This document shows positions 1 to 64,000 of a stretch of DNA of 64,000 bases, in pieces. Within the stretch, counting starts at the first letter, position 1. The number at the start of each line of letters is the position of its first letter. The stretch is from Acetobacter sicerae (GTDB taxonomy: Bacteria > Pseudomonadota > Alphaproteobacteria > Acetobacterales > Acetobacteraceae), in the NCBI RefSeq assembly GCF_011516765.1, contig NZ_JAAABN010000003.1, positions 186,001-250,000 of the forward strand, read 5' to 3'. The notes below the pieces were generated by a model that was not told the DNA's origin, did no database searches, and saw only the letters and a program-made list of their open reading frames with translations. Both the position numbers and the translations under genes were made by a program.

Positions 1-98
1 TCTGTTCGCGTGAAATCCGGGGACAGAGCTGATATTAGCTTTTGACGGATACTTTCTGTGTCGAAACTGATGGCGCAAGGCGGAGGGGGCGTAGCATC

Positions 99-878
99 AT
101 GAAACGGACAGCCGATCTGCCCTGTCATCCACCTCCTGTCGTGGGATTTTCTGACAGCTATACCGGTGGTTTTGTGGATGGTTTCCACGCTCATGACCGG
201 GCGCAACTGTCGGTGTTTCTGGCAGGAAGCGTAACGATCAACACACTGGACAAAAGTTTCGTGCTGGGTCCCGGTCAGGGCATGTGGATTCCCGCCAACA
301 CGCTTCATCAGGCAAACTGCCGGACCGACCTGATGTTTCAGGTCGTGTATGTTGATTCTGAATTCGTCGGCCCTGATCTTCCCTGCAAGATGTTCGATCT
401 TTCCACTTTGGTGCGGGGACTGGTGGACGAAATTGTTGCCATGCGCTTTGAGTTCACCATGGATGAGCGGATGTCGGTGATCGCCCGGTTGCTGGTCGAT
501 GAAATCAGACGCGCACCCCGGATTGCGGAGCGCCTGCTTCTGCCATCCGATCCCCGGCTGCGTCGTGTGTGCGAGGCGATCATGCTTCAGCCGGGCGATT
601 GTCATGACATTGATTACTGGGCTCGTGAAACCGGCATGGCGCGCCGTACTTTTACCCGGCTCTTTCAACAGGAAATGGGCATGGGGTTCGCGGCATGGCG
701 TCGCAGGGTGCGGGTGATAGAAGCCGCATCCCGCATCGCCGCGGGCCAGCCAATTTCAAAGGTGGCGTTCGATCTCGGGTATGATAACGCCAGCAGTTTC
801 AGCACCATGTTCCACCGGACTTTCGGTGTTGCGCCCCGTACCCTGCGCTTCAATTCGGAGCCACGTTCACAATTGTAG
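99..878 (+). CDS. AraC-family transcriptional regulator with N-terminal cupin domain
   Basis: A 259-residue cytoplasmic DNA-binding regulator. The N-terminal half (about residues 15-95) resembles the cupin sensor of AraC proteins (HAHDRAQLSVFLAGSV, then GPGQGMWIPANTLHQ). The last 100 residues hold the paired helix-turn-helix of the family (YWARETGMARRTFTRLFQ and ISKVAFDLGYDNASSFSTMFHRTFG). The reading frame is open from a TTG at 42, but the ATG at 99 is preceded by GGAGGGGG at 82-89, so it is preferred. It lies upstream of and parallel to a siderophore receptor gene, which it may control; that is inference from position. The effector is unknown. Confidence 0.85.
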   Translation: MKRTADLPCHPPPVVGFSDSYTGGFVDGFHAHDRAQLSVFLAGSVTINTLDKSFVLGPGQGMWIPANTLHQANCRTDLMFQVVYVDSEFVGPDLPCKMFDLSTLVRGLVDEIVAMRFEFTMDERMSVIARLLVDEIRRAPRIAERLLLPSDPRLRRVCEAIMLQPGDCHDIDYWARETGMARRTFTRLFQQEMGMGFAAWRRRVRVIEAASRIAAGQPISKVAFDLGYDNASSFSTMFHRTFGVAPRTLRFNSEPRSQL

Positions 879-885
879 TTCTTTC

Positions 886-900
886 GGTGTCTCCGACACC
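886..900 (+). terminator. Weak hairpin after the AraC gene
   Basis: GGTGTC-TCC-GACACC forms a perfect 6-bp stem eight bases after the stop codon. There is no T-run after it, so it is at best a weak or Rho-assisted end of transcription. Confidence 0.3.
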
Positions 901-1066
901 ATAAGGCTATAGCTCTTCATTTCCAGATCAAAATTCTGCTGACGCTCCCTGAGCCGCAGGCCTGTCTGGCGGCCCGGCGTCAGCGATCAGGCAGAATTTG
1001 CTCGTGTTCGGGCCAACCGCAGTCTTGTCGGTTGCTACGGGTCCCGAATGTGGTTAGGTGCGCAAC

Positions 1067-1081
1067 TAAGACTTATTCTTA
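1067..1081. promoter_or_regulatory. Fur-box-like inverted repeat upstream of the siderophore receptor
   Basis: TAAGACTTATTCTTA has matching TAAGA/TCTTA arms in a 15-base frame, as in the 7-1-7 Fur box. It lies 60 bases upstream of the preferred receptor start, where iron-dependent repression would be expected. The assignment rests on pattern and position only. Confidence 0.4.
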
Positions 1082-1140
1082 ATATTAACACGCACCGCCG
1101 CGCCTCACGTAGCAGAGGCCGGTCACGAAATGAGTGGGGC

Positions 1141-3369
1141 ATGCAGCGCTACAGGATCATTTATTCGGCTCTTTTCTCGCTTGTTCTGAGTGACGCCGCT
1201 CTTGCCGCAGATCAGGAGAAAAAAACGCCTGATGGGCCACGACATTCCGGAACGACAGCGACGGAGCAGACCACGGCGGCTTCTTCCGGCAGCCCTGCCG
1301 CAAGGCGTGCGACAACTGTTGAACGGATCAAGGTACGTGGCCACATACCGGCAACCGTGGCTTCTTCCGCGACCAAGACGAACACGCCTCTGGTCGAGAC
1401 GGCGCAGTCGGTTACTGTCATTACACGCGACGAGATGGATGCGCGCGGTGTGCTGAATCTCAATCAGGCCATACGTTACGCAGCAGGTGTGACAGCCGAC
1501 ACCCGTGGCGGTGAAGGGACACGCTATGACCTCTACGACCTGCGTGGCTTTACCGTGCCGACCTTCCTTGATGGACTGAAATTACAGGATAGCCCAACAG
1601 GTTTTGCTGTTGCCCAGACCGATACGTTCCGTCTTGACCGGGTCGAGATTCTGAAAGGCCCAGCCTCCGCGCTGTACGGACAGTCCAGTCCGGGCGGTCT
1701 CACGGCGTTGTCGAGCAAACTGCCGACCAATCAACGGTTTTATGGTGGTGTGACCACAACAGGCGGTATGTTCGATCTCTATCGTGTCGATGCCGATGTT
1801 GGTGGCTTTGCGACGAAGGACGGGCTCGTGCGGTACCGTATTTACGGGACGGCGAATGGACAGCATACCCAACTCAGCAGGACAGGAAGCCGACGTTTCA
1901 GCATCAGTCCGTCCTTCACGTTCGGAGGAGACGGTCCGACCACACTGACCCTGTTGGGCAACTATCAGTATGATCCTGAAAACGGCTCTTACGGTGGCGT
2001 CCCGCTGGTCGGTTCCCTCAAACGGGCATCCTATGGCTACCTGCCCCGAAATTTCTATGACGGCGATGTGCCTTCCGAGAAATTCAATCGTCGGCATGGC
2101 GCGCTCACCTATATGTTCAACCATAATTTCAATGATGACTGGAGTTTCAGCACGCGTGGTCGTTACGATGACATCAGGACGATCTACCGCAGTGTCTACA
2201 ACAACGGTTATTATGACAGCGACGATGGCAGCGGTGGCCAGATGCTGTCCCGTTCTGCCTATGGAACGCAGGAACATACCTATAATCTTGCTTTCGACAG
2301 CCAGTTCAAGGGGCATGTCCGCACGGGGCCGTTGCGTCATGTGATGATGTTCGGCTTCGACTACATGCAGCAGAGAGCAGATGATCACGAAGCTTATGGT
2401 GATGCGCCGGATCTGGATGTCCTGCATCCGGATTATCACATGGACATCCCCGCTCTGACACCGTCTCTGGACTATGTGACAAGATCACACCAGATCGGCG
2501 CCTATGGTCAGGATGAGATTCGCTGGAAGCGTCTGATCCTGACAGGAAGTATTCGCCATGACTGGTATAGTTCAGACCAGATCGAGCGGATTGGCCAGAC
2601 AGATACCCATCAGAGTGCTGGTCAGATCACATGGCGTGCTTCGGGTCTGTATCATTTCGATTTCGGTCTTGCGCCTTACATCAGTTATTCGACTTCTTTC
2701 CAGCCGCAATCGGGGCTTGTTTCCAATGACGGAGGCGCCACCATGCGACAGGCAAACCCTTCTCTGGGAAAACAGCTTGAAGGTGGCGTGAAATATCAGA
2801 TCCCCGGAACCTCAGTTCTGTTTACGGCAGCCGGGTTTCATATCGAACAGAGCAATGTTCTCGTTTCAGTCGCCAACACGGGATACAATATCCAGAGTGG
2901 CCTTGTTCATTCGGATGGTTTTGAGTTCGAGGCGCATGCACAGCCCTATAAAAATCTCATGATCACCGCGGCTGTGAGCGTCCAGAAAGTGCATGACGAC
3001 TCAACCGGAAAACCGCTTATCCAGTCGGGCAAGGGAAATGCTTCCCTGTTCGCATTTTATACGATGCCAAAAGGAAAGTTAAAGGGCTTCGGTTTTGGTG
3101 GCGGGATGCGGTATTCAGCCCGGGCCTATGGCGGTGAAGCGACTTACGGCAGTGTCTGGCTTCCGCAATATGCGCTTTTCGACGCTTCCGTGGCCTATGA
3201 TCTCGCCAATCTGTCCAGCTCACTCCGGGGGTGGAAAGTATCAGCCAATGTCCGTAACCTTTTCGACAAACACTATATTTCGAACTGCTTTGCTTACGGT
3301 GCTGATGGAGAATACTGTTATTATGGAGAGCGGCGAAACGCTCAGGCCAGTATAGGATTCAGCTGGTAA
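1141..3369 (+). CDS. TonB-dependent siderophore receptor
   Basis: A 742-residue outer-membrane receptor that would import ferric siderophores using TonB energy. It begins with a Sec signal peptide (MQRYRIIYSALFSLVLSDAA, cleavage near ALA-AD). A plug domain follows (VETAQSVTVITRDEMDARG, then LDRVEILKGPASALYGQSSP, typical of the FhuA/FpvA class), then a 22-strand-type barrel rich in aromatic alternation, ending in an aromatic residue (SIGFSW). The frame is open from 1048, but that start would put 31 non-signal residues in front and would overlap the Fur-like site, so 1141 is preferred. The ligand cannot be read from the sequence. Confidence 0.9.
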   Translation: MQRYRIIYSALFSLVLSDAALAADQEKKTPDGPRHSGTTATEQTTAASSGSPAARRATTVERIKVRGHIPATVASSATKTNTPLVETAQSVTVITRDEMDARGVLNLNQAIRYAAGVTADTRGGEGTRYDLYDLRGFTVPTFLDGLKLQDSPTGFAVAQTDTFRLDRVEILKGPASALYGQSSPGGLTALSSKLPTNQRFYGGVTTTGGMFDLYRVDADVGGFATKDGLVRYRIYGTANGQHTQLSRTGSRRFSISPSFTFGGDGPTTLTLLGNYQYDPENGSYGGVPLVGSLKRASYGYLPRNFYDGDVPSEKFNRRHGALTYMFNHNFNDDWSFSTRGRYDDIRTIYRSVYNNGYYDSDDGSGGQMLSRSAYGTQEHTYNLAFDSQFKGHVRTGPLRHVMMFGFDYMQQRADDHEAYGDAPDLDVLHPDYHMDIPALTPSLDYVTRSHQIGAYGQDEIRWKRLILTGSIRHDWYSSDQIERIGQTDTHQSAGQITWRASGLYHFDFGLAPYISYSTSFQPQSGLVSNDGGATMRQANPSLGKQLEGGVKYQIPGTSVLFTAAGFHIEQSNVLVSVANTGYNIQSGLVHSDGFEFEAHAQPYKNLMITAAVSVQKVHDDSTGKPLIQSGKGNASLFAFYTMPKGKLKGFGFGGGMRYSARAYGGEATYGSVWLPQYALFDASVAYDLANLSSSLRGWKVSANVRNLFDKHYISNCFAYGADGEYCYYGERRNAQASIGFSW

Positions 3370-3415
3370 CAGGGTTTTTAAAGTTCACCTGCGAAAATCC
3401 ATTTAAACCATCAGG

Positions 3416-3492
3416 AAGTTTTTGATGAAGCTTTTTCAAAAAGCTTCAGAAGGCGTCGCCTTTCTGAAAAAAGGCGACGCCTGAAAACTTTA
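3416..3492. repeat. Intergenic repeat family A, copy A1 (two perfect hairpins)
   Basis: Stem 1 is GAAGCTTTTT-C-AAAAAGCTTC at 3427-3447. Stem 2 has 13-base arms at 3451-3463 and 3470-3482 (AGGCGTCGCCTTT and its complement) with loop CTGAAA. This is the best-preserved copy of a family seen again near 8.2, 35.4, 38.3 and 49.9 kb. It sits between the convergent receptor and threonine aldolase genes and probably works as a two-way terminator. Confidence 0.75.
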
Positions 3493-3575
3493 TCAATTCA
3501 GACGGGAATGTGTCCCAGAAAAAGATGAATCATGCTCCATCAGGTGGGTTTCAGCCAAAAGATGGAGCGTATTCA

Positions 3576-4691
3576 TTATTCTATGGACGCCAGCGCCTCA
3601 AGCAGCGCGTCAATATCGGCGGCCTGCGTGTCGTAAGACGTGACAAAGCGCACCAGCGTGCCTTCCACGCCGGGAGGGGCAGTCCTGCGGAGGAAAACGT
3701 ATCCAGCCGCTTCAAGTCCCTGCACCAGAAGCTCGGGCAGGATGGCGAAGACTTCGTTCGCCTGTGTATCGAACGGCAGGGTCGCGGCAGGATGACGCAG
3801 GAGACCGCGCGCGAGACGCCCCGCCATCTCGTTGGCCTGTCGCGCATTGTGCAGCCACAGGTCATTTTCCAGCCACGCCAGAATCTGCGCGCTAATGAAG
3901 CGCTGTTTGGACCAGAGGTGGCCGGCGCGCTTGATGCGCCGTTCCATATCTTCGGCAAGGGTCGTGTCGAAGGTCACGACCATCTCGGCAGCCAGAGCGC
4001 CACTCTTGGTCGCGCCAAGCGAGAGAATGTCCACACCGGCGCGCCAGGTCGCATCCGCAGGCGAGCAGCCCAGATGCGCCAGCGCATTGCCGAAGCGGGC
4101 GCCGTCCATATGCACGCCCATGCCGGCGTCGTGCGCAAGCGTCGTCAATTCGACCAGCTGCTCAATCGTGTAGACAGTCCCCCACTCCGAAGCCTGTGAA
4201 AGGGAAAGGGCGCTGGGGCGGCTCAGTCGTCGCCCGCCCGCCTGAAGGTCGGCGATCGTGCGGGACAGCAGGTCCGTGTGCATCCGGCCTTCCGCCGACG
4301 GAATCGGGCACAGCTTGGCCCCGCTGGTGAAGAATTCCGGCGCGCCGCATTCCCGACGGAAAATATGGGAACTCTCGTCGCACAGGATGGCTCCCCATGG
4401 CGGCGTCAGGGCCGTGAGCGCGAGACCGTTCGCCGCCGTGCCTGTTGCGACAGGGAAAACCCGCACTTCGGCTTCAAAGACTTCAGAGGCGCGGGCTTCG
4501 AGGCGGGCGGTCCAGGCGTCATCGCCATGGGCAGGCGCATCGCCCGTATTCGCGGCCGTGATGGCGGCCAGAATCTCAGGACAGACCGGTCCCACATTGT
4601 CGCTCATGAAGTTCGTGCGTATACGCTGCGACCCAGTGTCGTCATCCGGTAACGTGTCACTGAGCGGCGGTGTCTGAGCAGCCTGTTCCAT
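3576..4691 (-). CDS. ltaE: Low-specificity L-threonine aldolase (PLP-dependent)
   Basis: A 371-residue fold-type I PLP enzyme that would cleave L-threonine or allo-threonine to glycine and acetaldehyde. Visible family marks are [14 protein letters not shown] near the N-terminus, [12 protein letters not shown] (84-92), [19 protein letters not shown] with the PLP-ring aspartate (D196), and SLGATKSG with the Schiff-base lysine (K229). The frame extends upstream, but the ATG at 4691 follows a good AGGAGG, so it is chosen. It is divergent from folD with only 60 bases between start codons; both genes touch one-carbon/glycine metabolism, so shared control is plausible but unproven. Confidence 0.88.
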
Positions 4692-4751
4692 GTCGCCTCC
4701 TGCCTTTTGATACGACCCGTCCATTCTAGCACCCATGGAAGGCCAAGCCCA

Positions 4752-5723
4752 ATGTCCGAAAAGACAGCGTCAGAAACAGCCAGCGGTTCCACGGGAGACG
4801 CTGGGAAAAATGCTGGAGCCCGACTGATCGACGGCAAGGCTTTCGCGAAAAACCTGCGTCAGAAGACGGCGGAGGAGGTGCGGGCCTTCCACGAAAAGCA
4901 CGGTGTGACACCGGGTCTGGCGGTGGTGCTGGTCGGCAATGACCCCGCGAGCGAAGTCTATGTGCGGAACAAGGCGCTGGAGACGCATCGCGTGGGTATG
5001 CGTTCCTTCATGCACATGCTGCCCGAGACGACGTCGGAAGAGTCCCTGCTGCACCTGATCGAGCGTCTGAATGAGGATCCGGAGATTCACGGCATCCTCG
5101 TGCAGCTGCCGCTGCCGAAGCATATCGACCCGTTCCGTGTCACCAACGCCATCGCGCCGAACAAGGATGTCGATGGTCTTGGCGAGGTCAATGCCGGGCG
5201 TCTGATGACCGGATTGCCGGGGATTATCCCGTGCACGCCGCTTGGTTGCCTGATGCTGCTGAAATCCGAGCTTGGTGATCTGCGCGGCCTGAACGCCACC
5301 GTCATCGGCGCGTCCAATCTGGTCGGCAAGCCCATGGCGCTGCTGCTGCTCAATGAGGGGTGCACGGTTTCCATCTGTCATATCGACACGGTTGATCCGG
5401 CGGCGATTTCCCGCACGGCGGATATTCTGGTTGTCGCGACAGGCAAGAGCGGGCTGGTGAAGAAGGACTGGGTGAAGCCCGGTGCGGCCGTCATTGATGT
5501 CGGGATCACCCGCATCCCGACAGAGGGTGGCAAGACCCGACTGGTCGGCGATGTAGACTTTGACGAGGTTGCGCCCATTGCCGGACGCATTACGCCGGTT
5601 CCGGGTGGCGTGGGACCGATGACCATCGCCTGCCTGTTGCGCAATACGTTGAAAGCCGCCCGCATGAGCGTCGGTGACAAGGCGTGCAAGGAAAGTGGCG
5701 ACAGGAACTGGCTGCCTTACTGA
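4752..5723 (+). CDS. folD: Bifunctional methylenetetrahydrofolate dehydrogenase / methenyl-THF cyclohydrolase
   Basis: A 323-residue cytosolic enzyme interconverting 5,10-methylene-THF, 5,10-methenyl-THF and 10-formyl-THF. Key marks are YVRNK with the catalytic YxxxK tyrosine and lysine, [20 protein letters not shown], the Rossmann loop [11 protein letters not shown] (same GAS form as E. coli FolD) and the C-terminal signature [15 protein letters not shown]. It is about 35 residues longer than the usual 285-290, mostly an N-terminal Ser/Thr/Gly-rich leader before [11 protein letters not shown]. The ATG at 4752 has GGAAGG upstream; an in-frame ATG at 4707 lacks a good site. Confidence 0.95.
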
Positions 5724-5775
5724 GGTAATGGAAGGCTGCTGTCAGTTTTCGGCAGTGTGTTTTGTAAGCAGAGCT

Positions 5776-5886
5776 CCGCCCTGCACCCGGAAGGGATCAC
5801 TGATCCCTTCACCCATTTAGTTTTAGCAGAATGGGATCAAAGGGACTGTGTCCCTTTGTGGGGCTTGTGGCGAAGCCCCGAAGGTT
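5776..5886. repeat. Intergenic repeat family B, copy B1 (three hairpins)
   Basis: Three stems in a row: GAAGGGATCA/TGATCCCTTC at 5790-5810, CAAAGGGAC/GTCCCTTTG at 5838-5858, and GGGGCTT/AAGCCCC at 5860-5879. The same layout recurs at 51.7 kb and in altered form at 12.7 kb. It separates the convergent folD and AGE-family genes and can serve both as terminator. Confidence 0.7.
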
Positions 5887-5904
5887 ACCGCAGTTAAAAA
5901 AGAC

Positions 5905-7173
5905 TCAGCCATCCAGTTCCGAAATGGCGGTTGCGAAACTGGGTGATAGTGGCAGAAGCGGATTCAATGTCGCCTGCCAGGCATGGTAGAGATCGGCCTT
6001 GCCGGGATACACGGCTTCAGACGGATGATTGTCGGCATCCAGTTCCTGAATCCACCCACCCTTTTTCCGATCGATCATGTGCAGATCAATGAAATCCCAT
6101 ATTTTCCGGTACCACGTCTCGTAGGAAGCATGACCCGTCCGCTTCAGCAGGGCCGCTGCTGCTGTCAGCGCTTCAGCCTGACACCAGTGCGGCTTGTTCT
6201 GGACGACCGGTTCAAGCTGGAAATCGACAGTGTACAGCAGCCCGCCCGTTCCGCTGCGTGACCAGCCGGCTTTCATGCCGGTGCTGAACAGCCCGATCGC
6301 ATCGGTCAGCAGCCAGAACGGCGCGTGCCCGTCCTGACGCAGCAGAGCAGCTTCCAGCTTGAGCAGGAGATGGGACCACTCCACGAAATGTCCCGGCGTC
6401 ATGCCGAAGGGACGCAGGTCATCCGTCGGCTTGTCGCGGTTATAGTCGTCCAGACGTTTCCAGCTCCGGTCGAAATGCTCCGGAACCGCATAGCCGTTTT
6501 CACGGGCGAAATGATGAATGAAGCGTTCAGCACTACGCAGGGCGCGGATGCGCCAGATGGGGGCATCAAGCACATCGGCCAGAGCCATGCAGGCTTCCAC
6601 CGAATGCATGTTGGAGTTTGCGCCGCGGTAGTTTTCTTCATCCGACCAGTCGGCGGCGAAACTTTCCCGGAAAACGCCTTCTTCTTCGCTCCAGAAATGG
6701 GTTTCCCAGATATGCGCAGCATCTTTGAGGAGCGCGCTGGCTCCCGCCACACCTGCGACATGCGCCGAAGAAGCAGCAAGTGCGACAAAGGCGTGAAGGT
6801 AGTTCTCTTTCCGCTTCTTCTGGGCGGTCTTCAGGGTCTCCGGAGGCGCGGTGAACCACCCGCCATGAAGCTTGTCCTTCAACCCCTCCCGTAGAGCCGT
6901 GACACCATGCTCGGCCAACGGCAGGCAGCCCGGTACGCCCCGCATGGCGGAGATTGCATAGGAATGCGTCATGCGGGCTGTGAGAATGGTGTCCGGTGAG
7001 GCGTCGGTGGTAAGAACCCCTTCCTCATCGAGCGGACCGAAGCCCAGTTTCATGCGGGAAGGTTTTGAAAAATCGAGGAGCCGCAATCCCTGATGGTCCA
7101 GCCAGCGGCGATGCACGGAGCGACGGAGCCAGCTTGAAGTTGGCACCATCAGGGAAGGCAGCATTTCAGCCAT
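5905..7173 (-). CDS. AGE-family sugar epimerase/isomerase (mannose isomerase-like)
   Basis: A 422-residue protein of the N-acylglucosamine 2-epimerase superfamily, an (alpha/alpha)6 barrel acting on free sugars such as mannose/fructose or N-acetylglucosamine. Family-like stretches are NSNMHSVEACMALADV, MTPGHFVEWSHLLLKLEAAL, and PVVQNKPHWCQAEALTAAAALL, which supply barrel histidines and acids. The C-terminal WIQELDADNHPSEAVYPGKADLYHAWQ fits mannose isomerase/YihS-like members. Its ATG overlaps the end of the upstream SDR gene by eight bases, so the two are translated together. Substrate specificity is not determined by what I can see. Confidence 0.8.
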   Translation of the reverse strand: MAEMLPSLMVPTSSWLRRSVHRRWLDHQGLRLLDFSKPSRMKLGFGPLDEEGVLTTDASPDTILTARMTHSYAISAMRGVPGCLPLAEHGVTALREGLKDKLHGGWFTAPPETLKTAQKKRKENYLHAFVALAASSAHVAGVAGASALLKDAAHIWETHFWSEEEGVFRESFAADWSDEENYRGANSNMHSVEACMALADVLDAPIWRIRALRSAERFIHHFARENGYAVPEHFDRSWKRLDDYNRDKPTDDLRPFGMTPGHFVEWSHLLLKLEAALLRQDGHAPFWLLTDAIGLFSTGMKAGWSRSGTGGLLYTVDFQLEPVVQNKPHWCQAEALTAAAALLKRTGHASYETWYRKIWDFIDLHMIDRKKGGWIQELDADNHPSEAVYPGKADLYHAWQATLNPLLPLSPSFATAISELDG

Positions 7174-8026
7174 TGATGATCATGCCCCCGTTGACGTGGA
7201 GCGTCTGCCCGGTGACGTAGGAGGAATCTTCCGATGCCAGATAGACATAGGCAGGTCCCATCTCACTGGGCTCGCCAATGCGTCCCATTGGTGTGCTCTT
7301 GCCCATATCGGCGACGGCCTGCGGATCGACAGGACCCCAGCTTGCAGGCTGCAGCGGTGTCCAGATCGGACCGGGCGCCACCGCATTCACACGGATTTTT
7401 TTCTCTGCGAGCTGAAGAGCCAGCGCCCTCGTGAAGCCCATTTCTGCGGCCTTGGTGGTGGTGTAGGCCACCAGCGACTTGTTGCCGGCAAAGGCGTTGA
7501 TTGAAGAGGTGGAGATAATCGACGCACCGGATTTCAGATGTTTCAGCGCAGCACGGGTTATATAGAAATAGCCGTTGATGTTGACATCCATGTGCCGCTG
7601 CCAGACTTCATCCGTGATGTCAGTCAGATCACTGCTGACATACTGCACGCCTGCATTATTGACGACGATATCAAGGCCGCCCAGATGGGAAACGGCTTTT
7701 TCGACAGCTTCATTACAGAACGTGCTGGAAGAGACGTCACCGGGGATGAGAACGACCTTGCGTCCTTCTGCTTCGATCAGACGGGCCGTTTCCTTGGCGT
7801 CTTCATGCTCTTCAAGATAAACGATGGCGATATCGGCCCCTTCGCGCGCAAAATGCAGTGCCGCCGCCCGGCCAATGCCGCTGTCACCGCCGGTTATAAG
7901 GGCTTTTTTGCCAGTGAGCTTGCCGCTACCCTTGTAATCAGGGCGGATATGGACGGCCAGAGGCTTCATTTTGCCTTCAACACCGGGCTGATGATCCTGG
8001 CTCTGTGGTGGAATAGTGATCGCCAT
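7166..8026 (-). CDS. SDR-family oxidoreductase (YghA / GSP39-like)
   Basis: A 286-residue NAD(P)-dependent short-chain dehydrogenase. It has the cofactor loop TGGDSGIG (45-52), the NNAG motif (DIVVNNAGVQY) and the active-site set S...YTTTK. The N-terminal extension with PDYKGSGKLTGKKALITGG and the C-terminal YVTGQTLHVNGGMIING place it in the clade of YghA and general stress protein 39. AGGAG lies six bases before the ATG. It is the first gene of a two-gene unit with the AGE-family isomerase, suggesting that both act on related sugars or polyols; the substrate is unknown. Confidence 0.88.
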   Translation of the reverse strand: MAITIPPQSQDHQPGVEGKMKPLAVHIRPDYKGSGKLTGKKALITGGDSGIGRAAALHFAREGADIAIVYLEEHEDAKETARLIEAEGRKVVLIPGDVSSSTFCNEAVEKAVSHLGGLDIVVNNAGVQYVSSDLTDITDEVWQRHMDVNINGYFYITRAALKHLKSGASIISTSSINAFAGNKSLVAYTTTKAAEMGFTRALALQLAEKKIRVNAVAPGPIWTPLQPASWGPVDPQAVADMGKSTPMGRIGEPSEMGPAYVYLASEDSSYVTGQTLHVNGGMIING

Positions 8027-8202
8027 GAAAATCTCCTGTGAAGTGTTGCGTGGTCACGAGGAGAACGGGCTTCTGGCGGAATGGTTGCGATAAGGCTGTC
8101 TCGCATTGTTGTGAGTAGCACATATAAAAAATGATCTGCTGATTTTGATGTGTGATCAGCGATGGAATGTTTTGATGTATTTTTAGAAAAACATGGTCAT
8201 TT

Positions 8203-8235
8203 GAAGCTTTTAAAAAAGCTTAACCAAAACTTTTA
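8203..8235. repeat. Intergenic repeat family A, remnant A5
   Basis: GAAGCTTTTAAAAAAGCTT followed by CCAAAACTTTTAT matches the first hairpin and the right end of family A, but the second hairpin is missing. It looks like an internally deleted, decayed copy. Confidence 0.4.
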
Positions 8236-8359
8236 TTTATACTGTATTTTATATGCGTGTTTTCAGGGTGGCCGCAAAGTTTTTGGCGTTATTGGATATC
8301 TGGAATTCATGAAGGACTATGTGGATTCTCGATCTTCTTTCTGAGAAGTCCCGTGAAAA

Positions 8360-8389
8360 CGCACGGTGCGGTTTTTACTGCACCGTGCG
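8360..8389 (-). terminator. Rho-independent terminator of the aco operon
   Basis: CGCACGGTGC and GCACCGTGCG form a perfect 10-bp stem. Read on the minus strand it is followed by TTTTC, and it lies ten bases past the acoC stop codon. Confidence 0.75.
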
Positions 8390-8398
8390 AAAGGTCAG

Positions 8399-9523
8399 CT
8401 ATTCGATGAACTGGCTGATCGATGTATTCACTGCGGCAGCCTGCTCGAGCTGCGGCATATGGCCGGTTTCAGGAAAACGGGTCACGCTGATTGCGGCAGG
8501 GAGGCCGTCAGCGTCTTTTGTGGACAGAATCTCGTCCTGCTCTCCCCACAGAATCTGGATGGGTTTTTCGAATGTTTCCAGAACCGATCTGAGTGAAACA
8601 GACTGTTTTCCATCTGGGAAGCTTGCGGAGGCAATGGTTTTCAAACCACTGACTACGCCATCCAGCCGTTTGTAGCGGATGATTCCTTCCACCATCTGCC
8701 GGGAAATAAGGCTTTTGTCGTGGACAAGATATTGCAGGACAGGTTCAAGCGTTTTGCGTCTGTCTGCATCAATGAAACCATTGATGAAATTCATGTTGAT
8801 GTCCTGACCCAGACCGGCTGGTGCAATCAGGGTCAGGCTCTTTACCAGATCGGGAGAGGATTTCGCCAGTTCCAGCGCTATCGCGCCGCCGAGAGAATGT
8901 CCGACGACATGCGCGGCAGGCAGATCCAGCGCCTTGATCAGGTCTTCAACAGTTTTTGCAAATCCAGCTGGTGTGCCGTCTCCAACCTGTTTTGTGGATT
9001 CGCCATGTCCGGGCAGATCGAAAGCGATCACATGATGCGAGGAAGCCAGCGCTGACTGTGTCAGCATCCAGTTGCTTACATCTCCTCCAAAACCATGAAT
9101 GAGAAGGACAGCCGTTCCTGTCTCTTTATTTCCGCTTTCCTGCACGGAGATCTTGAGATCGCCAACGTCCACCGTTCTGCGGGCAGTTGTATCGCTGTTT
9201 TTATCTTCCGCATCCCCTGAAGAAAAATTGTCGTTGAAATGCTGAATGAAGGCATCAATCTCGGAATCGGAAACGTCGGCATCAGCCAGAATACCAATCA
9301 GCGCACCGACGGGCAGCATTTCCCCTTCCGGCGCAACCTGCCTGCGCAGAATTCCGGCAGCGGGACTTTCATAGCCGTTTGTAATCTTGCTGGTCTCGAT
9401 ATCAGCCAGTTCATCTCCCGCCTTGACTTCCTTGCCGACAGGGAGGCTCCAGCTCGCCAGCTTTCCTTCAGTCATGGCCAGACCGAATTTCGGCATGGTG
9501 ATCGGTGTGATGGTGCCACTCAT
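8399..9523 (-). CDS. acoC: Acetoin dehydrogenase E2: lipoyl domain fused to alpha/beta hydrolase
   Basis: A 374-residue E2 component of the acetoin dehydrogenase complex, which transfers the acetyl group from cleaved acetoin to CoA. Residues 1-80 are a lipoyl domain with lipoylated K46 (DIETSKITNGYES). Residues 120-374 are an alpha/beta hydrolase (LLIHGFGGD, VVGHSLGGAIALELAK, LWGEQDEI, ETGHMPQLEQA) in place of the classical acetyltransferase core, as in the AcoC of Pseudomonas and Cupriavidus. GAGGAGG precedes the ATG, three bases after acoB. No dihydrolipoamide dehydrogenase gene is adjacent, so E3 must come from elsewhere. Confidence 0.9.
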   Translation of the reverse strand: MSGTITPITMPKFGLAMTEGKLASWSLPVGKEVKAGDELADIETSKITNGYESPAAGILRRQVAPEGEMLPVGALIGILADADVSDSEIDAFIQHFNDNFSSGDAEDKNSDTTARRTVDVGDLKISVQESGNKETGTAVLLIHGFGGDVSNWMLTQSALASSHHVIAFDLPGHGESTKQVGDGTPAGFAKTVEDLIKALDLPAAHVVGHSLGGAIALELAKSSPDLVKSLTLIAPAGLGQDINMNFINGFIDADRRKTLEPVLQYLVHDKSLISRQMVEGIIRYKRLDGVVSGLKTIASASFPDGKQSVSLRSVLETFEKPIQILWGEQDEILSTKDADGLPAAISVTRFPETGHMPQLEQAAAVNTSISQFIE

Positions 9524-9526
9524 AAA

Positions 9527-10555
9527 TCAGGCCTCCTCTTTCACGCGATAGGCAGCAACGGAACGAACGGCCGCTTCAATTTTTTCCACGCTGGGCATGT
9601 AAAGATTTTCAAGAACCGTTGCGAAGGGGACCGGGGTGTGGGGAGGCACAACCCGCCGGATCGGCGCCTTCAGGGCGTCGAACGCTTCTTCCGCGACCAG
9701 AGCGGCGACATCGGTCGCCAGATTGCAGCGCGGGCTGGATTCATCAACAATCACAAGACGGCCTGTATCGGCCACGCAGTCGAGGATTGTGCCTGTATCC
9801 AGCGGTGAAGTTGTCCGCGGATCGATCACCGTGCAGGAAATGCCATCCTTTTCCAGACGGTCTGCGGCCTGATTGGCGAGATTGACCATGCGGCCAAAGG
9901 CGACAATCGTGACGTCGTCTCCCTCACGTGTCAGGTTGGCCTCACCGAACGGGATGGTGTACGGCTCATCCGGAACATCCTCCTCATCGTCATACATGAC
10001 CTTGTTTTCAAGAAAGATCACAGGATCATCATCACGGATGGCTTCGATGAGCAGCCCCTTTGCCTCGTAGGGTGAGGATGGCACGACCACCTTCAGGCCG
10101 GGAATGTGAGTGAAGAGCGGATAGAGCGCCTGACTGTGCTGGGCGGCGGCGTTGAAGCCCGCGCCATACATGGCCCGGATCACGAGCGGAGTGCGCGCCT
10201 TGCCGCCGAACATGTAGCGGAATTTGGCCGCCTGATTCATGATCTGATCGAGACAGCAGCCGACAAAATCGACAAACATCAGCTCCGCGACCGGACGAAG
10301 ACCGGTTGCCGCCGCACCTGCCGCCGCACCGATATAGGAGGCCTCGGTAATGGGAGTGTCCAGAACGCGGTCTTCTCCAAATTCCGTCAGAAGGCCTTTG
10401 GTGACACCCAGAACGCCACCCCACGCATCTTTCACGCCGGATGTGCCGCCGCGTCCGCCAGCAACATCCTCACCCATAAGGATCACGCGGGGATCACGAC
10501 GCATTTCCTGCCGTAGGGCTTCATTGATGGCCTGACGAAAGCTTTTCCTGCTCAT
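9527..10555 (-). CDS. acoB: Acetoin dehydrogenase E1 beta subunit
   Basis: A 342-residue beta subunit of the thiamine-diphosphate E1 of the acetoin dehydrogenase complex. Typical marks are ALRQEMRRDPRVILMGEDVAGGRGGTSGV, DTPITEASYIGAAAGAAATGLRPVAELMFVDFVG, and the C-terminal transketolase domain (VTIVAFGRMV, VIDPRTTSPLDT, VIVDESSPRCN). Length is standard. It sits between acoA (26 bases) and acoC (3 bases) on the minus strand, preceded by AAGGATAATAAT-ATG. Pyruvate dehydrogenase E1 beta is the main alternative; the AcoC-type E2 partner argues for acetoin. Confidence 0.9.
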   Translation of the reverse strand: MSRKSFRQAINEALRQEMRRDPRVILMGEDVAGGRGGTSGVKDAWGGVLGVTKGLLTEFGEDRVLDTPITEASYIGAAAGAAATGLRPVAELMFVDFVGCCLDQIMNQAAKFRYMFGGKARTPLVIRAMYGAGFNAAAQHSQALYPLFTHIPGLKVVVPSSPYEAKGLLIEAIRDDDPVIFLENKVMYDDEEDVPDEPYTIPFGEANLTREGDDVTIVAFGRMVNLANQAADRLEKDGISCTVIDPRTTSPLDTGTILDCVADTGRLVIVDESSPRCNLATDVAALVAEEAFDALKAPIRRVVPPHTPVPFATVLENLYMPSVEKIEAAVRSVAAYRVKEEA

Positions 10556-10581
10556 ATTATTATCCTTTTTTGCAAGAGAGA

Positions 10582-11547
10582 TCAGTAGGAGACGTAAACA
10601 TCCTTCATCAGATCAGCCTCTTCCGGAAGAGGAGCCGCCTTGGCAGCGGCGACAGCGGCGTCAATCTCGCTTTTTACCGAAGCGTCGATATCGTCCAGCG
10701 CCGAACCTTCAAGAAGACTGATTTCGGTTACATGCTTCCTGAAATTGACAAGGCAGTCGTGCTCGGCACGTTCTCTCGCAACTTCTCCCTCTGCTCTGTA
10801 GGTCATGGCGTCGCCTTCGAAATGGCCATACCAGCGGGAAAGATGCACATGCAGCATCGCCGGTCCCTTGCCTGAGCGGGCGTGTGAGATGGCTTCACCA
10901 GCGGTTTCATAGACAGCGAAGAAATCGGTGCCGTCGCATTCGAAATAGGGCATGCCGAAGCCCGCAGCCCGGTCTTTCTGTGTTCCGGCGCAGGCGTAGG
11001 AAGCCCCTGTCGCTTCACCGTAACCATTATCCTCCACGACAAAGACCGCCGGGAGCTGCCATACGGTAGCGAGGTTGAGGCTTTCCAGCGTGCTGCCTTC
11101 GTTGGAGGCGCCATCTCCATAAAAAGCGACGGCAACGCCGTTATCTTTCAGGAGTTTGTGTGAGAGCGCCGCGCCGCAGATCAGCGGTGGTCCGCCTCCC
11201 ACGATGCCGTTGGCGCCCAGCATGCCGAGTGACAGATCCGCGATATGCATGGAGCCGCCCTTGCCACGACAGACGCCCGTCTGACGGCCATAGATTTCGG
11301 CCATCATGCCGTCCACGGCAACGCCTTTTGCAATGCAGTGCCCGTGTCCGCGGTGCGTGCTGGCGATGGTGTCCGTGTCAGTCAGATGGGCGCAGACGCC
11401 CACGCCGGATGCTTCCTCTCCGCAGTAGAGATGGACAAAGCCCGGAATCTCTCCGGTGGCGAATTCGACATGCAGTCGTTCTTCGAAGTCCCGAATCGTG
11501 CGCATGGCGCGATAGGATCGTGTCAGGATATCCCTTGAAATCTGCAT
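10582..11547 (-). CDS. acoA: Acetoin dehydrogenase E1 alpha subunit
   Basis: A 321-residue alpha subunit of the thiamine-diphosphate-dependent E1 that splits acetoin into acetaldehyde and an enzyme-bound acetyl unit. It shows RDFEERLHVEFATGEIPGFVHLYCGEEASGVG, HRGHGHCIAKG, and the ThDP/Mg motif GDGASNEG followed by ESLNLATVWQLPAVFVVEDNGYG. GAGGAATGTC-ATG gives a clear start. It is the first gene of acoABC and lies divergently from an AcoR-like regulator 199 bases away, which is the expected control arrangement. Confidence 0.9.
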   Translation of the reverse strand: MQISRDILTRSYRAMRTIRDFEERLHVEFATGEIPGFVHLYCGEEASGVGVCAHLTDTDTIASTHRGHGHCIAKGVAVDGMMAEIYGRQTGVCRGKGGSMHIADLSLGMLGANGIVGGGPPLICGAALSHKLLKDNGVAVAFYGDGASNEGSTLESLNLATVWQLPAVFVVEDNGYGEATGASYACAGTQKDRAAGFGMPYFECDGTDFFAVYETAGEAISHARSGKGPAMLHVHLSRWYGHFEGDAMTYRAEGEVARERAEHDCLVNFRKHVTEISLLEGSALDDIDASVKSEIDAAVAAAKAAPLPEEADLMKDVYVSY

Positions 11548-11658
11548 GACATTCCTCGTTTTTATTTATTCTTGTGCGGCTTGCCGGTATCCGCACCATC
11601 CGGGAGCAAGAAAAGAGGTGTTGCAGCGTTTCGGGTAAGGGAGCTTTCAGGCTGGTCA

Positions 11659-11668
11659 CACGTACGTG
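11659..11668. promoter_or_regulatory. Palindrome in the acoA / regulator intergenic space
   Basis: CACGTACGTG is a perfect 10-base palindrome; offset around it, GTCAC and GTGAC (11655-11670) form a second inverted pair. It lies 112 bases upstream of acoA and 79 bases upstream of the regulator gene, a natural position for an operator of the Fis-type regulator. Function is inferred. Confidence 0.35.
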
Positions 11669-11746
11669 ACGAGGTTAGAAAGAGACTGTCGCGGTATCGC
11701 TACAGAGTTCAATGGGAATGCAACATCCACAGGGAGCGTGTAGGTC

Positions 11747-12667
11747 ATGAGCGAAGCCGTGCTGGTCACTCCAGATCGTCTGGCGATGATCCCTGCTGGT
11801 CTTCGTGCTTCCTGGACGCGGTGCGCTTCGCTTTACGCCATTCCCCCGACGGGCGAGGGGTGCATTGAACTGCTCTGTGGCGCGGAACTCAGGCAGGCCT
11901 GTGCCCGTATGGGGCCGCTCATGAAGACGACGGAGCCGGAACTGGACCGGCTGCATGGCATTGTCTCGACGCTGGATTATACCGTGCTGCTCGCGGACCC
12001 GAATGGCACCGTCCTCGCGCGCCGTGGCGATCCTCCACAGGAAAAGGGAAATCGGCGCTGGCATCTCTGGCCGGGCGCCTGTTGGTCGGAGAAACGGGTG
12101 GGCACCAACGGCATCGGCACCAGCCTCGCCGAAGGACGTCCCGTCACGGTGCACATGAACCAGCACTGGTTGCTCAGCCTGCGCTATCTGGCCTGTTCGG
12201 CTGTGCCGTTTTACGGACCGGACGGACGCGTGGCCGGCGCACTGAACGCCAGCGCCACCCGTCCCGACCCTGAAGGCCGCATCGCCATCATGATGGAAGC
12301 GGTGCTGGTGGATGCGGCCCGGCGTATCGAGCGCCGGAGCTTTCTGCAGGCTTACGGTTCCCACACTGTCGTTCTGCTGGGTGAAAGCAGTGATATCTCG
12401 CTGCCGATGGTGGCGCTGGATGAATCCCGTGTGGTTGTGGGAGCAACCTTTGCTGCCCGTCAGATGCTGAACCTCGGCGATACAGGTTGCAATGTCTGCT
12501 TCGACCTTGGCACGCGTGGACGTGGTGTTCCGGATTTTCAGGAAGCCGAGCGGGCGGTGATTGAGGGCGCGCTGGCCATGTCAGGCGGCAAGGTGGCCCC
12601 GGCTGCCCGGTTACTGGGGGTCAGCCGGTCGACGCTGCATCGCAAGATCAGGGCGATGGAAGCGTAA
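11747..12667 (+). CDS. AcoR-like GAF-Fis regulator lacking the AAA+ domain
   Basis: A 306-residue regulator, divergent from acoABC. The first 200 residues match the sensor half of AcoR-type activators (RASWTRC, ELDRLHGIVSTLDYTVLLADPNG, then GACWSEKRVGTNGIGTSLAEGRPV, a GAF domain). The last 40 residues are a Fis-type helix-turn-helix (ALAMSGGKVAPAARLLGVSRSTLHRKI). Full-length AcoR proteins are about 600-670 residues with a central sigma-54-interacting ATPase; no Walker A or GAFTGA motif is present here, and residues 200-260 are only a short linker. It should therefore bind DNA and sense a ligand but not activate sigma-54 polymerase directly. Confidence 0.82.
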   Translation: MSEAVLVTPDRLAMIPAGLRASWTRCASLYAIPPTGEGCIELLCGAELRQACARMGPLMKTTEPELDRLHGIVSTLDYTVLLADPNGTVLARRGDPPQEKGNRRWHLWPGACWSEKRVGTNGIGTSLAEGRPVTVHMNQHWLLSLRYLACSAVPFYGPDGRVAGALNASATRPDPEGRIAIMMEAVLVDAARRIERRSFLQAYGSHTVVLLGESSDISLPMVALDESRVVVGATFAARQMLNLGDTGCNVCFDLGTRGRGVPDFQEAERAVIEGALAMSGGKVAPAARLLGVSRSTLHRKIRAMEA

Positions 12668-12684
12668 ACGGGACGGTCGCCTTA

Positions 12685-12802
12685 TGCGGGCTCTGCCCGC
12701 GCCCGCAAGGGACCGCAGGCCCCTTGACCCCATTTGTTGATGGCAAGCGGTTTTCAAAGGCGAGCCTTTGGCGGGGTTAGGGGCAGAGCCCCTGAAACCC
12801 CA
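12685..12802. repeat. Intergenic repeat family B, copy B3
   Basis: Stems CAAGGG/CCCTTG (12706-12726), CAAAGGC/GCCTTTG (12755-12770) and GGGGC-AGA-GCCCC (12780-12792). The order of hairpins parallels B1, while the right half is nearly the same as B4 in the ccm operon. It fills the space between the convergent regulator and serS genes. Confidence 0.65.
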
Positions 12803-12861
12803 CATGATAGGAAAGTCAGGCAGAAAAGTCGTGATTAAGACTCTTCAGATGCCTCCCTCCT

Positions 12862-14145
12862 TCAGACCAGCCGCTCGATACCACCCATGTAAGGCCGCAG
12901 AACCGGCGGCACGGTGATGCTGCCATCCTCGTTCTGCCAGTTCTCCATCACCGCAATCAGAGTGCGCCCCACCGCAAGGCCCGAGCCGTTCAGTGTGTGA
13001 ACGAAGACAGGCGCTTTCTGGTCCGGCGCACGATAGCGGGCGCTCATGCGGCGTGCCTGAAAATCCTTGGTGTTCGAGCAGGACGAGATCTCGCGCCATG
13101 CCTGCTGACCCGGAATCCACGCTTCCAGATCGAAGGTCTTGGCCGCGCCAAAGCCGGTGTCGCCCGCGCAGAGCAGCATACGACGATAGGGGATTTCCAG
13201 AAGCTCAAGAATCTTTTCGGCACACAGCGTCATGCGCTCATGCTCGGCTTCACTCTCTTCCGGCGTGGTGACGGAGACCATCTCCACCTTTTCGAACTGG
13301 TGCTGGCGGAGCATGCCGCGCACGTCGCGCCCGGCGGACCCGGCTTCCGAACGGAAGCACAGCGAGAGCGCCGTCATGCGGATCGGCAGTTGAGCCGCGT
13401 CGAGAATGTCACCCATCACAGAAGCCGTCAGCGGTACTTCTGCGGTCGGCACCAGCCAGCGGTCGTCCTCGGTGTGGAAGGACTGATCGGCGAATTTCGG
13501 CAGCTTGTCCGTGCCATACATTGCGGCCTCATTGACCAGAACCGGCACATGGGTCTCGGTATAACCGTGCTCATTTACATGCTGGTCGAGCATGAACTGA
13601 CCCAGCGCCCGCTCCAGCCGGGCGATGCCGCCGCGCAGAAGGACAAAACGTGCGCCGGACAGTTTGGTGGCCGTGGCGAAGTCCATCTGCGGCTGGCCAT
13701 TCTGCTGCATGGCCTCGCCGAGTTCGAAATGCTGCTTCGGCGTGAAGGAGAAGGTCTTCGGTTCGCCCCACTGCTTCACCTGCACGTTGGCTGTCTCGTC
13801 CGGACCGGGAGGGACAGAGGCGTCCAGACGGTTGGGCAGCACTTCCAGAACGGCCTTTACCTCGGCGTCGAGAGACTGGGCGCGCATTTCCAGCGCTTCC
13901 ATCTCTTCGCGCAGGCGGATGGCTTCCGCCTCCTGCACTGCGCTGTCGCCCTTGTTGCGCTTGATCGTGCCGATTTCCTTGGCCAGCGCATTCCGGCGTG
14001 TCTGCTTCTCCTGAAGCGCGGTCTGGGCGGCGCGGCGCTCCTCGTCGAGCGCCATGACCTTCTCCGACACAGGCTCCATACCGCGACGGGCCAGATCGGC
14101 GTCAAAACCGGCGGGGTCGGCGCGCAGGGCGCGAAGGTCGTGCAT
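12862..14145 (-). CDS. serS: Seryl-tRNA synthetase
   Basis: A 427-residue class II aminoacyl-tRNA synthetase charging tRNA-Ser (and tRNA-Sec where present). The N-terminal 100 residues are the tRNA-binding antiparallel coiled coil ([26 protein letters not shown], then [28 protein letters not shown]). The catalytic core shows [44 protein letters not shown] (motif 2), and [19 protein letters not shown] (motif 3). Its ATG shares one base with the tatC stop (TGATG), so it is the last gene of tatB-tatC-serS, a common alphaproteobacterial order. Confidence 0.97.
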
Positions 14146-14957
14146 CAGGAAGCCTCTTTCTCTTCAGTCTCGCCCTCTTCTGTTTCGGAGGGCCTTTTCG
14201 GCTCAACAAGTCGCGCCGAGATAATGGAAATTTCGTAAAGGATGACCAGCGGCACTGCGAGGCCCGTCTGGGTGATCACATCCGGCGGCGTCAGGATGGC
14301 CGCGGCGACAAATGCGCCGACAATCGCGTAACGGCGGAATTTCCTGAGCTGCTCGGAGGTGACGATGCCGACCATCGCCAGCAGGGTCAGCGCCACGGGC
14401 AGTTCGAAGGCAATGCCGAACGCCATGATGAGTTTCATCACCAGTGTCAGATACTCGGACACCTTGGCCTGAAGTTCGATCTGGAGACCGTCCGCACCAC
14501 CACTGGTCTGGAAGGACAGGAAGAACTTCCACGCCATCGGGAAGATGAAATAGTAGGCCAGCGCCGCGCCCATCAGGAACAGGATTGGCGTTGCGATCAG
14601 GAACGGCGCGAAGGCGCGTTTTTCCGAGCGGTACAGGCCGGGCGCAATGAACATCCAGAGCTGCGTGGAGATCATCGGGAAGGAAATGAACGCCGCGCCA
14701 AACGCCGCCACGCGGATATAGGTGAAGAACGCCTCGTACAGCGCCGTGTAGATCAGGTGCGGCTGCTCGCCCTTCTGGCGCATGATGTCGCCGAGCGGCC
14801 GGGCGAGGAACAGATAGATGTCCTGCGCATAATGGTAGCAGACCGCGAACGCGATGGCGAAGGTAACGGCGGACCAGATCAGACGGCGACGCAACTCGAT
14901 CAGATGTTCGAGCAGCGGCATGGGTTCGTCGTGAATCGGATTGTCAGTCGTCGTCAC
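14145..14957 (-). CDS. tatC: Twin-arginine translocase subunit TatC
   Basis: A 270-residue polytopic inner-membrane protein, the receptor for twin-arginine signal peptides. It shows the N-terminal [25 protein letters not shown], six hydrophobic segments, [38 protein letters not shown], and [22 protein letters not shown]. The C-terminal tail is charged ([13 protein letters not shown]). The start is GTG and overlaps the tatB stop by four bases (GTGA). A Tat-type signal peptide is visible in the exported protein near 34 kb, a possible client. Confidence 0.95.
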
Positions 14958-15616
14958 GACAGGTCGTTCCTCGTCTGGTCTGGGGGCGAAGTCTGGTCTT
15001 GTGAGTGTTGAACATCCGGTGTGGGCGTATCAGAAACAGGCGCGATGAAAGGGGCGACCCGTCTGTCGCCATGCAGCACCCGTGACGGAGGAAGAATGGC
15101 GGGCGTGCGAAGGCGCGGCCACGCGGAGGCGATGCGGCGGGCGATGGCGGGAGGCACCACGGCGGGCGCCTGATCCGGCCCGGTTACTGGTGTGCTGCCT
15201 GTAAAGGAGAGCGGTTCTATACCCAGAGGCGATGAGCCGACATTCTCTCGTGGCGGTGGCGGAATCAGGTCCGGCGCGTCAGTGGCGGGGAGGCTTTTCG
15301 GTCTGTCGTCGAACGGGCGGCCCTTCAGCGCGGGATCATCGAATGTGCGGCGCAGACTGCCGTCATTGTCGATGGTCCGCATGATCTGGTTACGGACATT
15401 GAGGGAGCGGAGCTGGCGGACCTGATCCCGCACGTCGCCCAGATCCGCTTCCCGGACCATCTCATCCACATGCCCCTGAAAATCAGAGGCCAGACTGCGG
15501 GCTTTCCTGACGACTTTAGCAACGGAGCGGATGGCGGCGGGCATGTCTTTTGGTCCGATGACCAGAAGCGCCACCACGCCGATCAGCGCAAATTCCGACC
15601 AGGCAAAATCAAACAT
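14954..15616 (-). CDS. tatB: Twin-arginine translocase subunit TatB
   Basis: A 220-residue Tat component that works with TatC in substrate recognition. It has a single N-terminal membrane helix with the family pattern (FDFAWSEFALIGVVALLVIGPKDMP), then an amphipathic helix (AIRSVAKVVRKARSLASDFQGHVDEMVREADL). A long proline-rich low-complexity tail follows. The glutamate after the short N-terminus and the GPKDMP hinge distinguish TatB from TatA. It heads tatB-tatC-serS; no tatA is found in the 478 bases upstream. Confidence 0.9.
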   Translation of the reverse strand: MFDFAWSEFALIGVVALLVIGPKDMPAAIRSVAKVVRKARSLASDFQGHVDEMVREADLGDVRDQVRQLRSLNVRNQIMRTIDNDGSLRRTFDDPALKGRPFDDRPKSLPATDAPDLIPPPPRENVGSSPLGIEPLSFTGSTPVTGPDQAPAVVPPAIARRIASAWPRLRTPAILPPSRVLHGDRRVAPFIAPVSDTPTPDVQHSQDQTSPPDQTRNDLS

Positions 15617-16094
15617 TATTCTCGCCGGTAACCGCCATAATTCTCAATCCGCCCCGACTGCCGGATGGGGCAGGCGGACGGGACCATACAGAAAAGGCAG
15701 GTTCTTGTATATTTTGCAAATGCAGAAGAATGCCGCCTTCTGCCTCACATTCGGAATGGAGCCTCAAAATCTTCATATTCCTGTCTGTCGGGGGGCCACA
15801 AAGCGGATCACCCGTCCCTGAAATTGCCTGATATGGTCCTGTTTGCAAACACGGATCCGCTGTAAAAACAGACGCATGGCTGTTTATCAGGCTTGCCCGG
15901 AACCGGTGTGACAGCTTCATGAGATTTTGCTCCTGAAGCGCGTCCGGCTCATGTCCTGCGACTTCGTGCTGTTTGGGGTTCGATAGCGCTCTCCCTGACG
16001 GTGTGTCGGATAAAGAAGGTTTTTCGATCCCTTTCGATATGTCAAAAGCCGGGACGGTACGCCTCGGCCACTGTCAGCCAACCAGAAAGCCCGC
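15617..16094. other. 478-base gap between tatB and the glycan locus
   Basis: This is a divergent spacer that must contain the promoters of the tat-serS operon and of the flippase gene. Open frames in it are short and have no protein-like composition or ribosome sites. I recognise no RNA gene and in particular no TatA-like frame. Confidence 0.5.
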
Positions 16095-17459
16095 ATGACC
16101 CGGAGCCGCTCCACTTTCCACTCGATCTTCCGCAATGTCAGCATGCTGACGCTCGGGCGGATCCTGACCGCGCTGTGCAGCTTCGTCTATATGGCGTTCG
16201 CCGTGCGCGCGCTGGGGCTGGCTGATTTCGGGCTGCTGATCCTTATCCACTCCCTCGCCATGACCGGTTCGACGCTTTCACGTCTCCAGACATGGCAGAC
16301 GCTGATCCGCTTCGGGAGCGATGCGTTTTTCGATGGCGAGATGGGGCGTTTCAGGCAGGTCGTTTCCTTCTGCATCCGCCTCGACGGACTGTCGGCTCTG
16401 GTGGCGCTGGTTCTCAGCCTTGTCGTCGTGATCCTCTACGCCCCAAGTGTTGGCTGGACGCATCATGAGCGCACACTGGCCCTGCTGTACGCCTGCGTCG
16501 CGCCCTTCATGTACACCGGCTGGTGTCACGGCGTGCTGCGTCTGGCCGGGCGTTTCCGGCTGGTGCCGATCACGGACGGTTTCACGGCGTTCGGCAAGAT
16601 GTGCGGTGTGCTGCTGGCTTATGCGCTGCATCTGGGCGTGGGCTGGTTCCTGCTCATCTGGGCGGCGGCCGTGCTGTTCGATTATGGCCTTTACACAGCC
16701 TTCGCCCTGTCCATTCTCAGGCGGCGGGCTTCCTTCGGTTATTTCGAGGCGTTCCGGCACTGGCGCTGGAAAGGCGAAGGCATGTGGGCTTTCACGCGGG
16801 GCGTCAGTCTCAACCAGACGCTGGCCTCCGCCTCCACGCATGTCGCGACGCTGATTGTCGGCAAGCAGATCGGCACAGCCGAAGCCGCGATCTTTCGGGT
16901 GTGCCGGCAGATCGCTTCCGGCATCGTAACGCCTGCCCAACTGATTTCACCGGTGCTGTATCCGGAACTTGTCAAGATGCGCGACCGGCAGGATTGGGCG
17001 GGACTCCGGAAAGTCACGCTGTCCATTTTCGGAATCCTGCTCGCCATCTCGGCGTTCCTGATTCTCCTGACGGCTGTGGCGGGATCGCAGATCTTCCGCG
17101 CCCTGCTGCATGTGCATGTGTCGCACACGTCGTTCTATATCACGATGATGCTGCTGGCGGCCATTTTCAGCCTGCTGATCGTGCCGCTGGAGCCGCTGCT
17201 GATCGTGACGGGCCAGTTGCGGCTCCTCGTCAGAACGCGCGTTTTCGTCACGCTGCTCTACTTCCCCGCGCTCTACCTGCTGACCCGTTACTTCCATCTG
17301 ACAGGCGCCTGTCTGGCCACGCTGGCCTCAAGCGCCGGGGTCTTTCTGTCCTGCCTTGTCGGCGCGGTGGTCTTTTCCCGACGGCTCGGTCATTCAGGAC
17401 AGTCCGGCGCGGAAGGCGCGGCGGATCAGTCTGAACCGGCGCAGGAAGGCGGACGCTGA
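16095..17459 (+). CDS. Polysaccharide flippase (Wzx/MATE-like lipopolysaccharide biosynthesis protein)
   Basis: A 454-residue integral membrane protein with about 12 hydrophobic segments and the layout of Wzx-type lipid-linked oligosaccharide exporters. The N-terminus (RNVSMLTLGRILTALCSFVYMAFAVRALGLADFGLLI) is characteristic of the family. The segment FTRGVSLNQTLASASTHVATLIVGKQIGTAEAAIFRVCRQIASGI matches its second half. It opens a run of glycosyltransferase genes and probably moves the assembled lipid-linked unit across the inner membrane. Its last 66 bases overlap the end of the convergent GT2 gene. Confidence 0.8.
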   Translation: MTRSRSTFHSIFRNVSMLTLGRILTALCSFVYMAFAVRALGLADFGLLILIHSLAMTGSTLSRLQTWQTLIRFGSDAFFDGEMGRFRQVVSFCIRLDGLSALVALVLSLVVVILYAPSVGWTHHERTLALLYACVAPFMYTGWCHGVLRLAGRFRLVPITDGFTAFGKMCGVLLAYALHLGVGWFLLIWAAAVLFDYGLYTAFALSILRRRASFGYFEAFRHWRWKGEGMWAFTRGVSLNQTLASASTHVATLIVGKQIGTAEAAIFRVCRQIASGIVTPAQLISPVLYPELVKMRDRQDWAGLRKVTLSIFGILLAISAFLILLTAVAGSQIFRALLHVHVSHTSFYITMMLLAAIFSLLIVPLEPLLIVTGQLRLLVRTRVFVTLLYFPALYLLTRYFHLTGACLATLASSAGVFLSCLVGAVVFSRRLGHSGQSGAEGAADQSEPAQEGGR

Positions 17460-18380
17460 ACCGGGGCGCGTCAAAACGGTCCCAAGATTGGGCGCGATCA
17501 CCTTCACCAGCAGGTAGAGCGCCATATTGAGACGATGCAGGATCGGCGAGGTCGCCAGCGACCGTTCCAGCCAGAGCCGATTGCGGATCGTGCAGAAAGC
17601 GCGCCGTTCCTCGGTCTTCGGGTCCAGCCAGGGGTGAATGGCCTTTCGGTTCGCACGCCAGGATTCGTCGATGTCACGGAGACGGCTTTCGGGACAGAGC
17701 CAGATATGCCCGCCCGCAGCCGGAATCTGCTGTGAGAAGGCGTAATCATCGAAATAGAGGTGATAACGCTGTGGCGGCAGGGCGATCCGGTCGAGCCACG
17801 AGCGGGCGAACCAGAAGCCGCCATAGGCCGCGACACCGAGTTCAAAACAGCCTTCCCGGATCGCGGCTTTCCGTTTTCCACCGTTCCACAGATGCGCCAG
17901 ATTGAAGTCGAAGAACGCGTCAGGCTCGACCCAGTGCAGGGTTTTGCGGTCCAGCACCTTGCGATACTGTCGCTTGTCCACGCGGAAGCTCATCATGGCG
18001 TTGCGTTCGTCCGCGCCGAGACGTTTCCAGCGGTCGAGCAGAACGAAGACAGCATCCTCGTCCGGTACATTGTCGTCGTCCAGCACCCAGACGAAACGCA
18101 TGTCGTGGAGACGCGCCGCATAGGCCAGACCGGCATGGAAACCGCCCGCCGAGCCTTCATTCTCCGCCAGCCGTACGACATGCAGGGCATCCGCTCCGAA
18201 TTCATCCCGCAGCGAGGCGAGCGCCTCCTGTGCTGAATGGGGTGTGCCATTGTCCACGACGACTGCGCAGGCCGCCCCGCAGCGGAAGGCTGCCCGCAGC
18301 ACTTCGGCAAGAAGATGCGTGCGCTCGCCATAGGTGACGGTGACGACACAGGTCCGGTCTTGCAACGGCAATAGCGTCAT
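17394..18380 (-). CDS. Glycosyltransferase family 2 protein (rhamnosyl/galactofuranosyl type)
   Basis: A 328-residue GT-A glycosyltransferase. The N-terminal nucleotide-sugar domain has CVVTVTYGERTHLLAEVLRAAF, ENEGSAGGFHAGLAYA and the metal-binding run FVWVLDDDNVPDEDA. The later FWFARSWLDRIALPPQRYHLYFDDYAFSQQIPAAG supplies the acceptor-site region. The C-terminus carries the amphipathic segment typical of GlfT/RfbN-like enzymes. It is cytoplasmic or peripherally membrane-bound. Its start overlaps the stop of the upstream ELM1-like gene by four bases; its 3' end overlaps the flippase gene on the other strand. Confidence 0.82.
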   Translation of the reverse strand: MTLLPLQDRTCVVTVTYGERTHLLAEVLRAAFRCGAACAVVVDNGTPHSAQEALASLRDEFGADALHVVRLAENEGSAGGFHAGLAYAARLHDMRFVWVLDDDNVPDEDAVFVLLDRWKRLGADERNAMMSFRVDKRQYRKVLDRKTLHWVEPDAFFDFNLAHLWNGGKRKAAIREGCFELGVAAYGGFWFARSWLDRIALPPQRYHLYFDDYAFSQQIPAAGGHIWLCPESRLRDIDESWRANRKAIHPWLDPKTEERRAFCTIRNRLWLERSLATSPILHRLNMALYLLVKVIAPNLGTVLTRPGSASAFLRRFRLIRRAFRAGLS

Positions 18381-19381
18381 CTTTCCATACGGCTGGAGGC
18401 AGGTTTTCTGTCAGCGATCAGCGCGAGAACCCGGTCACGGCACGCCTGTAATTCCTCATCCGCTGTCGGAAACGGGATGCGCCAGTCTGGCTCTCTCAGG
18501 CCCTGTTCCGTCAATGGCCGTACAAGTCCCTGCTGGACAAGCGCCCGGTGCCAGCGGGTGAAGTCAGTCCCACCGGCAAGCCAGCCTCTCCGGATCAGCG
18601 TATTGCGGAGTTCCGGTGTGATACGGTCCGCCATGATCTTCAGGCGCTGGACAGGTGGGAGCCGGACCGGGAGCGGATACAGCCAGGTTGGTTTGCCGGT
18701 CCGCCATGCGTCGGCGATCAGGGAGGCGCTGTCCGCCGTCACCACCAGTCTTCCGCTCTCTTTCAGAACTGTCGAGAGCGGTCGCCTGTCGATGCGGTCG
18801 GGTGTGTGGCGATACCTTTCCTCGACAATTTTCATCACATGATCCGGTGTGCGCGGACCCGGCACGACGCGCAGTTCCGTGCCTGTCGCTGCGGCCAGTC
18901 GTTCGGCGCGGGACAGCAGCACCAGCGCGTCTTCTTCGCTGAAGCCGAAGTGACGGGTCGGCCCTCCCAGCAGAACGGAGAGCGGTCCCCGTGTCGTTTC
19001 GGCAGAAAGGATGGACCGTGCGATATCCGCGCCGTTCAGCGGCATGTTCAGATGCAGCGTCTGCGGACCTTCCGGATAGTCGTCCTGCGGCATCAACAGG
19101 ATCAGATCCAGCTCCGATGGCGCTTTCAGACGCGGACGCCCGAGCTGGATGATGAGAGGGCGACCACCGAAGGCTGCTTTCAGACGCCACGCCTGCCTCA
19201 AGGCTCTGCCGAAGGACAGGATCAGTGTCGGCTCGTCGGCGGGAATCCGATCATTTTTGGTGAATTGCCAGGGCAGGCCACAGGCGTTGGCCAGCGCCTC
19301 GCACTGCCGCATTTCGCCTTTTCGACCGGTCTCAACGATAAGAATGGATGCGTCGGAACGTCTGTTCACGGATGACGCCAT
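18377..19381 (-). CDS. ELM1/GtrOC1-family putative glycosyltransferase (DUF1022)
   Basis: A 334-residue protein of the family named after plant mitochondrial-fission protein ELM1, whose bacterial members have a GT-B-like fold. Recognisable stretches are ILIVETGRKGEMRQCEALANACGLPW, LILSFGRALRQAWRLK, VLLGGPTRHFGFSEEDA and LVVTADSASLIADAWRTGKPTWLYPL, the last being the strongest family signature. It is translationally coupled to the downstream GT2 gene and lies among surface-glycan genes, which supports a sugar-transfer role. Donor and acceptor are unknown. Confidence 0.75.
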   Translation of the reverse strand: MASSVNRRSDASILIVETGRKGEMRQCEALANACGLPWQFTKNDRIPADEPTLILSFGRALRQAWRLKAAFGGRPLIIQLGRPRLKAPSELDLILLMPQDDYPEGPQTLHLNMPLNGADIARSILSAETTRGPLSVLLGGPTRHFGFSEEDALVLLSRAERLAAATGTELRVVPGPRTPDHVMKIVEERYRHTPDRIDRRPLSTVLKESGRLVVTADSASLIADAWRTGKPTWLYPLPVRLPPVQRLKIMADRITPELRNTLIRRGWLAGGTDFTRWHRALVQQGLVRPLTEQGLREPDWRIPFPTADEELQACRDRVLALIADRKPASSRMER

Positions 19382-19402
19382 CCGGAATTTTTCCTGTTCT
19401 GG

Positions 19403-20332
19403 TCAGAGATAGACAATTTTCTTGACCGCCGATGCGTGGTTCCAGACCAGCGCGCTGTAGGGTTGGCAATAGGCATGGTTCATGACGTGGTCAGGAGAAA
19501 TCCGGGTTTCGTGAGGCTTTGTTGCCGGAGACGCCTTCCAGTGCACCACTCGCGCGCCTTTTGGCACAAGAGACGGGAGACGCTTGGAAGCCGAACGACG
19601 AAAGAGCCGCAAGGCGGAGCGCGACGACAGTGAGTACATCGTGTCCGGTGGATACACGATCACGCCTGTATCCGTGTTTTTCTCCAGCAGCCCGCGCAGG
19701 ACGATTTCAGCCTGAAGGTTATGGTCCTCGACGAGTGCGCGCAACCACTGCGTCAGGAAAGGCGCCCCGGCTACCGCGCCGAACACCGGATAGACAGGTG
19801 CAAAAGCCGATGACCGGCGCGGCGTTTTTTTTGCATTGCTCCGGGTGTGCTTCATGAAGTCAGGTCGGAACGCGCGGGACAGGGTAAGGCTTCGTTCAGT
19901 AATCGACACGCGCCGTGACCCGAAGAAGACTGACCCTGTTCGCTCATGAAGGAAAGGGGCGATCATGAGGGTTTCAGGCGTCAGAAAAATCCCCCCATGC
20001 GCATGGATCAGCGCTGCGCTGAGAATGCAGTTGCGGGTCTCCTGATCCGGCGACAGGGTGTAAAGCTGCGACAGACCATGAATGCCCGTCTTTTCTTCGA
20101 CACCCCGCAGAAGAGTGGTCTTGTCGAGCCGACGGAATGCCACGCGCTCCAGAGATTGCAGGAAATCGGTCTGAGGACCGGCAGGCAATTCGCCAGCATG
20201 GTGAACGATCACCTGCTCCATACCGGCCTGCGCAGCGGAGGCTACGGCGAACGCACGAGGCCAGACGATTTTCCGTTCCGGAAAAATGAAGTGTGCAACA
20301 GAAGGAATGAGAGGGTGATGGGAAGCGCTCAT
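19403..20332 (-). CDS. GT32-like capsule/LPS glycosyltransferase homologue lacking the DXD motif
   Basis: A 309-residue protein resembling GT32/capsular synthesis enzymes. It begins IPSVAHFIFPERKIVWPR (compare the HFIW start of the family) and has the helix-plus-loop RNCILSAALIHAHGGIFLTPET, where the family normally reads GGIYxDxD. Both metal-binding aspartates are replaced (T-P-E), so activity may be lost or altered. The C-terminal half includes VIVYPPDTMYSLS and VVHWKASPATKPHET, compatible with the family. It sits between the ELM1-like and metallophosphoesterase genes; two bases separate its ATG from the latter. Confidence 0.55.
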   Translation of the reverse strand: MSASHHPLIPSVAHFIFPERKIVWPRAFAVASAAQAGMEQVIVHHAGELPAGPQTDFLQSLERVAFRRLDKTTLLRGVEEKTGIHGLSQLYTLSPDQETRNCILSAALIHAHGGIFLTPETLMIAPFLHERTGSVFFGSRRVSITERSLTLSRAFRPDFMKHTRSNAKKTPRRSSAFAPVYPVFGAVAGAPFLTQWLRALVEDHNLQAEIVLRGLLEKNTDTGVIVYPPDTMYSLSSRSALRLFRRSASKRLPSLVPKGARVVHWKASPATKPHETRISPDHVMNHAYCQPYSALVWNHASAVKKIVYL

Positions 20333-20333
20333 G

Positions 20334-21308
20334 TCATGCGCCTACGGCATGCTGATAGACCGGCATTGAAGGGGTGTCGAAAACATCCGGGACCGCGGGA
20401 GCGTTCTGCGCAGGAACACGGGGGCGCAGCCAGGTAATCTGACCGGAACTGATGAATTCGCCGGTTTCGGTCATCCGTCTGCGGGTCATTTCGATGCGCC
20501 AGTAATTGGCCTCGGTGACAACCCGGAAAGCATTCCAGCCTGCGGCCCTGTCCGGTTCGTCCGACATCAGGGATGCGGACGGTGTGGCGATGAGTGGGAT
20601 GGATGTGTCGGGAATGAAGCGGATCGTGGCGCAATGGGAATGGCCATGCAGCACGAGCTCCGCTCCCGCTTCTTTCAGCGCGTTGGCTACGTGCCGCCAT
20701 CCCAGAAGCGATTTTCGCCATGGCACCAGACCCGGCGTCACGGGATGATGGATCAGCACGATCCGGCAGGCGTCACGGGTGACTTCGAGAATTTTGCGCA
20801 GGCGTGCCGCCTGGTCGCTGTCCACATGCCCGTAGGCCATGAGGGGCGGACTGGCGACGGCGCTGCACACACCGATAAGCGCTATATTTCCAATCCGACG
20901 CACAAAAGGAAAATCCTCGACGCGCGGCGCGGTCCACCTGTTCCATGCGGCAAGCGCCTGCTTTCTGGCGCCCGACGTCATGGCGTCATGATTGCCCGGC
21001 ACCACGACGGTAGGAGCCGGCATCCGCTCCAGCCAGTCTGCCGCCTGTGAAAACTCCTGCGCAAGGCCAAAGTTTGTAAGATCACCGGTGTCGGCAATGG
21101 CGTCCGGTGCGAACGCGGCGATATCGTCCATCACGGCCTGCGCTGTCCGGAGGGCGTGCAGCCTGGAACGGCGTCGTTTCCACGACAGCACGCTCAGAGC
21201 ACGCTTGCCGAGAAAAGCCTTCGGTGACAGGGCTCCCATCGGAGGAAGATGCACGTCAGACAGATGGGCAAGATTCTGAAACAGGCCCGTATCATTCATC
21301 ATCGGCAC
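20334..21308 (-). CDS. Calcineurin-like metallophosphoesterase
   Basis: A 324-residue binuclear metal phosphoesterase. All signature blocks are present in order: LAHLSDVHLPP, DTGDLTNFG, VVPGNHDAM, LIHHPVTPG and LVLHGHSHCAT. The overall form resembles CpdA/Icc-type phosphodiesterases. The candidate starts are GTG at 21308 and ATGs at 21302 and 21299; AGGAG at 21314-21318 suits the GTG best. It lies within the glycan locus, so a phosphodiester of a glycan or nucleotide by-product is possible as substrate, alongside a general cyclic-nucleotide role. No signal peptide is visible. Confidence 0.82.
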   Translation of the reverse strand: MPMMNDTGLFQNLAHLSDVHLPPMGALSPKAFLGKRALSVLSWKRRRSRLHALRTAQAVMDDIAAFAPDAIADTGDLTNFGLAQEFSQAADWLERMPAPTVVVPGNHDAMTSGARKQALAAWNRWTAPRVEDFPFVRRIGNIALIGVCSAVASPPLMAYGHVDSDQAARLRKILEVTRDACRIVLIHHPVTPGLVPWRKSLLGWRHVANALKEAGAELVLHGHSHCATIRFIPDTSIPLIATPSASLMSDEPDRAAGWNAFRVVTEANYWRIEMTRRRMTETGEFISSGQITWLRPRVPAQNAPAVPDVFDTPSMPVYQHAVGA

Positions 21309-21553
21309 CGTTGCTCCTGCGTCATTCCGTCGGTTGTCTCTCCTTCCATAGAGAGCGCGGAGGCCTGTTCTTGATACGGACCTGATACACCATTTATCTC
21401 AGGTCAGCGCAGTGCAATGAAAATATAATGAAAGTGAAACACTGTGACACTGAAATAAAACATTCAAAAAAATGACGTGGAATACTATTGTTGGCTGGAG
21501 CGCATTGCCACAAAAGACGGGCACATATTCAACCCCTACGGAAACAGTGAGCC

Positions 21554-22687
21554 ATGCTGAAGGTTGTGTTGCCCTTCATAGCCCAGCCGCATCAGACGCT
21601 GCATTCCCTTCCCATAGGGATGGAAATGGCCGCCCGTAGCCCGGATGTCGAAGTGCAGGTGGCCTGCATGACGGAAAGTCATTTGCAATACGCCCGCACG
21701 CTTGCCTCCTTTTATCCGGAGAGCAAGGTTTCGTACGAACTGCTGCGGATGCCTCACCGTCTGCGACGCAGGATAGAGGAAAAGGGGCCGGGACCACTCG
21801 AAAAAATCGCTGTTCTTGCCATGAACCGTTCCTACTTTTCACAGTTCAGCGGCATTGTCGTGCCTGAACGTACTTCTCTCTACCTCAAGCGCATGGGTGT
21901 TCGGAAACCACGTCTGGCATGGACCCGCCACGGTGCTGGCGACAGAGCCGTCGGTTTTGCAAAAGATACGCGCCTGTTCGATTTTATCGTTCTTTCAGGA
22001 AAGAAGATCGAAAAACGTCTTCTTCAGCAGGGCGCCATCACGCCCGGTCGTTATCATCGCGGCACCTATGCGAAATTCGACATCGTCCAGCGTATGAATC
22101 ACGCAGCATGTCCGCTTTTCAACAACACCCGACCTGTCGTGCTCTATAATCCGCATTTCTCTTCCCGACTGTCCTCATGGGAGAAATTCGGCGACAGGAT
22201 TCTTGGTTTTTTCGCACGGCAGGATCGCTATAATCTGATTTTCGCCCCGCATATCCGTCTGTTCGATCGGAACAGGGAGGCGGGAGAAGCGTTGCAACAG
22301 CGTTTTTCCGGCTGTGAAAACCTGCTGATTGATCCGGGCAGTACGCGCAGCGTAGACATGACGTACACCATGGCGGCGGATCTCTATCTGGGAGATGTCA
22401 GCAGTCAGGTGGCCGAATTCATGATCCGTCCGCGTCCCTGTGTCTTCCTCAACGCTCATAACGCACAATGGGAAAACGACAGTAATTACAGCTTCTGGCA
22501 GTTGGGCGAAGTGCTGGATAATCCTGACCGTCTGGCCGACGCACTGGACAGTGCGTTTCTGATCCATCCGCAGTTCAGAGACAGGCAGACGGCCTATTTT
22601 TCCGAAACATTCGAACTGCCCGACAACCAGCCGACTGCTCCGGCTGCAGCCGACGCCATGGTGGATTATCTTAGACGTTACGCCTGA
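21554..22687 (+). CDS. CDP-glycerol glycerophosphotransferase-like protein
   Basis: A 377-residue GT-B-type protein resembling the CDP-glycerol:glycerophosphotransferase family, which builds glycerol-phosphate units in teichoic acids and related glycans. The C-terminal half fits best: VVLYNPHFSSRLSSWEKFGDRIL, YNLIFAPHIRL, then DMTYTMAADLYLGDVSSQVAEFMIRPRPCVFLN, equivalent to the family's SDYSS-FDF substrate loop. It also has LAWTRHGAGDRAVGFAKDT, containing the family histidine. It is convergent with the GT4 gene (10-base overlap). In a Gram-negative cell it may add glycerol phosphate or a related polyol phosphate to a surface glycan. Confidence 0.65.
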   Translation: MLKVVLPFIAQPHQTLHSLPIGMEMAARSPDVEVQVACMTESHLQYARTLASFYPESKVSYELLRMPHRLRRRIEEKGPGPLEKIAVLAMNRSYFSQFSGIVVPERTSLYLKRMGVRKPRLAWTRHGAGDRAVGFAKDTRLFDFIVLSGKKIEKRLLQQGAITPGRYHRGTYAKFDIVQRMNHAACPLFNNTRPVVLYNPHFSSRLSSWEKFGDRILGFFARQDRYNLIFAPHIRLFDRNREAGEALQQRFSGCENLLIDPGSTRSVDMTYTMAADLYLGDVSSQVAEFMIRPRPCVFLNAHNAQWENDSNYSFWQLGEVLDNPDRLADALDSAFLIHPQFRDRQTAYFSETFELPDNQPTAPAAADAMVDYLRRYA

Positions 22688-23757
22688 GCAATCCGCTCCA
22701 CACGTTCTATTATATCGTGTCCGGTGGCGTCGAAGCGTGCTGCGCTGAACCGTTCGAGCACGCGCTGACGTCCCGCCTGTCCCCATGCTGACAGCCTGTC
22801 CGGTGACCGGAGCAGTCTTTCAAGTGCATCCGCCAGAGCCTGTGGGTCGCGAGGTGGTACTATGCTTCCCATTTCTCCAGTGATGGTAAAGGGAAGTTCT
22901 CCCACTGCAGAAGCAGTGACAGGCAGACCAGCCAGCATCGCTTCATGCGCAGCCAGACACAGCCCTTCCCAGAAGGAAGGCTGCACATAGGCGTGCAGGG
23001 TCGCCAGAAAGTTTTTGGGGTGCTCAACATAGCCTACCAGACGGACCGGCAGGTTACCCCGTGTGATCAGGTCTTCCAGACGGTTGCGTTCTTCACCTTC
23101 TCCGGCGATCAGCACTTCAAAGGGGGGAAGATCACCCCGCTGGCGCAGGAGTGTCAGAGCCTGACAGAGAATATCATAACCCTTGACCGGATGCAGGCGT
23201 CCGAGCGAACCGATACGCACAGGTTCGTCCTGTTGCCAGGGCGTCGCCAGAGGGACGTCAGCATCTGCCCGGAAAATGGGCCAACAGGCGAGTTGCGTGG
23301 ATGGAATTCCCAGCGTCTCCCGGGTCATTTTCTCCACACAGCAGGAGTCGGCGATCCAGAGAGAGGTGCGGGACCGCAGAAAGCGCAGCATTCTGGCGTT
23401 GGCCGGTTTGAGGCGGGCTGAATGTTGCCAGCTCACCACCGGGCAGCGCCGACAGGTTCCGATGAGTTGCCCCATCAGGGTCGCGCGGGTCAGGGAGGTC
23501 CAGATCACGGTTGGCGAAAATGCCTGCATCTGGCGCATCAGCCAGAGGAAGGCGGCCAGATGGTCGCCCGGAGCGCCATCCCGCACATGCACGTGCAGCC
23601 CATCCTGCTCCATTGAGGCGATGGCGCGTCCATCCCGGCGACTGAGTGCGAAGATTTCGACATGATGACCCCGCTCGCGCATGACCCGGGTCACGGCTGG
23701 CACCGGCAGGGCTGCTCCACCGCCTTCCACCGAATTGATGATATAGGCGATCTTCAA
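22678..23757 (-). CDS. Glycosyltransferase family 4 protein
   Basis: A 359-residue GT-B enzyme. The N-terminal domain starts KIAYIINSVEGGGAALPVPAV; the C-terminal donor domain has RIGSLGRLHPVKGYDILCQAL, VLIAGEGEERNRLEDLI and the EX7E block FWEGLCLAAHEAMLAGLPVTAS. The chosen start is a TTG at 23757 that overlaps the upstream stop (TTGA) and is six bases after GAGGAG; an ATG at 23779-23781 (adding eight residues) has no good ribosome site. It is probably co-translated with the GINT1-like gene. Sugar and linkage are unknown. Confidence 0.85.
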   Translation of the reverse strand: MKIAYIINSVEGGGAALPVPAVTRVMRERGHHVEIFALSRRDGRAIASMEQDGLHVHVRDGAPGDHLAAFLWLMRQMQAFSPTVIWTSLTRATLMGQLIGTCRRCPVVSWQHSARLKPANARMLRFLRSRTSLWIADSCCVEKMTRETLGIPSTQLACWPIFRADADVPLATPWQQDEPVRIGSLGRLHPVKGYDILCQALTLLRQRGDLPPFEVLIAGEGEERNRLEDLITRGNLPVRLVGYVEHPKNFLATLHAYVQPSFWEGLCLAAHEAMLAGLPVTASAVGELPFTITGEMGSIVPPRDPQALADALERLLRSPDRLSAWGQAGRQRVLERFSAARFDATGHDIIERVERIAQA

Positions 23758-24671
23758 CGCGCACTCCTCTGCTTCCACCATTTTTCGATATGGTGACGGA
23801 GATCGATGCCGGCACGCGCTGGCACATTACGCAGGATGCGCTTGGCATCAATAAGCGTGACGTCACCAGCAGCCGAGAGTGTGTGCAGGCCAGCCGTGAA
23901 GGGGTATGCGCCGTGGGGCGCGGTGATCCGAAAACTTTCCTGAAACCTCATGGATTCATTTGGGGATGTTTCAGTCGTCAGAAGGCGGATCGCACCACCA
24001 TAGGTCTCGGTACAGTCCTGCATGGGAAGAGTGAGTCGCCCGTCCACGATCCGGGGTGTGCCGCCCATCCGGCTGCTTCCCAGTCCTCGCCTTAAAGGCT
24101 GGGTGGAAACATCCTCCCATGTGCCGAACAGTGTGTTTGCCCGTGCTAGCCGGAGAGCCGCCATCCGATCCGCATGCGGAGAGGAGGGAGCATAGAACAT
24201 CCACCATACGCCTTCAGCAAAGATCGGAGAGGCGTCGATTGCGGCGTGAGGAAAACGAAATTCCGGAACGGTTTCCCACTCCCATGGGAAACGGCGCGCC
24301 CGATAGAGAGTGAGCCTCCCTGAGCGGCAGGCTTCGGGAAGCATCCATGTTTCGCCGTCCGCCTCAAAAATGAAAGGATAGGACAGGTGCCAGGGTTCGG
24401 AAAGAACCTTTCCCTGTTGGATGATTTCCAATGCCCGGTTCAGGATCAGGAGATGGATCTCGCCCTTGCGGGTGCGATAGTCATAATGTTCGACAAAGAC
24501 ATGCAGCCTGTCGTCCCGCCATATCCCGAACGGGTCCGCCAGAAAGCGGTATCGGCCCGGATTGGGTAACCAGCGAATGGTGAACGGGTCGAGAGAACCT
24601 GTCGCGCAGATATCGGAAAATCCGGCCTGCACGACGCCGACGCGCCAGATATCAGTCTTGAAAATACTCAT
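23754..24671 (-). CDS. GINT1-like N-terminal domain protein (five-bladed propeller, sugar-transfer related)
   Basis: A 305-residue protein resembling the N-terminal domain of plant glucosamine inositolphosphorylceramide transferase 1, a five-bladed beta-propeller related to GH43/GH32 folds. Repeating blade cores are visible: RFLADPFGIWRDDRLHVFVEHYDYRTRKGEIHLL, LSYPFIFEADGETWMLPEACRSGRLTLYRA, AIDASPIFAEGVWWMFYA. Bacterial versions often occur beside sugar-modifying or formyltransferase genes. It is coupled to the GT4 gene and shares the glycan locus; an acceptor-binding or transfer role is inferred. Confidence 0.65.
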   Translation of the reverse strand: MSIFKTDIWRVGVVQAGFSDICATGSLDPFTIRWLPNPGRYRFLADPFGIWRDDRLHVFVEHYDYRTRKGEIHLLILNRALEIIQQGKVLSEPWHLSYPFIFEADGETWMLPEACRSGRLTLYRARRFPWEWETVPEFRFPHAAIDASPIFAEGVWWMFYAPSSPHADRMAALRLARANTLFGTWEDVSTQPLRRGLGSSRMGGTPRIVDGRLTLPMQDCTETYGGAIRLLTTETSPNESMRFQESFRITAPHGAYPFTAGLHTLSAAGDVTLIDAKRILRNVPARAGIDLRHHIEKWWKQRSAR

Positions 24672-25245
24672 CGCCTGTATGCTAGCACGATTTGCTGTTT
24701 TTCACTTCACCAAGGTCATGCTGTTTTTTGTAAATTTATCTGTGTAATTACAATAATTTTATTTAAATTTCCGAGAGTTTCCGTGTTTTTTTGTTGGTAT
24801 GGGAATTGTTCCTCTGTGTGATTGCAGCAGAAGATGAAATCAATTCTTGTGTAAATGTCGCTATCGTCTAAATTTGTACATGAAATTTGAATTTTTATTG
24901 TTTTACATTGGTATTTTATATAATTTTTGGTATTGAATTGCTCTATTAGGTGCTTGGTTGTTTTTGAAAGATGCGTTGATGGAAAGATGAAATTTTTGTT
25001 TCGTTACTTTCCGATAAAGTAAAGTCAGGTGTTTTTGTGAGTGTATATAATTTTATTTTCCATGATATAATCTCTTTAAGATTTGACAGCATCTATTCAG
25101 GCAAGAAGAGTTTTCTCAAGAGCTTGGCCTACATGGGCATGGTCCAAAACTGATCCTGTTTCAGTTGAGCCGGTGAGCCGAACACACACCTGTTTGCGCG
25201 ATTACACGTCTTTTTCACAGAGTTTCTAAAATCATTCTGCGAAAT
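24672..25245. other. 574-base AT-rich gap in the glycan locus
   Basis: Long stretches of T and A runs (for instance 24700-25080) contrast with the GC-rich coding sequence on both sides. No open frame, RNA or transposon end is recognised. It must hold the promoter for the minus-strand GINT1-like/GT4 pair. The composition suggests imported DNA or decayed sequence. Confidence 0.55.
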
Positions 25246-27576
25246 TTATTCTTCCAAAGCCTCCAGAAGAACCATACCAAACCGTTCCGGCGAATACCCA
25301 TCAGCAATCAGCTTTTTCCCCGCATCCGAGCGCTTCCGCCACAGCGCATCGTCTTCCAGAAGCATCAGCAACGCATCTGCAAACAGAGCAGCCGTTTCCG
25401 CTACGGCCGCCACATCTCCCAATCCGGCAATCCCTTCCGCACCGACCGGCGTGGTGACAAGTGGCAGCCCCTGATGCAGCGCTTCCAGAACCTTGTGTTT
25501 CACGCCAGCGCCGAAACGTAGTGGCACGGCGGCCACGCGGGAGGTCGTATAGAGCCGGGCCAGTTCCTCATCTGACACAAAGCCTGTGACGGTGACATCC
25601 GGGCCGGCCAGCGCACGGACTTCAGCGGCGGGTTTCGATCCGGCGAGGATCAGGCGCACGTCCGGCACGTGCCGACGCACCAGCGGCATGATCTCCCGCA
25701 CCAGCCAGAGGGCGGCATCGACATTGGGTGGATGACCGAACCCACCCACGAACAGGATGGTTTTGCCCAGCGTAATGGAGCGCACCGTCCGGTCCGGGGT
25801 AAAGCAGAACGGCGCGATGGCGTGTGGCTGTGCATTCGGTGCGAGTTCGCGGACGAGATCAGCTTCGTATTGCGACAGATACAGCACTGCATGGAATTGC
25901 GGCCATAGCCATGTCTCAAGCCGCCGCATGGTGAGCGCATCTTCACGGGTCTGCCTGTTGCCTGTCACTTCTGCCTCGCGTTCCAGTCGCAGCAAGTGAA
26001 TATCGTGGCCATAATAGGAACGGCGCGCATCGGTGTTGAGCACCACATCCGGCAGGAAGGCGCGGGCGATGGTGGGACGCATGATCATGACATGGTCAAG
26101 ATCAGGGCCGTTTTCCGAGATCCACGTCGCGAAGTCGGAGGGACAGGTCTCGTCCACGATCTCCACGCCCAGCCGTTCAAGCGCGGGAGAGTAGTGGTTA
26201 CGCTGGCGGTTCTCCGGCCAGAATTTCACCAGCCATCCGGCATCGATCAGGGCGCGGATCACGTCCATGGTCGTGCGGGAGCCTGCATCACGGTCGGGCT
26301 CCGGCACATAATGGTCGATGATGAGAATGGTCTTGCGGTCCCGGGCATGCGATGCGGCCCGCAGAAAGTGCGTTGCTGGCGGGAAGTGTTCCGCTTCCAG
26401 AACGTCGCGCCAGCGTTCCAGCATCAGCTGCCGGTTACGGGCCTGATACGCTTTCACGCCGCTGGTCTCGTCCGTTCCGTGCGAGATGCCTTCGTGATGG
26501 ATGACCGCCGAAGCCGGTTCGAACACCACGCGCAGCCCGGACGCACGGATGCGGAAGGCGAGGTCCGTGTCCTCGTAATAGGCAGGAGCAAAGGCTTCAT
26601 CGAAGCCGCCGAGGGTGGCGAACAGGTCGCGGCGCAGCATGATCGACGCGCCGGAAATGTAATCCACGTCGCGCGGATAGCTGTAGGCTGCCCGGTCAGG
26701 GTGCGCATCGTTGCGGCCGAAGTTCCAGCCAGATCCATCGTTCCAGATGATGCCGCCCGCTTCCTGCAACCGCCCGTCCGGATAGAGCAGTTTCGAGCCG
26801 GTCAGACCGATGCTGTCGTCGGTTTGCAGGCGGGATAGCAGGGCGTCGAACGTGCCGGGCAGCGCTTCCGTGTCGTTATTGAGCAGGTGAAGCCATGTGC
26901 CGGACGCTGCTTTTGCCGCTTCGTTGCAGTTCTTCAGAAAGCCCAGATTTTCGCTGCGTTCGATCAGCACCAGCCCTTCGATGGCGCGCAGGGCGCTGAC
27001 AGCCGGGTCGCCTGACGCATCTTCCGCGACGATCACTTCATATGGGCAGGATGGCGGATGGCGCATGATGGAGCGCAGACATCGCAATGTGACGGGCGCC
27101 TGCCCGTAGCCCGGAATGACGATACTCAGAACGGGGAAAGCATGACGGGGAAAGCGAAGAGGAAGGTGGTCTTCTGCGCGGTGGGAAACGTCTTTTCCAC
27201 GGTCATGAGAGGTCTTCGCTGGAGGCTCTTCTGTGTGGAAAGACGCCGTTGTCTGCGTCCGTCGGGAATGCCGCAGGCGGTCAGGGAGGCGACCGCTCGC
27301 AAGTCCCCGGCAGGAGCGGACTGACCCGAGCAGCAGATTCTTCAGGCGGGGGGAGTGTTCAAGGGCTTTGCGGGCGGGGCCGGTGAGCCGCCAGAACGTG
27401 CTGTTCTCGTAAGCCTGTATCTGACGTTGCAGTGCTTCGACCGTGGCTTCCGATCGCTCGAAAGCGGTGGCCCGGAGGCGAAGTCGCGTCAGCTCATCCT
27501 GTAGGCTGCCCTGAGACGGGTGCGTCTGTTCATTTCCCGGAGGAGAAGCGTGGGGATTGTCGGGAGAAAAGGACAC
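25246..27576 (-). CDS. Two-domain glycosyltransferase: GT2 fused to GT4
   Basis: A 776-residue fusion. Residues 25-75 form a likely coiled coil (LQDELTRLRLRATAFERSE). Residues about 145-400 are a GT2 domain (LSIVIPGYGQAPVTLRCLRSI, ENLGFLKNCNEAAKAASGTWLHLLNNDTE with the metal site, DVDYISGASIMLRRDLF, APAYYEDTDLAFRIRASGLR). Residues about 420-776 are a GT4 domain (TILIIDHYVPEPDRDAGSRTT, FVGGFGHPPNVDAALWLV, PLRFGAGVKHKVLEALHQGLPLVTTPVGAEGI). Such fusions add two sugars in succession to O-antigen or rhamnan-like chains. It is transcribed alone. Confidence 0.87.
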   Translation of the reverse strand: MSFSPDNPHASPPGNEQTHPSQGSLQDELTRLRLRATAFERSEATVEALQRQIQAYENSTFWRLTGPARKALEHSPRLKNLLLGSVRSCRGLASGRLPDRLRHSRRTQTTASFHTEEPPAKTSHDRGKDVSHRAEDHLPLRFPRHAFPVLSIVIPGYGQAPVTLRCLRSIMRHPPSCPYEVIVAEDASGDPAVSALRAIEGLVLIERSENLGFLKNCNEAAKAASGTWLHLLNNDTEALPGTFDALLSRLQTDDSIGLTGSKLLYPDGRLQEAGGIIWNDGSGWNFGRNDAHPDRAAYSYPRDVDYISGASIMLRRDLFATLGGFDEAFAPAYYEDTDLAFRIRASGLRVVFEPASAVIHHEGISHGTDETSGVKAYQARNRQLMLERWRDVLEAEHFPPATHFLRAASHARDRKTILIIDHYVPEPDRDAGSRTTMDVIRALIDAGWLVKFWPENRQRNHYSPALERLGVEIVDETCPSDFATWISENGPDLDHVMIMRPTIARAFLPDVVLNTDARRSYYGHDIHLLRLEREAEVTGNRQTREDALTMRRLETWLWPQFHAVLYLSQYEADLVRELAPNAQPHAIAPFCFTPDRTVRSITLGKTILFVGGFGHPPNVDAALWLVREIMPLVRRHVPDVRLILAGSKPAAEVRALAGPDVTVTGFVSDEELARLYTTSRVAAVPLRFGAGVKHKVLEALHQGLPLVTTPVGAEGIAGLGDVAAVAETAALFADALLMLLEDDALWRKRSDAGKKLIADGYSPERFGMVLLEALEE

Positions 27577-27748
27577 TGAGCGGTCTGGCCTCGGAAACGG
27601 AAAGGAGGCTTTCCGCTGTCACCCGGCTGCTAGTGCTGGCGCGTCCCATCGCCGGTGAGGCTCAAGCCCTGTGTCTTCCTCATACAGAGGGACGGGTCCA
27701 AAGGGAATGGAGCGTTAATATATCGTATCTGATTATCGGCTCTGGTGA

Positions 27749-28186
27749 TCAGCTTGCGAGGACGTTTTCCGGAATGCGGGCGATCAGCTCCAGCTCGATT
27801 TCGATTTCGGGCCGATCGAATTTCTCAACTACGAGCACGGTGGTTGCAGGGCGGTTGTCGCCCAGAGCATTGCTGGCGAAACTGCCGCATGAGGAGAGCT
27901 TGCTGGCGTCCTTGACGAGATAGACGACGCGCACCACGTCCTGAAGCGATGCGCCGCGTGTCGCGAGAGCGGCGTCTCCAGCCGAGAAGGCCAGTCGGCA
28001 CTGGTCGCCGATACGGGACGGAAAATCTCCCGTCCGGGAGTCGAATCCGCGCAGACGGCGCACACGCATGCCTTCGTGGGAATGCTCATAGCTTGGCTGA
28101 ACAGTATCGAGGCGCAACAGTGAGTCTACGGGAGCATTCTCTGGTCGATCATATCGGGTCCGCATGAGGGCTGTTGCTGCTTCCAT
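27749..28186 (-). CDS. RidA/YjgF-family protein
   Basis: A 145-residue member of the Rid family, trimeric enzymes that remove reactive enamine/imine intermediates or have related catabolic roles. The C-terminal half matches well: ATRGASLQDVVRVVYLVKDASKL, NRPATTVLVVEKFDRPEIEIELELIARIP. The N-terminal segment (RTYDRPENAP-like region, residues 10-45) is longer than in canonical RidA, nearer to YjgH-type subfamilies. It is monocistronic, divergent from hprK. Confidence 0.8.
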   Translation of the reverse strand: MEAATALMRTRYDRPENAPVDSLLRLDTVQPSYEHSHEGMRVRRLRGFDSRTGDFPSRIGDQCRLAFSAGDAALATRGASLQDVVRVVYLVKDASKLSSCGSFASNALGDNRPATTVLVVEKFDRPEIEIELELIARIPENVLAS

Positions 28187-28212
28187 TTGGGTTGTCCTTT
28201 ATGGCCGGGTCC

Positions 28213-28231
28213 CGTCTGTGTGACACAGACG
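28213..28231. promoter_or_regulatory. Perfect 19-base inverted repeat upstream of the RidA gene
   Basis: CGTCTGTGT-G-ACACAGACG has 9-base arms with a single central base, 27 bases upstream of the RidA-family start codon and 112 bases upstream of hprK. Position and symmetry suit a repressor operator; the regulator is unknown. Confidence 0.4.
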
Positions 28232-28342
28232 CACGACATGGGTCGGCGACATAAAATTGTCATAATCTGAAAAGAACGGCAAAGAAAGATGTTTCTCTGG
28301 AGAAACGCTATTGGAGCGTAATGATTTCAGAATGCAAGCGTC

Positions 28343-28810
28343 ATGACAGCCGATGATCGCGTAAGGCGATTTCACGGCGGATGTGTCGCGCGGCGCGGAC
28401 AGGGCGTGCTGATCTTCGGCGCGTCGGGGGCGGGCAAGTCCGATCTGCTGCTGCGCCTGCTGGCTCGCGGCTATGATCTGGTGGCTGATGACCGGATCGA
28501 GATGGAGGACGGCCTTGTCAGGGCGCCGGCGGCGTTGCGAGGCCTTGTCGAGGTCCGTGGGTGGGGGATCGTGCGCCGCGCCTTCGTGCCGGAGGTCGTC
28601 CCCCATCTGGCGGTCAGGCTGATCCGGCCGGGAGAGGCGTTCTCCCGGCTGCCAGAGGAAGGGCTGACTGACGGGGAAACCGGGCTGCCGGTTCTTACGC
28701 TGGACGGTATGATGGCTTCAGCGCCGGAGCGGATTGATGTGGCGCTGGACTGTCTGGAGGGGCGAGCCTTTCTCCTGCCGCAGAGCGCCATGCTGGTCAG
28801 TGATAACTGA
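28343..28810 (+). CDS. hprK: HPr kinase/phosphorylase (short, kinase domain only)
   Basis: A 155-residue bifunctional HPr serine kinase/phosphorylase of the short alphaproteobacterial type, lacking the N-terminal domain of Firmicutes HprK. The P-loop is GASGAGKS (26-33). DLVADDRIEM is the catalytic/metal region and LRGLVEVRGWGIVRRAFV is the HprK signature. It would phosphorylate the HPr at 30.7 kb on Ser47, which is conserved there. It is the first gene of hprK-rapZ-EIIA-HPr-EI. No strong Shine-Dalgarno sequence precedes the ATG. Confidence 0.9.
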   Translation: MTADDRVRRFHGGCVARRGQGVLIFGASGAGKSDLLLRLLARGYDLVADDRIEMEDGLVRAPAALRGLVEVRGWGIVRRAFVPEVVPHLAVRLIRPGEAFSRLPEEGLTDGETGLPVLTLDGMMASAPERIDVALDCLEGRAFLLPQSAMLVSDN

Positions 28811-29019
28811 GGGCGACAAAAATGTGTCAGAGAGGTGGCGGCTTCTGTTATGGTCTGACCAGAGCCAATGATCGGTGTGCTGTTGAGCACCGCGTTCCGG
28901 GCATGGTCCGGTCGGAGTATCAGATGGTGTCTTCCAATGGGGGCGCTGCCCGAAAAGTCAGGCGGTACGCCAGCTCTCCGCTGTTTTGTTCTCCATTATA
29001 GGGTGTTTGTCGGATTTCA

Positions 29020-30102
29020 ATGGTGACGTCTCAGACTGCCGATGAGGTTCCTCTACGTCAGATCCTGCTGGTCACGGGTCTGTCGGGGGCAGGAAAATCC
29101 TCGATTCTCCGGATTCTGGAGGATCTTGGGCATGAAGTGATCGATAATCCGCCTCTTGGCATGCTGGATGAGATCGTGGCGCGGGGAAACCGTCCGATTG
29201 CGATCGGTGTGGATTCGCGGACCAGGGATTTTGACACGTCGACCGTGCTGGAAGCCTTGGCGCGTCTGCGGATGAACCCGCATCTTCGGGCAGAACTGAT
29301 CTATGCGGCGGCTGATGAAGCCACGCTCCTGCGTCGCTACACGGCGACCCGTCGCCGCCATCCTCTTGCGCCGCATGGCAGCGTGAAGGAAGGGATCGAC
29401 TCGGAGAGGGATCTGACCGGAAAGCTTCGGGCCGGCGCCGATCTGGTCATTGATACGTCCGACCTTTCGGCTCCGGAACTGCGTCGGTTGATCGAAACAC
29501 GCTATGGCACATGGCACAGCGGCCCGGATGAGGGACTGACGGTTGTGCTGATGTCATTCGCCTTTCCGGCCGGCCTGCCTCGGGAAGCGGATATGGTGTT
29601 CGACGCACGTTTTCTGAGAAATCCGCATTATGATCCCGTGCTGGCTCCCCAGACGGGCCTTGACCGACCGGTGGCGGCCTATGTCGAGGCTGATCCGGAC
29701 TATAAGCCGTTTCTGAACCAGATTCTCGGGATGCTGCGTCTGGTCATTCCGCGCTTCGTGCAGGAAGGCAAGAAATACGCGACAATCGCCGTCGGCTGCT
29801 CGGGCGGGCGTCACCGCTCCGTCACGCTGGTGGAAGCGCTGGGCCGGAAGCTGGCGGACATCTCCGACAGTCCGGGCGGGGAAGGGCCGGTGGCTGTGGT
29901 TCACCGGGAGCTTGCGCGGCTCGGGATCACGGGTTCGGATTCCGCGGCCTGGCGGTGGGCCAGAAAACCGGCCGATGATAAAGCCGACATCCAGACGGAT
30001 CTGGCGGAACGGCTGGTGGATGTCACCGTTGTGGACAACAGTAACGTGAATACGGACGACAGAACGTCGGCGTCACATTCCATGGCGCGGGGAAACGCAT
30101 GA
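29020..30102 (+). CDS. rapZ: RNase adapter RapZ / YvcJ-family nucleotide-binding protein
   Basis: A 360-residue protein of the RapZ family. It has the N-terminal P-loop GLSGAGKSS (20-28), DNPPLGMLDEI, VDSRTRDF, and the C-terminal domain with RFLRNPHYDPVLAPQTGLD, and AVGCSGGRHRSVTLVEALGRKL. In enterobacteria RapZ senses glucosamine-6-phosphate and guides RNase E. Usual length is about 285-300; here roughly 60 extra C-terminal residues (from GITGSDSAAWRWARKPADD on) are of unknown role. It overlaps the EIIA gene by four bases (ATGA). Confidence 0.88.
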   Translation: MVTSQTADEVPLRQILLVTGLSGAGKSSILRILEDLGHEVIDNPPLGMLDEIVARGNRPIAIGVDSRTRDFDTSTVLEALARLRMNPHLRAELIYAAADEATLLRRYTATRRRHPLAPHGSVKEGIDSERDLTGKLRAGADLVIDTSDLSAPELRRLIETRYGTWHSGPDEGLTVVLMSFAFPAGLPREADMVFDARFLRNPHYDPVLAPQTGLDRPVAAYVEADPDYKPFLNQILGMLRLVIPRFVQEGKKYATIAVGCSGGRHRSVTLVEALGRKLADISDSPGGEGPVAVVHRELARLGITGSDSAAWRWARKPADDKADIQTDLAERLVDVTVVDNSNVNTDDRTSASHSMARGNA

Positions 30103-30635
30103 TCGGCATTGTACTGGTCACTCAGGGCGCGCTTGGTGTAGCCTTGAGGGAAACTCTGGAACATGTTGTGGGGCCACAGGAAAGACTGGCGGCCGTCAGC
30201 ATCGGACCGGATGATGATCTGGTGGCGCGTCGTCTGGAGCTGGAAGCCTGTGTCGCCGGTGTGGATGACGGCGACGGGGTGATGCTGGTGACCGACATGT
30301 TCGGCAGTACGCCCTCCAACCTCGCCGTCGCGATGATGGAAGCCGGACGGATCGAAGTGCTGGGCGGGGCCAATCTCCCGATGCTGGTCAAGCTGGCCCA
30401 GATGCGCGATCTGCATACGCTGGAAGAGTGCGCGACAGCGGCTGAACGGGCCGCTCATAAATATATCAGCCGCGCTTCCCACCTTCCCCTGCAATGCCTG
30501 GACGGAGCGCGTCGCTGTTCCGAGGGAGCCGCGGGCGATCAGGTCCATATCTTTCCGTCGCTCTCTGACAGACCCTGCCCCGAACCGCTGCCGTCTGTGA
30601 GTCTGGTCTCTGAACGGAAGGTCGCTGTCGGCTGA
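30099..30635 (+). CDS. PTS EIIA-Man-family protein with His-to-Gln active-site change
   Basis: A 178-residue protein whose first 133 residues are a clear EIIA of the mannose family (LVTDMFGSTPSNLAVAMMEAGRIEVLGGANLPMLVKLAQMR). The N-terminal beta strand reads MIGIVLVTQGALG, whereas the family has a T-H-G phosphorylation site there; codon 9 is CAG, so the phosphate-accepting histidine is replaced by glutamine. A 45-residue tail follows HKYISRASHLP, with two cysteines and prolines, absent from typical EIIA. Neighbours HPr and EI keep their active sites. It may be an unphosphorylatable, purely regulatory version. The stop overlaps the next possible start (TGATG). Confidence 0.88.
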   Translation: MIGIVLVTQGALGVALRETLEHVVGPQERLAAVSIGPDDDLVARRLELEACVAGVDDGDGVMLVTDMFGSTPSNLAVAMMEAGRIEVLGGANLPMLVKLAQMRDLHTLEECATAAERAAHKYISRASHLPLQCLDGARRCSEGAAGDQVHIFPSLSDRPCPEPLPSVSLVSERKVAVG

Positions 30636-30649
30636 TGGAGACTTCTGAA

Positions 30650-30943
30650 ATGACGCTGACCCGGGCGGTCACGATCGTGAACGCCAAGGGGTTGCATGCC
30701 CGCGCTTCGGCGAAGTTTGTTGCCGAAGCCGAGAAATGGAAGGCCGAAGTGACAGTCACTTACGGCAGTGAAGTGGTGTCTGCCTGTTCCATCATGGGCC
30801 TCATGCTGCTGGGGGCCGGTGTTGGCGCGACCATCACCCTGTCGGCGACAGGCGTGCAGGCGAAGGAAGCGCTTGAGGCTCTGGGCGCTCTTGTCGGCAG
30901 CGGGTTTGGGGAAGATACTGAAGCAGCCGCTGAGGCGGGTTAG
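30650..30943 (+). CDS. ptsH: Phosphocarrier protein HPr
   Basis: A 97-residue HPr. NAKGLHARASAKFV carries the phosphorylatable His16 and CSIMGLMLLGAG carries Ser47, the HprK target, so both control arms are intact. The ATG at 30650 is nine bases after GGAG and places His near the usual position 15; an in-frame ATG at 30635 that overlaps the EIIA stop would add five residues and is possible. HPr should receive phosphate from the EI encoded 113 bases downstream. Confidence 0.93.
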   Translation: MTLTRAVTIVNAKGLHARASAKFVAEAEKWKAEVTVTYGSEVVSACSIMGLMLLGAGVGATITLSATGVQAKEALEALGALVGSGFGEDTEAAAEAG

Positions 30944-31056
30944 AGCAGCAGGCTTCGACTGTCGTTCATGAATGCTGCGTCGCGTAATGATTTGACGGAT
31001 ATCCTGATCCGGTCAGACGCTTTCGTGTGGCCGGATGACGCTCTGATGGGGATGAA

Positions 31057-32898
31057 ATGAACGCTCAGCGCAGTTCCGGTCGCGGAGAAGACCTCGCCAG
31101 AAGTGGAATGGATGAGCCGGGCAGCGAACATCTTCTGCATGGAGAACCCATCGGTGCAGGCTTCGCGATCGGTCCGGCGTTTGTTGTCGGAGAGGACCCT
31201 TCGCTGGAACCGGAGGTCCGGGTCAGCCGTCTGACACGGGAGCAGGAACACGCCCGGTTCAGTGAGGCGGTTGAGCGTTCCATTGGCCAGCTGAAAAAAC
31301 TTCAGAATCGCATCGCCCGACTTCCGGAAGAAACGCAGGTCGAGATCGGGCCGATGCTGGAGGTCTACCAGCGTATGCTGGGGCCTTCCCGTCTGCAGAA
31401 CAGCGTTGTCAGTCGGCTGGATGACGGCATGACCGCCGAAGCCGCTGTGTATGAGGCGACGGCTGAGCTGGCGGATCTGATGCTGGCGTCCAGAGACGAG
31501 AGGCAACTTGTCGGAGAGGATGCGGCGGCAGCGGAGCGCAGGGCTGGCGAGTTTCGTGAGATCGGTCGCCGGGTGATCCGCAACCTCATGCGGGAATCCT
31601 TTCTCTCCCTGTCCAATATGCCGAATGGCGCAATTCTGGTGGCGCATACGCTGCGTCCGGCCGACGCGGCGCTGATCGATCCGGCCCGTGTTGCGGCGGT
31701 CGTCACCGAGGATGGCGGCTCGACAGGACATACGGCCATCATGTTGCGGGCTCTTGGCGTGCCTGCCGTGCTTGCGGTCGAGGGACTGCTCGATCACGTG
31801 ACGGATGGGGCCACGCTGGTCGTGGACGGTTACTCAGGCAGCATCACGGTCGGTCCATCGTCCCGCACCACGCGGCAGGCGCGCAGACAGGTCGCGGCCT
31901 ATGCGCAGGAGCGGCAGGAACTCGGGCGGATGCGGCGGCTGTCGTCGCGCATGGCCAGCGGCGAGAAGATCAGCCTGCAGGCCAATCTGGAACTTCCGGC
32001 CGAGCTGCCTCTGATCGCGCAGTCGGGCGCCGCCGGGATCGGCTTGTTGCGGACGGAATTTCTGTTCATCAACGCCGAGACGCTTCCTGACGAGGCGACC
32101 CAGTACGACATTTACGCCGCCATCGTCTCCACCATGGGATCTGACCCCACGACCATTCGTGTGTTGGACTGGGGCGGAGAAAAACAGGGTGAGGCGCTTA
32201 TTCGCGCCGGGATTGTCGGGCGTGACTCCATCAATCCGGCTCTGGGTGTGCGGGGCATCCGGCTTCTTCTGGAGCATCCCGATCTGCTGGAGACGCAGTT
32301 TGCGGCCATCCTGCGTGCTGCGGCGAAGGGGCCGGTGCGGGTGCTGCTGCCGATGGTCACCGTCGCTTCGGAAATTGTCGCGGCCCGTGAGATTTACGAA
32401 CGGGTTGCGCGTCGTCTGAAGCGCAAGGGCATTGAAACCGGTGAGAGCCTGCCACCGCTGGGAGTGATGGTCGAAACCCCGGCAGCCGCTCTGACGGCGG
32501 GGCATCTGGCGCAATACGCTGATTTTCTGGCAATCGGGTCAAACGACCTGACCATGTACACCCTTGCGGCGGACCGGGCTTCATCCGAAGTGCTGGCGCT
32601 CTATAATCCGCTGCATCCGGCGGTTCTGAGGATGATCGGCGAAGTTCTTTCCGCCGCCTTCCTTGAGCGATGCCCCGTGTCGGTCTGTGGAGAAATCGCC
32701 GGAAATCCCCGGTTGATCCCTCTTCTGATCGGGCTTGGGTGTCGGTCCTTCTCCATGTCGGCTTCCATGGTGCCGCGTGTGAAGCAGATTGTGCGCAATA
32801 TCAGCTATAATGACTGTCGTCTGCTTGCGCGGCGCGTTCTGGCCGAAACGGATATCGGAGAAATCGGACGTCTTCTGGATGGTTTTCAGCACGGCTGA
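31057..32898 (+). CDS. ptsI: Phosphoenolpyruvate-protein phosphotransferase (PTS enzyme I)
   Basis: A 613-residue cytosolic enzyme that moves phosphate from PEP to HPr. The swivelling-domain histidine is H225 in TEDGGSTGHTAIMLRALGVPAVL (G in place of the usual S before H). The PEP-binding barrel shows GIGLLRTEFLFI, NPALGVRGIRLLL, PPLGVMVETPAAAL, DFLAIGSNDLTMYTLAADR and the catalytic cysteine in VCGEIAGNP. It is about 40 residues longer than E. coli EI, chiefly at the N-terminus. No EIIB/EIIC gene is nearby, so the phosphorelay is likely regulatory. Confidence 0.95.
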   Translation: MNAQRSSGRGEDLARSGMDEPGSEHLLHGEPIGAGFAIGPAFVVGEDPSLEPEVRVSRLTREQEHARFSEAVERSIGQLKKLQNRIARLPEETQVEIGPMLEVYQRMLGPSRLQNSVVSRLDDGMTAEAAVYEATAELADLMLASRDERQLVGEDAAAAERRAGEFREIGRRVIRNLMRESFLSLSNMPNGAILVAHTLRPADAALIDPARVAAVVTEDGGSTGHTAIMLRALGVPAVLAVEGLLDHVTDGATLVVDGYSGSITVGPSSRTTRQARRQVAAYAQERQELGRMRRLSSRMASGEKISLQANLELPAELPLIAQSGAAGIGLLRTEFLFINAETLPDEATQYDIYAAIVSTMGSDPTTIRVLDWGGEKQGEALIRAGIVGRDSINPALGVRGIRLLLEHPDLLETQFAAILRAAAKGPVRVLLPMVTVASEIVAAREIYERVARRLKRKGIETGESLPPLGVMVETPAAALTAGHLAQYADFLAIGSNDLTMYTLAADRASSEVLALYNPLHPAVLRMIGEVLSAAFLERCPVSVCGEIAGNPRLIPLLIGLGCRSFSMSASMVPRVKQIVRNISYNDCRLLARRVLAETDIGEIGRLLDGFQHG

Positions 32899-32925
32899 CC
32901 GGCGTACAGCCCGGGAGCTGGTTAT

Positions 32926-34071
32926 TCAGCCGGTGCGCCAGGAGACGGAGGATGCCGACAGCCATCGACGAAAGGCGAGGACGCTCGCAAGCGGCGGACT
33001 CAGCGCGGCGTAAAAGGGCAGCACATCCGCCTCTGTCGTGAGGCGCGTGTGGCTGCTTCGGGCGACCTCATCAACGCCGGGCAGGCTCGCGGTCAGATGA
33101 GCCGCATGCCGCCAGAGCGCAGCACTTGCCGGAGGTGTGAGCATGGGGAGCACCAGTGCGGCTTCAATGGACGCCGCGTGAGCCGCAGCCTGATAGGCAG
33201 GGAAAAGCGGGTGATCCGGCGCATGCCCCCGGAGGCTGGTGAACCGGCCCGCAAAGTCGGGAAGGCTTCCGCCAGCCTCTGCCGTCAGGGAAAACAGCGG
33301 CACAAACCCCTTCGTTTTCAGGGCGTCGAGCAGTTCCGGCGTAGCGCTGCCGGGAGAGAGCTGCGCTACATCCACTTCGCCCCTTTGCAACGCTTCAATG
33401 GAGGTGTCCCGTGTCGCCAGCCCGCTGACAGGGATGGCGCGCATCGAGAGGATGGCCATGGCCAGAAGCGTCGGCAGCTCTGCCCCGGTAGGGGTTGTGA
33501 CCGCGACGCGCACGGGTCTGTTCTGGAGGAGCGTCCGCAGGGAGCGGCGGAAATCGACATGTCCCACGACCAGCGGAGAGCCGGTTACAAGCGCGACCGG
33601 CAGCCAGCGCTGGTAATCGAAATGCACACGGGAATCGCCGGCCAGCGCGGCGAGGATGGCTGTGCCGGGAACGAGGAGGGCATTTTCACCGGATGCCTGC
33701 GCATCGAAAAGATTGGCTCCTGTGACGCCATCCTGACCCGCCACGTTACGCAGATTCAACGGGCCGTCGGTCGGCAGCGTTGTTTCAAGCGACGGGGCAA
33801 GAACGGGAGCCCAGCGGGCCGGACCGGTGCCCGGGCTGCCTGCGACGATCAGATCCGGCGTGCCGATTGTCGGAGCCGGGATTGCGGTTGAGGCAGCGTG
33901 AAGCAGGCTGTCGGTTTCGGAGCGGTGGGCGAAGGCGCGTCCTGCCAGAAAAGAGCCTGCGCCAGAACCTGCCGTGAGGCCGAGCGCCGCCTTCAGGAGG
34001 GTCCGCCGGTTATAGCGCCGCGGAAGACCTCGTGAAAAACGGGTATCGGATGGCAGGTCTTTTTCTGACAA
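32926..34071 (-). CDS. Tat-exported tripartite tricarboxylate (Bug/TctC-like) binding protein
   Basis: A 381-residue periplasmic protein with a twin-arginine signal (RRYNRRTLLKAALGLTAGSG... cleaved near RAFAH). The mature part has the two-lobed shape of TctC/Bug receptors: PDLIVAGSPGTGPARWAPVLAPSLETTL, NLRNVAGQDGVTGANLFDAQASGENALLVPG, RWLPVALVTGSPLVVGH, RPVRVAVTTPTGAELPTLLAM. No permease genes adjoin it, as is common for orphan Bug proteins. The start is TTG with AAGGAG 11 bases upstream. Family assignment is moderate; the ligand is unknown. Confidence 0.6.
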   Translation of the reverse strand: MSEKDLPSDTRFSRGLPRRYNRRTLLKAALGLTAGSGAGSFLAGRAFAHRSETDSLLHAASTAIPAPTIGTPDLIVAGSPGTGPARWAPVLAPSLETTLPTDGPLNLRNVAGQDGVTGANLFDAQASGENALLVPGTAILAALAGDSRVHFDYQRWLPVALVTGSPLVVGHVDFRRSLRTLLQNRPVRVAVTTPTGAELPTLLAMAILSMRAIPVSGLATRDTSIEALQRGEVDVAQLSPGSATPELLDALKTKGFVPLFSLTAEAGGSLPDFAGRFTSLRGHAPDHPLFPAYQAAAHAASIEAALVLPMLTPPASAALWRHAAHLTASLPGVDEVARSSHTRLTTEADVLPFYAALSPPLASVLAFRRWLSASSVSWRTG

Positions 34072-34169
34072 AACTCGGAGATCTCCTTGAAAGATGGTCC
34101 GGGTAATATTTTCAGGAATATTACCACTATAAAGTTAAGGCCGTTCTGTGGCGATCAGACCATAGAGCG

Positions 34170-35099
34170 TCAGGGCCATTTCACCTCGGGAGGCATGCTC
34201 ATGAGGATCGCCTCGGTGTGGCCGCCGGTCTTCAGGCCAAAGAGCGTGCCCCGGTCCTGCAACAGATTGAATTCCACATAACGTCCGCGTCGGATCAGCT
34301 GCTGCTCACGCTGTTCGGGCGTCCATTGCTCCATCATGCGGGACCGCACGATGTTGGGGAAGGACTCAAGGAAGGCCAGTCCCACATCTTTTGTAAAGGC
34401 GAAATCCATGAGCGGATCACCGCTGTGGAGGCGGTCATAGAAAATGCCGCCCAAGCCGCGTGGCTCCAGACGGTGCGGCAGGTAGAAATATTTGTCGCAC
34501 CAGGCCTTGAAGCGCGGATAATATTCGGGATCGTGCTTTTCGCAGGCCTGCCGGAAGCTGTCGTGGAAAATGGCGGCGTCGTCCTGCGCTTCCTCGCTCT
34601 CGGGGAACATCGGGGTGATATCGCCACCGCCGCCGAACCAGCCCTGTGTCGTGACGATCATGCGTGTGTTGAAATGGGCTGCCGGCACAACAGGGCTGCA
34701 CATATGGGCGACCAGACTGATGCCGGTGGCGAAGAAACGCGGGTCTTCGGATGCGCCGGGGATCGACTTGCGGAACTCCGGGCTGAATTCGCCCGAGACG
34801 ACCGAGACATTGACGCCGACTTTCTCGAACACGCGTCCGCGCATGACGCTCATCACGCCGCCACCTTCAGTGTGGGCGTCGTCGCCAGCTTCGCGGGTCC
34901 ATGCGGTGCGTTCGAACCGTCCGGGGGCCGTGGAACGTCCCGGCAGGGTGGGGGCGTTCTTCTCTGCGGCTTCCGTTTCGATGCTCTCGAAAGCGGCGCA
35001 GATCCGGTCGCGCAGCGACTCAAACCACTGCTGCGCTTCCGGCTTCAGAGGTTCGTAATGCCGGGCGTCGGCAGAGGAAGGGGCGGTGGTTTCATCCAT
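34170..35099 (-). CDS. hemF: Oxygen-dependent coproporphyrinogen III oxidase
   Basis: A 309-residue enzyme that decarboxylates coproporphyrinogen III to protoporphyrinogen IX using O2. Diagnostic blocks are [71 protein letters not shown] and [35 protein letters not shown]. The frame is open far upstream to 35441, but the ATG at 35099 follows AGGAG by ten bases and begins at the right place for the family. It supports the cytochrome-rich respiration and the ccm system encoded later in the window. Confidence 0.96.
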
Positions 35100-35518
35100 A
35101 GCCGGATATCTCCTGATCCTGTCAGTGCGTCCTGTTGGATCCCCCGGTCTGGTCCACTGGCTGGCGCGTATGGGCTCGGTTCCGTGGCGGATGCGCAGAA
35201 TGCGCCTATGGGGTGCGATATCCGGGCTGTGATTGCAAGAGGGGGTGCTTCGGGGTGACAGTAACTCTCTGAATCCAGATGACGTGTGGTCTCCGGATGC
35301 TGGCGTTGGCCGTTGGCCCGTCTGTATGGAAACGGAGCAGAAGTGCGGTCCATTGCTCTGTTTCAAAGATACGTTCGGCAATGTCCCTGATGAATCATGA
35401 AGAAGCTGTCGGCGAAGCTTTTTCAAAAGCTTCAGGAACATCGTCTTTCTGAAAAAAGGCGACGCCCAAAACTTTTATTTTCATTATGTAGAACCAGTCC
35501 ATTACAGAGCGAGCCGGG
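35100..35518. other. 419-base divergent gap between hemF and queG
   Basis: It contains the promoters of both genes and a family A repeat copy close to queG. Frames through it are upstream extensions of hemF with no protein-like features. I recognise no riboswitch. Confidence 0.5.
35412..35478. repeat. Intergenic repeat family A, copy A2
   Basis: GAAGCTTTTT-C-AAAAGCTTC (35414-35433) followed by a second, imperfect hairpin (CATCGTCTTTCTGAAAAAAGGCGACG) and AAAACTTTTAT. It closely resembles A1. Unlike most copies it lies between divergent genes, 40 bases before queG, so it could be in the queG leader. Confidence 0.65.
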
Positions 35519-36637
35519 ATGCCTTCCTCCTCTCCCACATTGATGCACAGGCTTGTCGACCGGCTGGAGGTCAAGGCGCGGGAACTGGGTTTTCATGCCT
35601 TTGGAATCTGTCACGCGGATATCGGTGCGGAGACTGGAGACCGTCTGCGGGACATGATTGCGCAGGGACACCACGGCACGATGACGTGGATGGCCGAGCG
35701 GGTGGAATCCCGGGCGCATCCCAACGGATTATGGCCGGAAGCCCGCAGCGTGATTTCTCTCGGCCTGTCCTATGCGCCGGAGGGAAATCCGCTGGCCACG
35801 CTTGCTGACAGGGCATGCGGCAATATTTCGGTCTATGCCCGGAACCGGGATTATCATGACATCATCAAGGGGATGCTCAAGCATCTGGCGCAGTATCTGG
35901 TGGCGGAAACCCGGCGGGCCGAGCTTGAGGCGGAGGTGAAGGTTTTTGTCGATACCGCGCCTGTGCCGGAAAAGGTTTTGGCCGAACAGGCCGGGCTGGG
36001 CTGGCAGGGGAAGCATACCAACCTCGTTTCGCGGGATCATGGAAGCTGGCTGCTGCTGGGTGAAATCTACACAACGCTCGAACTGCCGCCGACACCTCAC
36101 CGGGCGGGGCAGTGCGGGAGCTGTTCCCGCTGTCTGGAAGTCTGTCCGACGAACGCTTTCCCCGCGCCCTATCGGCTGGACGCGCGACGCTGCATTTCCT
36201 ATCTCACCATCGAACATGCTGGTCCCATTCCCCACGAATTCAGGGAAGCGATGGGAAACCATATCTATGGCTGTGATGACTGCCTGTCCGCCTGTCCATG
36301 GAACCGCTTTGCCGAGGAATCGCAGGTGATGAAGCTGAAGGCCCGGGAAGATCTGATCTCGCCCCGCCTGTCGGAGTTGGCGGCGCTTGATGATGCTGGT
36401 TTCCGCGCCCTGTTTTCAGGCTCGCCGATCAAGCGGATCGGACGCAACCGCTTTGTGCGGAATGTGCTCATCGCCATCGGCAATTCAGGGGATGGTGCGA
36501 TGCGCCCGGCAGCGGAGAGATTACGGCATGACCCTGATCCGGTCGTGGCGGAGGCAGCGGACTGGGCGGTGGAACGGCTGGCGGGACAGGCAGCGCGTGC
36601 GTTTTCGTCTTTGACGTCGGAAAGTCAGGGATCGTGA
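35519..36637 (+). CDS. queG: Epoxyqueuosine reductase
   Basis: A 372-residue cobalamin- and iron-sulfur-dependent enzyme performing the last step of queuosine synthesis in tRNA. It shows GFHAFGICHAD at the start, MTWMAERVESRAHP, and two ferredoxin-type clusters: CGSCSRCLEVCPTNAF and CDDCLSACPWNRFA. The C-terminus has the HEAT-like segment (NRFVRNVLIAIGNSG). Length and order match the family. The stop overlaps the GTG start of the next gene (GTGA). Confidence 0.95.
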   Translation: MPSSSPTLMHRLVDRLEVKARELGFHAFGICHADIGAETGDRLRDMIAQGHHGTMTWMAERVESRAHPNGLWPEARSVISLGLSYAPEGNPLATLADRACGNISVYARNRDYHDIIKGMLKHLAQYLVAETRRAELEAEVKVFVDTAPVPEKVLAEQAGLGWQGKHTNLVSRDHGSWLLLGEIYTTLELPPTPHRAGQCGSCSRCLEVCPTNAFPAPYRLDARRCISYLTIEHAGPIPHEFREAMGNHIYGCDDCLSACPWNRFAEESQVMKLKAREDLISPRLSELAALDDAGFRALFSGSPIKRIGRNRFVRNVLIAIGNSGDGAMRPAAERLRHDPDPVVAEAADWAVERLAGQAARAFSSLTSESQGS

Positions 36638-36903
36638 CCCGCCATCTTCTCAAGCGCAGCCTCATTCTCTCGGGGCATGGCACCAGTGTGGCGCTGGAGC
36701 CGGAATTCTGGGCTGTGCTGGATGAAATGGCGCAGCAGCAAGGTCAGACAATTGGCAAACTGGTGGAAACCATAGACGGAAAGCGTGATCCGAATCGGCC
36801 TCTGGCGTCGGCATTACGTGTTGCAGCGTTGCAGGCCTCCAGATCAGATGCTGTTTCGCCTTTGGGACAGGATAGAGTCACGCCGTCGTCTCCCGATTTA
36901 TGA
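36634..36903 (+). CDS. Ribbon-helix-helix domain protein
   Basis: An 89-residue protein of the RHH_4 type common in Alphaproteobacteria. LLKRSLILSGHGTSVALEPEFWAVLDEMAQQQGQTIGKLVETID gives the beta strand followed by two helices, with the invariant HGTSVxLE motif. It probably binds DNA as a dimer. The start is GTG, overlapping the queG stop by four bases, so the two are co-translated; a functional link to queuosine is not implied. Confidence 0.8.
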   Translation: MTRHLLKRSLILSGHGTSVALEPEFWAVLDEMAQQQGQTIGKLVETIDGKRDPNRPLASALRVAALQASRSDAVSPLGQDRVTPSSPDL

Positions 36904-37111
36904 AAACTGGCAGAAAAACCGCATTCCATAAGGAAGAATGGTAAAATCTGTCTGGGACGGCGCTCTCTGCCTCATCAGGAATGCGCAGTTTACCAAAATG
37001 AAGAACGCTCCAATTTCTTGTCCGATTAACCCTTCAGAAACCCCGGCACTTCTAGCGTCACGTGCCCGGAGAAAAAACGCTTCAAACCCTACGACCTCAG
37101 ATGAGAAATCC

Positions 37112-37288
37112 ATGTCAGGGAACATTCTACGCCTGCCGCATTGCCCCGAGGCCAGTCCGATGCTGATCTCCCATTCCCTGCTTCAGCTGGCTGACGTTGT
37201 CTGGCAGGCAGGTCTGCCGGGCCTTGCAAATGATCTGGTCGGTCTTGCTCATTCGGCCATTGACCGGTCTTCGGACACGACATCGTAA
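37112..37288 (+). CDS. Small hypothetical protein
   Basis: A possible 58-residue product (MSGNILRLPHCPEASPMLIS..., then SLLQLADVVWQAGLPGLANDLVGLAHSAID). I do not recognise it. The regular amphipathic helix and alanine/leucine content look protein-like, while the 58 codons upstream in the same frame look random, which favours this ATG. The ribosome site (GATGAGAAA) is weak. It lies between the RHH gene and the DnaJ-domain gene, both parallel. Confidence 0.4.
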   Translation: MSGNILRLPHCPEASPMLISHSLLQLADVVWQAGLPGLANDLVGLAHSAIDRSSDTTS

Positions 37289-37388
37289 GACGGGAAAATG
37301 CCGGAAGTCCGGGCTTTGTCACGGAGGGCTGGCTGGCCTGACCACAAGGGGGCTTTAGTCCCCGCTGAAGTAAGGCTAGAGTCTCCGC

Positions 37389-38216
37389 ATGGCTATCTGG
37401 GGCAAACTGTTCGGAACCGTGGCTGGGTTTGCGGTTGGTGGACGAATGGGAGCGGTGCTGGGCGCGGCTCTTGGGCATGCGGCTGATCGTGGGTCTCTTC
37501 TGGAGCCGCCGACGGGCGGCTGGAGTGATCGCTGGGCGGCCCGTGCGGCGCCTGATCCCAACAGTGCGGCGGCCTTTGTCGCGGCCAAGCTTGCTGCGGT
37601 AACGGGCAAGAAAGACCAGCTTTACGCGCTCTGCACCGTTCTGCTCTGCGCCAAACTTGCGAAATGCGATGCGCCGGTGAACCGCAAGGAAATCGATGCT
37701 TTCAAGTCGCGCCTGAGAATTCCGCCTGAAAACGCGCCGGAGGTTGGTCGTCTGTTCGATCTCGCCCGGCAGCGGACGGACGATTACGAGCGATTCGCCC
37801 GTGAGCTTGGTCAGGCTTACCGTGATGATCAGCTCATGCTTGAGGATCTGCTCGGTGTGCTCTTTTTCGTCGCACGGGCGGATTGCGCGAAAGATGAAGC
37901 CCTGCATCCGGCTGAAATCAGGTTCCTGAAAAATGTGCATAAGGCGTTTAGTCTGAGCGCGGGGGCCTGGAGCCGGGCTGAAGGTGGACGTTCCCGTCCG
38001 GCCATGGCCGAGAACGCCGCCTATGATGTGCTGGGGGTTTCCATAGATGCCTCCAATGAGGAAATCAGGGCCACATGGCGGACACTGGTGCGCGCCAATC
38101 ACCCGGATGCGCTCTCGGCGCGCAATGCCTCGCAGTCTGAAATTGATGCGGCGGTTGTGAGGATTTCCCGTATCAACGCGGCATGGGACGTTATCAAACG
38201 GGATCGTGGTCTGTAG
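37389..38216 (+). CDS. TerB-DnaJ domain co-chaperone (DjlA-like)
   Basis: A 275-residue membrane-linked J-domain protein. An N-terminal glycine-zipper segment (GTVAGFAVGGRMGAVLGAALGHAAD) resembles the DjlA membrane anchor. Residues 65-190 are a TerB/DjlA-type helical domain (KKDQLYALCTVLLCAKLAKCDAPVNRKEIDAF, LLGVLFFVARADCAKDEALHPAEIRFL). The C-terminal J domain (AYDVLGVSIDASNEEIRATWRTLVRANHPDAL) has the HPD motif needed to stimulate DnaK. It is a likely stress or envelope co-chaperone. Confidence 0.87.
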   Translation: MAIWGKLFGTVAGFAVGGRMGAVLGAALGHAADRGSLLEPPTGGWSDRWAARAAPDPNSAAAFVAAKLAAVTGKKDQLYALCTVLLCAKLAKCDAPVNRKEIDAFKSRLRIPPENAPEVGRLFDLARQRTDDYERFARELGQAYRDDQLMLEDLLGVLFFVARADCAKDEALHPAEIRFLKNVHKAFSLSAGAWSRAEGGRSRPAMAENAAYDVLGVSIDASNEEIRATWRTLVRANHPDALSARNASQSEIDAAVVRISRINAAWDVIKRDRGL

Positions 38217-38247
38217 AGTCAGATCTGCTGTCAGGTGCAGATAACGG

Positions 38248-38302
38248 AAAAATCTTTTCAGGCATCGACTTTTTGTAAAACAAGGCGATACCCGAAAACT
38301 TT
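38248..38302. repeat. Intergenic repeat family A, copy A4 (decayed)
   Basis: AAAAATCTTTTCAGGCATCGAC...AAGGCGATACCCGAAAACTTTTT keeps the spacing and ends of family A with an imperfect second stem (GGCATCG / CGATACC). It lies between the convergent DnaJ-domain and ferric reductase genes. Confidence 0.5.
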
Positions 38303-38303
38303 T

Positions 38304-39119
38304 TCAGTCTTCCACACGCCCTCCACCGTCCGTCGCGCCAAGTCGCCAGTACCCCGCAGCGCGAATGTGGTCTCGCGTCATGCCTTTTTCTTCGATGAGC
38401 AGCGCGCGGAGCTGTCGCGCAGTTTCGATTTCGGCGCCGATCCAGACATGCAGATCATCTGACGGCGGGGAGTAGCTTTTTAAAGCCTCCTGAAGAACGG
38501 TCGATTTTCCAGCTTCGACACCATTTCGGGGTAACCAGACAATGCGGGCGTCGGCCCTGCTCACCAGCGGGCGCTCTTCTCGCTCGTCCGCAACCTCGAT
38601 CATGGCCGTGACATGAGTGCTTTCCGGCATTTCTTCCAGTCGACGTGCGATGGCGGGGAGTGCGGTCTGATCACCGATCAGCAGATAATGCGCGTAATTT
38701 TCGGAAACAACGAAAGAACCTTTCGGGCCGCCGATACCGAGTGTCTGGCCGGGTTTCGCCTGAGCCGCCCATGTCGTGGCAGGGCCGTCACCATGCAGGA
38801 CGAACTCGATGGCAAGTTCATTTGCCTCTGGTTTGAAAAAACGCGGTGTATAGTCACGCATGATTATGGATGGTGAGGCGGTGCGCGCGGGGCGTCCGCC
38901 CGTATCCACATCCGGCAGGACGGGAGCGTCCTGTCCAGGCAGGGGAAAGAACAGTTTGACATGATCGTCGGCTGCGGCCGAACTGAAATCATGCAGGTCA
39001 TCGCCTGTAAAAATGATGCGGCGCATCAGCGGTGAGAGCTGTTCGACCCGTGCGACACGCGCCATACGCAGGCGCACGGGCTGGCGGACGCGCAGAGGCG
39101 TCCGGGACAATGAGTTCAT
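38304..39119 (-). CDS. Siderophore-interacting protein (NADPH-dependent ferric-chelate reductase)
   Basis: A 271-residue FAD-binding cytosolic reductase of the SIP family (ViuB/YqjH), releasing iron from imported ferric siderophores. Key parts are ARVARVEQLSPLMRRIIFTGDDL, MRDYTPRFFKPEANELAIEFVLHGDGPATTWA (FAD site), GQTLGIGGPKGSF, and the C-terminal VWIGAEIETARQLRALLIEEKGMTRDHIRAAGYWRLGATD. The ATG at 39119 has GGAG at a six-base spacing; the ATG at 39131 has none. It follows the PadR gene by about 30 bases and is presumably repressed by it, as YqjH is by YqjI in E. coli. Confidence 0.92.
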   Translation of the reverse strand: MNSLSRTPLRVRQPVRLRMARVARVEQLSPLMRRIIFTGDDLHDFSSAAADDHVKLFFPLPGQDAPVLPDVDTGGRPARTASPSIIMRDYTPRFFKPEANELAIEFVLHGDGPATTWAAQAKPGQTLGIGGPKGSFVVSENYAHYLLIGDQTALPAIARRLEEMPESTHVTAMIEVADEREERPLVSRADARIVWLPRNGVEAGKSTVLQEALKSYSPPSDDLHVWIGAEIETARQLRALLIEEKGMTRDHIRAAGYWRLGATDGGGRVED

Positions 39120-39146
39120 GCGCGTCTCCATTGAAAAGAGTCTGAA

Positions 39147-39761
39147 TTATTCAGGTTTGTTGAGAATTTCGGCTGTGGCGCGCTTGAGGATGGCGATGAT
39201 ACGCTTCTTTTCTTCAGGACCACATCCGCGCTGACGCATCATGGCCTGTTTGAAAGCATGCCGGGCTTCGTGAAATTCGTCGGAAGCACGCGGGTCTGCA
39301 TCGTCGACACCCGAGAAGGCATCCCGCACCTCGCCCATACGGCTGCCGATCCGCTTCAGGGTTTCGAGGATGCCCTCAGCCTGTTCCCGGCTTGCTTCGA
39401 GAAAAGCCTTGCCTTCATCGGTCAGCGTATAAAGTTTGCGGTTGCCTTCCGGAGACGCCGTGACCTGACCGGTCTCATCAAGGTAGGTGAGGGCAGGGTA
39501 AACCATGCCGGGGCTTGGTGCGTAAAAACCACCGGATTTTTCTTCAAGAAGACGGATCAGCTCATAACCGTGCGCGGGCTGGGTTTCCAGCAGCGCTAGA
39601 AGCACCAGTTGCAGTTCGCCGGAACTGAGTTTGCGTCCGGCAGGGAAATCGCCTCTGCCGAAACCGTGACGGGAGCCGCCACCGAACTGGCGACGGCCTT
39701 TAAAATGTTCGCCTCCTGCATGGCGGGAGGAACGCTGTTTGGATTTATGCTCTTTAAACAT
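39147..39761 (-). CDS. PadR-family transcriptional regulator (YqjI-like)
   Basis: A 204-residue repressor. Residues 45-125 are the PadR winged helix (LSSGELQLVLLALLETQPAHGYELIRLLEEKSGGFYAPSPGMVYPALTYLDETGQVTA). The N-terminal 44 residues are rich in His, Arg and Gly (HKSKQRSSRHAGGEHFKGRR), as in YqjI, where that segment takes part in metal sensing. The C-terminus is a helical dimerisation region. It precedes the ferric reductase gene on the same strand, the pairing known from E. coli yqjI/yqjH but in tandem rather than divergent. A large inverted repeat overlaps its start codon. Confidence 0.88.
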   Translation of the reverse strand: MFKEHKSKQRSSRHAGGEHFKGRRQFGGGSRHGFGRGDFPAGRKLSSGELQLVLLALLETQPAHGYELIRLLEEKSGGFYAPSPGMVYPALTYLDETGQVTASPEGNRKLYTLTDEGKAFLEASREQAEGILETLKRIGSRMGEVRDAFSGVDDADPRASDEFHEARHAFKQAMMRQRGCGPEEKKRIIAILKRATAEILNKPE

Positions 39762-39789
39762 ATCTTACGATATATATGTTTTAAGATAT
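39760..39789. promoter_or_regulatory. Inverted repeat at the PadR gene start (candidate autoregulatory operator)
   Basis: ATATCTTA and TAAGATAT form perfect 8-base arms separated by 14 bases of alternating A/T, with further internal symmetry (CGATATATATG). One arm touches the start codon, so a bound repressor would block transcription of the PadR-reductase operon. Confidence 0.6.
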
Positions 39790-39928
39790 AACTCAAGACT
39801 GTTTTTGTGACGTTGCGTTCATAAATATTGCTGAGTGTAACGGCCGGCTTTTGCCGGTTCGTTGTTCTGTCCGCAGAATATTCTTCTTCTGAACAATCCC
39901 AGCGCCAACCGCAGACAACGCGAAGGGT

Positions 39929-41011
39929 TCAGACAGACGCCAGACACGCGCCGTAGATTGCCCGCCAGCGGTCGATCACGACCTTCGGCGTAAAGCCGTG
40001 CTCGTAATTGGCAAGTCCCCCGGAGACAATCCGTTCTCTCAGGATGCTGTCACCCAGTACGGACCGGATGGCGTCGACAAGCGCCTGGAGATCGTCGATC
40101 GGCGTCAGCATGCCGTTTTCGCCGGTGCGAATGTAAGCACGCGGACCTGCGGCAGCGCAGGCGACCAGAGGTGTTTTTGTGGACCAGGCATCCAGAATGA
40201 CGGTGCCGAAAGGCTCGTAGCGTGAGGGAAGAACGCAGATATCGCATGCCGCCAGAAGAGCGCCCCGGTCTGTCCGCCATCCTGCAAAGCGAATCCGGTC
40301 GATCACGCCTTCCTGTTTCGCCTGCTCTTCCAGAGCTTCACGCAGCGGGCCTTCACCCGCCATCCACAGGTAACAGTCCGGCAGTTGCTGCATGGCCGAG
40401 ATCAGCGTCTCCAGACCTTTCGCCGAATGCAGGCGTGAGAGTGTCAGCAGAATCCGTGCGCCTTCCGGGGTGTCGAGTTCCGAGCGCGGGAGTGCGGGGG
40501 CAGGCGTCACCGAGGAAAAGGTTGGTGCAGAGAAGATGCGGTCTGTCGCCGTGGCTTTGTCGGCGGGATGCCAGTCCGGATCGGCGCGCATCCGCTCCGC
40601 GATATCCGGCGTGCAGCCCACGAGATGCGTGCAGTGCGCGTAGGGTTTGAGGTCGCGGTAGTTGCCGAACCACCCGATGACGGGACGGTTGCCGGAAAGA
40701 TGGCTGGCGTTGGCGGGCATGCTCGCGGCGGCGCGGCGCATCCAGCAATGGACGATGGAGGGTTCAAGGCGGCGGATCAACTGGGTCATGCGCCACTTTC
40801 TCCACAGAGGAAAAGGCGGCTTCAGAGTGTCGGTATCGATGGTGAGACCCGCGTCCTCAAGTTCTTTCAGGCGTGGGCAGTCGGGATGAAGAACGACGGT
40901 CTGTCGGACGCCAGCCCTGTGCAGACCCAGCATGACGTCAGTGGAATACAGTTCGGCGCCGCCGTGACCGCGTGCCGCCATGACCTGTAGAATGTGCGGA
41001 GCGTCCCTCAC
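39929..41011 (-). CDS. Glycosyltransferase family 4 protein (LPS-core type)
   Basis: A 360-residue GT-B enzyme. It begins HILQVMAARGHGGAELYSTDVMLGLHRAG and has the donor-site blocks RILLTLSRLHSAKGLETLISAMQQL, LWMAGEGPLREALEEQAK and LPSRYEPFGTVILDAWSTKTPLVACAAAGPR (EX7E). The frame extends to 41164, but a GTG at 41011 sits four bases after a perfect GGAGG, and the upstream residues do not resemble the family. It is separate from the main glycan locus and may act in the LPS core. The sugar is unknown. Confidence 0.87.
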   Translation of the reverse strand: MRDAPHILQVMAARGHGGAELYSTDVMLGLHRAGVRQTVVLHPDCPRLKELEDAGLTIDTDTLKPPFPLWRKWRMTQLIRRLEPSIVHCWMRRAAASMPANASHLSGNRPVIGWFGNYRDLKPYAHCTHLVGCTPDIAERMRADPDWHPADKATATDRIFSAPTFSSVTPAPALPRSELDTPEGARILLTLSRLHSAKGLETLISAMQQLPDCYLWMAGEGPLREALEEQAKQEGVIDRIRFAGWRTDRGALLAACDICVLPSRYEPFGTVILDAWSTKTPLVACAAAGPRAYIRTGENGMLTPIDDLQALVDAIRSVLGDSILRERIVSGGLANYEHGFTPKVVIDRWRAIYGACLASV

Positions 41012-41185
41012 ATCACCTCCCTCAAAACTGTTTCGGGTGACATATCTGCCTGATGGATGGAAAACGAAAGGTGAAATATTTGTAAGGGGAAAAGAATGTG
41101 CGGTCTTTCCCGGATATCCGGCGTGTGACCAGACGCGTGTCATGCCCTGAAAGCACTTTTTCAAATTAATTGACAGAAACGTTAT

Positions 41186-41200
41186 TGCGAAGCGTTCTCA
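41186..41200. promoter_or_regulatory. Fur-box-like site upstream of bfd
   Basis: TGCGAAGCGTTCTCA approximates the TGAGAA-N3-TTCTCA form of the Fur box in a 15-base frame, 44 bases upstream of the bfd start. bfd is often iron-repressed. The match is imperfect on one arm. Confidence 0.35.
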
Positions 41201-41244
41201 TCCTCTGCTAGCGTGCCCTTGCGTTAAGGCTATGAGGCACGTGG

Positions 41245-41481
41245 ATGTATATCTGCTCCTGTAACGGGCTGACCGATCATGATGTAAGCGCTGCGGTGGA
41301 AGCCGGAGCGACACGACCAGTAGAAGTCTATGCGGCTCGAAAATGTCGGGCTCAGTGCGGCAACTGTGTCAAAGGCGTTGTCTGCATTCTTCGTGAGGCG
41401 TTGAAGCAGCGCAATGCAGCCGCCGCCATGGCGTCCAGGGAAATTGCCGCGCAGCAGGATGGTTCCCGCGCCGTCGCCTGA
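41245..41481 (+). CDS. bfd: Bacterioferritin-associated ferredoxin
   Basis: A 78-residue [2Fe-2S] protein that passes electrons to bacterioferritin so that stored iron can be released. The cluster cysteines are C4 and C6 (MYICSCNGLTD) and C38 and C41 (QCGNCVKG), with an additional C34. The C-terminal tail is alanine-rich. It is a single gene with a possible Fur site in front and a strong terminator 32 bases behind. Confidence 0.92.
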   Translation: MYICSCNGLTDHDVSAAVEAGATRPVEVYAARKCRAQCGNCVKGVVCILREALKQRNAAAAMASREIAAQQDGSRAVA

Positions 41482-41512
41482 TCGCTTCTGAATTTCAGTT
41501 TATGAAAATACA

Positions 41513-41542
41513 AAAGGCAGGGAGTTTTCACTCCCTGCCTTT
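41513..41542 (+). terminator. Rho-independent terminator of bfd
   Basis: AAAGGCAGGGAGT and ACTCCCTGCCTTT form a perfect 13-bp stem around TTTC, followed by CTGTTTGT. The A-run before the stem also allows it to act on the opposite strand. Confidence 0.8.
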
Positions 41543-41602
41543 CTGTTTGTGATCAGACGGTCGGAACGGTTGGAGAATCGGACCGCATCACACGGATAAA
41601 AA

Positions 41603-41626
41603 AGGAGCGGGGTATGTCCCGCTCCT
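41603..41626 (-). terminator. Rho-independent terminator of the porin gene
   Basis: AGGAGCGGG and CCCGCTCCT form a 9-bp stem. On the minus strand it is followed by TTTTTTATCC, 15 bases beyond the porin stop. Confidence 0.8.
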
Positions 41627-41641
41627 CCTTGTCGTGGCAGA

Positions 41642-43345
41642 TCAGAAAGCGGCCTGCACACGGGCGGCGACGGAGTTTCCGTTGCGGCCTGCGATGTTGA
41701 CGAGACCGTCGTTCTTGGTCCGCTGGTCGATGAAGTGGTTGTAGTCCAGCATCACGCGGAAGTGGCGGTTCGGATACCAGTTCAGACCACCCGACCAGAC
41801 GATCTGGTTGCCACCACGGATGCCTGTGGCGGAGTTGGGCTGGCTGTTGAGATCCGTTTCACTGTAACGACCGGTGATTTCAAGCGCACCCCAGTGACCG
41901 GTGGCAGGGTTGAATTCCTGGTTCTCTTTCACACCCGGAGCGGCGAAAGCGCCTTCCTTGTAGTTGTAGGCACGCGGTGTGCCGAACAGGATGTAGTTCG
42001 CGGCCACATACCAGCCGCCAAAGTTCAGGTTGCCGAGAGACTGGCCTGAAGCGTTGTGCGAGCGGTTTACACCGATGTGATAATATTCACTCTTGATGAC
42101 GAGGCTTTTCCAGCGAAGGCCAACTTCAGGACCGGCTGCCCAGACCTGGGACACATTGGTGATCGCGCCGGTGCCGAGCAGGCTGTCTTCGCCAAGGTTG
42201 ACTTCAGGACGCTGGCTGAGCGTGAAGGAGCGGCCGTGCGTGCCATTGTTCGGCTTGAAGGCCGAGATGGCGGAAATGCCGAGATGCAGATCCCAGTCCT
42301 TGGTTGCGACAGGACGACCCGCGACACGGAAGGTGCCGCCCGTCTGGCTGTCGCTGACCGCGCCATCGCCACCGTAGTAACCGCTGGCGTTACGTCCACC
42401 GAACTGCTGACCCGTGAAGTAGGCGCCAATCCACCAGCGCTTTTCGTAGTGCAGACCGCCGATCGAGAAGCGCGCATCGCTGGCTGCGATGTTACGCACG
42501 ATGTCGGTGATGCCCGGACGCTCCATGAGCTCGAATTCGTTCGTGCTTTCGGAGTCTTCCTCGGTCACGCGCGGCTGGAAGTAACCGACCGTCAGGATGG
42601 TGTTGCGCAGGCCGGCGTAGTTCAGGTTCGCTTCGTAAAGACCGACGGTGCCGTCGTTGTTGCCTGCACCGAAGTCAGGCGTGACGTTGGCGACCCAGTC
42701 CTTGTAGCGGAAGGTGAACGGAATACGCAGACGACGTGCGTTCGACGTGAAGCCGTTGAACTTGCCTTTGGCTTCGCCCGCCTTGGGGCTCACGCCCATG
42801 AAGCCACCGAAGTCTTCATGGAAAGCGAGGCCGATCGAGAAGGCATACTTGCCGTCTTCGGACTGGATGGTCGGACGGCCGTTCGGGAAGCCGATCTTCA
42901 TGCCGCCAACCTGCACGACTTCCGTGTCGGCGGAAGCGCGCTTGAAATCTTCCCACGAGCTGGTGATGCCGCGATCGGAAGCCGGGCGACCATCGCCTGT
43001 GGCGTGATAGTTGATCTTCGCAGGCTGGTTGAACGCGATGCCGGCTTCCGGAGAGCCGTTATAATCGTTCGGCGTATGGGCGGCCGCTGCGTGAGCGTTT
43101 TTCCATGAGTGAGCTTCGCCGCGATCGGAAGCCGGCCGACCGTCATGGTTGGTCGGGAACGTGTTCCGGTGACGCAGCTCGGAGCGCATGCTCAGCATCT
43201 CATGGCGCATTTCGGCCATTTCACGACGCAGCGCTGCAACTTCTGCGCTGTCAGACGTTGCAGCATGTGCGGGGGACACTGACAGGGCTGATGCTCCGCT
43301 CAGTACTGTCAGCGAAAGAAGTAGGAAACGGGAGGACAGGGTCAT
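41642..43345 (-). CDS. OprP/OprO-type outer-membrane porin
   Basis: A 567-residue porin. A Sec signal ends near PAHAA; residues 34-60 are a periplasmic coiled coil (SAEVAALRREMAEMRHEMLSMRSELRHR). The rest (from about 145) is a beta barrel of the phosphate-selective porin O/P family (GKYAFSIGLAFHEDFGGF, FRYKDWVANVTPDFGAGNNDGTVGLYEANLNY, FEITGRYSETDLN-like strands), ending in RVQAAF with the C-terminal phenylalanine recognised by BamA. Between coil and barrel, DGRPASDRG occurs twice, 50 residues apart. It is probably an abundant general or anion channel; it has its own terminator. Confidence 0.85.
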   Translation of the reverse strand: MTLSSRFLLLSLTVLSGASALSVSPAHAATSDSAEVAALRREMAEMRHEMLSMRSELRHRNTFPTNHDGRPASDRGEAHSWKNAHAAAAHTPNDYNGSPEAGIAFNQPAKINYHATGDGRPASDRGITSSWEDFKRASADTEVVQVGGMKIGFPNGRPTIQSEDGKYAFSIGLAFHEDFGGFMGVSPKAGEAKGKFNGFTSNARRLRIPFTFRYKDWVANVTPDFGAGNNDGTVGLYEANLNYAGLRNTILTVGYFQPRVTEEDSESTNEFELMERPGITDIVRNIAASDARFSIGGLHYEKRWWIGAYFTGQQFGGRNASGYYGGDGAVSDSQTGGTFRVAGRPVATKDWDLHLGISAISAFKPNNGTHGRSFTLSQRPEVNLGEDSLLGTGAITNVSQVWAAGPEVGLRWKSLVIKSEYYHIGVNRSHNASGQSLGNLNFGGWYVAANYILFGTPRAYNYKEGAFAAPGVKENQEFNPATGHWGALEITGRYSETDLNSQPNSATGIRGGNQIVWSGGLNWYPNRHFRVMLDYNHFIDQRTKNDGLVNIAGRNGNSVAARVQAAF

Positions 43346-43465
43346 CTCTCTCTTGATCCGGAGCCGTGGGATGACGCCCTGTTAATCTCTGCTCACGGAA
43401 AACGGCGTGAAGCTTGAATGACACAGGTATTTCAGTTTTGTTGCACTGGCGGAATTCTGCGGTTT

Positions 43466-44803
43466 CTAGCCGTATAAAGAGCCGTTTTCGCGCGTATGGA
43501 CGCACGCCCCACCCACCCATGTGGCTAAAATGCAACGCTCATCGCCGAGGGTCATCAGGGTAAAAAGCAGCTCTTCGATGCTTTCACAGCGGGAAGCCCT
43601 GTAATCGAGCAGGGGAAAGGCATGTGGATCGAGCACGCACAGATCTGCCTCCATGCCCGGCGCAAGCGTGCCGATTCTGTTGTCCAGATGCAGGGAACGG
43701 GCTCCGCCGGCGGTCGCCAGCCAGAAAGCCTGCGCCGGATGCAGCGAATTTCCGGTCAGTTGCGCGACCTTGTAGGCTTCCCCCAGTGTCCGGAGCTGGG
43801 AGAGGGAGGTGCCTGCGCCGACATCGGTGCCGAGCCCTACGCGCACCGGGCGTTCTGGAGACAGTACTTCGAAAAGTTTGAAGAGACCGCTGCCAAGAAA
43901 CAGATTGGAAGTCGGGCAGTGCGCCAGACCTGCCGCGCTTTCATGGCAACGACAGAACTCCTTTTCTCCAATATGGACGCCATGACCGAAGATGCTGCGG
44001 GGACCGACCAGTCCGGCATGATCATAGACATCGAGATAGGATGAGCGCTCCGGAAACAGGCGGGCGACGGTCTCGATCTCATTCAGATTCTCGGAAAGAT
44101 GTGTCTGCATGAAGAGCCCGTCATGCTGGCGGAGCAGATGACCGGCAGCCTCCAGCTGTTCGGGAGTGCTCGTGATCGCGAAGCGCGGCGTGACGGCGTA
44201 GGACAGCCGTCCCCTGTCGTGCCAGCGCCCGATAAGCGCCGCTGAATCATCGTAGCCGGTTTGCACCGAGTCCCGCAGGGTGTCGGGGGCGTTGCGATCC
44301 ATCAGCACCTTGCCCGCGATCATGCGTGCGCCGATCCGTTCAGCCTCCATAAAGAAGGCGTCCACTGACTGCGGATGAACCGTGCAGTAAACGGCGGCGG
44401 TCGTCGTTCCGGCGCGTAACAGTTCACCGAGAAACCGTTGAGCGGTGTTCCGTGCCACCACCGGATCCGAAAACGCGGCTTCCGCAGGGAAGATATACTG
44501 GTCCAGCCACTCCAGAAGCTGCCGCCCCCATGATGCGATGACCGGTAGCTGCGGGTAATGCACATGGGTGTCGATGAAGCCTGCCGAGATCAGGGCGTCG
44601 CCGTAAGAGACAACAGTCGTATCTTTCTCCAGCGTGTCACGGAGTGTTGTATAGGGGCCGACCTGAGTGATCAGGCCACCTTCCATGATGACCAGCCCGT
44701 CCTCTTCCACCAGCAGGGCCCCGGACGGCGGGACGTTGAATGGATTGTCCCGAAAGGTGACGATACGGCCCCGGACTGCGGATTGAGTGCGGCTGGATGT
44801 CAT
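43466..44803 (-). CDS. guaD: Guanine deaminase
   Basis: A 445-residue zinc amidohydrolase converting guanine to xanthine in purine breakdown. Metal and substrate motifs are DTHVHYPQLPVIASWG, LLEWLDQYIFPAE, MQTHLSENLNEI, FGHGVHI and VGLGTDVGAGTSLSQL, all characteristic of GuaD rather than of other amidohydrolases. AGGAG lies nine bases before the ATG. It appears to be monocistronic; no other purine gene adjoins it. Confidence 0.93.
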   Translation of the reverse strand: MTSSRTQSAVRGRIVTFRDNPFNVPPSGALLVEEDGLVIMEGGLITQVGPYTTLRDTLEKDTTVVSYGDALISAGFIDTHVHYPQLPVIASWGRQLLEWLDQYIFPAEAAFSDPVVARNTAQRFLGELLRAGTTTAAVYCTVHPQSVDAFFMEAERIGARMIAGKVLMDRNAPDTLRDSVQTGYDDSAALIGRWHDRGRLSYAVTPRFAITSTPEQLEAAGHLLRQHDGLFMQTHLSENLNEIETVARLFPERSSYLDVYDHAGLVGPRSIFGHGVHIGEKEFCRCHESAAGLAHCPTSNLFLGSGLFKLFEVLSPERPVRVGLGTDVGAGTSLSQLRTLGEAYKVAQLTGNSLHPAQAFWLATAGGARSLHLDNRIGTLAPGMEADLCVLDPHAFPLLDYRASRCESIEELLFTLMTLGDERCILATWVGGACVHTRENGSLYG

Positions 44804-45005
44804 TCACGCATTCTCCTGTCTGACGTGAGAACGGACCCGAACAGTCGTGTGGGACCGGCTTTTCAGAGGATAGGAAGTTTTCCGCCAAATAGGGAATGCG
44901 GGGGTTCCATGCGCAGGCTTCGGTAGTCGGAAGTCGGGCATGCCGGTATGGGAGGAGAGGGGCGGCGCGGCCTGTTTTCCGTGTCTTTTCATCCTTGAAG
45001 AGGGC

Positions 45006-46037
45006 ATGATGAAGCGGATCTGGCGGCGACTGAATGAACAGCGTTCCTCCTCAATGCAGGAAGAGGGAGAGCGGCAGGAGGCTTCAGCGCATTCATCGAC
45101 CGCCGGAGAAAACTCAGGAAAGACGAAAAAGCATATTTCCACGAAGGAGGCGATACGCCGTTTCCGGACCCATGCGCTCGACGAAAAGAAGCATGCCGAT
45201 GTGGTGCGTGTCGGTGTGCAGGACGCGCTCTGGTCGGACCTTTATCATCACGCCCTGACGGCCAGCTGGGCGGCCTTCACTTTCTGGGCGTTCGTATCCT
45301 ATGTGCTGGTGAACCTGCTGTTCGCCGTGCTGTATGCGCTGGTCCCCGGCGAGGTGACGGGCCCGCATCCCCTGTCATTTCTAGACCTGTTCTTTTTCAG
45401 CGTGCAGACGCTCTCGACCGTCGGGTATGGCGGCATGGTGCCGAGCGGTGTCGCCGCCAACGTGATCGTGTCGTTCGAGGTGCTGTTGGGCATGATGGTC
45501 AATGCGCTTGCCGCTGGTGCCGTCTTCGCCCGAATTGCCCGTCCCCGCGCGCGGATCATTTTCAGCAACCGGGCGGTCGTGTCGGATGAAAACGGTGTTT
45601 CCGCCCTGTGCATCCGCATCGCCAACTGCCGCCGCAGCCTTATCCTGTCCGTGGATGTCGAGGTTGCGTTGTCACGGCTGATCGTCACGCATGACGGTCA
45701 TCTGGAGCGGCGCTTCGAACCTCTCACTCTTGTGCAGGCTCATGTGCCGGTGCTGCGCTTCGCTTTCGTGCTGGCGCATGTCGTGACAAAGACGAGTCCG
45801 CTGCATAGCTGTTCCCTGCAGGAACTGCAGGCGGAAGAAGCCGAGATCATCGTGACGGTCACGGGCACGGATGAGGCCATGGGACAGACGGTGTTCGCCC
45901 GGACAGCCTATGCGTTTGACAAGGTCCTGCACAATCACCGGTTTGTGGACATCATTCACACGCGGCCGAGCGGCGGTCTGGCTGTGGATTATTCAAGGTT
46001 CCACGATATCGAGGCGCACGCCCCGTCTCAGGACTGA
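45006..46037 (+). CDS. Inward-rectifier (KirBac-type) potassium channel
   Basis: A 343-residue inner-membrane channel. Two membrane helices (about 88-111 and 149-171) flank a pore loop with the K+ filter TVGYG (138-142; QTLSTVGYGGMVPSG). The C-terminal half is the cytoplasmic beta-sandwich of Kir channels (PRARIIFSNRAVVSDENGVSALCIRIANCR, PLTLVQAHVPVLRFAFVLAHVVTKTSPLH, IIVTVTGTDEAMGQTVFARTAY). An N-terminal 60-residue hydrophilic extension is Ser/Glu-rich. The ATG at 45006 follows GAAGAGGG; the frame upstream to 44940 is not needed. Confidence 0.92.
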   Translation: MMKRIWRRLNEQRSSSMQEEGERQEASAHSSTAGENSGKTKKHISTKEAIRRFRTHALDEKKHADVVRVGVQDALWSDLYHHALTASWAAFTFWAFVSYVLVNLLFAVLYALVPGEVTGPHPLSFLDLFFFSVQTLSTVGYGGMVPSGVAANVIVSFEVLLGMMVNALAAGAVFARIARPRARIIFSNRAVVSDENGVSALCIRIANCRRSLILSVDVEVALSRLIVTHDGHLERRFEPLTLVQAHVPVLRFAFVLAHVVTKTSPLHSCSLQELQAEEAEIIVTVTGTDEAMGQTVFARTAYAFDKVLHNHRFVDIIHTRPSGGLAVDYSRFHDIEAHAPSQD

Positions 46038-46387
46038 GGGGTGGTTTCTGTTCATGCGGCAGGGTGCTGCATGAGAGGTATGAGATCGAATTCATCTCGA
46101 TGTCATACAGCGCTAAAATCGGGCGTCGCTGCGATTTTTCTTTTTATAAACAATAAAAAACAGAAAGACACTGGTGCTTTTGGCGCCAGTGGACTGCTCA
46201 AAACTGTATCATATCCGATACAGTTTTAGACATGAAAAAACACACTTCTGTGATCGTTGAGCCAGAATGCTTGTTTTGGAAATGGCCGTTGCGGTGAATG
46301 CTTCATCTGTCCGCGCAGCCTTTTGTTTCGTGTTCGAAAATATTTTTCTGGGCATATACATTGGACTGCAGAAGAAAGAAAAAAGAA
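46038..46387. other. 350-base gap before the PQQ dehydrogenase gene
   Basis: An AT-rich promoter/leader region. It holds AAAATCG...CGATTTT (46115-46138) followed by TCTTTTT, a plausible end for the channel transcript; CACTGGTGC/GCGCCAGTG near 46169-46191; and the 11-base-arm inverted repeat listed separately. In-frame codons upstream of 46388 exist but have no ribosome site. Confidence 0.55.
46200..46227. promoter_or_regulatory. Perfect inverted repeat upstream of the PQQ dehydrogenase
   Basis: AAAACTGTATC and GATACAGTTTT are perfect 11-base arms around ATATCC, about 160 bases before the start codon. It could be an operator for a dimeric regulator; as the right arm ends in TTTT it could alternatively be a bidirectional terminator. 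Confidence 0.45.
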
Positions 46388-48826
46388 ATGCAGACAAGTG
46401 GCATGAAGTTATGGTCAGTCATAACCTCTGTTATTTTTGGAATTGTAGGTTTATTCCTTTTGTTGGGAGGAATTAAACTTCTTTTTCTTGGGGGTTCGTG
46501 GTTTTACGCTCTGGCAGGACTCGCCATGCTGGCCGCAGCTGTTCTGGGATTGCGGAAGCCACAGACGGCAATGCGCCTGTATGCGGCGTTTCTGCTGCTG
46601 GCGACTGTCTGGGCGCTGTTTGAAGTCGGTTTTGACATCTGGGGGCTGGAAGTCCGCCTTCTGACACTTGTGGGTCTCGGCGCGTGGCTGCTGATTCCGG
46701 GTGTCTGGCGCTCAGGCCCGGCCTGGCTGGCCGACAAGCGGGAAGTGCTCGGGGCGCTGGCGGTGTCCTGCCTTGCGCTGGTTGCGAGCTGCTTCTCGTC
46801 CTATTCCATCAACGGCACGGTGCAGGCCGATCGTATGGCCGCCAGCCTGCCCGACCTGCATGACGATGTGGCCGCGGGTGACTGGCAGTATTATGGGCGT
46901 AACGCCCAGGGGCAGCGTTATACGCCGCTCGACCAGATCACTCCTGCCAATATCAGCAATCTGAAGCGGGCATGGGTCACACATACCGGCGATACACAGC
47001 AGACCGGTGAAGATGTGGTGGCCGGACCGGATGCGGGTCACGAGTTCAATCTTGAACTGACCCCCATCAAGGTCAAGGACACTCTTTATATCTGCACGCC
47101 GCATAGCTGGGTGATGGCGCTGGACGCCAGGACCGGCAAGGTCAAATGGAAGTACGATCCGAAGCCGGCGAAGGCCGATCTGGATGCGAACGTGTATCTC
47201 GCCTGTCGTGGCGTGTCCTACTACCGCATTCCGGACGAAATCCAGACGTCGTGCCGTGAGCGCATCTATTCACCTGTTGCCGATGCCCGCATCGTTGCGG
47301 TCAACGCCGAGACCGGTCAACCCTGCGATGACTTCGGCGACCACGGCTTCATTTCCATGCGTGAATACATGGGCAATGTGCCGCTGGGCTTCCACTTCAT
47401 CACGTCGCCCCCGATGGTCATGAAAAACCGTCTGATCACAGGCGGCTGGATCTTTGACAATCAGGCCAACTTCGAACCGTCAGGCGCCGTGCGCGCCTTC
47501 GACGCCACCACAGGCAAGATCGCCTGGGTATGGGATGCAGGCCACAATCCCGAGACCTGGACTCCGGGGCCGGGTGACATGCTCACGCGTGACACGCCGA
47601 ACGCATGGGGTGTCTACACGGCTGACCCCGAACTTGGTCTGGTCTATTTCGGCACGGGTAACGCGCCGCCGGACAACTGGGGCGGTTCACGTCGTCCGTT
47701 CGATGACGCAACTTCCAGCGCGACTGTGGCCCTTGATATTGTGACGGGTGAACGTCGCTGGCTCTATCAGACGGTCCACCATGACCTGTGGGACATGGAT
47801 ATTCCGAGCGGGCCGACAATGGTTGATCTGCCGGATGCAAGCGGTCAGACCGTTCCGGCTCTGGTGCAGAGCACGAAGCGCGGTGAGTTCTTCGTTCTCG
47901 ACCGCCGTACCGGTCAGCCGGTTCCGGGTTATCCGGTCGAGGAACGTCCTGTTCCGACAGCCGGTCATGCGCCGGATGATCGCGTCAGTCCGACGCAGCC
48001 TTATCCGGCCGCCATGCCGAGCCTGACGCCAGCGGACCTCAAAGAGTCCGACATGTGGGGCGCAACCCTGCTGGACCAGCTGCTGTGCCGTCTCGAGTAT
48101 CGTGAGTCGGCCTATGAGGGGCAGTTCACACCGCCGCACGTTGGCAAAACCACGATCGTCTACCCGGCGTTCTATGGTGTTGTTGACTGGCAGGGCATCA
48201 CCATCGACCCGGCCCGCAAGCTGATGTTCGCCAACGCCAGCTATCTGCCGTTCCGTATCAAGCTGGATCATCGTACCGGTCTTGAGAAGGCAGGCGTGCT
48301 GCCGAAATGGCAGGGCGAAGGCAACGAACCCGCGGCGAAGGGCAACGCTCTGGCCATCTCGCCAGATTACGGCACGCCGTATGTCGCCTACACCAACCCC
48401 TGGCTGAACCCGCTGCAGATTCCCTGCAAGGGACCGATCTGGGGCACGCTGACCGCGATCGACCTCGTGACGAAGAAGATCGTATGGCAGCATCCTGTCG
48501 GCACGACACGTGACACGGGTCCTTTCCGGACGCACAACAATCTGCCGCTGCCCACGGGCATGTATAACATCGGCGGAAACATTGTGACCAAGGGTGGACT
48601 ACTGTTCATGGGCGCGACTGCGGATGACTATCTGCGTGCGTTCGATGTCGCCACGGGCAAGGTGATCTGGAGAGACCGCCTGCCGGCTGGTGGTCAGGCG
48701 ACTCCCATGAGCTATGAAGTCGACGGCAGGCAGTACGTGCTGATTGCTGCCGGTGGTCATGGTGGTCTGGGTACCCGTTCAGGCGATTACATCCTCGCCT
48801 ACACACTGGACGGCGCTGCGAAGTAA
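46388..48826 (+). CDS. Membrane-bound PQQ-dependent dehydrogenase, glucose/quinate/shikimate family
   Basis: An 812-residue quinoprotein that oxidises its substrate in the periplasm and reduces ubiquinone. Residues 5-150 contain five membrane helices; the rest is the eight-bladed PQQ propeller (DWQYYGRNAQGQRYTPLDQI, ALDARTGKVKWKYDPK, QTVHHDLWDMDIPSGPT, VLDRRTGQPV, DMWGATLLDQLLCR, RLPAGGQATPMSYEVDGRQYVLIAAGGHGGLGTR). Several segments differ from typical glucose dehydrogenases (WDAGHNPETWTPGPGD, VVDWQGITIDPARKLMFANASYLPF), so quinate dehydrogenase is a real alternative. An outer-membrane channel gene follows, an association also known for quinate dehydrogenases. ATG 46388 follows an AG-rich stretch. 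Confidence 0.88.
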   Translation: MQTSGMKLWSVITSVIFGIVGLFLLLGGIKLLFLGGSWFYALAGLAMLAAAVLGLRKPQTAMRLYAAFLLLATVWALFEVGFDIWGLEVRLLTLVGLGAWLLIPGVWRSGPAWLADKREVLGALAVSCLALVASCFSSYSINGTVQADRMAASLPDLHDDVAAGDWQYYGRNAQGQRYTPLDQITPANISNLKRAWVTHTGDTQQTGEDVVAGPDAGHEFNLELTPIKVKDTLYICTPHSWVMALDARTGKVKWKYDPKPAKADLDANVYLACRGVSYYRIPDEIQTSCRERIYSPVADARIVAVNAETGQPCDDFGDHGFISMREYMGNVPLGFHFITSPPMVMKNRLITGGWIFDNQANFEPSGAVRAFDATTGKIAWVWDAGHNPETWTPGPGDMLTRDTPNAWGVYTADPELGLVYFGTGNAPPDNWGGSRRPFDDATSSATVALDIVTGERRWLYQTVHHDLWDMDIPSGPTMVDLPDASGQTVPALVQSTKRGEFFVLDRRTGQPVPGYPVEERPVPTAGHAPDDRVSPTQPYPAAMPSLTPADLKESDMWGATLLDQLLCRLEYRESAYEGQFTPPHVGKTTIVYPAFYGVVDWQGITIDPARKLMFANASYLPFRIKLDHRTGLEKAGVLPKWQGEGNEPAAKGNALAISPDYGTPYVAYTNPWLNPLQIPCKGPIWGTLTAIDLVTKKIVWQHPVGTTRDTGPFRTHNNLPLPTGMYNIGGNIVTKGGLLFMGATADDYLRAFDVATGKVIWRDRLPAGGQATPMSYEVDGRQYVLIAAGGHGGLGTRSGDYILAYTLDGAAK

Positions 48827-48837
48827 CAAGGCGCAGG

Positions 48838-48877
48838 GACGGACAGAAGCGGCGGTAGTCGTCCGCTTCTGTCCGTC
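48838..48877 (+). terminator. Strong hairpin after the PQQ dehydrogenase
   Basis: GACGGACAGAAGCGG and CCGCTTCTGTCCGTC form a perfect 15-bp stem with a 10-base loop, twelve bases after the stop; ATCTCTTCTGTTT follows. It should end or weaken transcription into the channel gene. Confidence 0.75.
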
Positions 48878-48959
48878 ATCTCTTCTGTTTATCTGAACTG
48901 GTTTCAACAAGGAGTGCGTAAGTCACACTGGTGACTCATGCCCTCCTGACTATTCCGGA

Positions 48960-49868
48960 ATGAAATCAATGCACTCTACAGAAAGCGCATTCTGGCGCCG
49001 TCGGCTGGTGCCATGTGTTCTGGCTTCGGCTGCTCTCAGCTTTGTTCCTGTCATGCGTGCGAAGGCTGCGGATGTCACGCTCGGGATCATTGGTCCGCAC
49101 GAGTATGACCTGCCGGTCGATTTCAAGCCTTTCAACGTGCTGGTGCAGTACGGTGATGGCAATGCTGCCGGTAATTACTACAATTCCGTCGGTCAGCGTA
49201 AACCCGGAGAAGGCAGTCATACCTGGTCCGGTATGACGAAATATGTGCATTTCCGCACTTTCGACGCCATTCCCCATGTCGGCTTTGCTTTCGAAATTAT
49301 TCAGACGGAAAACTACACTCTTGCCAATGGCACCAACTATGGTGGACTTGGCCCGACGATTGTGGGGCCCGCCGCGTGGTTCAAACCGAACGCACACAGT
49401 ACGGTCGGCATACAGACCTTCTTGCAGACCAATTCAGGTACGCGTGATTCGCTGACGCCGGGTTACTGGTCGAACATTTCCAGTATTATCTTTGATTATG
49501 AATGGAAACATTTCAGCTTCGATGGTGACGTCGGAACGGTTGTGGGCGGTGGGAAGCACAAGACTGGAGAACACAGCTATTCTCCGGGCGTGGTGTTCTA
49601 CAGCAATCTGCGTTTCAGCTGGAAAGCCACCAGGCTTGTCGAGCCATTTTTTGCGTTTGACTGGCAGAATGTGACCGGCACCTATGACAGGACGGCGGAT
49701 CGTTATGTGGATGATTCCAATAGCCGGGAAGTCGCGCTTGGTGCCGGTATCATGTTTAATATTTCTCGGGATTTCAGTCTGACAGCGCGATACAGTCATT
49801 CCGTGGACGGGCGGAATGTACCGGAAAGCAACGCTTATTACATCAAGCTTGTCTATCTCTGGCCCTGA
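48960..49868 (+). CDS. Outer-membrane channel of the MetA-pathway (phenol degradation) family
   Basis: A 302-residue beta-barrel protein with a signal peptide (RRRLVPCVLASAALSFVPVMRAKAA). The mature part has paired aromatic strands as in the Phenol_MetA_deg family (YVHFRTFDAIPHVGFAFEIIQTENY, GLGPTIVGPAAWFKPNAHSTVGIQTFLQTN, YSPGVVFYSNLRFSWKATRLVEPFFAFDWQN) and ends YYIKLVYLWP. Such channels often accompany aromatic or cyclic-acid catabolism, and its place after the PQQ dehydrogenase suggests substrate entry for that enzyme. An in-frame ATG at 48969, eight bases after GGAA, is an alternative start. Confidence 0.65.
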   Translation: MKSMHSTESAFWRRRLVPCVLASAALSFVPVMRAKAADVTLGIIGPHEYDLPVDFKPFNVLVQYGDGNAAGNYYNSVGQRKPGEGSHTWSGMTKYVHFRTFDAIPHVGFAFEIIQTENYTLANGTNYGGLGPTIVGPAAWFKPNAHSTVGIQTFLQTNSGTRDSLTPGYWSNISSIIFDYEWKHFSFDGDVGTVVGGGKHKTGEHSYSPGVVFYSNLRFSWKATRLVEPFFAFDWQNVTGTYDRTADRYVDDSNSREVALGAGIMFNISRDFSLTARYSHSVDGRNVPESNAYYIKLVYLWP

Positions 49869-49904
49869 AGCCTGATTATGAAACTGCTTTTAAATAAGGC
49901 AGAG

Positions 49905-49972
49905 GTTTTTGATGAATGTTTTTACAAAAATCTTCAGTGAGCATCGCCTTTCCGAAAAAGACGATGCTCTGT
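49905..49972. repeat. Intergenic repeat family A, copy A3
   Basis: GTTTTTGATGAATGTTTTTACAAAAATCTTC then AGCATCG...CGATGCT (49940-49946 and 49962-49968). Compared with A1 the second stem has changed on both arms together (AGGCGTCG/CGACGCCT to AGCATCG/CGATGCT), keeping pairing. It lies between the convergent channel and glucanase genes. Confidence 0.7.
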
Positions 49973-49979
49973 AAGCCTC

Positions 49980-51419
49980 TTATTCTGAGTGAGAGTTTTT
50001 CGTCTCCAGCCATCCGCCGGAAAATCCGGCGCGTTGCAGGCCTGTGCGGATATACGGGTTGCGCTTCATGACATTCCACACAAACCCGTCCCGCCAGTTT
50101 TCGATCATGAGCAGAATAGGCCCCTGATCGATTCCGACATACTCCCGATCAGACCAGAATGTTTTGCCATCCTGAAAGCTGGGATTGAAGGCGTCGACAA
50201 AACCGTATTTGCCGTAAACCTGTTTTCCATACCGGCTTTTCATCTCGCGTATGGCGGGGAGCACAATTTCCGGTGCGAAGGCGATGGAACCGATGGCGGC
50301 GGTGGGAGCGATCGTTCCATCATCCTGTACATAGTCCCGGCCTGTCCCACGGGCGACATACGACATGAAGCGCTTGTCCTTGCCGTCCACCTTCTGTGTG
50401 ATTTCACCGGGACCATCGGAGGCGGTCAGTCCCCAGACAGTCGCGCTGTAATCGTGCCACCCGCCGGGATTGGCCATGGCGTAGGCACGTTGGGCATAGG
50501 CCGCGCGACGACTGTTCTCGAAATAATCAACACTTTTTCCACGGACCCATTCATCCTGAATGCCCCGGAAGTCAATCCAGGCATGGCTGTACTGATGCCC
50601 GAAAAGGGGAGCGAAATTCAGGAAGGTCTGGCCGTAATACTCGCCCCAGCGCTTGTCATTGGTGCTGAGCCATGCCTGCCACGATGCCGGGGTCAGGGCA
50701 TGATCATGCTCGGGCGAACCCAACCCGAGGATGTAGGCCATCATGCCTTCGCTGTAGCCTTCCCAGTAATTCGGGATGAACTGGTGCTCTGGCCCCCAGC
50801 CCATGCTCAGGCGATTGTCGGGGCGTTTCATCCACTGCCAGTCAACCCGTTTGTAAAGGCTTTCAGCCAGACTGCGGATTTCCGTTTCCTGTGGTGTATT
50901 CCGGTCATAGAAACTCTGCGAAAACAGAATGCCCTGCATCAGAAGCGCCGTGTCGATGCTGGAAAGCTCAATGTCCGGGTTCAGGCGCAGTCCTGTTTTC
51001 GGGTCAAGGAAGTGATAGAAAAATCCGTGAAACCCGGAGGCCTGATCCCTGGAGGCATTTTCGGGTAGGTGGGACAGATAACGCAGGGTGGTCAGCGTGC
51101 GCTCGGCGGCCTGTTCCCGTGTGATGTAATGGCGCTCGGCCCCGATGCCGTATGCTGTCAGACCGAAGCCGATGGATGCGACGCTGTCGAAGGTCTGCGG
51201 GGAGGGGTAGCGATCGGGGATCAGCCCGGTCTGCGGGTCGGCGGCCTCCCAGAACCAGAGAAAGGTGCGGTGCTCCAGGTCATCGACCATGGCGCGATCG
51301 CCCGTGGTCATTCTGACGACCGAGGGAGGGGCCGCTGTCTGGTTGGCCTGTGCCTGAGAGGAGAGACCTGCAAGTATCAGGCTCACTGCGCAAAGTCGGG
51401 ATTTACGAGCGATAGTCAT
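49980..51419 (-). CDS. GH144-like glucoamylase-domain protein (putative endo-beta-1,2-glucanase)
   Basis: A 479-residue exported (alpha/alpha)6 glycoside hydrolase with a Sec signal (RKSRLCAVSLILAGLSSQAQA). The body matches the Glycoamylase/GH144 family: HRTFLWFWEAADPQTGLIPDR, SIGFGLTAYGIGAERHYITREQA, GFHGFFYHFLDPKTG, ELSSIDTALLMQGILF, NYWEGYSEGMMAYILGLGSPEH, and YGKYGFVDAFNPS...WSDREYVGIDQGPILLMIENWRDG. Characterised relatives cut beta-1,2-glucans. In this periplasmic setting it may trim osmoregulated glucans or imported oligosaccharides; the substrate is inferred. Confidence 0.82.
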   Translation of the reverse strand: MTIARKSRLCAVSLILAGLSSQAQANQTAAPPSVVRMTTGDRAMVDDLEHRTFLWFWEAADPQTGLIPDRYPSPQTFDSVASIGFGLTAYGIGAERHYITREQAAERTLTTLRYLSHLPENASRDQASGFHGFFYHFLDPKTGLRLNPDIELSSIDTALLMQGILFSQSFYDRNTPQETEIRSLAESLYKRVDWQWMKRPDNRLSMGWGPEHQFIPNYWEGYSEGMMAYILGLGSPEHDHALTPASWQAWLSTNDKRWGEYYGQTFLNFAPLFGHQYSHAWIDFRGIQDEWVRGKSVDYFENSRRAAYAQRAYAMANPGGWHDYSATVWGLTASDGPGEITQKVDGKDKRFMSYVARGTGRDYVQDDGTIAPTAAIGSIAFAPEIVLPAIREMKSRYGKQVYGKYGFVDAFNPSFQDGKTFWSDREYVGIDQGPILLMIENWRDGFVWNVMKRNPYIRTGLQRAGFSGGWLETKNSHSE

Positions 51420-51840
51420 TCTGCTTCCTGTGTGACCGTTTGTTCCGGGCCAGCGAACAAACGGGCAGACAGTAGACTAGCCTCTGCTTTTAACGAAGCG
51501 CATGGCTCCCATTGCGGGGCGATTTTTACACTTTATGACAAAGAGAGTGTTGCTGCGCGCTTTCTCTGCGTTGTGGCTGTTTTGCTGGTGTTATGTAGGC
51601 TTCACCTGAATGCCAAACGCATAAAGCGGTTTAAGCGGTGTGTTTCTGATACAGATGGTCAATCGTTTGGCGCAAGAAACAAGATCAGACGCGGAGAGAA
51701 AGCGGGCTTCTCTCCTGCACCCGGAAGGGGGCACATCCCCCTTCATCTCGTGTTGTTTGCCAAAGCGGGATCAAAGGGCCTGAGTCCTTTGTGGGGGGGC
51801 GGGGCAAAGCCCCGAAATATCGCCCCAGCAGGACAGACAC
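51420..51840. other. 421-base gap upstream of the glucanase gene
   Basis: Contains the glucanase promoter and, next to the EVE gene end, repeat copy B2. No protein-like frame or RNA gene is recognised. Confidence 0.5.
51712..51816. repeat. Intergenic repeat family B, copy B2
   Basis: CCTGCACCCGGAAGGGGG...CCCCCTTC, then GGGATCAAAGGG, then GGGGC-AAA-GCCCC. The ends are identical to B1 while the first stem differs on both sides together (GAAGGGATCA to GAAGGGGG), keeping the hairpin. Confidence 0.7.
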
Positions 51841-52263
51841 TTATTTCTCCACCCAGCCGCCCATCCCGCACAGGATTCCCCAGTGTTCTTCCGACACAGG
51901 CACGACGGAAAGGCGGGACTGCCTGACCAGAGCGAGTTCGGCCAGATCGGGGGAAGCCTTGATCTCTGCAAGCGTTACCGGGCGGGGCATGGGACCGACG
52001 GCCTTCACATCCACACAAACCCATGACTCGCTTTCGGCGGACGGGTCCGGATAGGCCTCCTTCACAACCTCGACCACACCGACAATCTCACGCCCGACAT
52101 TGGAGTGGTAGAAGAACGCGCGGTCACCTTTCTTCATGGCCGCGAGATTCTTCTTCGCCTGATGATTGCGGACACCGGTCCATGGCTCGACGTCGTTGAC
52201 GACCTGCTCATCCCACGAGAAGGCGTCGGGCTCCGATTTGACCAGCCAGTAGTTCCGGCTCAT
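51841..52263 (-). CDS. EVE-domain protein
   Basis: A 140-residue single-domain protein of the EVE (PUA/YTH-like) fold: NYWLVKSEPDAFSWDEQV, WTGVRNHQAKKNLAAMKKGDRAFFYHSNVGREIVGVVEV, and LVRQSRLSVVPVSEEHWGIL. EVE domains are predicted to bind modified bases in DNA or RNA. Stand-alone versions like this are widespread in Proteobacteria and need not be defence-related. The ATG overlaps the YciI stop by four bases. Confidence 0.93.
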   Translation of the reverse strand: MSRNYWLVKSEPDAFSWDEQVVNDVEPWTGVRNHQAKKNLAAMKKGDRAFFYHSNVGREIVGVVEVVKEAYPDPSAESESWVCVDVKAVGPMPRPVTLAEIKASPDLAELALVRQSRLSVVPVSEEHWGILCGMGGWVEK

Positions 52264-52553
52264 TCGGCCAGTTTTCCGTCACGGAAAACCGTGCGCAGGG
52301 GGCGGATGATCACGCTTTCAAACAGGCCTACCTTTGCATACGGGTCGGCGGCGGCGAAGCCTTCGGCTTCCGCCTTGTCCGCGGCTTCCAGCATGACGAT
52401 GCTGCCGGAGGGCTTGCCGTCCGGCCCCATCATCGGTCCGGCGAACTGGATGCGGTCGACATAGGTCTTGAGGAAGGCGAGATGATCCGGCCGTGTGGCC
52501 GAGCGGGTTTCGAACTGGCCGGGTTTGTCGGTGCAGATGATGGCGAACAGCAT
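52260..52553 (-). CDS. YciI-family protein
   Basis: A 97-residue dimeric ferredoxin-like alpha/beta protein. LFAIICTDKPGQFETRSATRPDHLAFL carries the family His-Asp pair and LEAADKAEAEGFAAADPYAKVGLFESVIIRPLRTVF the second half. YciI proteins have hydrolase-like active sites, but their roles are mostly unknown. ATG 52553 follows GGAG; the longer frame to 52601 lacks a site. It forms a two-gene unit with the EVE-domain gene. Confidence 0.9.
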   Translation of the reverse strand: MLFAIICTDKPGQFETRSATRPDHLAFLKTYVDRIQFAGPMMGPDGKPSGSIVMLEAADKAEAEGFAAADPYAKVGLFESVIIRPLRTVFRDGKLAE

Positions 52554-52754
52554 AGGGGGCTCCGGGTTGAAATGAGGGAGTGCCGCCCATGCAGCGGGCA
52601 CCCCGTGCCAATATCCGCATGATAGTGTAGGAAGACAGCCCGCACGACCCCCTGCATGATCATCAGGGCCTGATTGCGTGCCGTCTTCCGTGCTCGCGGG
52701 CGGTGCGCCATAAGGAATGGTTTACCCACATGGGCGTATTGATGCGCCCTGCCA

Positions 52755-53552
52755 ATGAACGGACGGACCTTGAGCGCGACGCCGACACTGACAGAGCGGG
52801 CCGGAGCCCTGTTTCACCGCTATGCCAACCCCGGCCGCTTTCTGCGTCTGGGCGACAGGATACAGCCCTGGCTGACATGGTCCGCCGTGATCATCACGCT
52901 GATCGGGTTGAGTTGGGGGCTGTTCTTCTCCCCGGCCGACTGGCAGCAGGGTGACTCGGTGCGGATCATGTACGTACATGTTCCCTGCGCCTGGCTGTCG
53001 TCCTCAGGCTATTTCGCGCTGGCAGTCTGTTCAGTGCTCTCTCTGGTGTGGAAGCATCCGCTGGCGGACCTTGCCGCTGTCGAGATCGGTCCGGTCGGCG
53101 CATGTGTAACAGCGACGTGTCTGGCGACCGGGTCGCTGTGGGGCAAGCCGATGTGGGGCACATGGTGGGTCTGGGACGCCCGGCTGACTTCCGTGCTGGT
53201 GCTCTTCTTTCTCTATCTCGGTCACATCGCCCTGATCCACGCCTTCGACGATCAGCAGCGCGGCTATCGTGCGGCGGCTATTCTGGCGCTGGCCGGAGCG
53301 GTGGATCTGCCGATCATCAAGTTCAGTGTGCAGTGGTGGAATACGCTGCATCAGCCCGCCAGCATCACCCTGACCGGCGCGCCGACCATGTCCCAGACCA
53401 TGCTCTGGCCCCTGCTGATTTCCACTCTCGGTTTCACGCTGGGCTTTGCCGCGATTGTTGTTGCACGTCTGCGGGCCGGTGTGATGGAAAGCCGTATCCG
53501 CAGTCTGCTCTCAAGCCCGCGTCGGGCTTCATCCGGGGAAGCATCCGCATGA
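52755..53552 (+). CDS. ccmC: Cytochrome c maturation heme handling protein CcmC
   Basis: A 265-residue inner-membrane protein with six hydrophobic segments that loads heme onto CcmE. It contains the tryptophan-rich periplasmic motif (GTWWVWDARLTSVLVLFFLYLG), YVHVPCAWLSSSGYF before it, and IKFSVQWWNTLHQPASI after it. It is the first gene of ccmCDEFGHI here; ccmA and ccmB are not next to it. The start region is uncertain by a few residues. Confidence 0.95.
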   Translation: MNGRTLSATPTLTERAGALFHRYANPGRFLRLGDRIQPWLTWSAVIITLIGLSWGLFFSPADWQQGDSVRIMYVHVPCAWLSSSGYFALAVCSVLSLVWKHPLADLAAVEIGPVGACVTATCLATGSLWGKPMWGTWWVWDARLTSVLVLFFLYLGHIALIHAFDDQQRGYRAAAILALAGAVDLPIIKFSVQWWNTLHQPASITLTGAPTMSQTMLWPLLISTLGFTLGFAAIVVARLRAGVMESRIRSLLSSPRRASSGEASA

Positions 53553-53707
53553 CCCACCTGCCTTATATTCTGGCGTCCTACGGGTTGGCGGGGAGTCTGG
53601 CTGTCATCCTGTCCGTCGGGGCGGCGCTGCGCCTGAAGCGTGATCGGGTCAAGCTGGCGTCGCTGGAAGCAGCCCGGGGTCGGTCGCAGGGAGGAAAACG
53701 CGCATGA
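53549..53707 (+). CDS. ccmD: Heme exporter protein CcmD
   Basis: A 52-residue protein with one membrane helix (YILASYGLAGSLAVILSVGAALRLKRDR), the size and pattern of CcmD, which helps release holo-CcmE from CcmC. It overlaps ccmC and ccmE by four bases each (ATGA at both ends), so assignment from position is strong. Confidence 0.88.
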   Translation: MTHLPYILASYGLAGSLAVILSVGAALRLKRDRVKLASLEAARGRSQGGKRA

Positions 53708-54216
53708 AGCGTAAAACCCGTCGTCTCTGGCTTGTCATTGCCTGCGTGGCCGGACTTGGCACCGCCGCCGGTCTGACGCTTTCGGCCTTTTCCTCCAACA
53801 TCCAGCTTTTCATGGCCCCGTCTCAGGTGGTGGACCATCCTCCGGCGGCGGATCGCACGATCCGGCTTGGCGGCATGGTCGTGGCGGGATCGGTGAAGCG
53901 CGAGCGTCAGGGCGAGACCCCGATCAACCTGTTTCAGGTGACGGACGGGCAGGCGGCGGTGACCGTACGCTTTGAGGGGATTCTGCCGGACCTGTTCCGT
54001 GAGGGACAGAGTGTGGTGGCCGTGGGGTCTCTGGAGCCTGACACGACCTTCGTGGCGTCCGAAGTGCTGGCCAAGCATGACGAGACCTACATGCCGAAGG
54101 AAGTGGCGGAAGCATTGCAGAAATCGGGGAAATGGAACCCGAAATTCGGCCCGCCGCCCGATGCTGCAAGCTGGAACGCCATGACCGGCAAGGATACAGC
54201 GGCCGGGAAGAACTGA
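53704..54216 (+). CDS. ccmE: Heme chaperone CcmE
   Basis: A 170-residue periplasmic heme chaperone anchored by an N-terminal helix (RLWLVIACVAGLGTAAGLTLSAF). The OB-fold part has RLGGMVVAGSVKRE and VRFEGILPDLFREGQSVVAVG. The covalent heme site is H125 in LAKHDETYMP, followed by Y129 of the HxxxY motif. It is coupled to ccmD and followed, after a 193-base spacer with a repeat, by ccmF. Confidence 0.95.
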   Translation: MKRKTRRLWLVIACVAGLGTAAGLTLSAFSSNIQLFMAPSQVVDHPPAADRTIRLGGMVVAGSVKRERQGETPINLFQVTDGQAAVTVRFEGILPDLFREGQSVVAVGSLEPDTTFVASEVLAKHDETYMPKEVAEALQKSGKWNPKFGPPPDAASWNAMTGKDTAAGKN

Positions 54217-54326
54217 TGCCTTCCCATTGTCTGGTTTCCAGAAGCACCCCCTTCCCGGCGGAGGCTGGCGTTCCGCGCCGTAGGAGACGGAGTGGTTCCG
54301 ATCCCCTTCTGATTCATTTTCATGCA

Positions 54327-54382
54327 CGGTTTCCGGAGGCGCGCCTCTGGCGGGGACTGAGGGGCAGAGCCCCCATTTCCTG
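54327..54382. repeat. Intergenic repeat family B, half copy B4 inside the ccm operon
   Basis: GGTTTCCGGAGGCGCGCCTCTGGCGGGG then GGGGCAGAGCCCC matches the right half of copy B3. It separates ccmE from ccmF, the only large gap among otherwise overlapping or closely spaced ccm genes. Confidence 0.55.
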
Positions 54383-54409
54383 TTTGTCCAAAAAGAGAAG
54401 TGAGGCCTT

Positions 54410-56389
54410 ATGAGCCCCGAACTTGGTCGTTTCGCGCTGGCGCTGGCCTGCGTGTTCGCGCTGGCGCAGGCTATCCTGCCGATGCAGGGCGCACGCAGGC
54501 GTGACCGTCGTCTGATGGCGCTCGCACCCGGTCTGGCGCTGGGACAGCTCATAGCGCTGGTCGCCTCCTTTCTCTGTCTCGTGAATGCGGCGGTGACCAA
54601 CGATTTCTCGGTGGCGAACATTCTTGAGAACAGCTCGGTGACCAAGCCGCTGCTCTACAAGATCACCGGTGTCTGGGGAAACCACGAAGGGTCCATCCTG
54701 CTCTGGGCGCTGATCCTTGGTATCTGTGGTGCTGCGGTGGCGGCGTTCGGTCGGAACCTGCCGTCGGCCCTGCGGGCGCGGGTGATTGGTGTGCTGGGTG
54801 GCGTGGCCGCCGGGTTCGAGCTGTTCTGCCTGACGACCTCTGATCCATTCGACCGGGTCTGGCCGGCGCCGCTCGACGGACAGGGTATGAACCCGCTGTT
54901 GCAGGACCCCGGTCTCGCGTTCCATCCGCCGATTCTCTACACGGGCTATGTCGGTTTCGCCGTGCCGTTCGCCTTCGCGATTGCGGCGCTTATGGAAGGT
55001 CGGGTCGATGCGGCGTGGGGTCGCTGGGTGCGTCCATGGGCCGTGGCGGCATGGTGCTTCCTGACCTGTGGCATCGCGCTCGGGTCATGGTGGTCTTATT
55101 ATGTACTCGGCTGGGGCGGTTACTGGTTCTGGGACCCGGTGGAGAACGCCTCGCTGATTCCGTGGTTGTCCGGAACGGCGCTGATGCATTCGGCCATCGT
55201 GGTCGAGAAGCGCGAGGCGCTGAAGATCTGGACTGTCCTGCTGGCCATCGGCACGTTCTCCTTCTCGCTGTCCGGCACCTTCCTCGTGCGTTCAGGCATC
55301 CTCAATTCGGTCCATGCCTTCGCGCAGGACCCGGCGCGCGGCATCTTCATTCTTGCCCTGCTGGGGCTGGTCATCGGCGGCTCGCTGACACTGTTCGCAT
55401 GGCGCGCGCCCTCGCTGACCACTGGCGGCCTGTTCGCTCCGGTCTCGCGTGAGGGCTCGCTGGTGCTGAACAACATCCTGCTCTGCTCGATCTGTGCGGT
55501 GGTGCTGACCGGCACGATGTATCCGCCCTTCATGTCGCTGCTGTTCGGCAAGACGATCTCGGTCGGCAAGCCGTTCTTTGACGCAGCGACTATTCCGCTG
55601 GCCATTCCGCTATTCATCTTCATGGGATTCGGCCCGATGCTGCCATGGAAGCGGGCGCAGCTCTGGCCGGTTCTCAGGCGGCTCTGGGTGGCTGCGCTGG
55701 CCACGCTGGCGGCGTTCGCCGTGACGGTGATTGGTCTGTCCGGCGTGCTGCCGATCCTCTGCGCGACGATGGCGGTGTGGATCATCGGTTCAAGCCTGAC
55801 GGATATCTCCAACCGTCTGGCGCTGTTCCGGGTGTCACTGTCGCAGAGCATCCAGCGGGCGAAGTCCCTGCCGCGTTCGGCGTTCGGCGCGGCGCTGGCG
55901 CATATTGGTGTGGGCGTGAGTGTGCTGGGGCTGGCGGTCATGTCGCAGGCCCAGCACAAAATTGTCGAGGTGCATGTCGGCCAGAAGGAAGACCTTGCCG
56001 GATATGAATGGACCCTGACCGATGTCCGGACGGTGCCGGGGCCGAACTATATGGCCATGGTGGCGACCATCGAGATTCGTCACAACGGGCATCTGATGAC
56101 GGTCATGCATCCGTCCAAGCGCAGCTTCAATTCGCAGAACCAGACGACGACCGAAGTGTCGATCCACACCAATGGCCTGTCCGATCTGTATGGTGTGATT
56201 GGCGACAAGCATGGACCGGACAGCAATCCGACCTATGTCCTGCGTCTGCATTACAATCCGCTGGCGCCGTGGATGTGGTTCGGGGCGCTGATCATGGCGA
56301 TGGGCGGGGCGCTGTCCCTGTCCGATCGTCGTATGCGCGTGGGCGCTCCGAGACGGGCTCCGGCCCCAGATGTGGTGGCAGCAGAATGA
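54410..56389 (+). CDS. ccmF: Heme lyase subunit CcmF
   Basis: A 659-residue polytopic protein, the core of the cytochrome c heme lyase. It shows KITGVWGNHEGSILLWALIL, the WWD-type motif WGGYWFWDPVENASLIPWLSGTALMHS, GTFLVRSGILNSVHAFAQDPARG, and NNILLCSICAVVLTGTMYPPF. A periplasmic C-terminal domain (EDLAGYEWTLTDVRTVPGPNYMAM) precedes the last helix. Length is standard. Its stop overlaps ccmG (ATGA). Confidence 0.96.
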   Translation: MSPELGRFALALACVFALAQAILPMQGARRRDRRLMALAPGLALGQLIALVASFLCLVNAAVTNDFSVANILENSSVTKPLLYKITGVWGNHEGSILLWALILGICGAAVAAFGRNLPSALRARVIGVLGGVAAGFELFCLTTSDPFDRVWPAPLDGQGMNPLLQDPGLAFHPPILYTGYVGFAVPFAFAIAALMEGRVDAAWGRWVRPWAVAAWCFLTCGIALGSWWSYYVLGWGGYWFWDPVENASLIPWLSGTALMHSAIVVEKREALKIWTVLLAIGTFSFSLSGTFLVRSGILNSVHAFAQDPARGIFILALLGLVIGGSLTLFAWRAPSLTTGGLFAPVSREGSLVLNNILLCSICAVVLTGTMYPPFMSLLFGKTISVGKPFFDAATIPLAIPLFIFMGFGPMLPWKRAQLWPVLRRLWVAALATLAAFAVTVIGLSGVLPILCATMAVWIIGSSLTDISNRLALFRVSLSQSIQRAKSLPRSAFGAALAHIGVGVSVLGLAVMSQAQHKIVEVHVGQKEDLAGYEWTLTDVRTVPGPNYMAMVATIEIRHNGHLMTVMHPSKRSFNSQNQTTTEVSIHTNGLSDLYGVIGDKHGPDSNPTYVLRLHYNPLAPWMWFGALIMAMGGALSLSDRRMRVGAPRRAPAPDVVAAE

Positions 56390-56979
56390 GCAGTGAACAG
56401 ACTCCCCCAGACGATCAGAATGTTGTCACGCGCCGGCGTTTGCTGCTCGGCGTTCCGCTGCTGGGTGGGGCGGGAATCTGCGGTGTGGCGTTCTGGAAAA
56501 TGCTGGCCGGGATGCAGACCGGGTCGTTCAATCCGCACGACATCAATGCGCCTGTAACCGGGCGTCCGGTTCCTGATTTCACGTTGCCGGACCAGACGCC
56601 CGGCACAGGGTTTGCGACCGCTGATCTGAAAGCGCTGACCAGGCCTGTCCTGATCAATTTCTTCGCGTCATGGTGTATTCCCTGCATCGCGGAGATGGAG
56701 GCTCTTCTTACGCTTCAGAAGCAGCTGCCGATCTGGGGCGTGGCGTACAAGGACAAGCCGGAGAATGCGGCGGGGCTGCTGAAGCATGCCGGTAATCCCT
56801 ATGCCCGTATCGGCAGCGATCGGGAGGGACGGGTGGCTATCGACTGGGGTGTGTCCGGCGTGCCTGAAAGCTTTCTGATTGCGCCCGGCGGCATGATTGT
56901 CTGGCACAGCGCCGCCGGTCTCGACAGCCCCGAGGTGCGTGACAGCCTGAAGAATGCGCTGAAGGCTGTGGGCGGATGA
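56386..56979 (+). CDS. ccmG: Thiol:disulfide interchange protein CcmG/DsbE
   Basis: A 197-residue membrane-anchored thioredoxin that reduces apocytochrome c. An N-terminal anchor (LLLGVPLLGGAGICGVAFWKMLA) is followed by PVPDFTLPDQTPG, the active site FFASWCIPCIAEM (C97, C100), WGVAYKDKPENA and GVSGVPESFLIAPGGMIVW with the cis-proline. The ATG at 56386 overlaps the ccmF stop, and its own stop overlaps ccmH. Confidence 0.94.
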   Translation: MSSEQTPPDDQNVVTRRRLLLGVPLLGGAGICGVAFWKMLAGMQTGSFNPHDINAPVTGRPVPDFTLPDQTPGTGFATADLKALTRPVLINFFASWCIPCIAEMEALLTLQKQLPIWGVAYKDKPENAAGLLKHAGNPYARIGSDREGRVAIDWGVSGVPESFLIAPGGMIVWHSAAGLDSPEVRDSLKNALKAVGG

Positions 56980-57461
56980 AGGCGCTGTTCCATGGAAAGC
57001 AGATGTTCAGGCTGAAGACGGGTTTGCTGCTGGTCTGCCTGTCTGCGCCCGTCATGGCGTGGGCGGTCGATGATCCGTCCGAAATGCTGCCTGATCCCAA
57101 GCAGGAACGGCAGGCCGAAGCGATCGGTGCCCAGCTCCGCTGTCTGGTGTGTCAGAACGAGTCGATCGAGGACAGCAGCGCCGGGCTGGCGCGGGATCTT
57201 CGCAAGGTGGTGCGCGAGCATGTCGCCAGGGGGGAGAGCAGCCAGCAGGTCATCGACTGGATGGTGGCGCGATACGGCAACTTCATCCGTCTCAGTCCAC
57301 CTGTGACGATCGCCACGCTACTGCTCTGGGGCATGCCAGTTCTGGCCCTGCTGATCGGCATTGTGTCCGCGGTGATGATTTTTCGCCGCCGCACGGCGAC
57401 GCCCGAACCGCTGAGCGAGGCCGAGCGGGCGCGGCTCAGGGAGCTTGGCGATGGCCGGTAG
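56976..57461 (+). CDS. ccmH: Cytochrome c maturation protein CcmH
   Basis: A 161-residue thiol oxidoreductase of the heme lyase complex. It has a signal (FRLKTGLLLVCLSAPVMAWA), the LRCLVCQN redox motif (C56, C59), the three-helix domain GLARDLRKVVREHVARGESSQQVIDWMVARYG, and a C-terminal membrane helix. The overlapping ATG at 56976 is used; an internal ATG at 57003 would give a shorter signal peptide. The TPR half found fused in E. coli CcmH is encoded separately by ccmI. Confidence 0.94.
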   Translation: MKALFHGKQMFRLKTGLLLVCLSAPVMAWAVDDPSEMLPDPKQERQAEAIGAQLRCLVCQNESIEDSSAGLARDLRKVVREHVARGESSQQVIDWMVARYGNFIRLSPPVTIATLLLWGMPVLALLIGIVSAVMIFRRRTATPEPLSEAERARLRELGDGR

Positions 57462-57509
57462 CGTCTCTGGAAATCTCTCTTCTGTTGTCTCTTGCCGCAG
57501 GTGTGATTC

Positions 57510-58238
57510 ATGATCTGGCTCAGCATTGCTCTTCTGAGCGCGATAACCCTGCTGCCCGCGGGCTTTACCCTGTGGCGTCGCGCTGTCGCCCGGGATGAAC
57601 GGAGCACGGCGTTGGCGCTGCATGAAGCGCAACTGGTCGAGCTTGATCGTGACCTTGATATCGGCATGATTGCGCCGTCCGAGCATGGCATCGCCCAGCT
57701 TGAGATTCAGCGGCGGATTCTGGTCGCCGACCGGGCTCCGGCGAGCATGGTGGACCGGGCCGGACGTGTGAAAATCATTCTGGCTCTGGCGCTGATCCCG
57801 CTGGTAGCGATCGGGCTTTATTGGACGGGTGGTCATCCGGGTTTCCCGGCCCAGCCCCTGCAGCCTCGTCTGGAAGCGCTCGCTCAGCGTGACATGCGGG
57901 CGAACAAGGTCATCGATCAGCTCAAGGACGCCCTGTCGAAAATGTCGATGAGCGACCCGCAACTGAGGCAGGGGTACATTCTGCTGGGGCAGGCGGAGGC
58001 GTCGCGAGGGCATGAGCAGGCCGCCATGGACGCGTGGCGCAAGGCTCTCGAGCTCCGGTTCGAGCCGGATCTGGCGATCGAGCTGGCTGAAGAGCAGGTC
58101 CGGGCTGAAAAGCATATCAGCGCGGACAGTCTCGCGCTTTACCGGCAGGCTCTGGATGCGGCTCCGAAGGATGCGCCCTGGCGGCAGGCTGTCGAGCAGC
58201 GGATTGCGCAGGGTGAACATGAGCAGGAGCAGCCCTGA
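57510..58238 (+). CDS. ccmI: Cytochrome c biogenesis protein CcmI
   Basis: A 242-residue apocytochrome c chaperone. Two membrane helices (WLSIALLSAITLLPAGFTLW and VKIILALALIPLVAIGLYW) flank the CcmI-1 domain (HEAQLVELDRDLDIGMIAPSE). A short TPR region follows (LLGQAEASRGHEQAAMDAWRKALELR), reduced compared with longer CcmI proteins. It ends the ccm cluster, 48 bases after ccmH. Confidence 0.87.
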   Translation: MIWLSIALLSAITLLPAGFTLWRRAVARDERSTALALHEAQLVELDRDLDIGMIAPSEHGIAQLEIQRRILVADRAPASMVDRAGRVKIILALALIPLVAIGLYWTGGHPGFPAQPLQPRLEALAQRDMRANKVIDQLKDALSKMSMSDPQLRQGYILLGQAEASRGHEQAAMDAWRKALELRFEPDLAIELAEEQVRAEKHISADSLALYRQALDAAPKDAPWRQAVEQRIAQGEHEQEQP

Positions 58239-58472
58239 GGCTCTCTCGCTCCATTTCCTTATGATGTCACAAAAGAGTGCCGATACTTTTTGAGGGGCAG
58301 CTTTGAGAGGCAAAAACGCTTTGGTTACAAGAGTGTAAGCTCCCGCACGCTTGTCGCCGATGTCGTTTTGCGTGCAGTCTGCACACCCTTTCTGGAAAGA
58401 GACGTCCTGTCTCGTTCTTGATCCAGATGATTTTGGCCTTTATGTGGCGGTAATCTTTGGAAGCCCCGGTTT

Positions 58473-59684
58473 ATGGACCAGACTGTCATTCCCTCTACGG
58501 TAGACCATACACGCGCCGTATTCCCGGAAGGGGTGGCGCTCGACTGCGGGTCCGTGCTTGCGCCGGTGGAGATTGCCTATCGGACGTATGGCACCCTGTC
58601 GCCTGAACGAAACAATGCGATCCTCATCTGTCATGCCCTGACCGGGGACCAGTATGTAGCCGAGACCCAGCCGGTGACGGGAAAGCCCGGCTGGTGGGGG
58701 CGCATGGTCGGGCCGGGCAAGCCGATTGATACGGACAGGTTTTTCGTCATCTGTTCGAATGTGCTTGGCGGCTGTATGGGGTCAACGGGACCGCGCTCGC
58801 TTCGCACGGTGACCGGCGAAAATGGCGTGAGCCGGGAAGAGCCGTGGGGGACCGACTTTCCGCCCATCACCATCCGCGACATGGTGCGGGCGCAGCGACT
58901 GCTCGTAAAACAGCTTGGGATCGACAGGCTCTTTGCGGTGATCGGCGGCTCCATGGGGGGCATGCAGGTTCTTGAATGGGCGGCGACCTACCCGGACATG
59001 GTCTTTGCGGCGATGCCGATCGCAACGGCGCCTTTCCATTCCGCCCAGAATATTGCGTTCAATGAAGTCAGTCGGCAGGCGATCTTTGCCGATCCGGACT
59101 GGCATGGGGGACGCTACTGGGAAACGGGCGCCATTCCCGCCCGCGGACTGGCTGTCGCACGAATGATGGCGCACATCACCTATCTTTCCGAAGAGGCCCT
59201 GACCCGCAAGTTCGGTCGGCGGGTGCGGCGGTGTGATGAACCGGTTGCCGGAAGCGCTTCCCCCGGCGCGTTATCCACATTCGGCGAGATCTTCGAGGTC
59301 GAGTCCTATCTGCGTCATCAGGGCTCGACATTCGTACGGCGCTTTGACGCCAATTCCTATCTCACCATCACCCGGGCGATGGACTGGATGGATCTGGGTA
59401 TGGAGCATGATGGCGATTGCGCCGGACCGTTCCGGGAAACCAGGACCCGTTTCTGCGTCGTCTGCTTCTCTTCGGACTGGCTGTTTCCCACCTCCCAGTC
59501 GCGGATCATCGTCCGGGCTCTGACCCGGGCGGCGGCGAATGTTTCATTCGTCGAGATCGAAAGTGACAAGGGGCATGATGCGTTTCTTCTGGATGAGCCT
59601 GATTTCGACCGTACGGTTGTGGGGTTCCTGAGCGGGGCGGCGGAACATGCGGGCCTCTCCCCCCGGACGTTGAAAGGGCACTGA
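58473..59684 (+). CDS. metX: Homoserine O-acetyltransferase
   Basis: A 403-residue alpha/beta hydrolase-fold enzyme, first step of methionine synthesis from homoserine. It shows the oxyanion region [20 protein letters not shown], the nucleophile elbow [13 protein letters not shown], and the C-terminal [11 protein letters not shown] with the catalytic histidine. The family includes succinyltransferases with the same fold, so the acyl donor is not certain from sequence. It is followed one base later by metW, the usual alphaproteobacterial pair. Confidence 0.93.
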
Positions 59685-59685
59685 A

Positions 59686-60288
59686 ATGCGTCTTGACCAG
59701 CGTCTGATTGCAAAGATGATCACGCCCGGCACGCGGGTTCTGGACATTGGCAGTGGCGACGGCACTTTGATCGACCATCTTTTTCGCACGCGGGAATGTG
59801 ATGCGCGCGGGATCGAGATTGATATGGGAGAGGTTACGCGCTCCGTGGCGCATGGCCTGCCGGTGGTGCATGGGGATGCGGACCATGACCTCGCGCATTA
59901 CCCCGATAACAGCTTTGACTATGTCGTGCTGCAACGCACGCTGCAGGCTGTTGAGCGGCCCCGCGAGGTTCTGCGTCAGATGCTTCGGATCGGGCGATAC
60001 GCTATCGTCTCTTTTCCGAATTTCGGTCACTGGGAGATGCGGCTGAAGCTGCTGTTCAGCGGACGGATGCCGAACACGGCTGTCTGGCACACGCCCTGGT
60101 ACGCTACGCCAAACATTCATCCTTGCACGATCAGGGACTTTCTCGCGCTCTGTGACGAGGATGGTTATCGCGTGCATGAGTGGATGGCGATTGACGAGGA
60201 AGGGGACCGCGCGCCCTGGCGGCGATCGATCCGTCTTGCAAATCTTTTTGGTGAGCAGGCGCTTTTTCGTCTCGGCAAAGGACGTTGA
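59686..60288 (+). CDS. metW: Methionine biosynthesis protein MetW
   Basis: A 200-residue methyltransferase-fold protein that partners MetX. The SAM-binding motif is VLDIGSGDGTLIDHL, followed by GIEIDMGEV, DLAHYPDNSFDYVVLQRTLQAVERPREVLRQMLRIGRYAIVSFPNFGHWEMR, and HTPWYATPNIHPCTIRDF, all diagnostic of MetW. Its stop lies within a perfect 20-base palindrome shared with the start of the next gene. Confidence 0.95.
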   Translation: MRLDQRLIAKMITPGTRVLDIGSGDGTLIDHLFRTRECDARGIEIDMGEVTRSVAHGLPVVHGDADHDLAHYPDNSFDYVVLQRTLQAVERPREVLRQMLRIGRYAIVSFPNFGHWEMRLKLLFSGRMPNTAVWHTPWYATPNIHPCTIRDFLALCDEDGYRVHEWMAIDEEGDRAPWRRSIRLANLFGEQALFRLGKGR

Positions 60289-60302
60289 CCGATCGGTCAA
60301 CG
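60283..60302. promoter_or_regulatory. Perfect 20-base palindrome across the metW / kinase junction
   Basis: CGTTGACCGATCGGTCAACG is fully symmetric over 20 bases and contains both the metW stop and the TTG start of the kinase gene. The TTGACCGATCGGTCAA core resembles operators of TetR-type regulators. Being inside an operon junction it could instead act as RNA hairpin affecting coupling. Confidence 0.5.
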
Positions 60303-61187
60303 CTTCTGGTCGCCATCGATGCAGGGGCGACCAAAACTGTCCTGCGTATTGCGACGCCTTCCGGGGAAGTGCTGGGTGAAGGGCGTGGTGGGCCTGCCAA
60401 TATCGCAACATCCGTTGAGCAGGCAGCAAAGTCCATGGAAGCCGCATTGCGCAGTGCGATGCGGGCAGCTGATCTGGCCGACGATGCCTTGCATGATGGC
60501 GCAGTGAAATGGATTGCGGCAGCGGGTGCAGCCGGCGCTGAAGTTGCGGGGCGGCCGGAAAAACTGAAAGAGCTGCTCCCATATTTAACGATTTTTGATG
60601 TTAGAACAGACGCCTATACCTCCTGTCTCGGAGCGCATGGCGGCGCGGATGGTGCGATTGTCGCCATAGGCACGGGGAGTGTTGGCTATGCCATCTGTGG
60701 TGATCGTAATCATCGTGTCGGCGGATGGGGTTTTCCGCAGAGTGACGAAGGCGGTGGCGCCCGGATCGGTCTCGCTGCTGTTCGTCACATGCTTGCGGCC
60801 TCTGACGGTCGGATAGGTGAAACCGGCCTTTCTGTTTCTGTGAGACATTATCTGCAAGAGCTTGGTGCGGATCCCATGACGTGGAGTGTTGGCGCATCGG
60901 CGACGGATTTTGCCGTTCTGGCGCCAGTCGTTTTGCGGACTGCAAAAAATGGATGTGGAGCGGCTGCGAAACTTCTTGAGGATGCCGGACAGGATATTGC
61001 AGCGCTTGTGGATGCCCTGTTGAAAAGAGACGGATTTTCAGAACTGCATGTCGCTTTTTCGGGTGGTCTCGCGTCGGAGCTTTTGCCCTGGTGCCCTCAG
61101 GCTGTCAGGGACAAAGGTGTATTATGTCAGGGAACATCTCTTGATGGCGCGATGAAGCTTGCCATGGAAAGGGCCCGTATGATGTAA
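60285..61187 (+). CDS. N-acetylglucosamine kinase-like protein (BadF/BadG/BcrA ATPase family)
   Basis: A 300-residue ASKHA-fold ATPase. It has the phosphate-1 loop VAIDAGATKTVLRIAT, then AIVAIGTGSVGYAI and VGGWGFPQSDEGGGARIGLAAVRHML, which match bacterial N-acetylglucosamine/glucosamine kinases, and VAFSGGLASELL near the C-terminus. The start is TTG overlapping the metW stop (TTGA), with AAAGGA close by, so it is the third gene of metX-metW. A link to methionine synthesis is not evident; cell-wall sugar recycling is more likely. Confidence 0.82.
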   Translation: MTDRSTLLVAIDAGATKTVLRIATPSGEVLGEGRGGPANIATSVEQAAKSMEAALRSAMRAADLADDALHDGAVKWIAAAGAAGAEVAGRPEKLKELLPYLTIFDVRTDAYTSCLGAHGGADGAIVAIGTGSVGYAICGDRNHRVGGWGFPQSDEGGGARIGLAAVRHMLAASDGRIGETGLSVSVRHYLQELGADPMTWSVGASATDFAVLAPVVLRTAKNGCGAAAKLLEDAGQDIAALVDALLKRDGFSELHVAFSGGLASELLPWCPQAVRDKGVLCQGTSLDGAMKLAMERARMM

Positions 61188-61545
61188 GCGATTCTCTTCC
61201 TGTTTTCTGCTGTCATCGGGATTTCCCTTCATGGAGGAGTAAAACCTTCAAATATGCTGTGTTTCGAAGTGTGAATCCGGCATGTGTGGCTTGAGTGATG
61301 GCAAAAAATGATGTAGAACTCGTACAGTTTCTGTGAACAGCTTGTTAAAAAAGCTATGCGATCAGTCTCATGTAAATTGTTTAATATACCTCCAGAAACA
61401 GCGGAATAATGGCTGTAGCCTTCCCGGGACGGCTGCTACAGGATCAGTTGTTGATGGAGCAGGAATTCGTCACGCAGGGTATGTCGTCAGACAGAGACTG
61501 CTGAAACTTTTGTCCCTGTGGTATTCCGAGAGGTGTCTTCGCTCA
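61188..61545. other. 358-base leader region before the RNA helicase
   Basis: AT-rich at first, then with a hairpin CTGTAGCC/GGCTGCTACAG (61413-61441, one bulge). The frame is open from 61333 but has no ribosome site and no helicase similarity before 61546. A long untranslated leader, common for cold-induced helicases, is possible. Confidence 0.45.
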
Positions 61546-62853
61546 ATGACCACGTTTGCCGACCTGCAGCTTGCCGAACCCTTGTTGCGGGCTCTTACCG
61601 AAGAAGGCTATTCGGAGCCGACGCCCATTCAGGCGCAGTCCATTCCCTATCTTCTGGCCGGGCGTGATCTGCTTGGTCTCGCGCAGACAGGAACGGGCAA
61701 GACGGCCGCTTTCGCACTGCCGATCCTCCAGCATCTTCTGACGCATCGTCATGCCGCGCCGCCGAAAGGCGCCCGCGTTCTGGTGCTGGCGCCCACACGT
61801 GAACTGGCCTCCCAGATTGACGAAAGTTTCAAATCCTACGCCCGCCACATGAAGTTGACCCACACCGTGATCTTCGGTGGCGTAGGTCAGGGACGTCAGG
61901 TTGAAGCGATGCGTCGTGGTGTTGACGTTCTGGTGGCGGCGCCGGGGCGTCTGCTCGATCTCATGGGACAGGGTTTCATCGATCTGCGCGATCTTGAAAT
62001 TCTGGTTCTCGATGAGGCGGACCGGATGCTGGATATGGGTTTTGTCCGCGATATCAAACGGATTGTCGCCGTTCTGCCACGTGATCGTCAGACCCTCCTG
62101 TTCTCAGCCACCATGCCGAACAGCATCACGGAACTGGCTGGTAGCCTTCTGCGTGATCCTGCCAAGGTAGAGGTGACGCCTCCGTCGAGCACTGTGGATC
62201 GTATCCGCCAGGTTGTGATGTTTGTTGATCCGGAGCAGAAAAAGGACGCTCTCCTTCTGCTGCTGGAATCTCCCAAGGTTGTCCGGGCCGTTGTGTTCAC
62301 GCTCATGAAGCATGAGGCCAACAAGGTTGCGGAATTCCTGAATAAAAACGGCATCACGGCTGAAGCCATTCACGGCAACAAGTCGCAGGGCGCGCGCGAA
62401 CGGGCGATGAGCGGCTTCCGTTCAGGTTCGGTGAAAGTGCTGGTGGCGACGGATATTGCGGCACGTGGCATTGACGTGGATGAAGTCTCTCACGTCTTCA
62501 ATTATGACCTGCCGAATATCCCGGAAAGCTATGTGCATCGCATCGGGCGTACGGCGCGCGCCGGTCGCGAAGGCTGGGCCATATCGTTCTGCGATCCTGA
62601 GCAGCGGGCCTGGTTGAAGGATATCGAGCGCACGATCGGAAAGACTGTGCCTGTTGTCCGGGATCATCCCTATCACTCCGATGCCGCCGAGCATTCGACG
62701 CAGCGTCCGCCCGTTCTGGGTGGTGGCCGCGGTCGTGGTGGTGGCCAGAATCGCGGCGGTCCAAACCGCGGTGGTGGCCGTAGTGGCGGCAACGGCGGTG
62801 GTGGAGGCGGTGGCGGTAATCGTCGCCCACGGGGAACGCGCCGGGTCGCATGA
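61546..62853 (+). CDS. rhlE: DEAD-box RNA helicase (RhlE type)
   Basis: A 435-residue ATP-dependent RNA helicase. Motifs in order: TPIQAQSIP (Q), AQTGTGKT (46-53), PTRELASQI, VAAPGRLLDLM, VLDEADRMLDMGF, LFSATMP, VLVATDIAARGIDVDEVSHVFNYDLP and YVHRIGRTARAG. The last 60 residues form a Gly/Arg-rich tail (GGGRGRGGGQNRGG and similar) for unspecific RNA binding. ATG 61546 begins at the expected family position. It probably acts in ribosome assembly or RNA turnover. Confidence 0.94.
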   Translation: MTTFADLQLAEPLLRALTEEGYSEPTPIQAQSIPYLLAGRDLLGLAQTGTGKTAAFALPILQHLLTHRHAAPPKGARVLVLAPTRELASQIDESFKSYARHMKLTHTVIFGGVGQGRQVEAMRRGVDVLVAAPGRLLDLMGQGFIDLRDLEILVLDEADRMLDMGFVRDIKRIVAVLPRDRQTLLFSATMPNSITELAGSLLRDPAKVEVTPPSSTVDRIRQVVMFVDPEQKKDALLLLLESPKVVRAVVFTLMKHEANKVAEFLNKNGITAEAIHGNKSQGARERAMSGFRSGSVKVLVATDIAARGIDVDEVSHVFNYDLPNIPESYVHRIGRTARAGREGWAISFCDPEQRAWLKDIERTIGKTVPVVRDHPYHSDAAEHSTQRPPVLGGGRGRGGGQNRGGPNRGGGRSGGNGGGGGGGGNRRPRGTRRVA

Positions 62854-62935
62854 TAAAACTGTCGGACTTCGGGGACCATGGCGCGATGCCATAGGATTCC
62901 GGGGTCTGACGGGCGATGATCGTAAGCTGTTTCTG

Positions 62936-62967
62936 CCCCTGAGTCTGAAAAGGCTCAGGGGTTTTTT
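62936..62967 (+). terminator. Rho-independent terminator after the helicase gene
   Basis: CCCCTGAG and CTCAGGGG form an 8-bp stem with loop TCTGAAAAGG, followed by six T. It lies 83 bases beyond the helicase stop. Confidence 0.85.
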
Positions 62968-63151
62968 ATGACCTGCCTGGTTTGCAACCGCTAGCGCCAT
63001 GGCTTTTCAGGGCGTTGCGCCGAACCCGACAAAGAACCGCGGGCGCTCTAATCCCGGCTTGTCAAAATCAATCCATTTTGTCCCAGCGTAGTCTCCGGGG
63101 TAAAGAACGCAGGACAGCGACTATGATTTTGTAAGGTAGTGTAACGAGGTC

Positions 63152-63634
63152 ATGAGCAAGACAACCCCGGCGAGCGCTTTTTTGAAGCGTAGCGGCATTC
63201 CGTTTGAGATACTCCAGTATGAATATGACCCTTCAGTGAGCAAGCTGGGTGTGCATGCGGCGGCGGCGGTCAATGAACCTGCTGAACGGGTTTTCAAGAC
63301 ATTGATGGCGGAAGTGGATGGAAAGCCGGTGTGTGCGGTTATCCCTGTCGCGCAGGAATTGAGTCTGAAAAAACTCGCGGCTGCCTGTGGTGGTAAAAGC
63401 GCAAAGATCATGAAGCCTGCGGATGCGGAACGTATCACCGGTTATAAGGTTGGCGGAATCAGTCCCTTTGGAGGACGTCGGCATGTGCCGACTTTTCTCG
63501 CGCATGAAGCGTCAGAGCTGCCCTATATTCTGATGAATGGTGGGGGGCGCGGTCTGCAGGTCAGGTTGAGTGTCGAGGATGCGCTTGTCGCGATGCAGGG
63601 GCAGCTTGCTGATCTTGTCGCTCCTCACGGTTAA
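63152..63634 (+). CDS. ybaK: Cys-tRNA(Pro) deacylase YbaK
   Basis: A 160-residue trans-editing enzyme that hydrolyses Cys-tRNA(Pro) formed by prolyl-tRNA synthetase. It starts TPASAFLKRSGIPFEILQYEYDP and contains ERVFKTLMAEVDG with the conserved lysine, KKLAAACGGKSAKIMKPADAERITGYKVGGISPFG with the GxxxGGISPFG loop, and GGGRGLQVRLSVEDAL. Length and order are typical. It is a single gene. Confidence 0.94.
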   Translation: MSKTTPASAFLKRSGIPFEILQYEYDPSVSKLGVHAAAAVNEPAERVFKTLMAEVDGKPVCAVIPVAQELSLKKLAAACGGKSAKIMKPADAERITGYKVGGISPFGGRRHVPTFLAHEASELPYILMNGGGRGLQVRLSVEDALVAMQGQLADLVAPHG

Positions 63635-63750
63635 ATGTTTGTCTCGGTAATTTGATGAGTTTTGTTGTTCTGTGGAAATCTATTGAAACACTTCCGTGTA
63701 GCCTCTATTGCTAACAGAAATCCTTCCCATCATAGTCTGAGAGACGTTTT

Positions 63751-64000
63751 TTGCTATTTCGGTCTGTCGCCTTTTATCGCGCATCTTCCCTGGCGTGTCT
63801 GCTTTCTGTCATCCCGCTGTCCGGGTGTGGTTATTACGCTTCCCGCGTGGCGCATAAAGCGCAATCAAGCATGATCGGCATGGATGAAAATGATGTGCAG
63901 GCCTGTGTCGGCATACCGGATAAAATCAAAAAAATTGATGATCATATAACGATTTATGAATATCAGCGTGGACGAAATATCGGGACGTCGGCAAATTCAA
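63751..64000 (+). CDS. BamE/SmpA-like outer-membrane lipoprotein, 5' part only
   Basis: The first 83 codons of a gene that runs off the window. A TTG at 63751 is the only start after the in-frame stop at 63733 and follows GAGAG by seven bases. The product begins with a lipoprotein signal (YRASSLACLLSVIPLSGCGYYAS), the cysteine of LSGC being the lipid site. The mature part reads SSMIGMDENDVQACVGIPDKIKKIDDHITIYEYQ, matching the small BamE/OmlA-type fold in which a G-x-D-x-x-x-V turn begins the domain. Exact family is uncertain. Confidence 0.65.
   Translation, partial: MLFRSVAFYRASSLACLLSVIPLSGCGYYASRVAHKAQSSMIGMDENDVQACVGIPDKIKKIDDHITIYEYQRGRNIGTSANS

Follow-up and report, generated by a model that had tools for sequence, protein, structure and literature searches.

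The window analysed here (a stretch of 64,000 nucleotides from the genome of Acetobacter sicerae) contains, between positions 28343 and 32898 of the forward strand, five co-directional genes: hprK, rapZ, a gene for an EIIA-Man protein, and the genes for HPr and Enzyme I (EI). The adjoining of hprK, EIIA-Man and HPr (or NPr) genes on a single strand is a trait of ManX/PtsM modules of the PTS, and is found here. An earlier description of this DNA (the ‘sequence-only reading’) had called the system permease-less, which holds for the operon in the window. The genes, and the features within them that bear on what follows, are:

28343-28810, + strand: hprK, short HPr kinase, 155 amino acids (PF07475 at residues 9-77; P-loop present)
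29020-30102, + strand: rapZ, 360 amino acids (PF22740 and PF03668)
30099-30635, + strand: EIIA-Man gene (ManX/PtsM-like) with Gln9, 178 amino acids (Pfam profile, AlphaFold2 and Foldseek)
30123-30125, + strand: codon 9, CAG, encoding Gln where EIIA-Man proteins have the His that accepts phosphate (sequence and alignments)
30294-30296, + strand: codon 66, Asp, counterpart of the EIIA-Man active-site Asp (kept in all 14 genomes of the genus that carry the gene)
30489-30632, + strand: C-terminal extension of EIIA-Man, residues 131-178 (pLDDT below 50 at residues 144-178; dN/dS 0.37)
30635-30943, + strand: HPr, 102 amino acids, with His21 (30695-30697) and Ser52 (30788-30790) both kept (Pfam)
31057-32898, + strand: Enzyme I, 613 amino acids, with His225 and Cys544 kept (Pfam and NCBIfam scans)

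The open reading frame at 30099-30635 matches the Pfam EIIA-man profile (PF03610) over residues 3-114 (1.5e-21; 77.2 bits against a cut-off of 21.4), and falls below the cut-offs of two NCBIfam profiles for sugar transport (51.5 versus 98.35 for TIGR00824, and 69.7 versus 130 for the AgaF profile NF040761). An AlphaFold2 model, built upon an alignment of 32 rows, displays block means of pLDDT between 90 and 97 at residues 1-120, and the closest Foldseek matches of this predicted structure are the EIIA-Man structures 3lfh, 3ipr, 2jzn and 1pdo (TM-scores by target of 0.85-0.91). By profile and fold, the protein is an EIIA-Man homologue.

In the alignment with the solved structure of 3lfh, column 9 is occupied by His in that protein and by Gln in the window (ITHG versus vtqg). 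The His at this column is the phosphate acceptor of EIIA-Man proteins, and Asp66, with the loop around it, is the counterpart of their active-site Asp. The defining trait of the family, a phosphate-accepting His at position 9 or 10, is absent, as is the use of His9 as a terminal acceptor that marks the ManX/PtsM modules; judged by that acceptor, the window protein is not a phosphate-carrying EIIA. The assignment of the column to the acceptor agrees with a study of the corresponding Brucella protein (PMC2937029), and the sequence-only reading was correct in placing a Gln codon (CAG) at the acceptor site.

Residue 9 across the Alphaproteobacteria

An EIIA-Man gene was found in 14 of the 49 genomes of the source genus, each of which yielded one EIIA-Man match, and all 14 genes encode Gln at position 9 (11 with CAG and three with CAA). 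His occupies that position in all 26 Acetobacteraceae loci that were read outside this genus, and in all 80 named loci drawn from across the class (the best 80 of at least 584 confirmed matches). Taken together, the 126 proteins (118 of them different) comprise 108 with His9 and 18 with Gln9, with no other residue found at the site; outside of the source genus, the 112 alphaproteobacterial proteins divide into the 108 with His9 and four with Gln9, all from one other family. These counts speak against the idea, raised earlier as a ground for doubt, that relatives normally do without His at this site, and the alignment of Acetobacteraceae homologues that had been proposed as a check separates the genus from its relatives at residue 9. 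Sequencing error or an isolated mutation at codon 9 is ruled out by the 14 separate genomes and the two Gln codons, and a pseudogene by the open frames in those genomes and a dN/dS of about 0.125.

Among the matches listed, the closest named relative by EIIA sequence is from Gluconacetobacter (67% identity), and two rows from a genus coded g42 show no difference from Gluconacetobacter tumulicola in the part compared. The EIIA-Man gene is carried by 343 of 397 genomes of the family. A search of those 397 genomes for a Gln9 pattern gave at least four matches, all within the source genus, and the same search of 385 genomes of the class gave four, two of which lie in a second family (f29), the others being an unrelated open reading frame (genome G765) and the window’s own genome; the pattern requires an ATG start, Ile2, Gly3 and Gly10, and these counts are lower bounds. 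Plasmid records, of which 59 had a match, stand outside the residue-9 counts.

In family f29, an EIIA-Man gene is present in six of ten genomes, with Gln9 in four (from two genera) and His9 in two. Both of the pattern-matched f29 genes are EIIA-Man genes within the order hprK, rapZ, EIIA, HPr, an order found at all six f29 loci and at 21 of the 26 His9 loci of the Acetobacteraceae (of the exceptions, four gave no rapZ in the interval from hprK to EIIA, and one gave no hprK in its short flank). Well-supported branches in a tree of the 126 proteins force at least two changes at residue 9, and a single Gln9 clade is rejected by the AU test (p=0.0066, run on 48 of the 126 rows, column 9 being excluded, and with the Gln9 group defined after the first tree had been seen). 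In the 48-row tree the four f29 Gln9 rows group together with weak support (77/65), and three f29 rows combine a very long branch with an unusual composition. On the tree, Gln9 arose at least twice. Since Gln lies one base from His, the same choice in both lineages is only mildly telling; for the f29 proteins of genus g130, in which several other conserved positions are also changed (for example 39, 45, 65 and 122), it is less clear that only the acceptor was altered. EIIA-Ntr is present in all six f29 genomes that carry EIIA-Man, so the relay in that family still has another acceptor.

Within the source genus, the rest of the EIIA-Man domain is largely conserved, much as had been claimed: its modelled fold matches that of EIIA-Man, and Asp66, Thr71, Asn74 and Asn92 are kept in all 14 proteins. 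These four residues, along with Pro94, belong to a set of 39 positions at which 97% or more of the 108 His9 proteins agree, and 32 of these positions are uniform and unchanged in the 14 genus proteins. Of the remaining seven, three carry one and the same substitution in every genus protein (H9Q, L64V and G119A), and four vary in one to three of the 14. In the genus, then, the acceptor is nearly all that the phosphate pocket has lost. The median dN/dS of the domain, calculated by the NG86 method from pairs unsaturated at silent sites (many pairs being saturated), comes to 0.125 among the Gln9 proteins, where 60 of 91 pairs could be used, as against 0.121 among the 13 His9 loci closest to them (76 of 78), which indicates purifying selection upon the Gln9 domain as strong as that in its His9 sister group. 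The replacement of Leu64, which adjoins the active-site Asp, is found in all 14 genus proteins and in three of the four Gln9 proteins from f29, versus two of the 108 His9 proteins; a claim that this change is linked to Gln9 was dropped, as two events are too few.

A relay without its usual acceptor

The proteins that stand upstream of EIIA in the relay look intact. Identity among the EI proteins of the 14 Gln9 genomes falls as low as 61%, yet His225 and Cys544 of EI, as well as His21 and Ser52 of HPr, are found in every one of them, and the P-loop of HprK (GxxGxGKS, the only residues of that protein to be checked) was read in all 14 sequences. The sequence-only reading had stated that HPr keeps its His and Ser (those two residues in present numbering), EI its His and Cys, and HprK its P-loop, and each of these statements extends from the window to the clade.

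A profile search for PF00359 (the EIIA-Ntr/Fru/Mtl family) gave no match in the 14 Gln9 genomes, and no His-bearing acceptor of either the PF00359 or the EIIA-Man kind was found in them. The profile is matched in one of the 49 genomes of the genus (G041, within a PF00359-HPr-EI fusion), and in eight of the 26 His9 genomes of the Acetobacteraceae (in seven of the eight within an open frame of 854-952 amino acids), with no match in the remaining 18; many acetic-acid bacteria, then, have no PF00359 protein beside EIIA-Man. As a side observation, PF00359 lies inside open frames of 852-952 amino acids in L226 (genome G412), G089, G219, G319, G341, G361, G401 and G041, and the G041 frame, with its HPr-like and EI-like parts, is a separate fused PTS protein. 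For the 14 genomes, the suggestion that the relay ends without its usual acceptor is supported by the lack of a PF00359 match, the single EIIA-Man (with Gln9) in each genome, and the intact EI and HPr.

On the strength of the missing acceptor, upstream enzymes that look intact, the lack of PF00359 and the single EIIA-Man, a phosphorylation-blind regulator, one of the two roles first put forward, is the best reading of the window protein. We give a probability of roughly 60% to its being a functional EIIA-Man regulator of the ManX/PtsM type that cannot be phosphorylated at the normal site and is held in a state like that of unphosphorylated ManX, with its output uncoupled from PEP, EI and HPr. 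Gln9 would hold the protein in that form, such that its output would stop following the phosphate state of the PEP-EI-HPr relay, and the relay in the genus would probably end on HPr (as His~P and/or Ser-P). By analogy with the systems described below, we infer that the Gln9 protein is unphosphorylated and acts as the unphosphorylated form; the switch looks as if it were fixed in a single state. With no PF00359 or second EIIA-Man acceptor in the genus, the kept catalytic residues of EI and HPr are left unexplained by this reading alone.

The nearest described systems are the ManX/PtsM modules of Brucella melitensis and Rhizobium leguminosarum, which share with the window protein its family, its fold, the neighbourhood of hprK, EIIA and HPr (or NPr), and the frame of the active site apart from His9. 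The ManX/PtsM proteins have His9; the Brucella protein receives phosphate from NPr in vitro, with His9 as the proposed site (PMC2937029), whereas the window protein has Gln9. The window system also differs in that its EI is without a GAF domain (none was found in a Pfam scan), and in that the operon-bearing members of the genus gave no PF00359 match; in R. leguminosarum the relay ends at both ManX and PtsN, according to a review (PMC13104625). A study of that organism describes ManX as active when unphosphorylated, and reports that the H9A variant complements a manX mutant for motility (PMC7617929). That engineered protein is altered at the same position, with the same expected loss of phosphorylation, but it is a laboratory Ala mutant, whereas the window form is a natural Gln that is fixed over a clade; the difference between Gln and Ala counts against a transfer of the H9A result, which here is made by analogy. 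Crh of the Bacillaceae offers a second likeness, as a relative of HPr in which Gln naturally replaces the phosphate-accepting His15 and which is still a working regulator (PMC9631020). Crh, however, adopts the HPr fold, occurs alongside an ordinary HPr and is regulated via Ser46, whereas the window protein has the EIIA-Man fold and is the sole EIIA-Man found in its genome. On this reading, the window protein would work like Crh and ManX H9A while being neither. Searches of the open-access literature (conducted mostly by titles and the beginnings of abstracts) brought up no account of an EIIA that naturally lacks its His, and no study of an hprK-rapZ-EIIA-HPr-EI operon in Acetobacter or Gluconobacter was found in that literature.

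Alternative explanations and wider meaning

The main rival, which we regard as unlikely though serious, is a relay in the course of dismantling: the process would have begun with the acceptor His, and the Gln9 clade would stand half-way, its other components being retained for the present through the operon or through minor functions. The distribution of PTS genes in the genus favours such a process. EIIA-Man and HprK have no match in 35 of the 49 genomes; HprK is found in the same 14 as EIIA-Man, HPr in those 14 and in the G041 fusion, and EI-length matches in the same 14 (further matches come from the G041 fusion and from shorter stretches of related PEP enzymes). The rapZ gene is present in 47 of the 49, having been kept in 33 of the 35 that are without EIIA-Man, and at two PTS-less loci (L102 and L113) hprK and the EIIA-HPr-EI genes are gone from around it, leaving a histidine-kinase-like gene and a RidA-like gene (both named by reading) together with rapZ. 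In a RapZ tree of 52 rows, made by a quick method from 14 Gln9 genomes, 16 of the 33 RapZ-bearing PTS-less genomes and 22 of the 26 His9 family loci, the PTS-less rows form one clade beside the Gln9 clade, each group being a single clade. Such a tree needs one loss only, so the co-occurrence of EIIA, HPr, EI and HprK does not amount to 14 independent tests. The origin of Gln9 may either precede or follow the split from the PTS-less clade. The dN/dS of HPr is higher in the Gln9 clade (0.189, from 26 of 91 usable pairs) than in the His9 group (0.107, from 75 of 78), which fits some relaxation. Dismantling is harder to reconcile with a dN/dS for the EIIA domain that equals that of the His9 group, with EI and HPr catalytic residues that are intact in all 14 genomes in spite of the divergence of EI, and with the second origin of Gln9 in f29, where the operon is kept.

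An improbable alternative holds that Gln9 is neutral, phosphorylation having become immaterial after the loss of its targets, with EIIA serving as a scaffold or as a binding partner of HPr. The acceptor in the genus did change with little other change to the active site, no PF00359 acceptor is left in the Gln9 genomes of the genus, and the change from His requires a single base; against it, free drift might be expected to give other residues at position 9, and only His and Gln are found there in 126 rows. That the protein still accepts phosphate on another residue, such as the invariant His22 or the active-site Asp66, is less credible again, for although both of these are invariant in all 18 Gln9 proteins, and a His has appeared at 122 in all but one of the four Gln9 proteins from f29, neither His22 nor Asp66 varies among the 108 His9 proteins either (such that their conservation needs another reason), none of the 11 differences fixed in the genus (found in at least 13 of its 14 proteins and in at most 15% of the family His9 loci) introduces a His, Cys or Asp, and Tyr122 is unchanged in all 14 genus proteins.

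The reading of the protein as a phosphorylation-blind regulator can be carried further, and here only tentatively: two lineages may independently have made EIIA-Man into a dedicated, always-on regulator that is blind to phosphorylation, with the relay of the acetic-acid bacteria then ending on HPr, as a PTS without a phosphate-accepting EIIA. The HPr end-point might be read directly, through HprK, or via an unproductive binding of HPr~P by the Gln9 protein. Little is known of the role and acting state of EIIA-Man in the regulatory PTS of Alphaproteobacteria, and a natural and repeated loss of its acceptor suggests a job for EIIA-Man that needs no phosphate. The Gln9 strains would provide native cases in which the output of EIIA is uncoupled from that of HPr, and their EIIA-Man would be the EIIA counterpart of Crh.

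The C-terminal tail and other observations at the locus

The sequence-only reading also drew attention to an unusual C-terminal extension of the EIIA-Man protein. The extension exists, but it is not special to the Gln9 proteins: the 26 His9 relatives in the family are 150-178 amino acids long, versus approximately 133 in most other Alphaproteobacteria, and most of the tail is predicted to be disordered. On both counts the tail was set aside as a novelty.

A co-evolution of HPr with Gln9 was likewise considered and dropped. A Ser four residues beyond the active His of HPr is found in all 14 Gln9 genomes, versus Ala in all 26 His9 loci of the family, but the same Ser is also present at 26 of the 80 class-wide His9 loci, which argues against that interpretation; the residue before the regulatory Ser is changed in the Gln9 clade too, but is variable across the class. 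At HPr residues 17, 43, 51 (the one that precedes the regulatory Ser) and 63, Arg is common in the family His9 clade and mostly replaced in the Gln9 clade.

Elsewhere in the window, an open reading frame of 381 amino acids at 32929-34071 on the reverse strand has an N-terminus that reads as twin-arginine-like, with no Pfam match at 1e-3, and the RidA-like gene of the window is a match to PF01042. The stop codon of the EIIA-Man gene and the start of the HPr gene share one base, and the motif GGAAGG lies in the last EIIA codons, just 5’ of that overlapping start (within 30610-30640). It is found in the codons for the final residues (R-K-V-A-V-G) in three of the seven genus genomes whose sequence was compared. 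Given its position shortly before the HPr start, the motif is a candidate ribosome-binding site for HPr, and part of the end of the EIIA tail may owe its sequence to that site.
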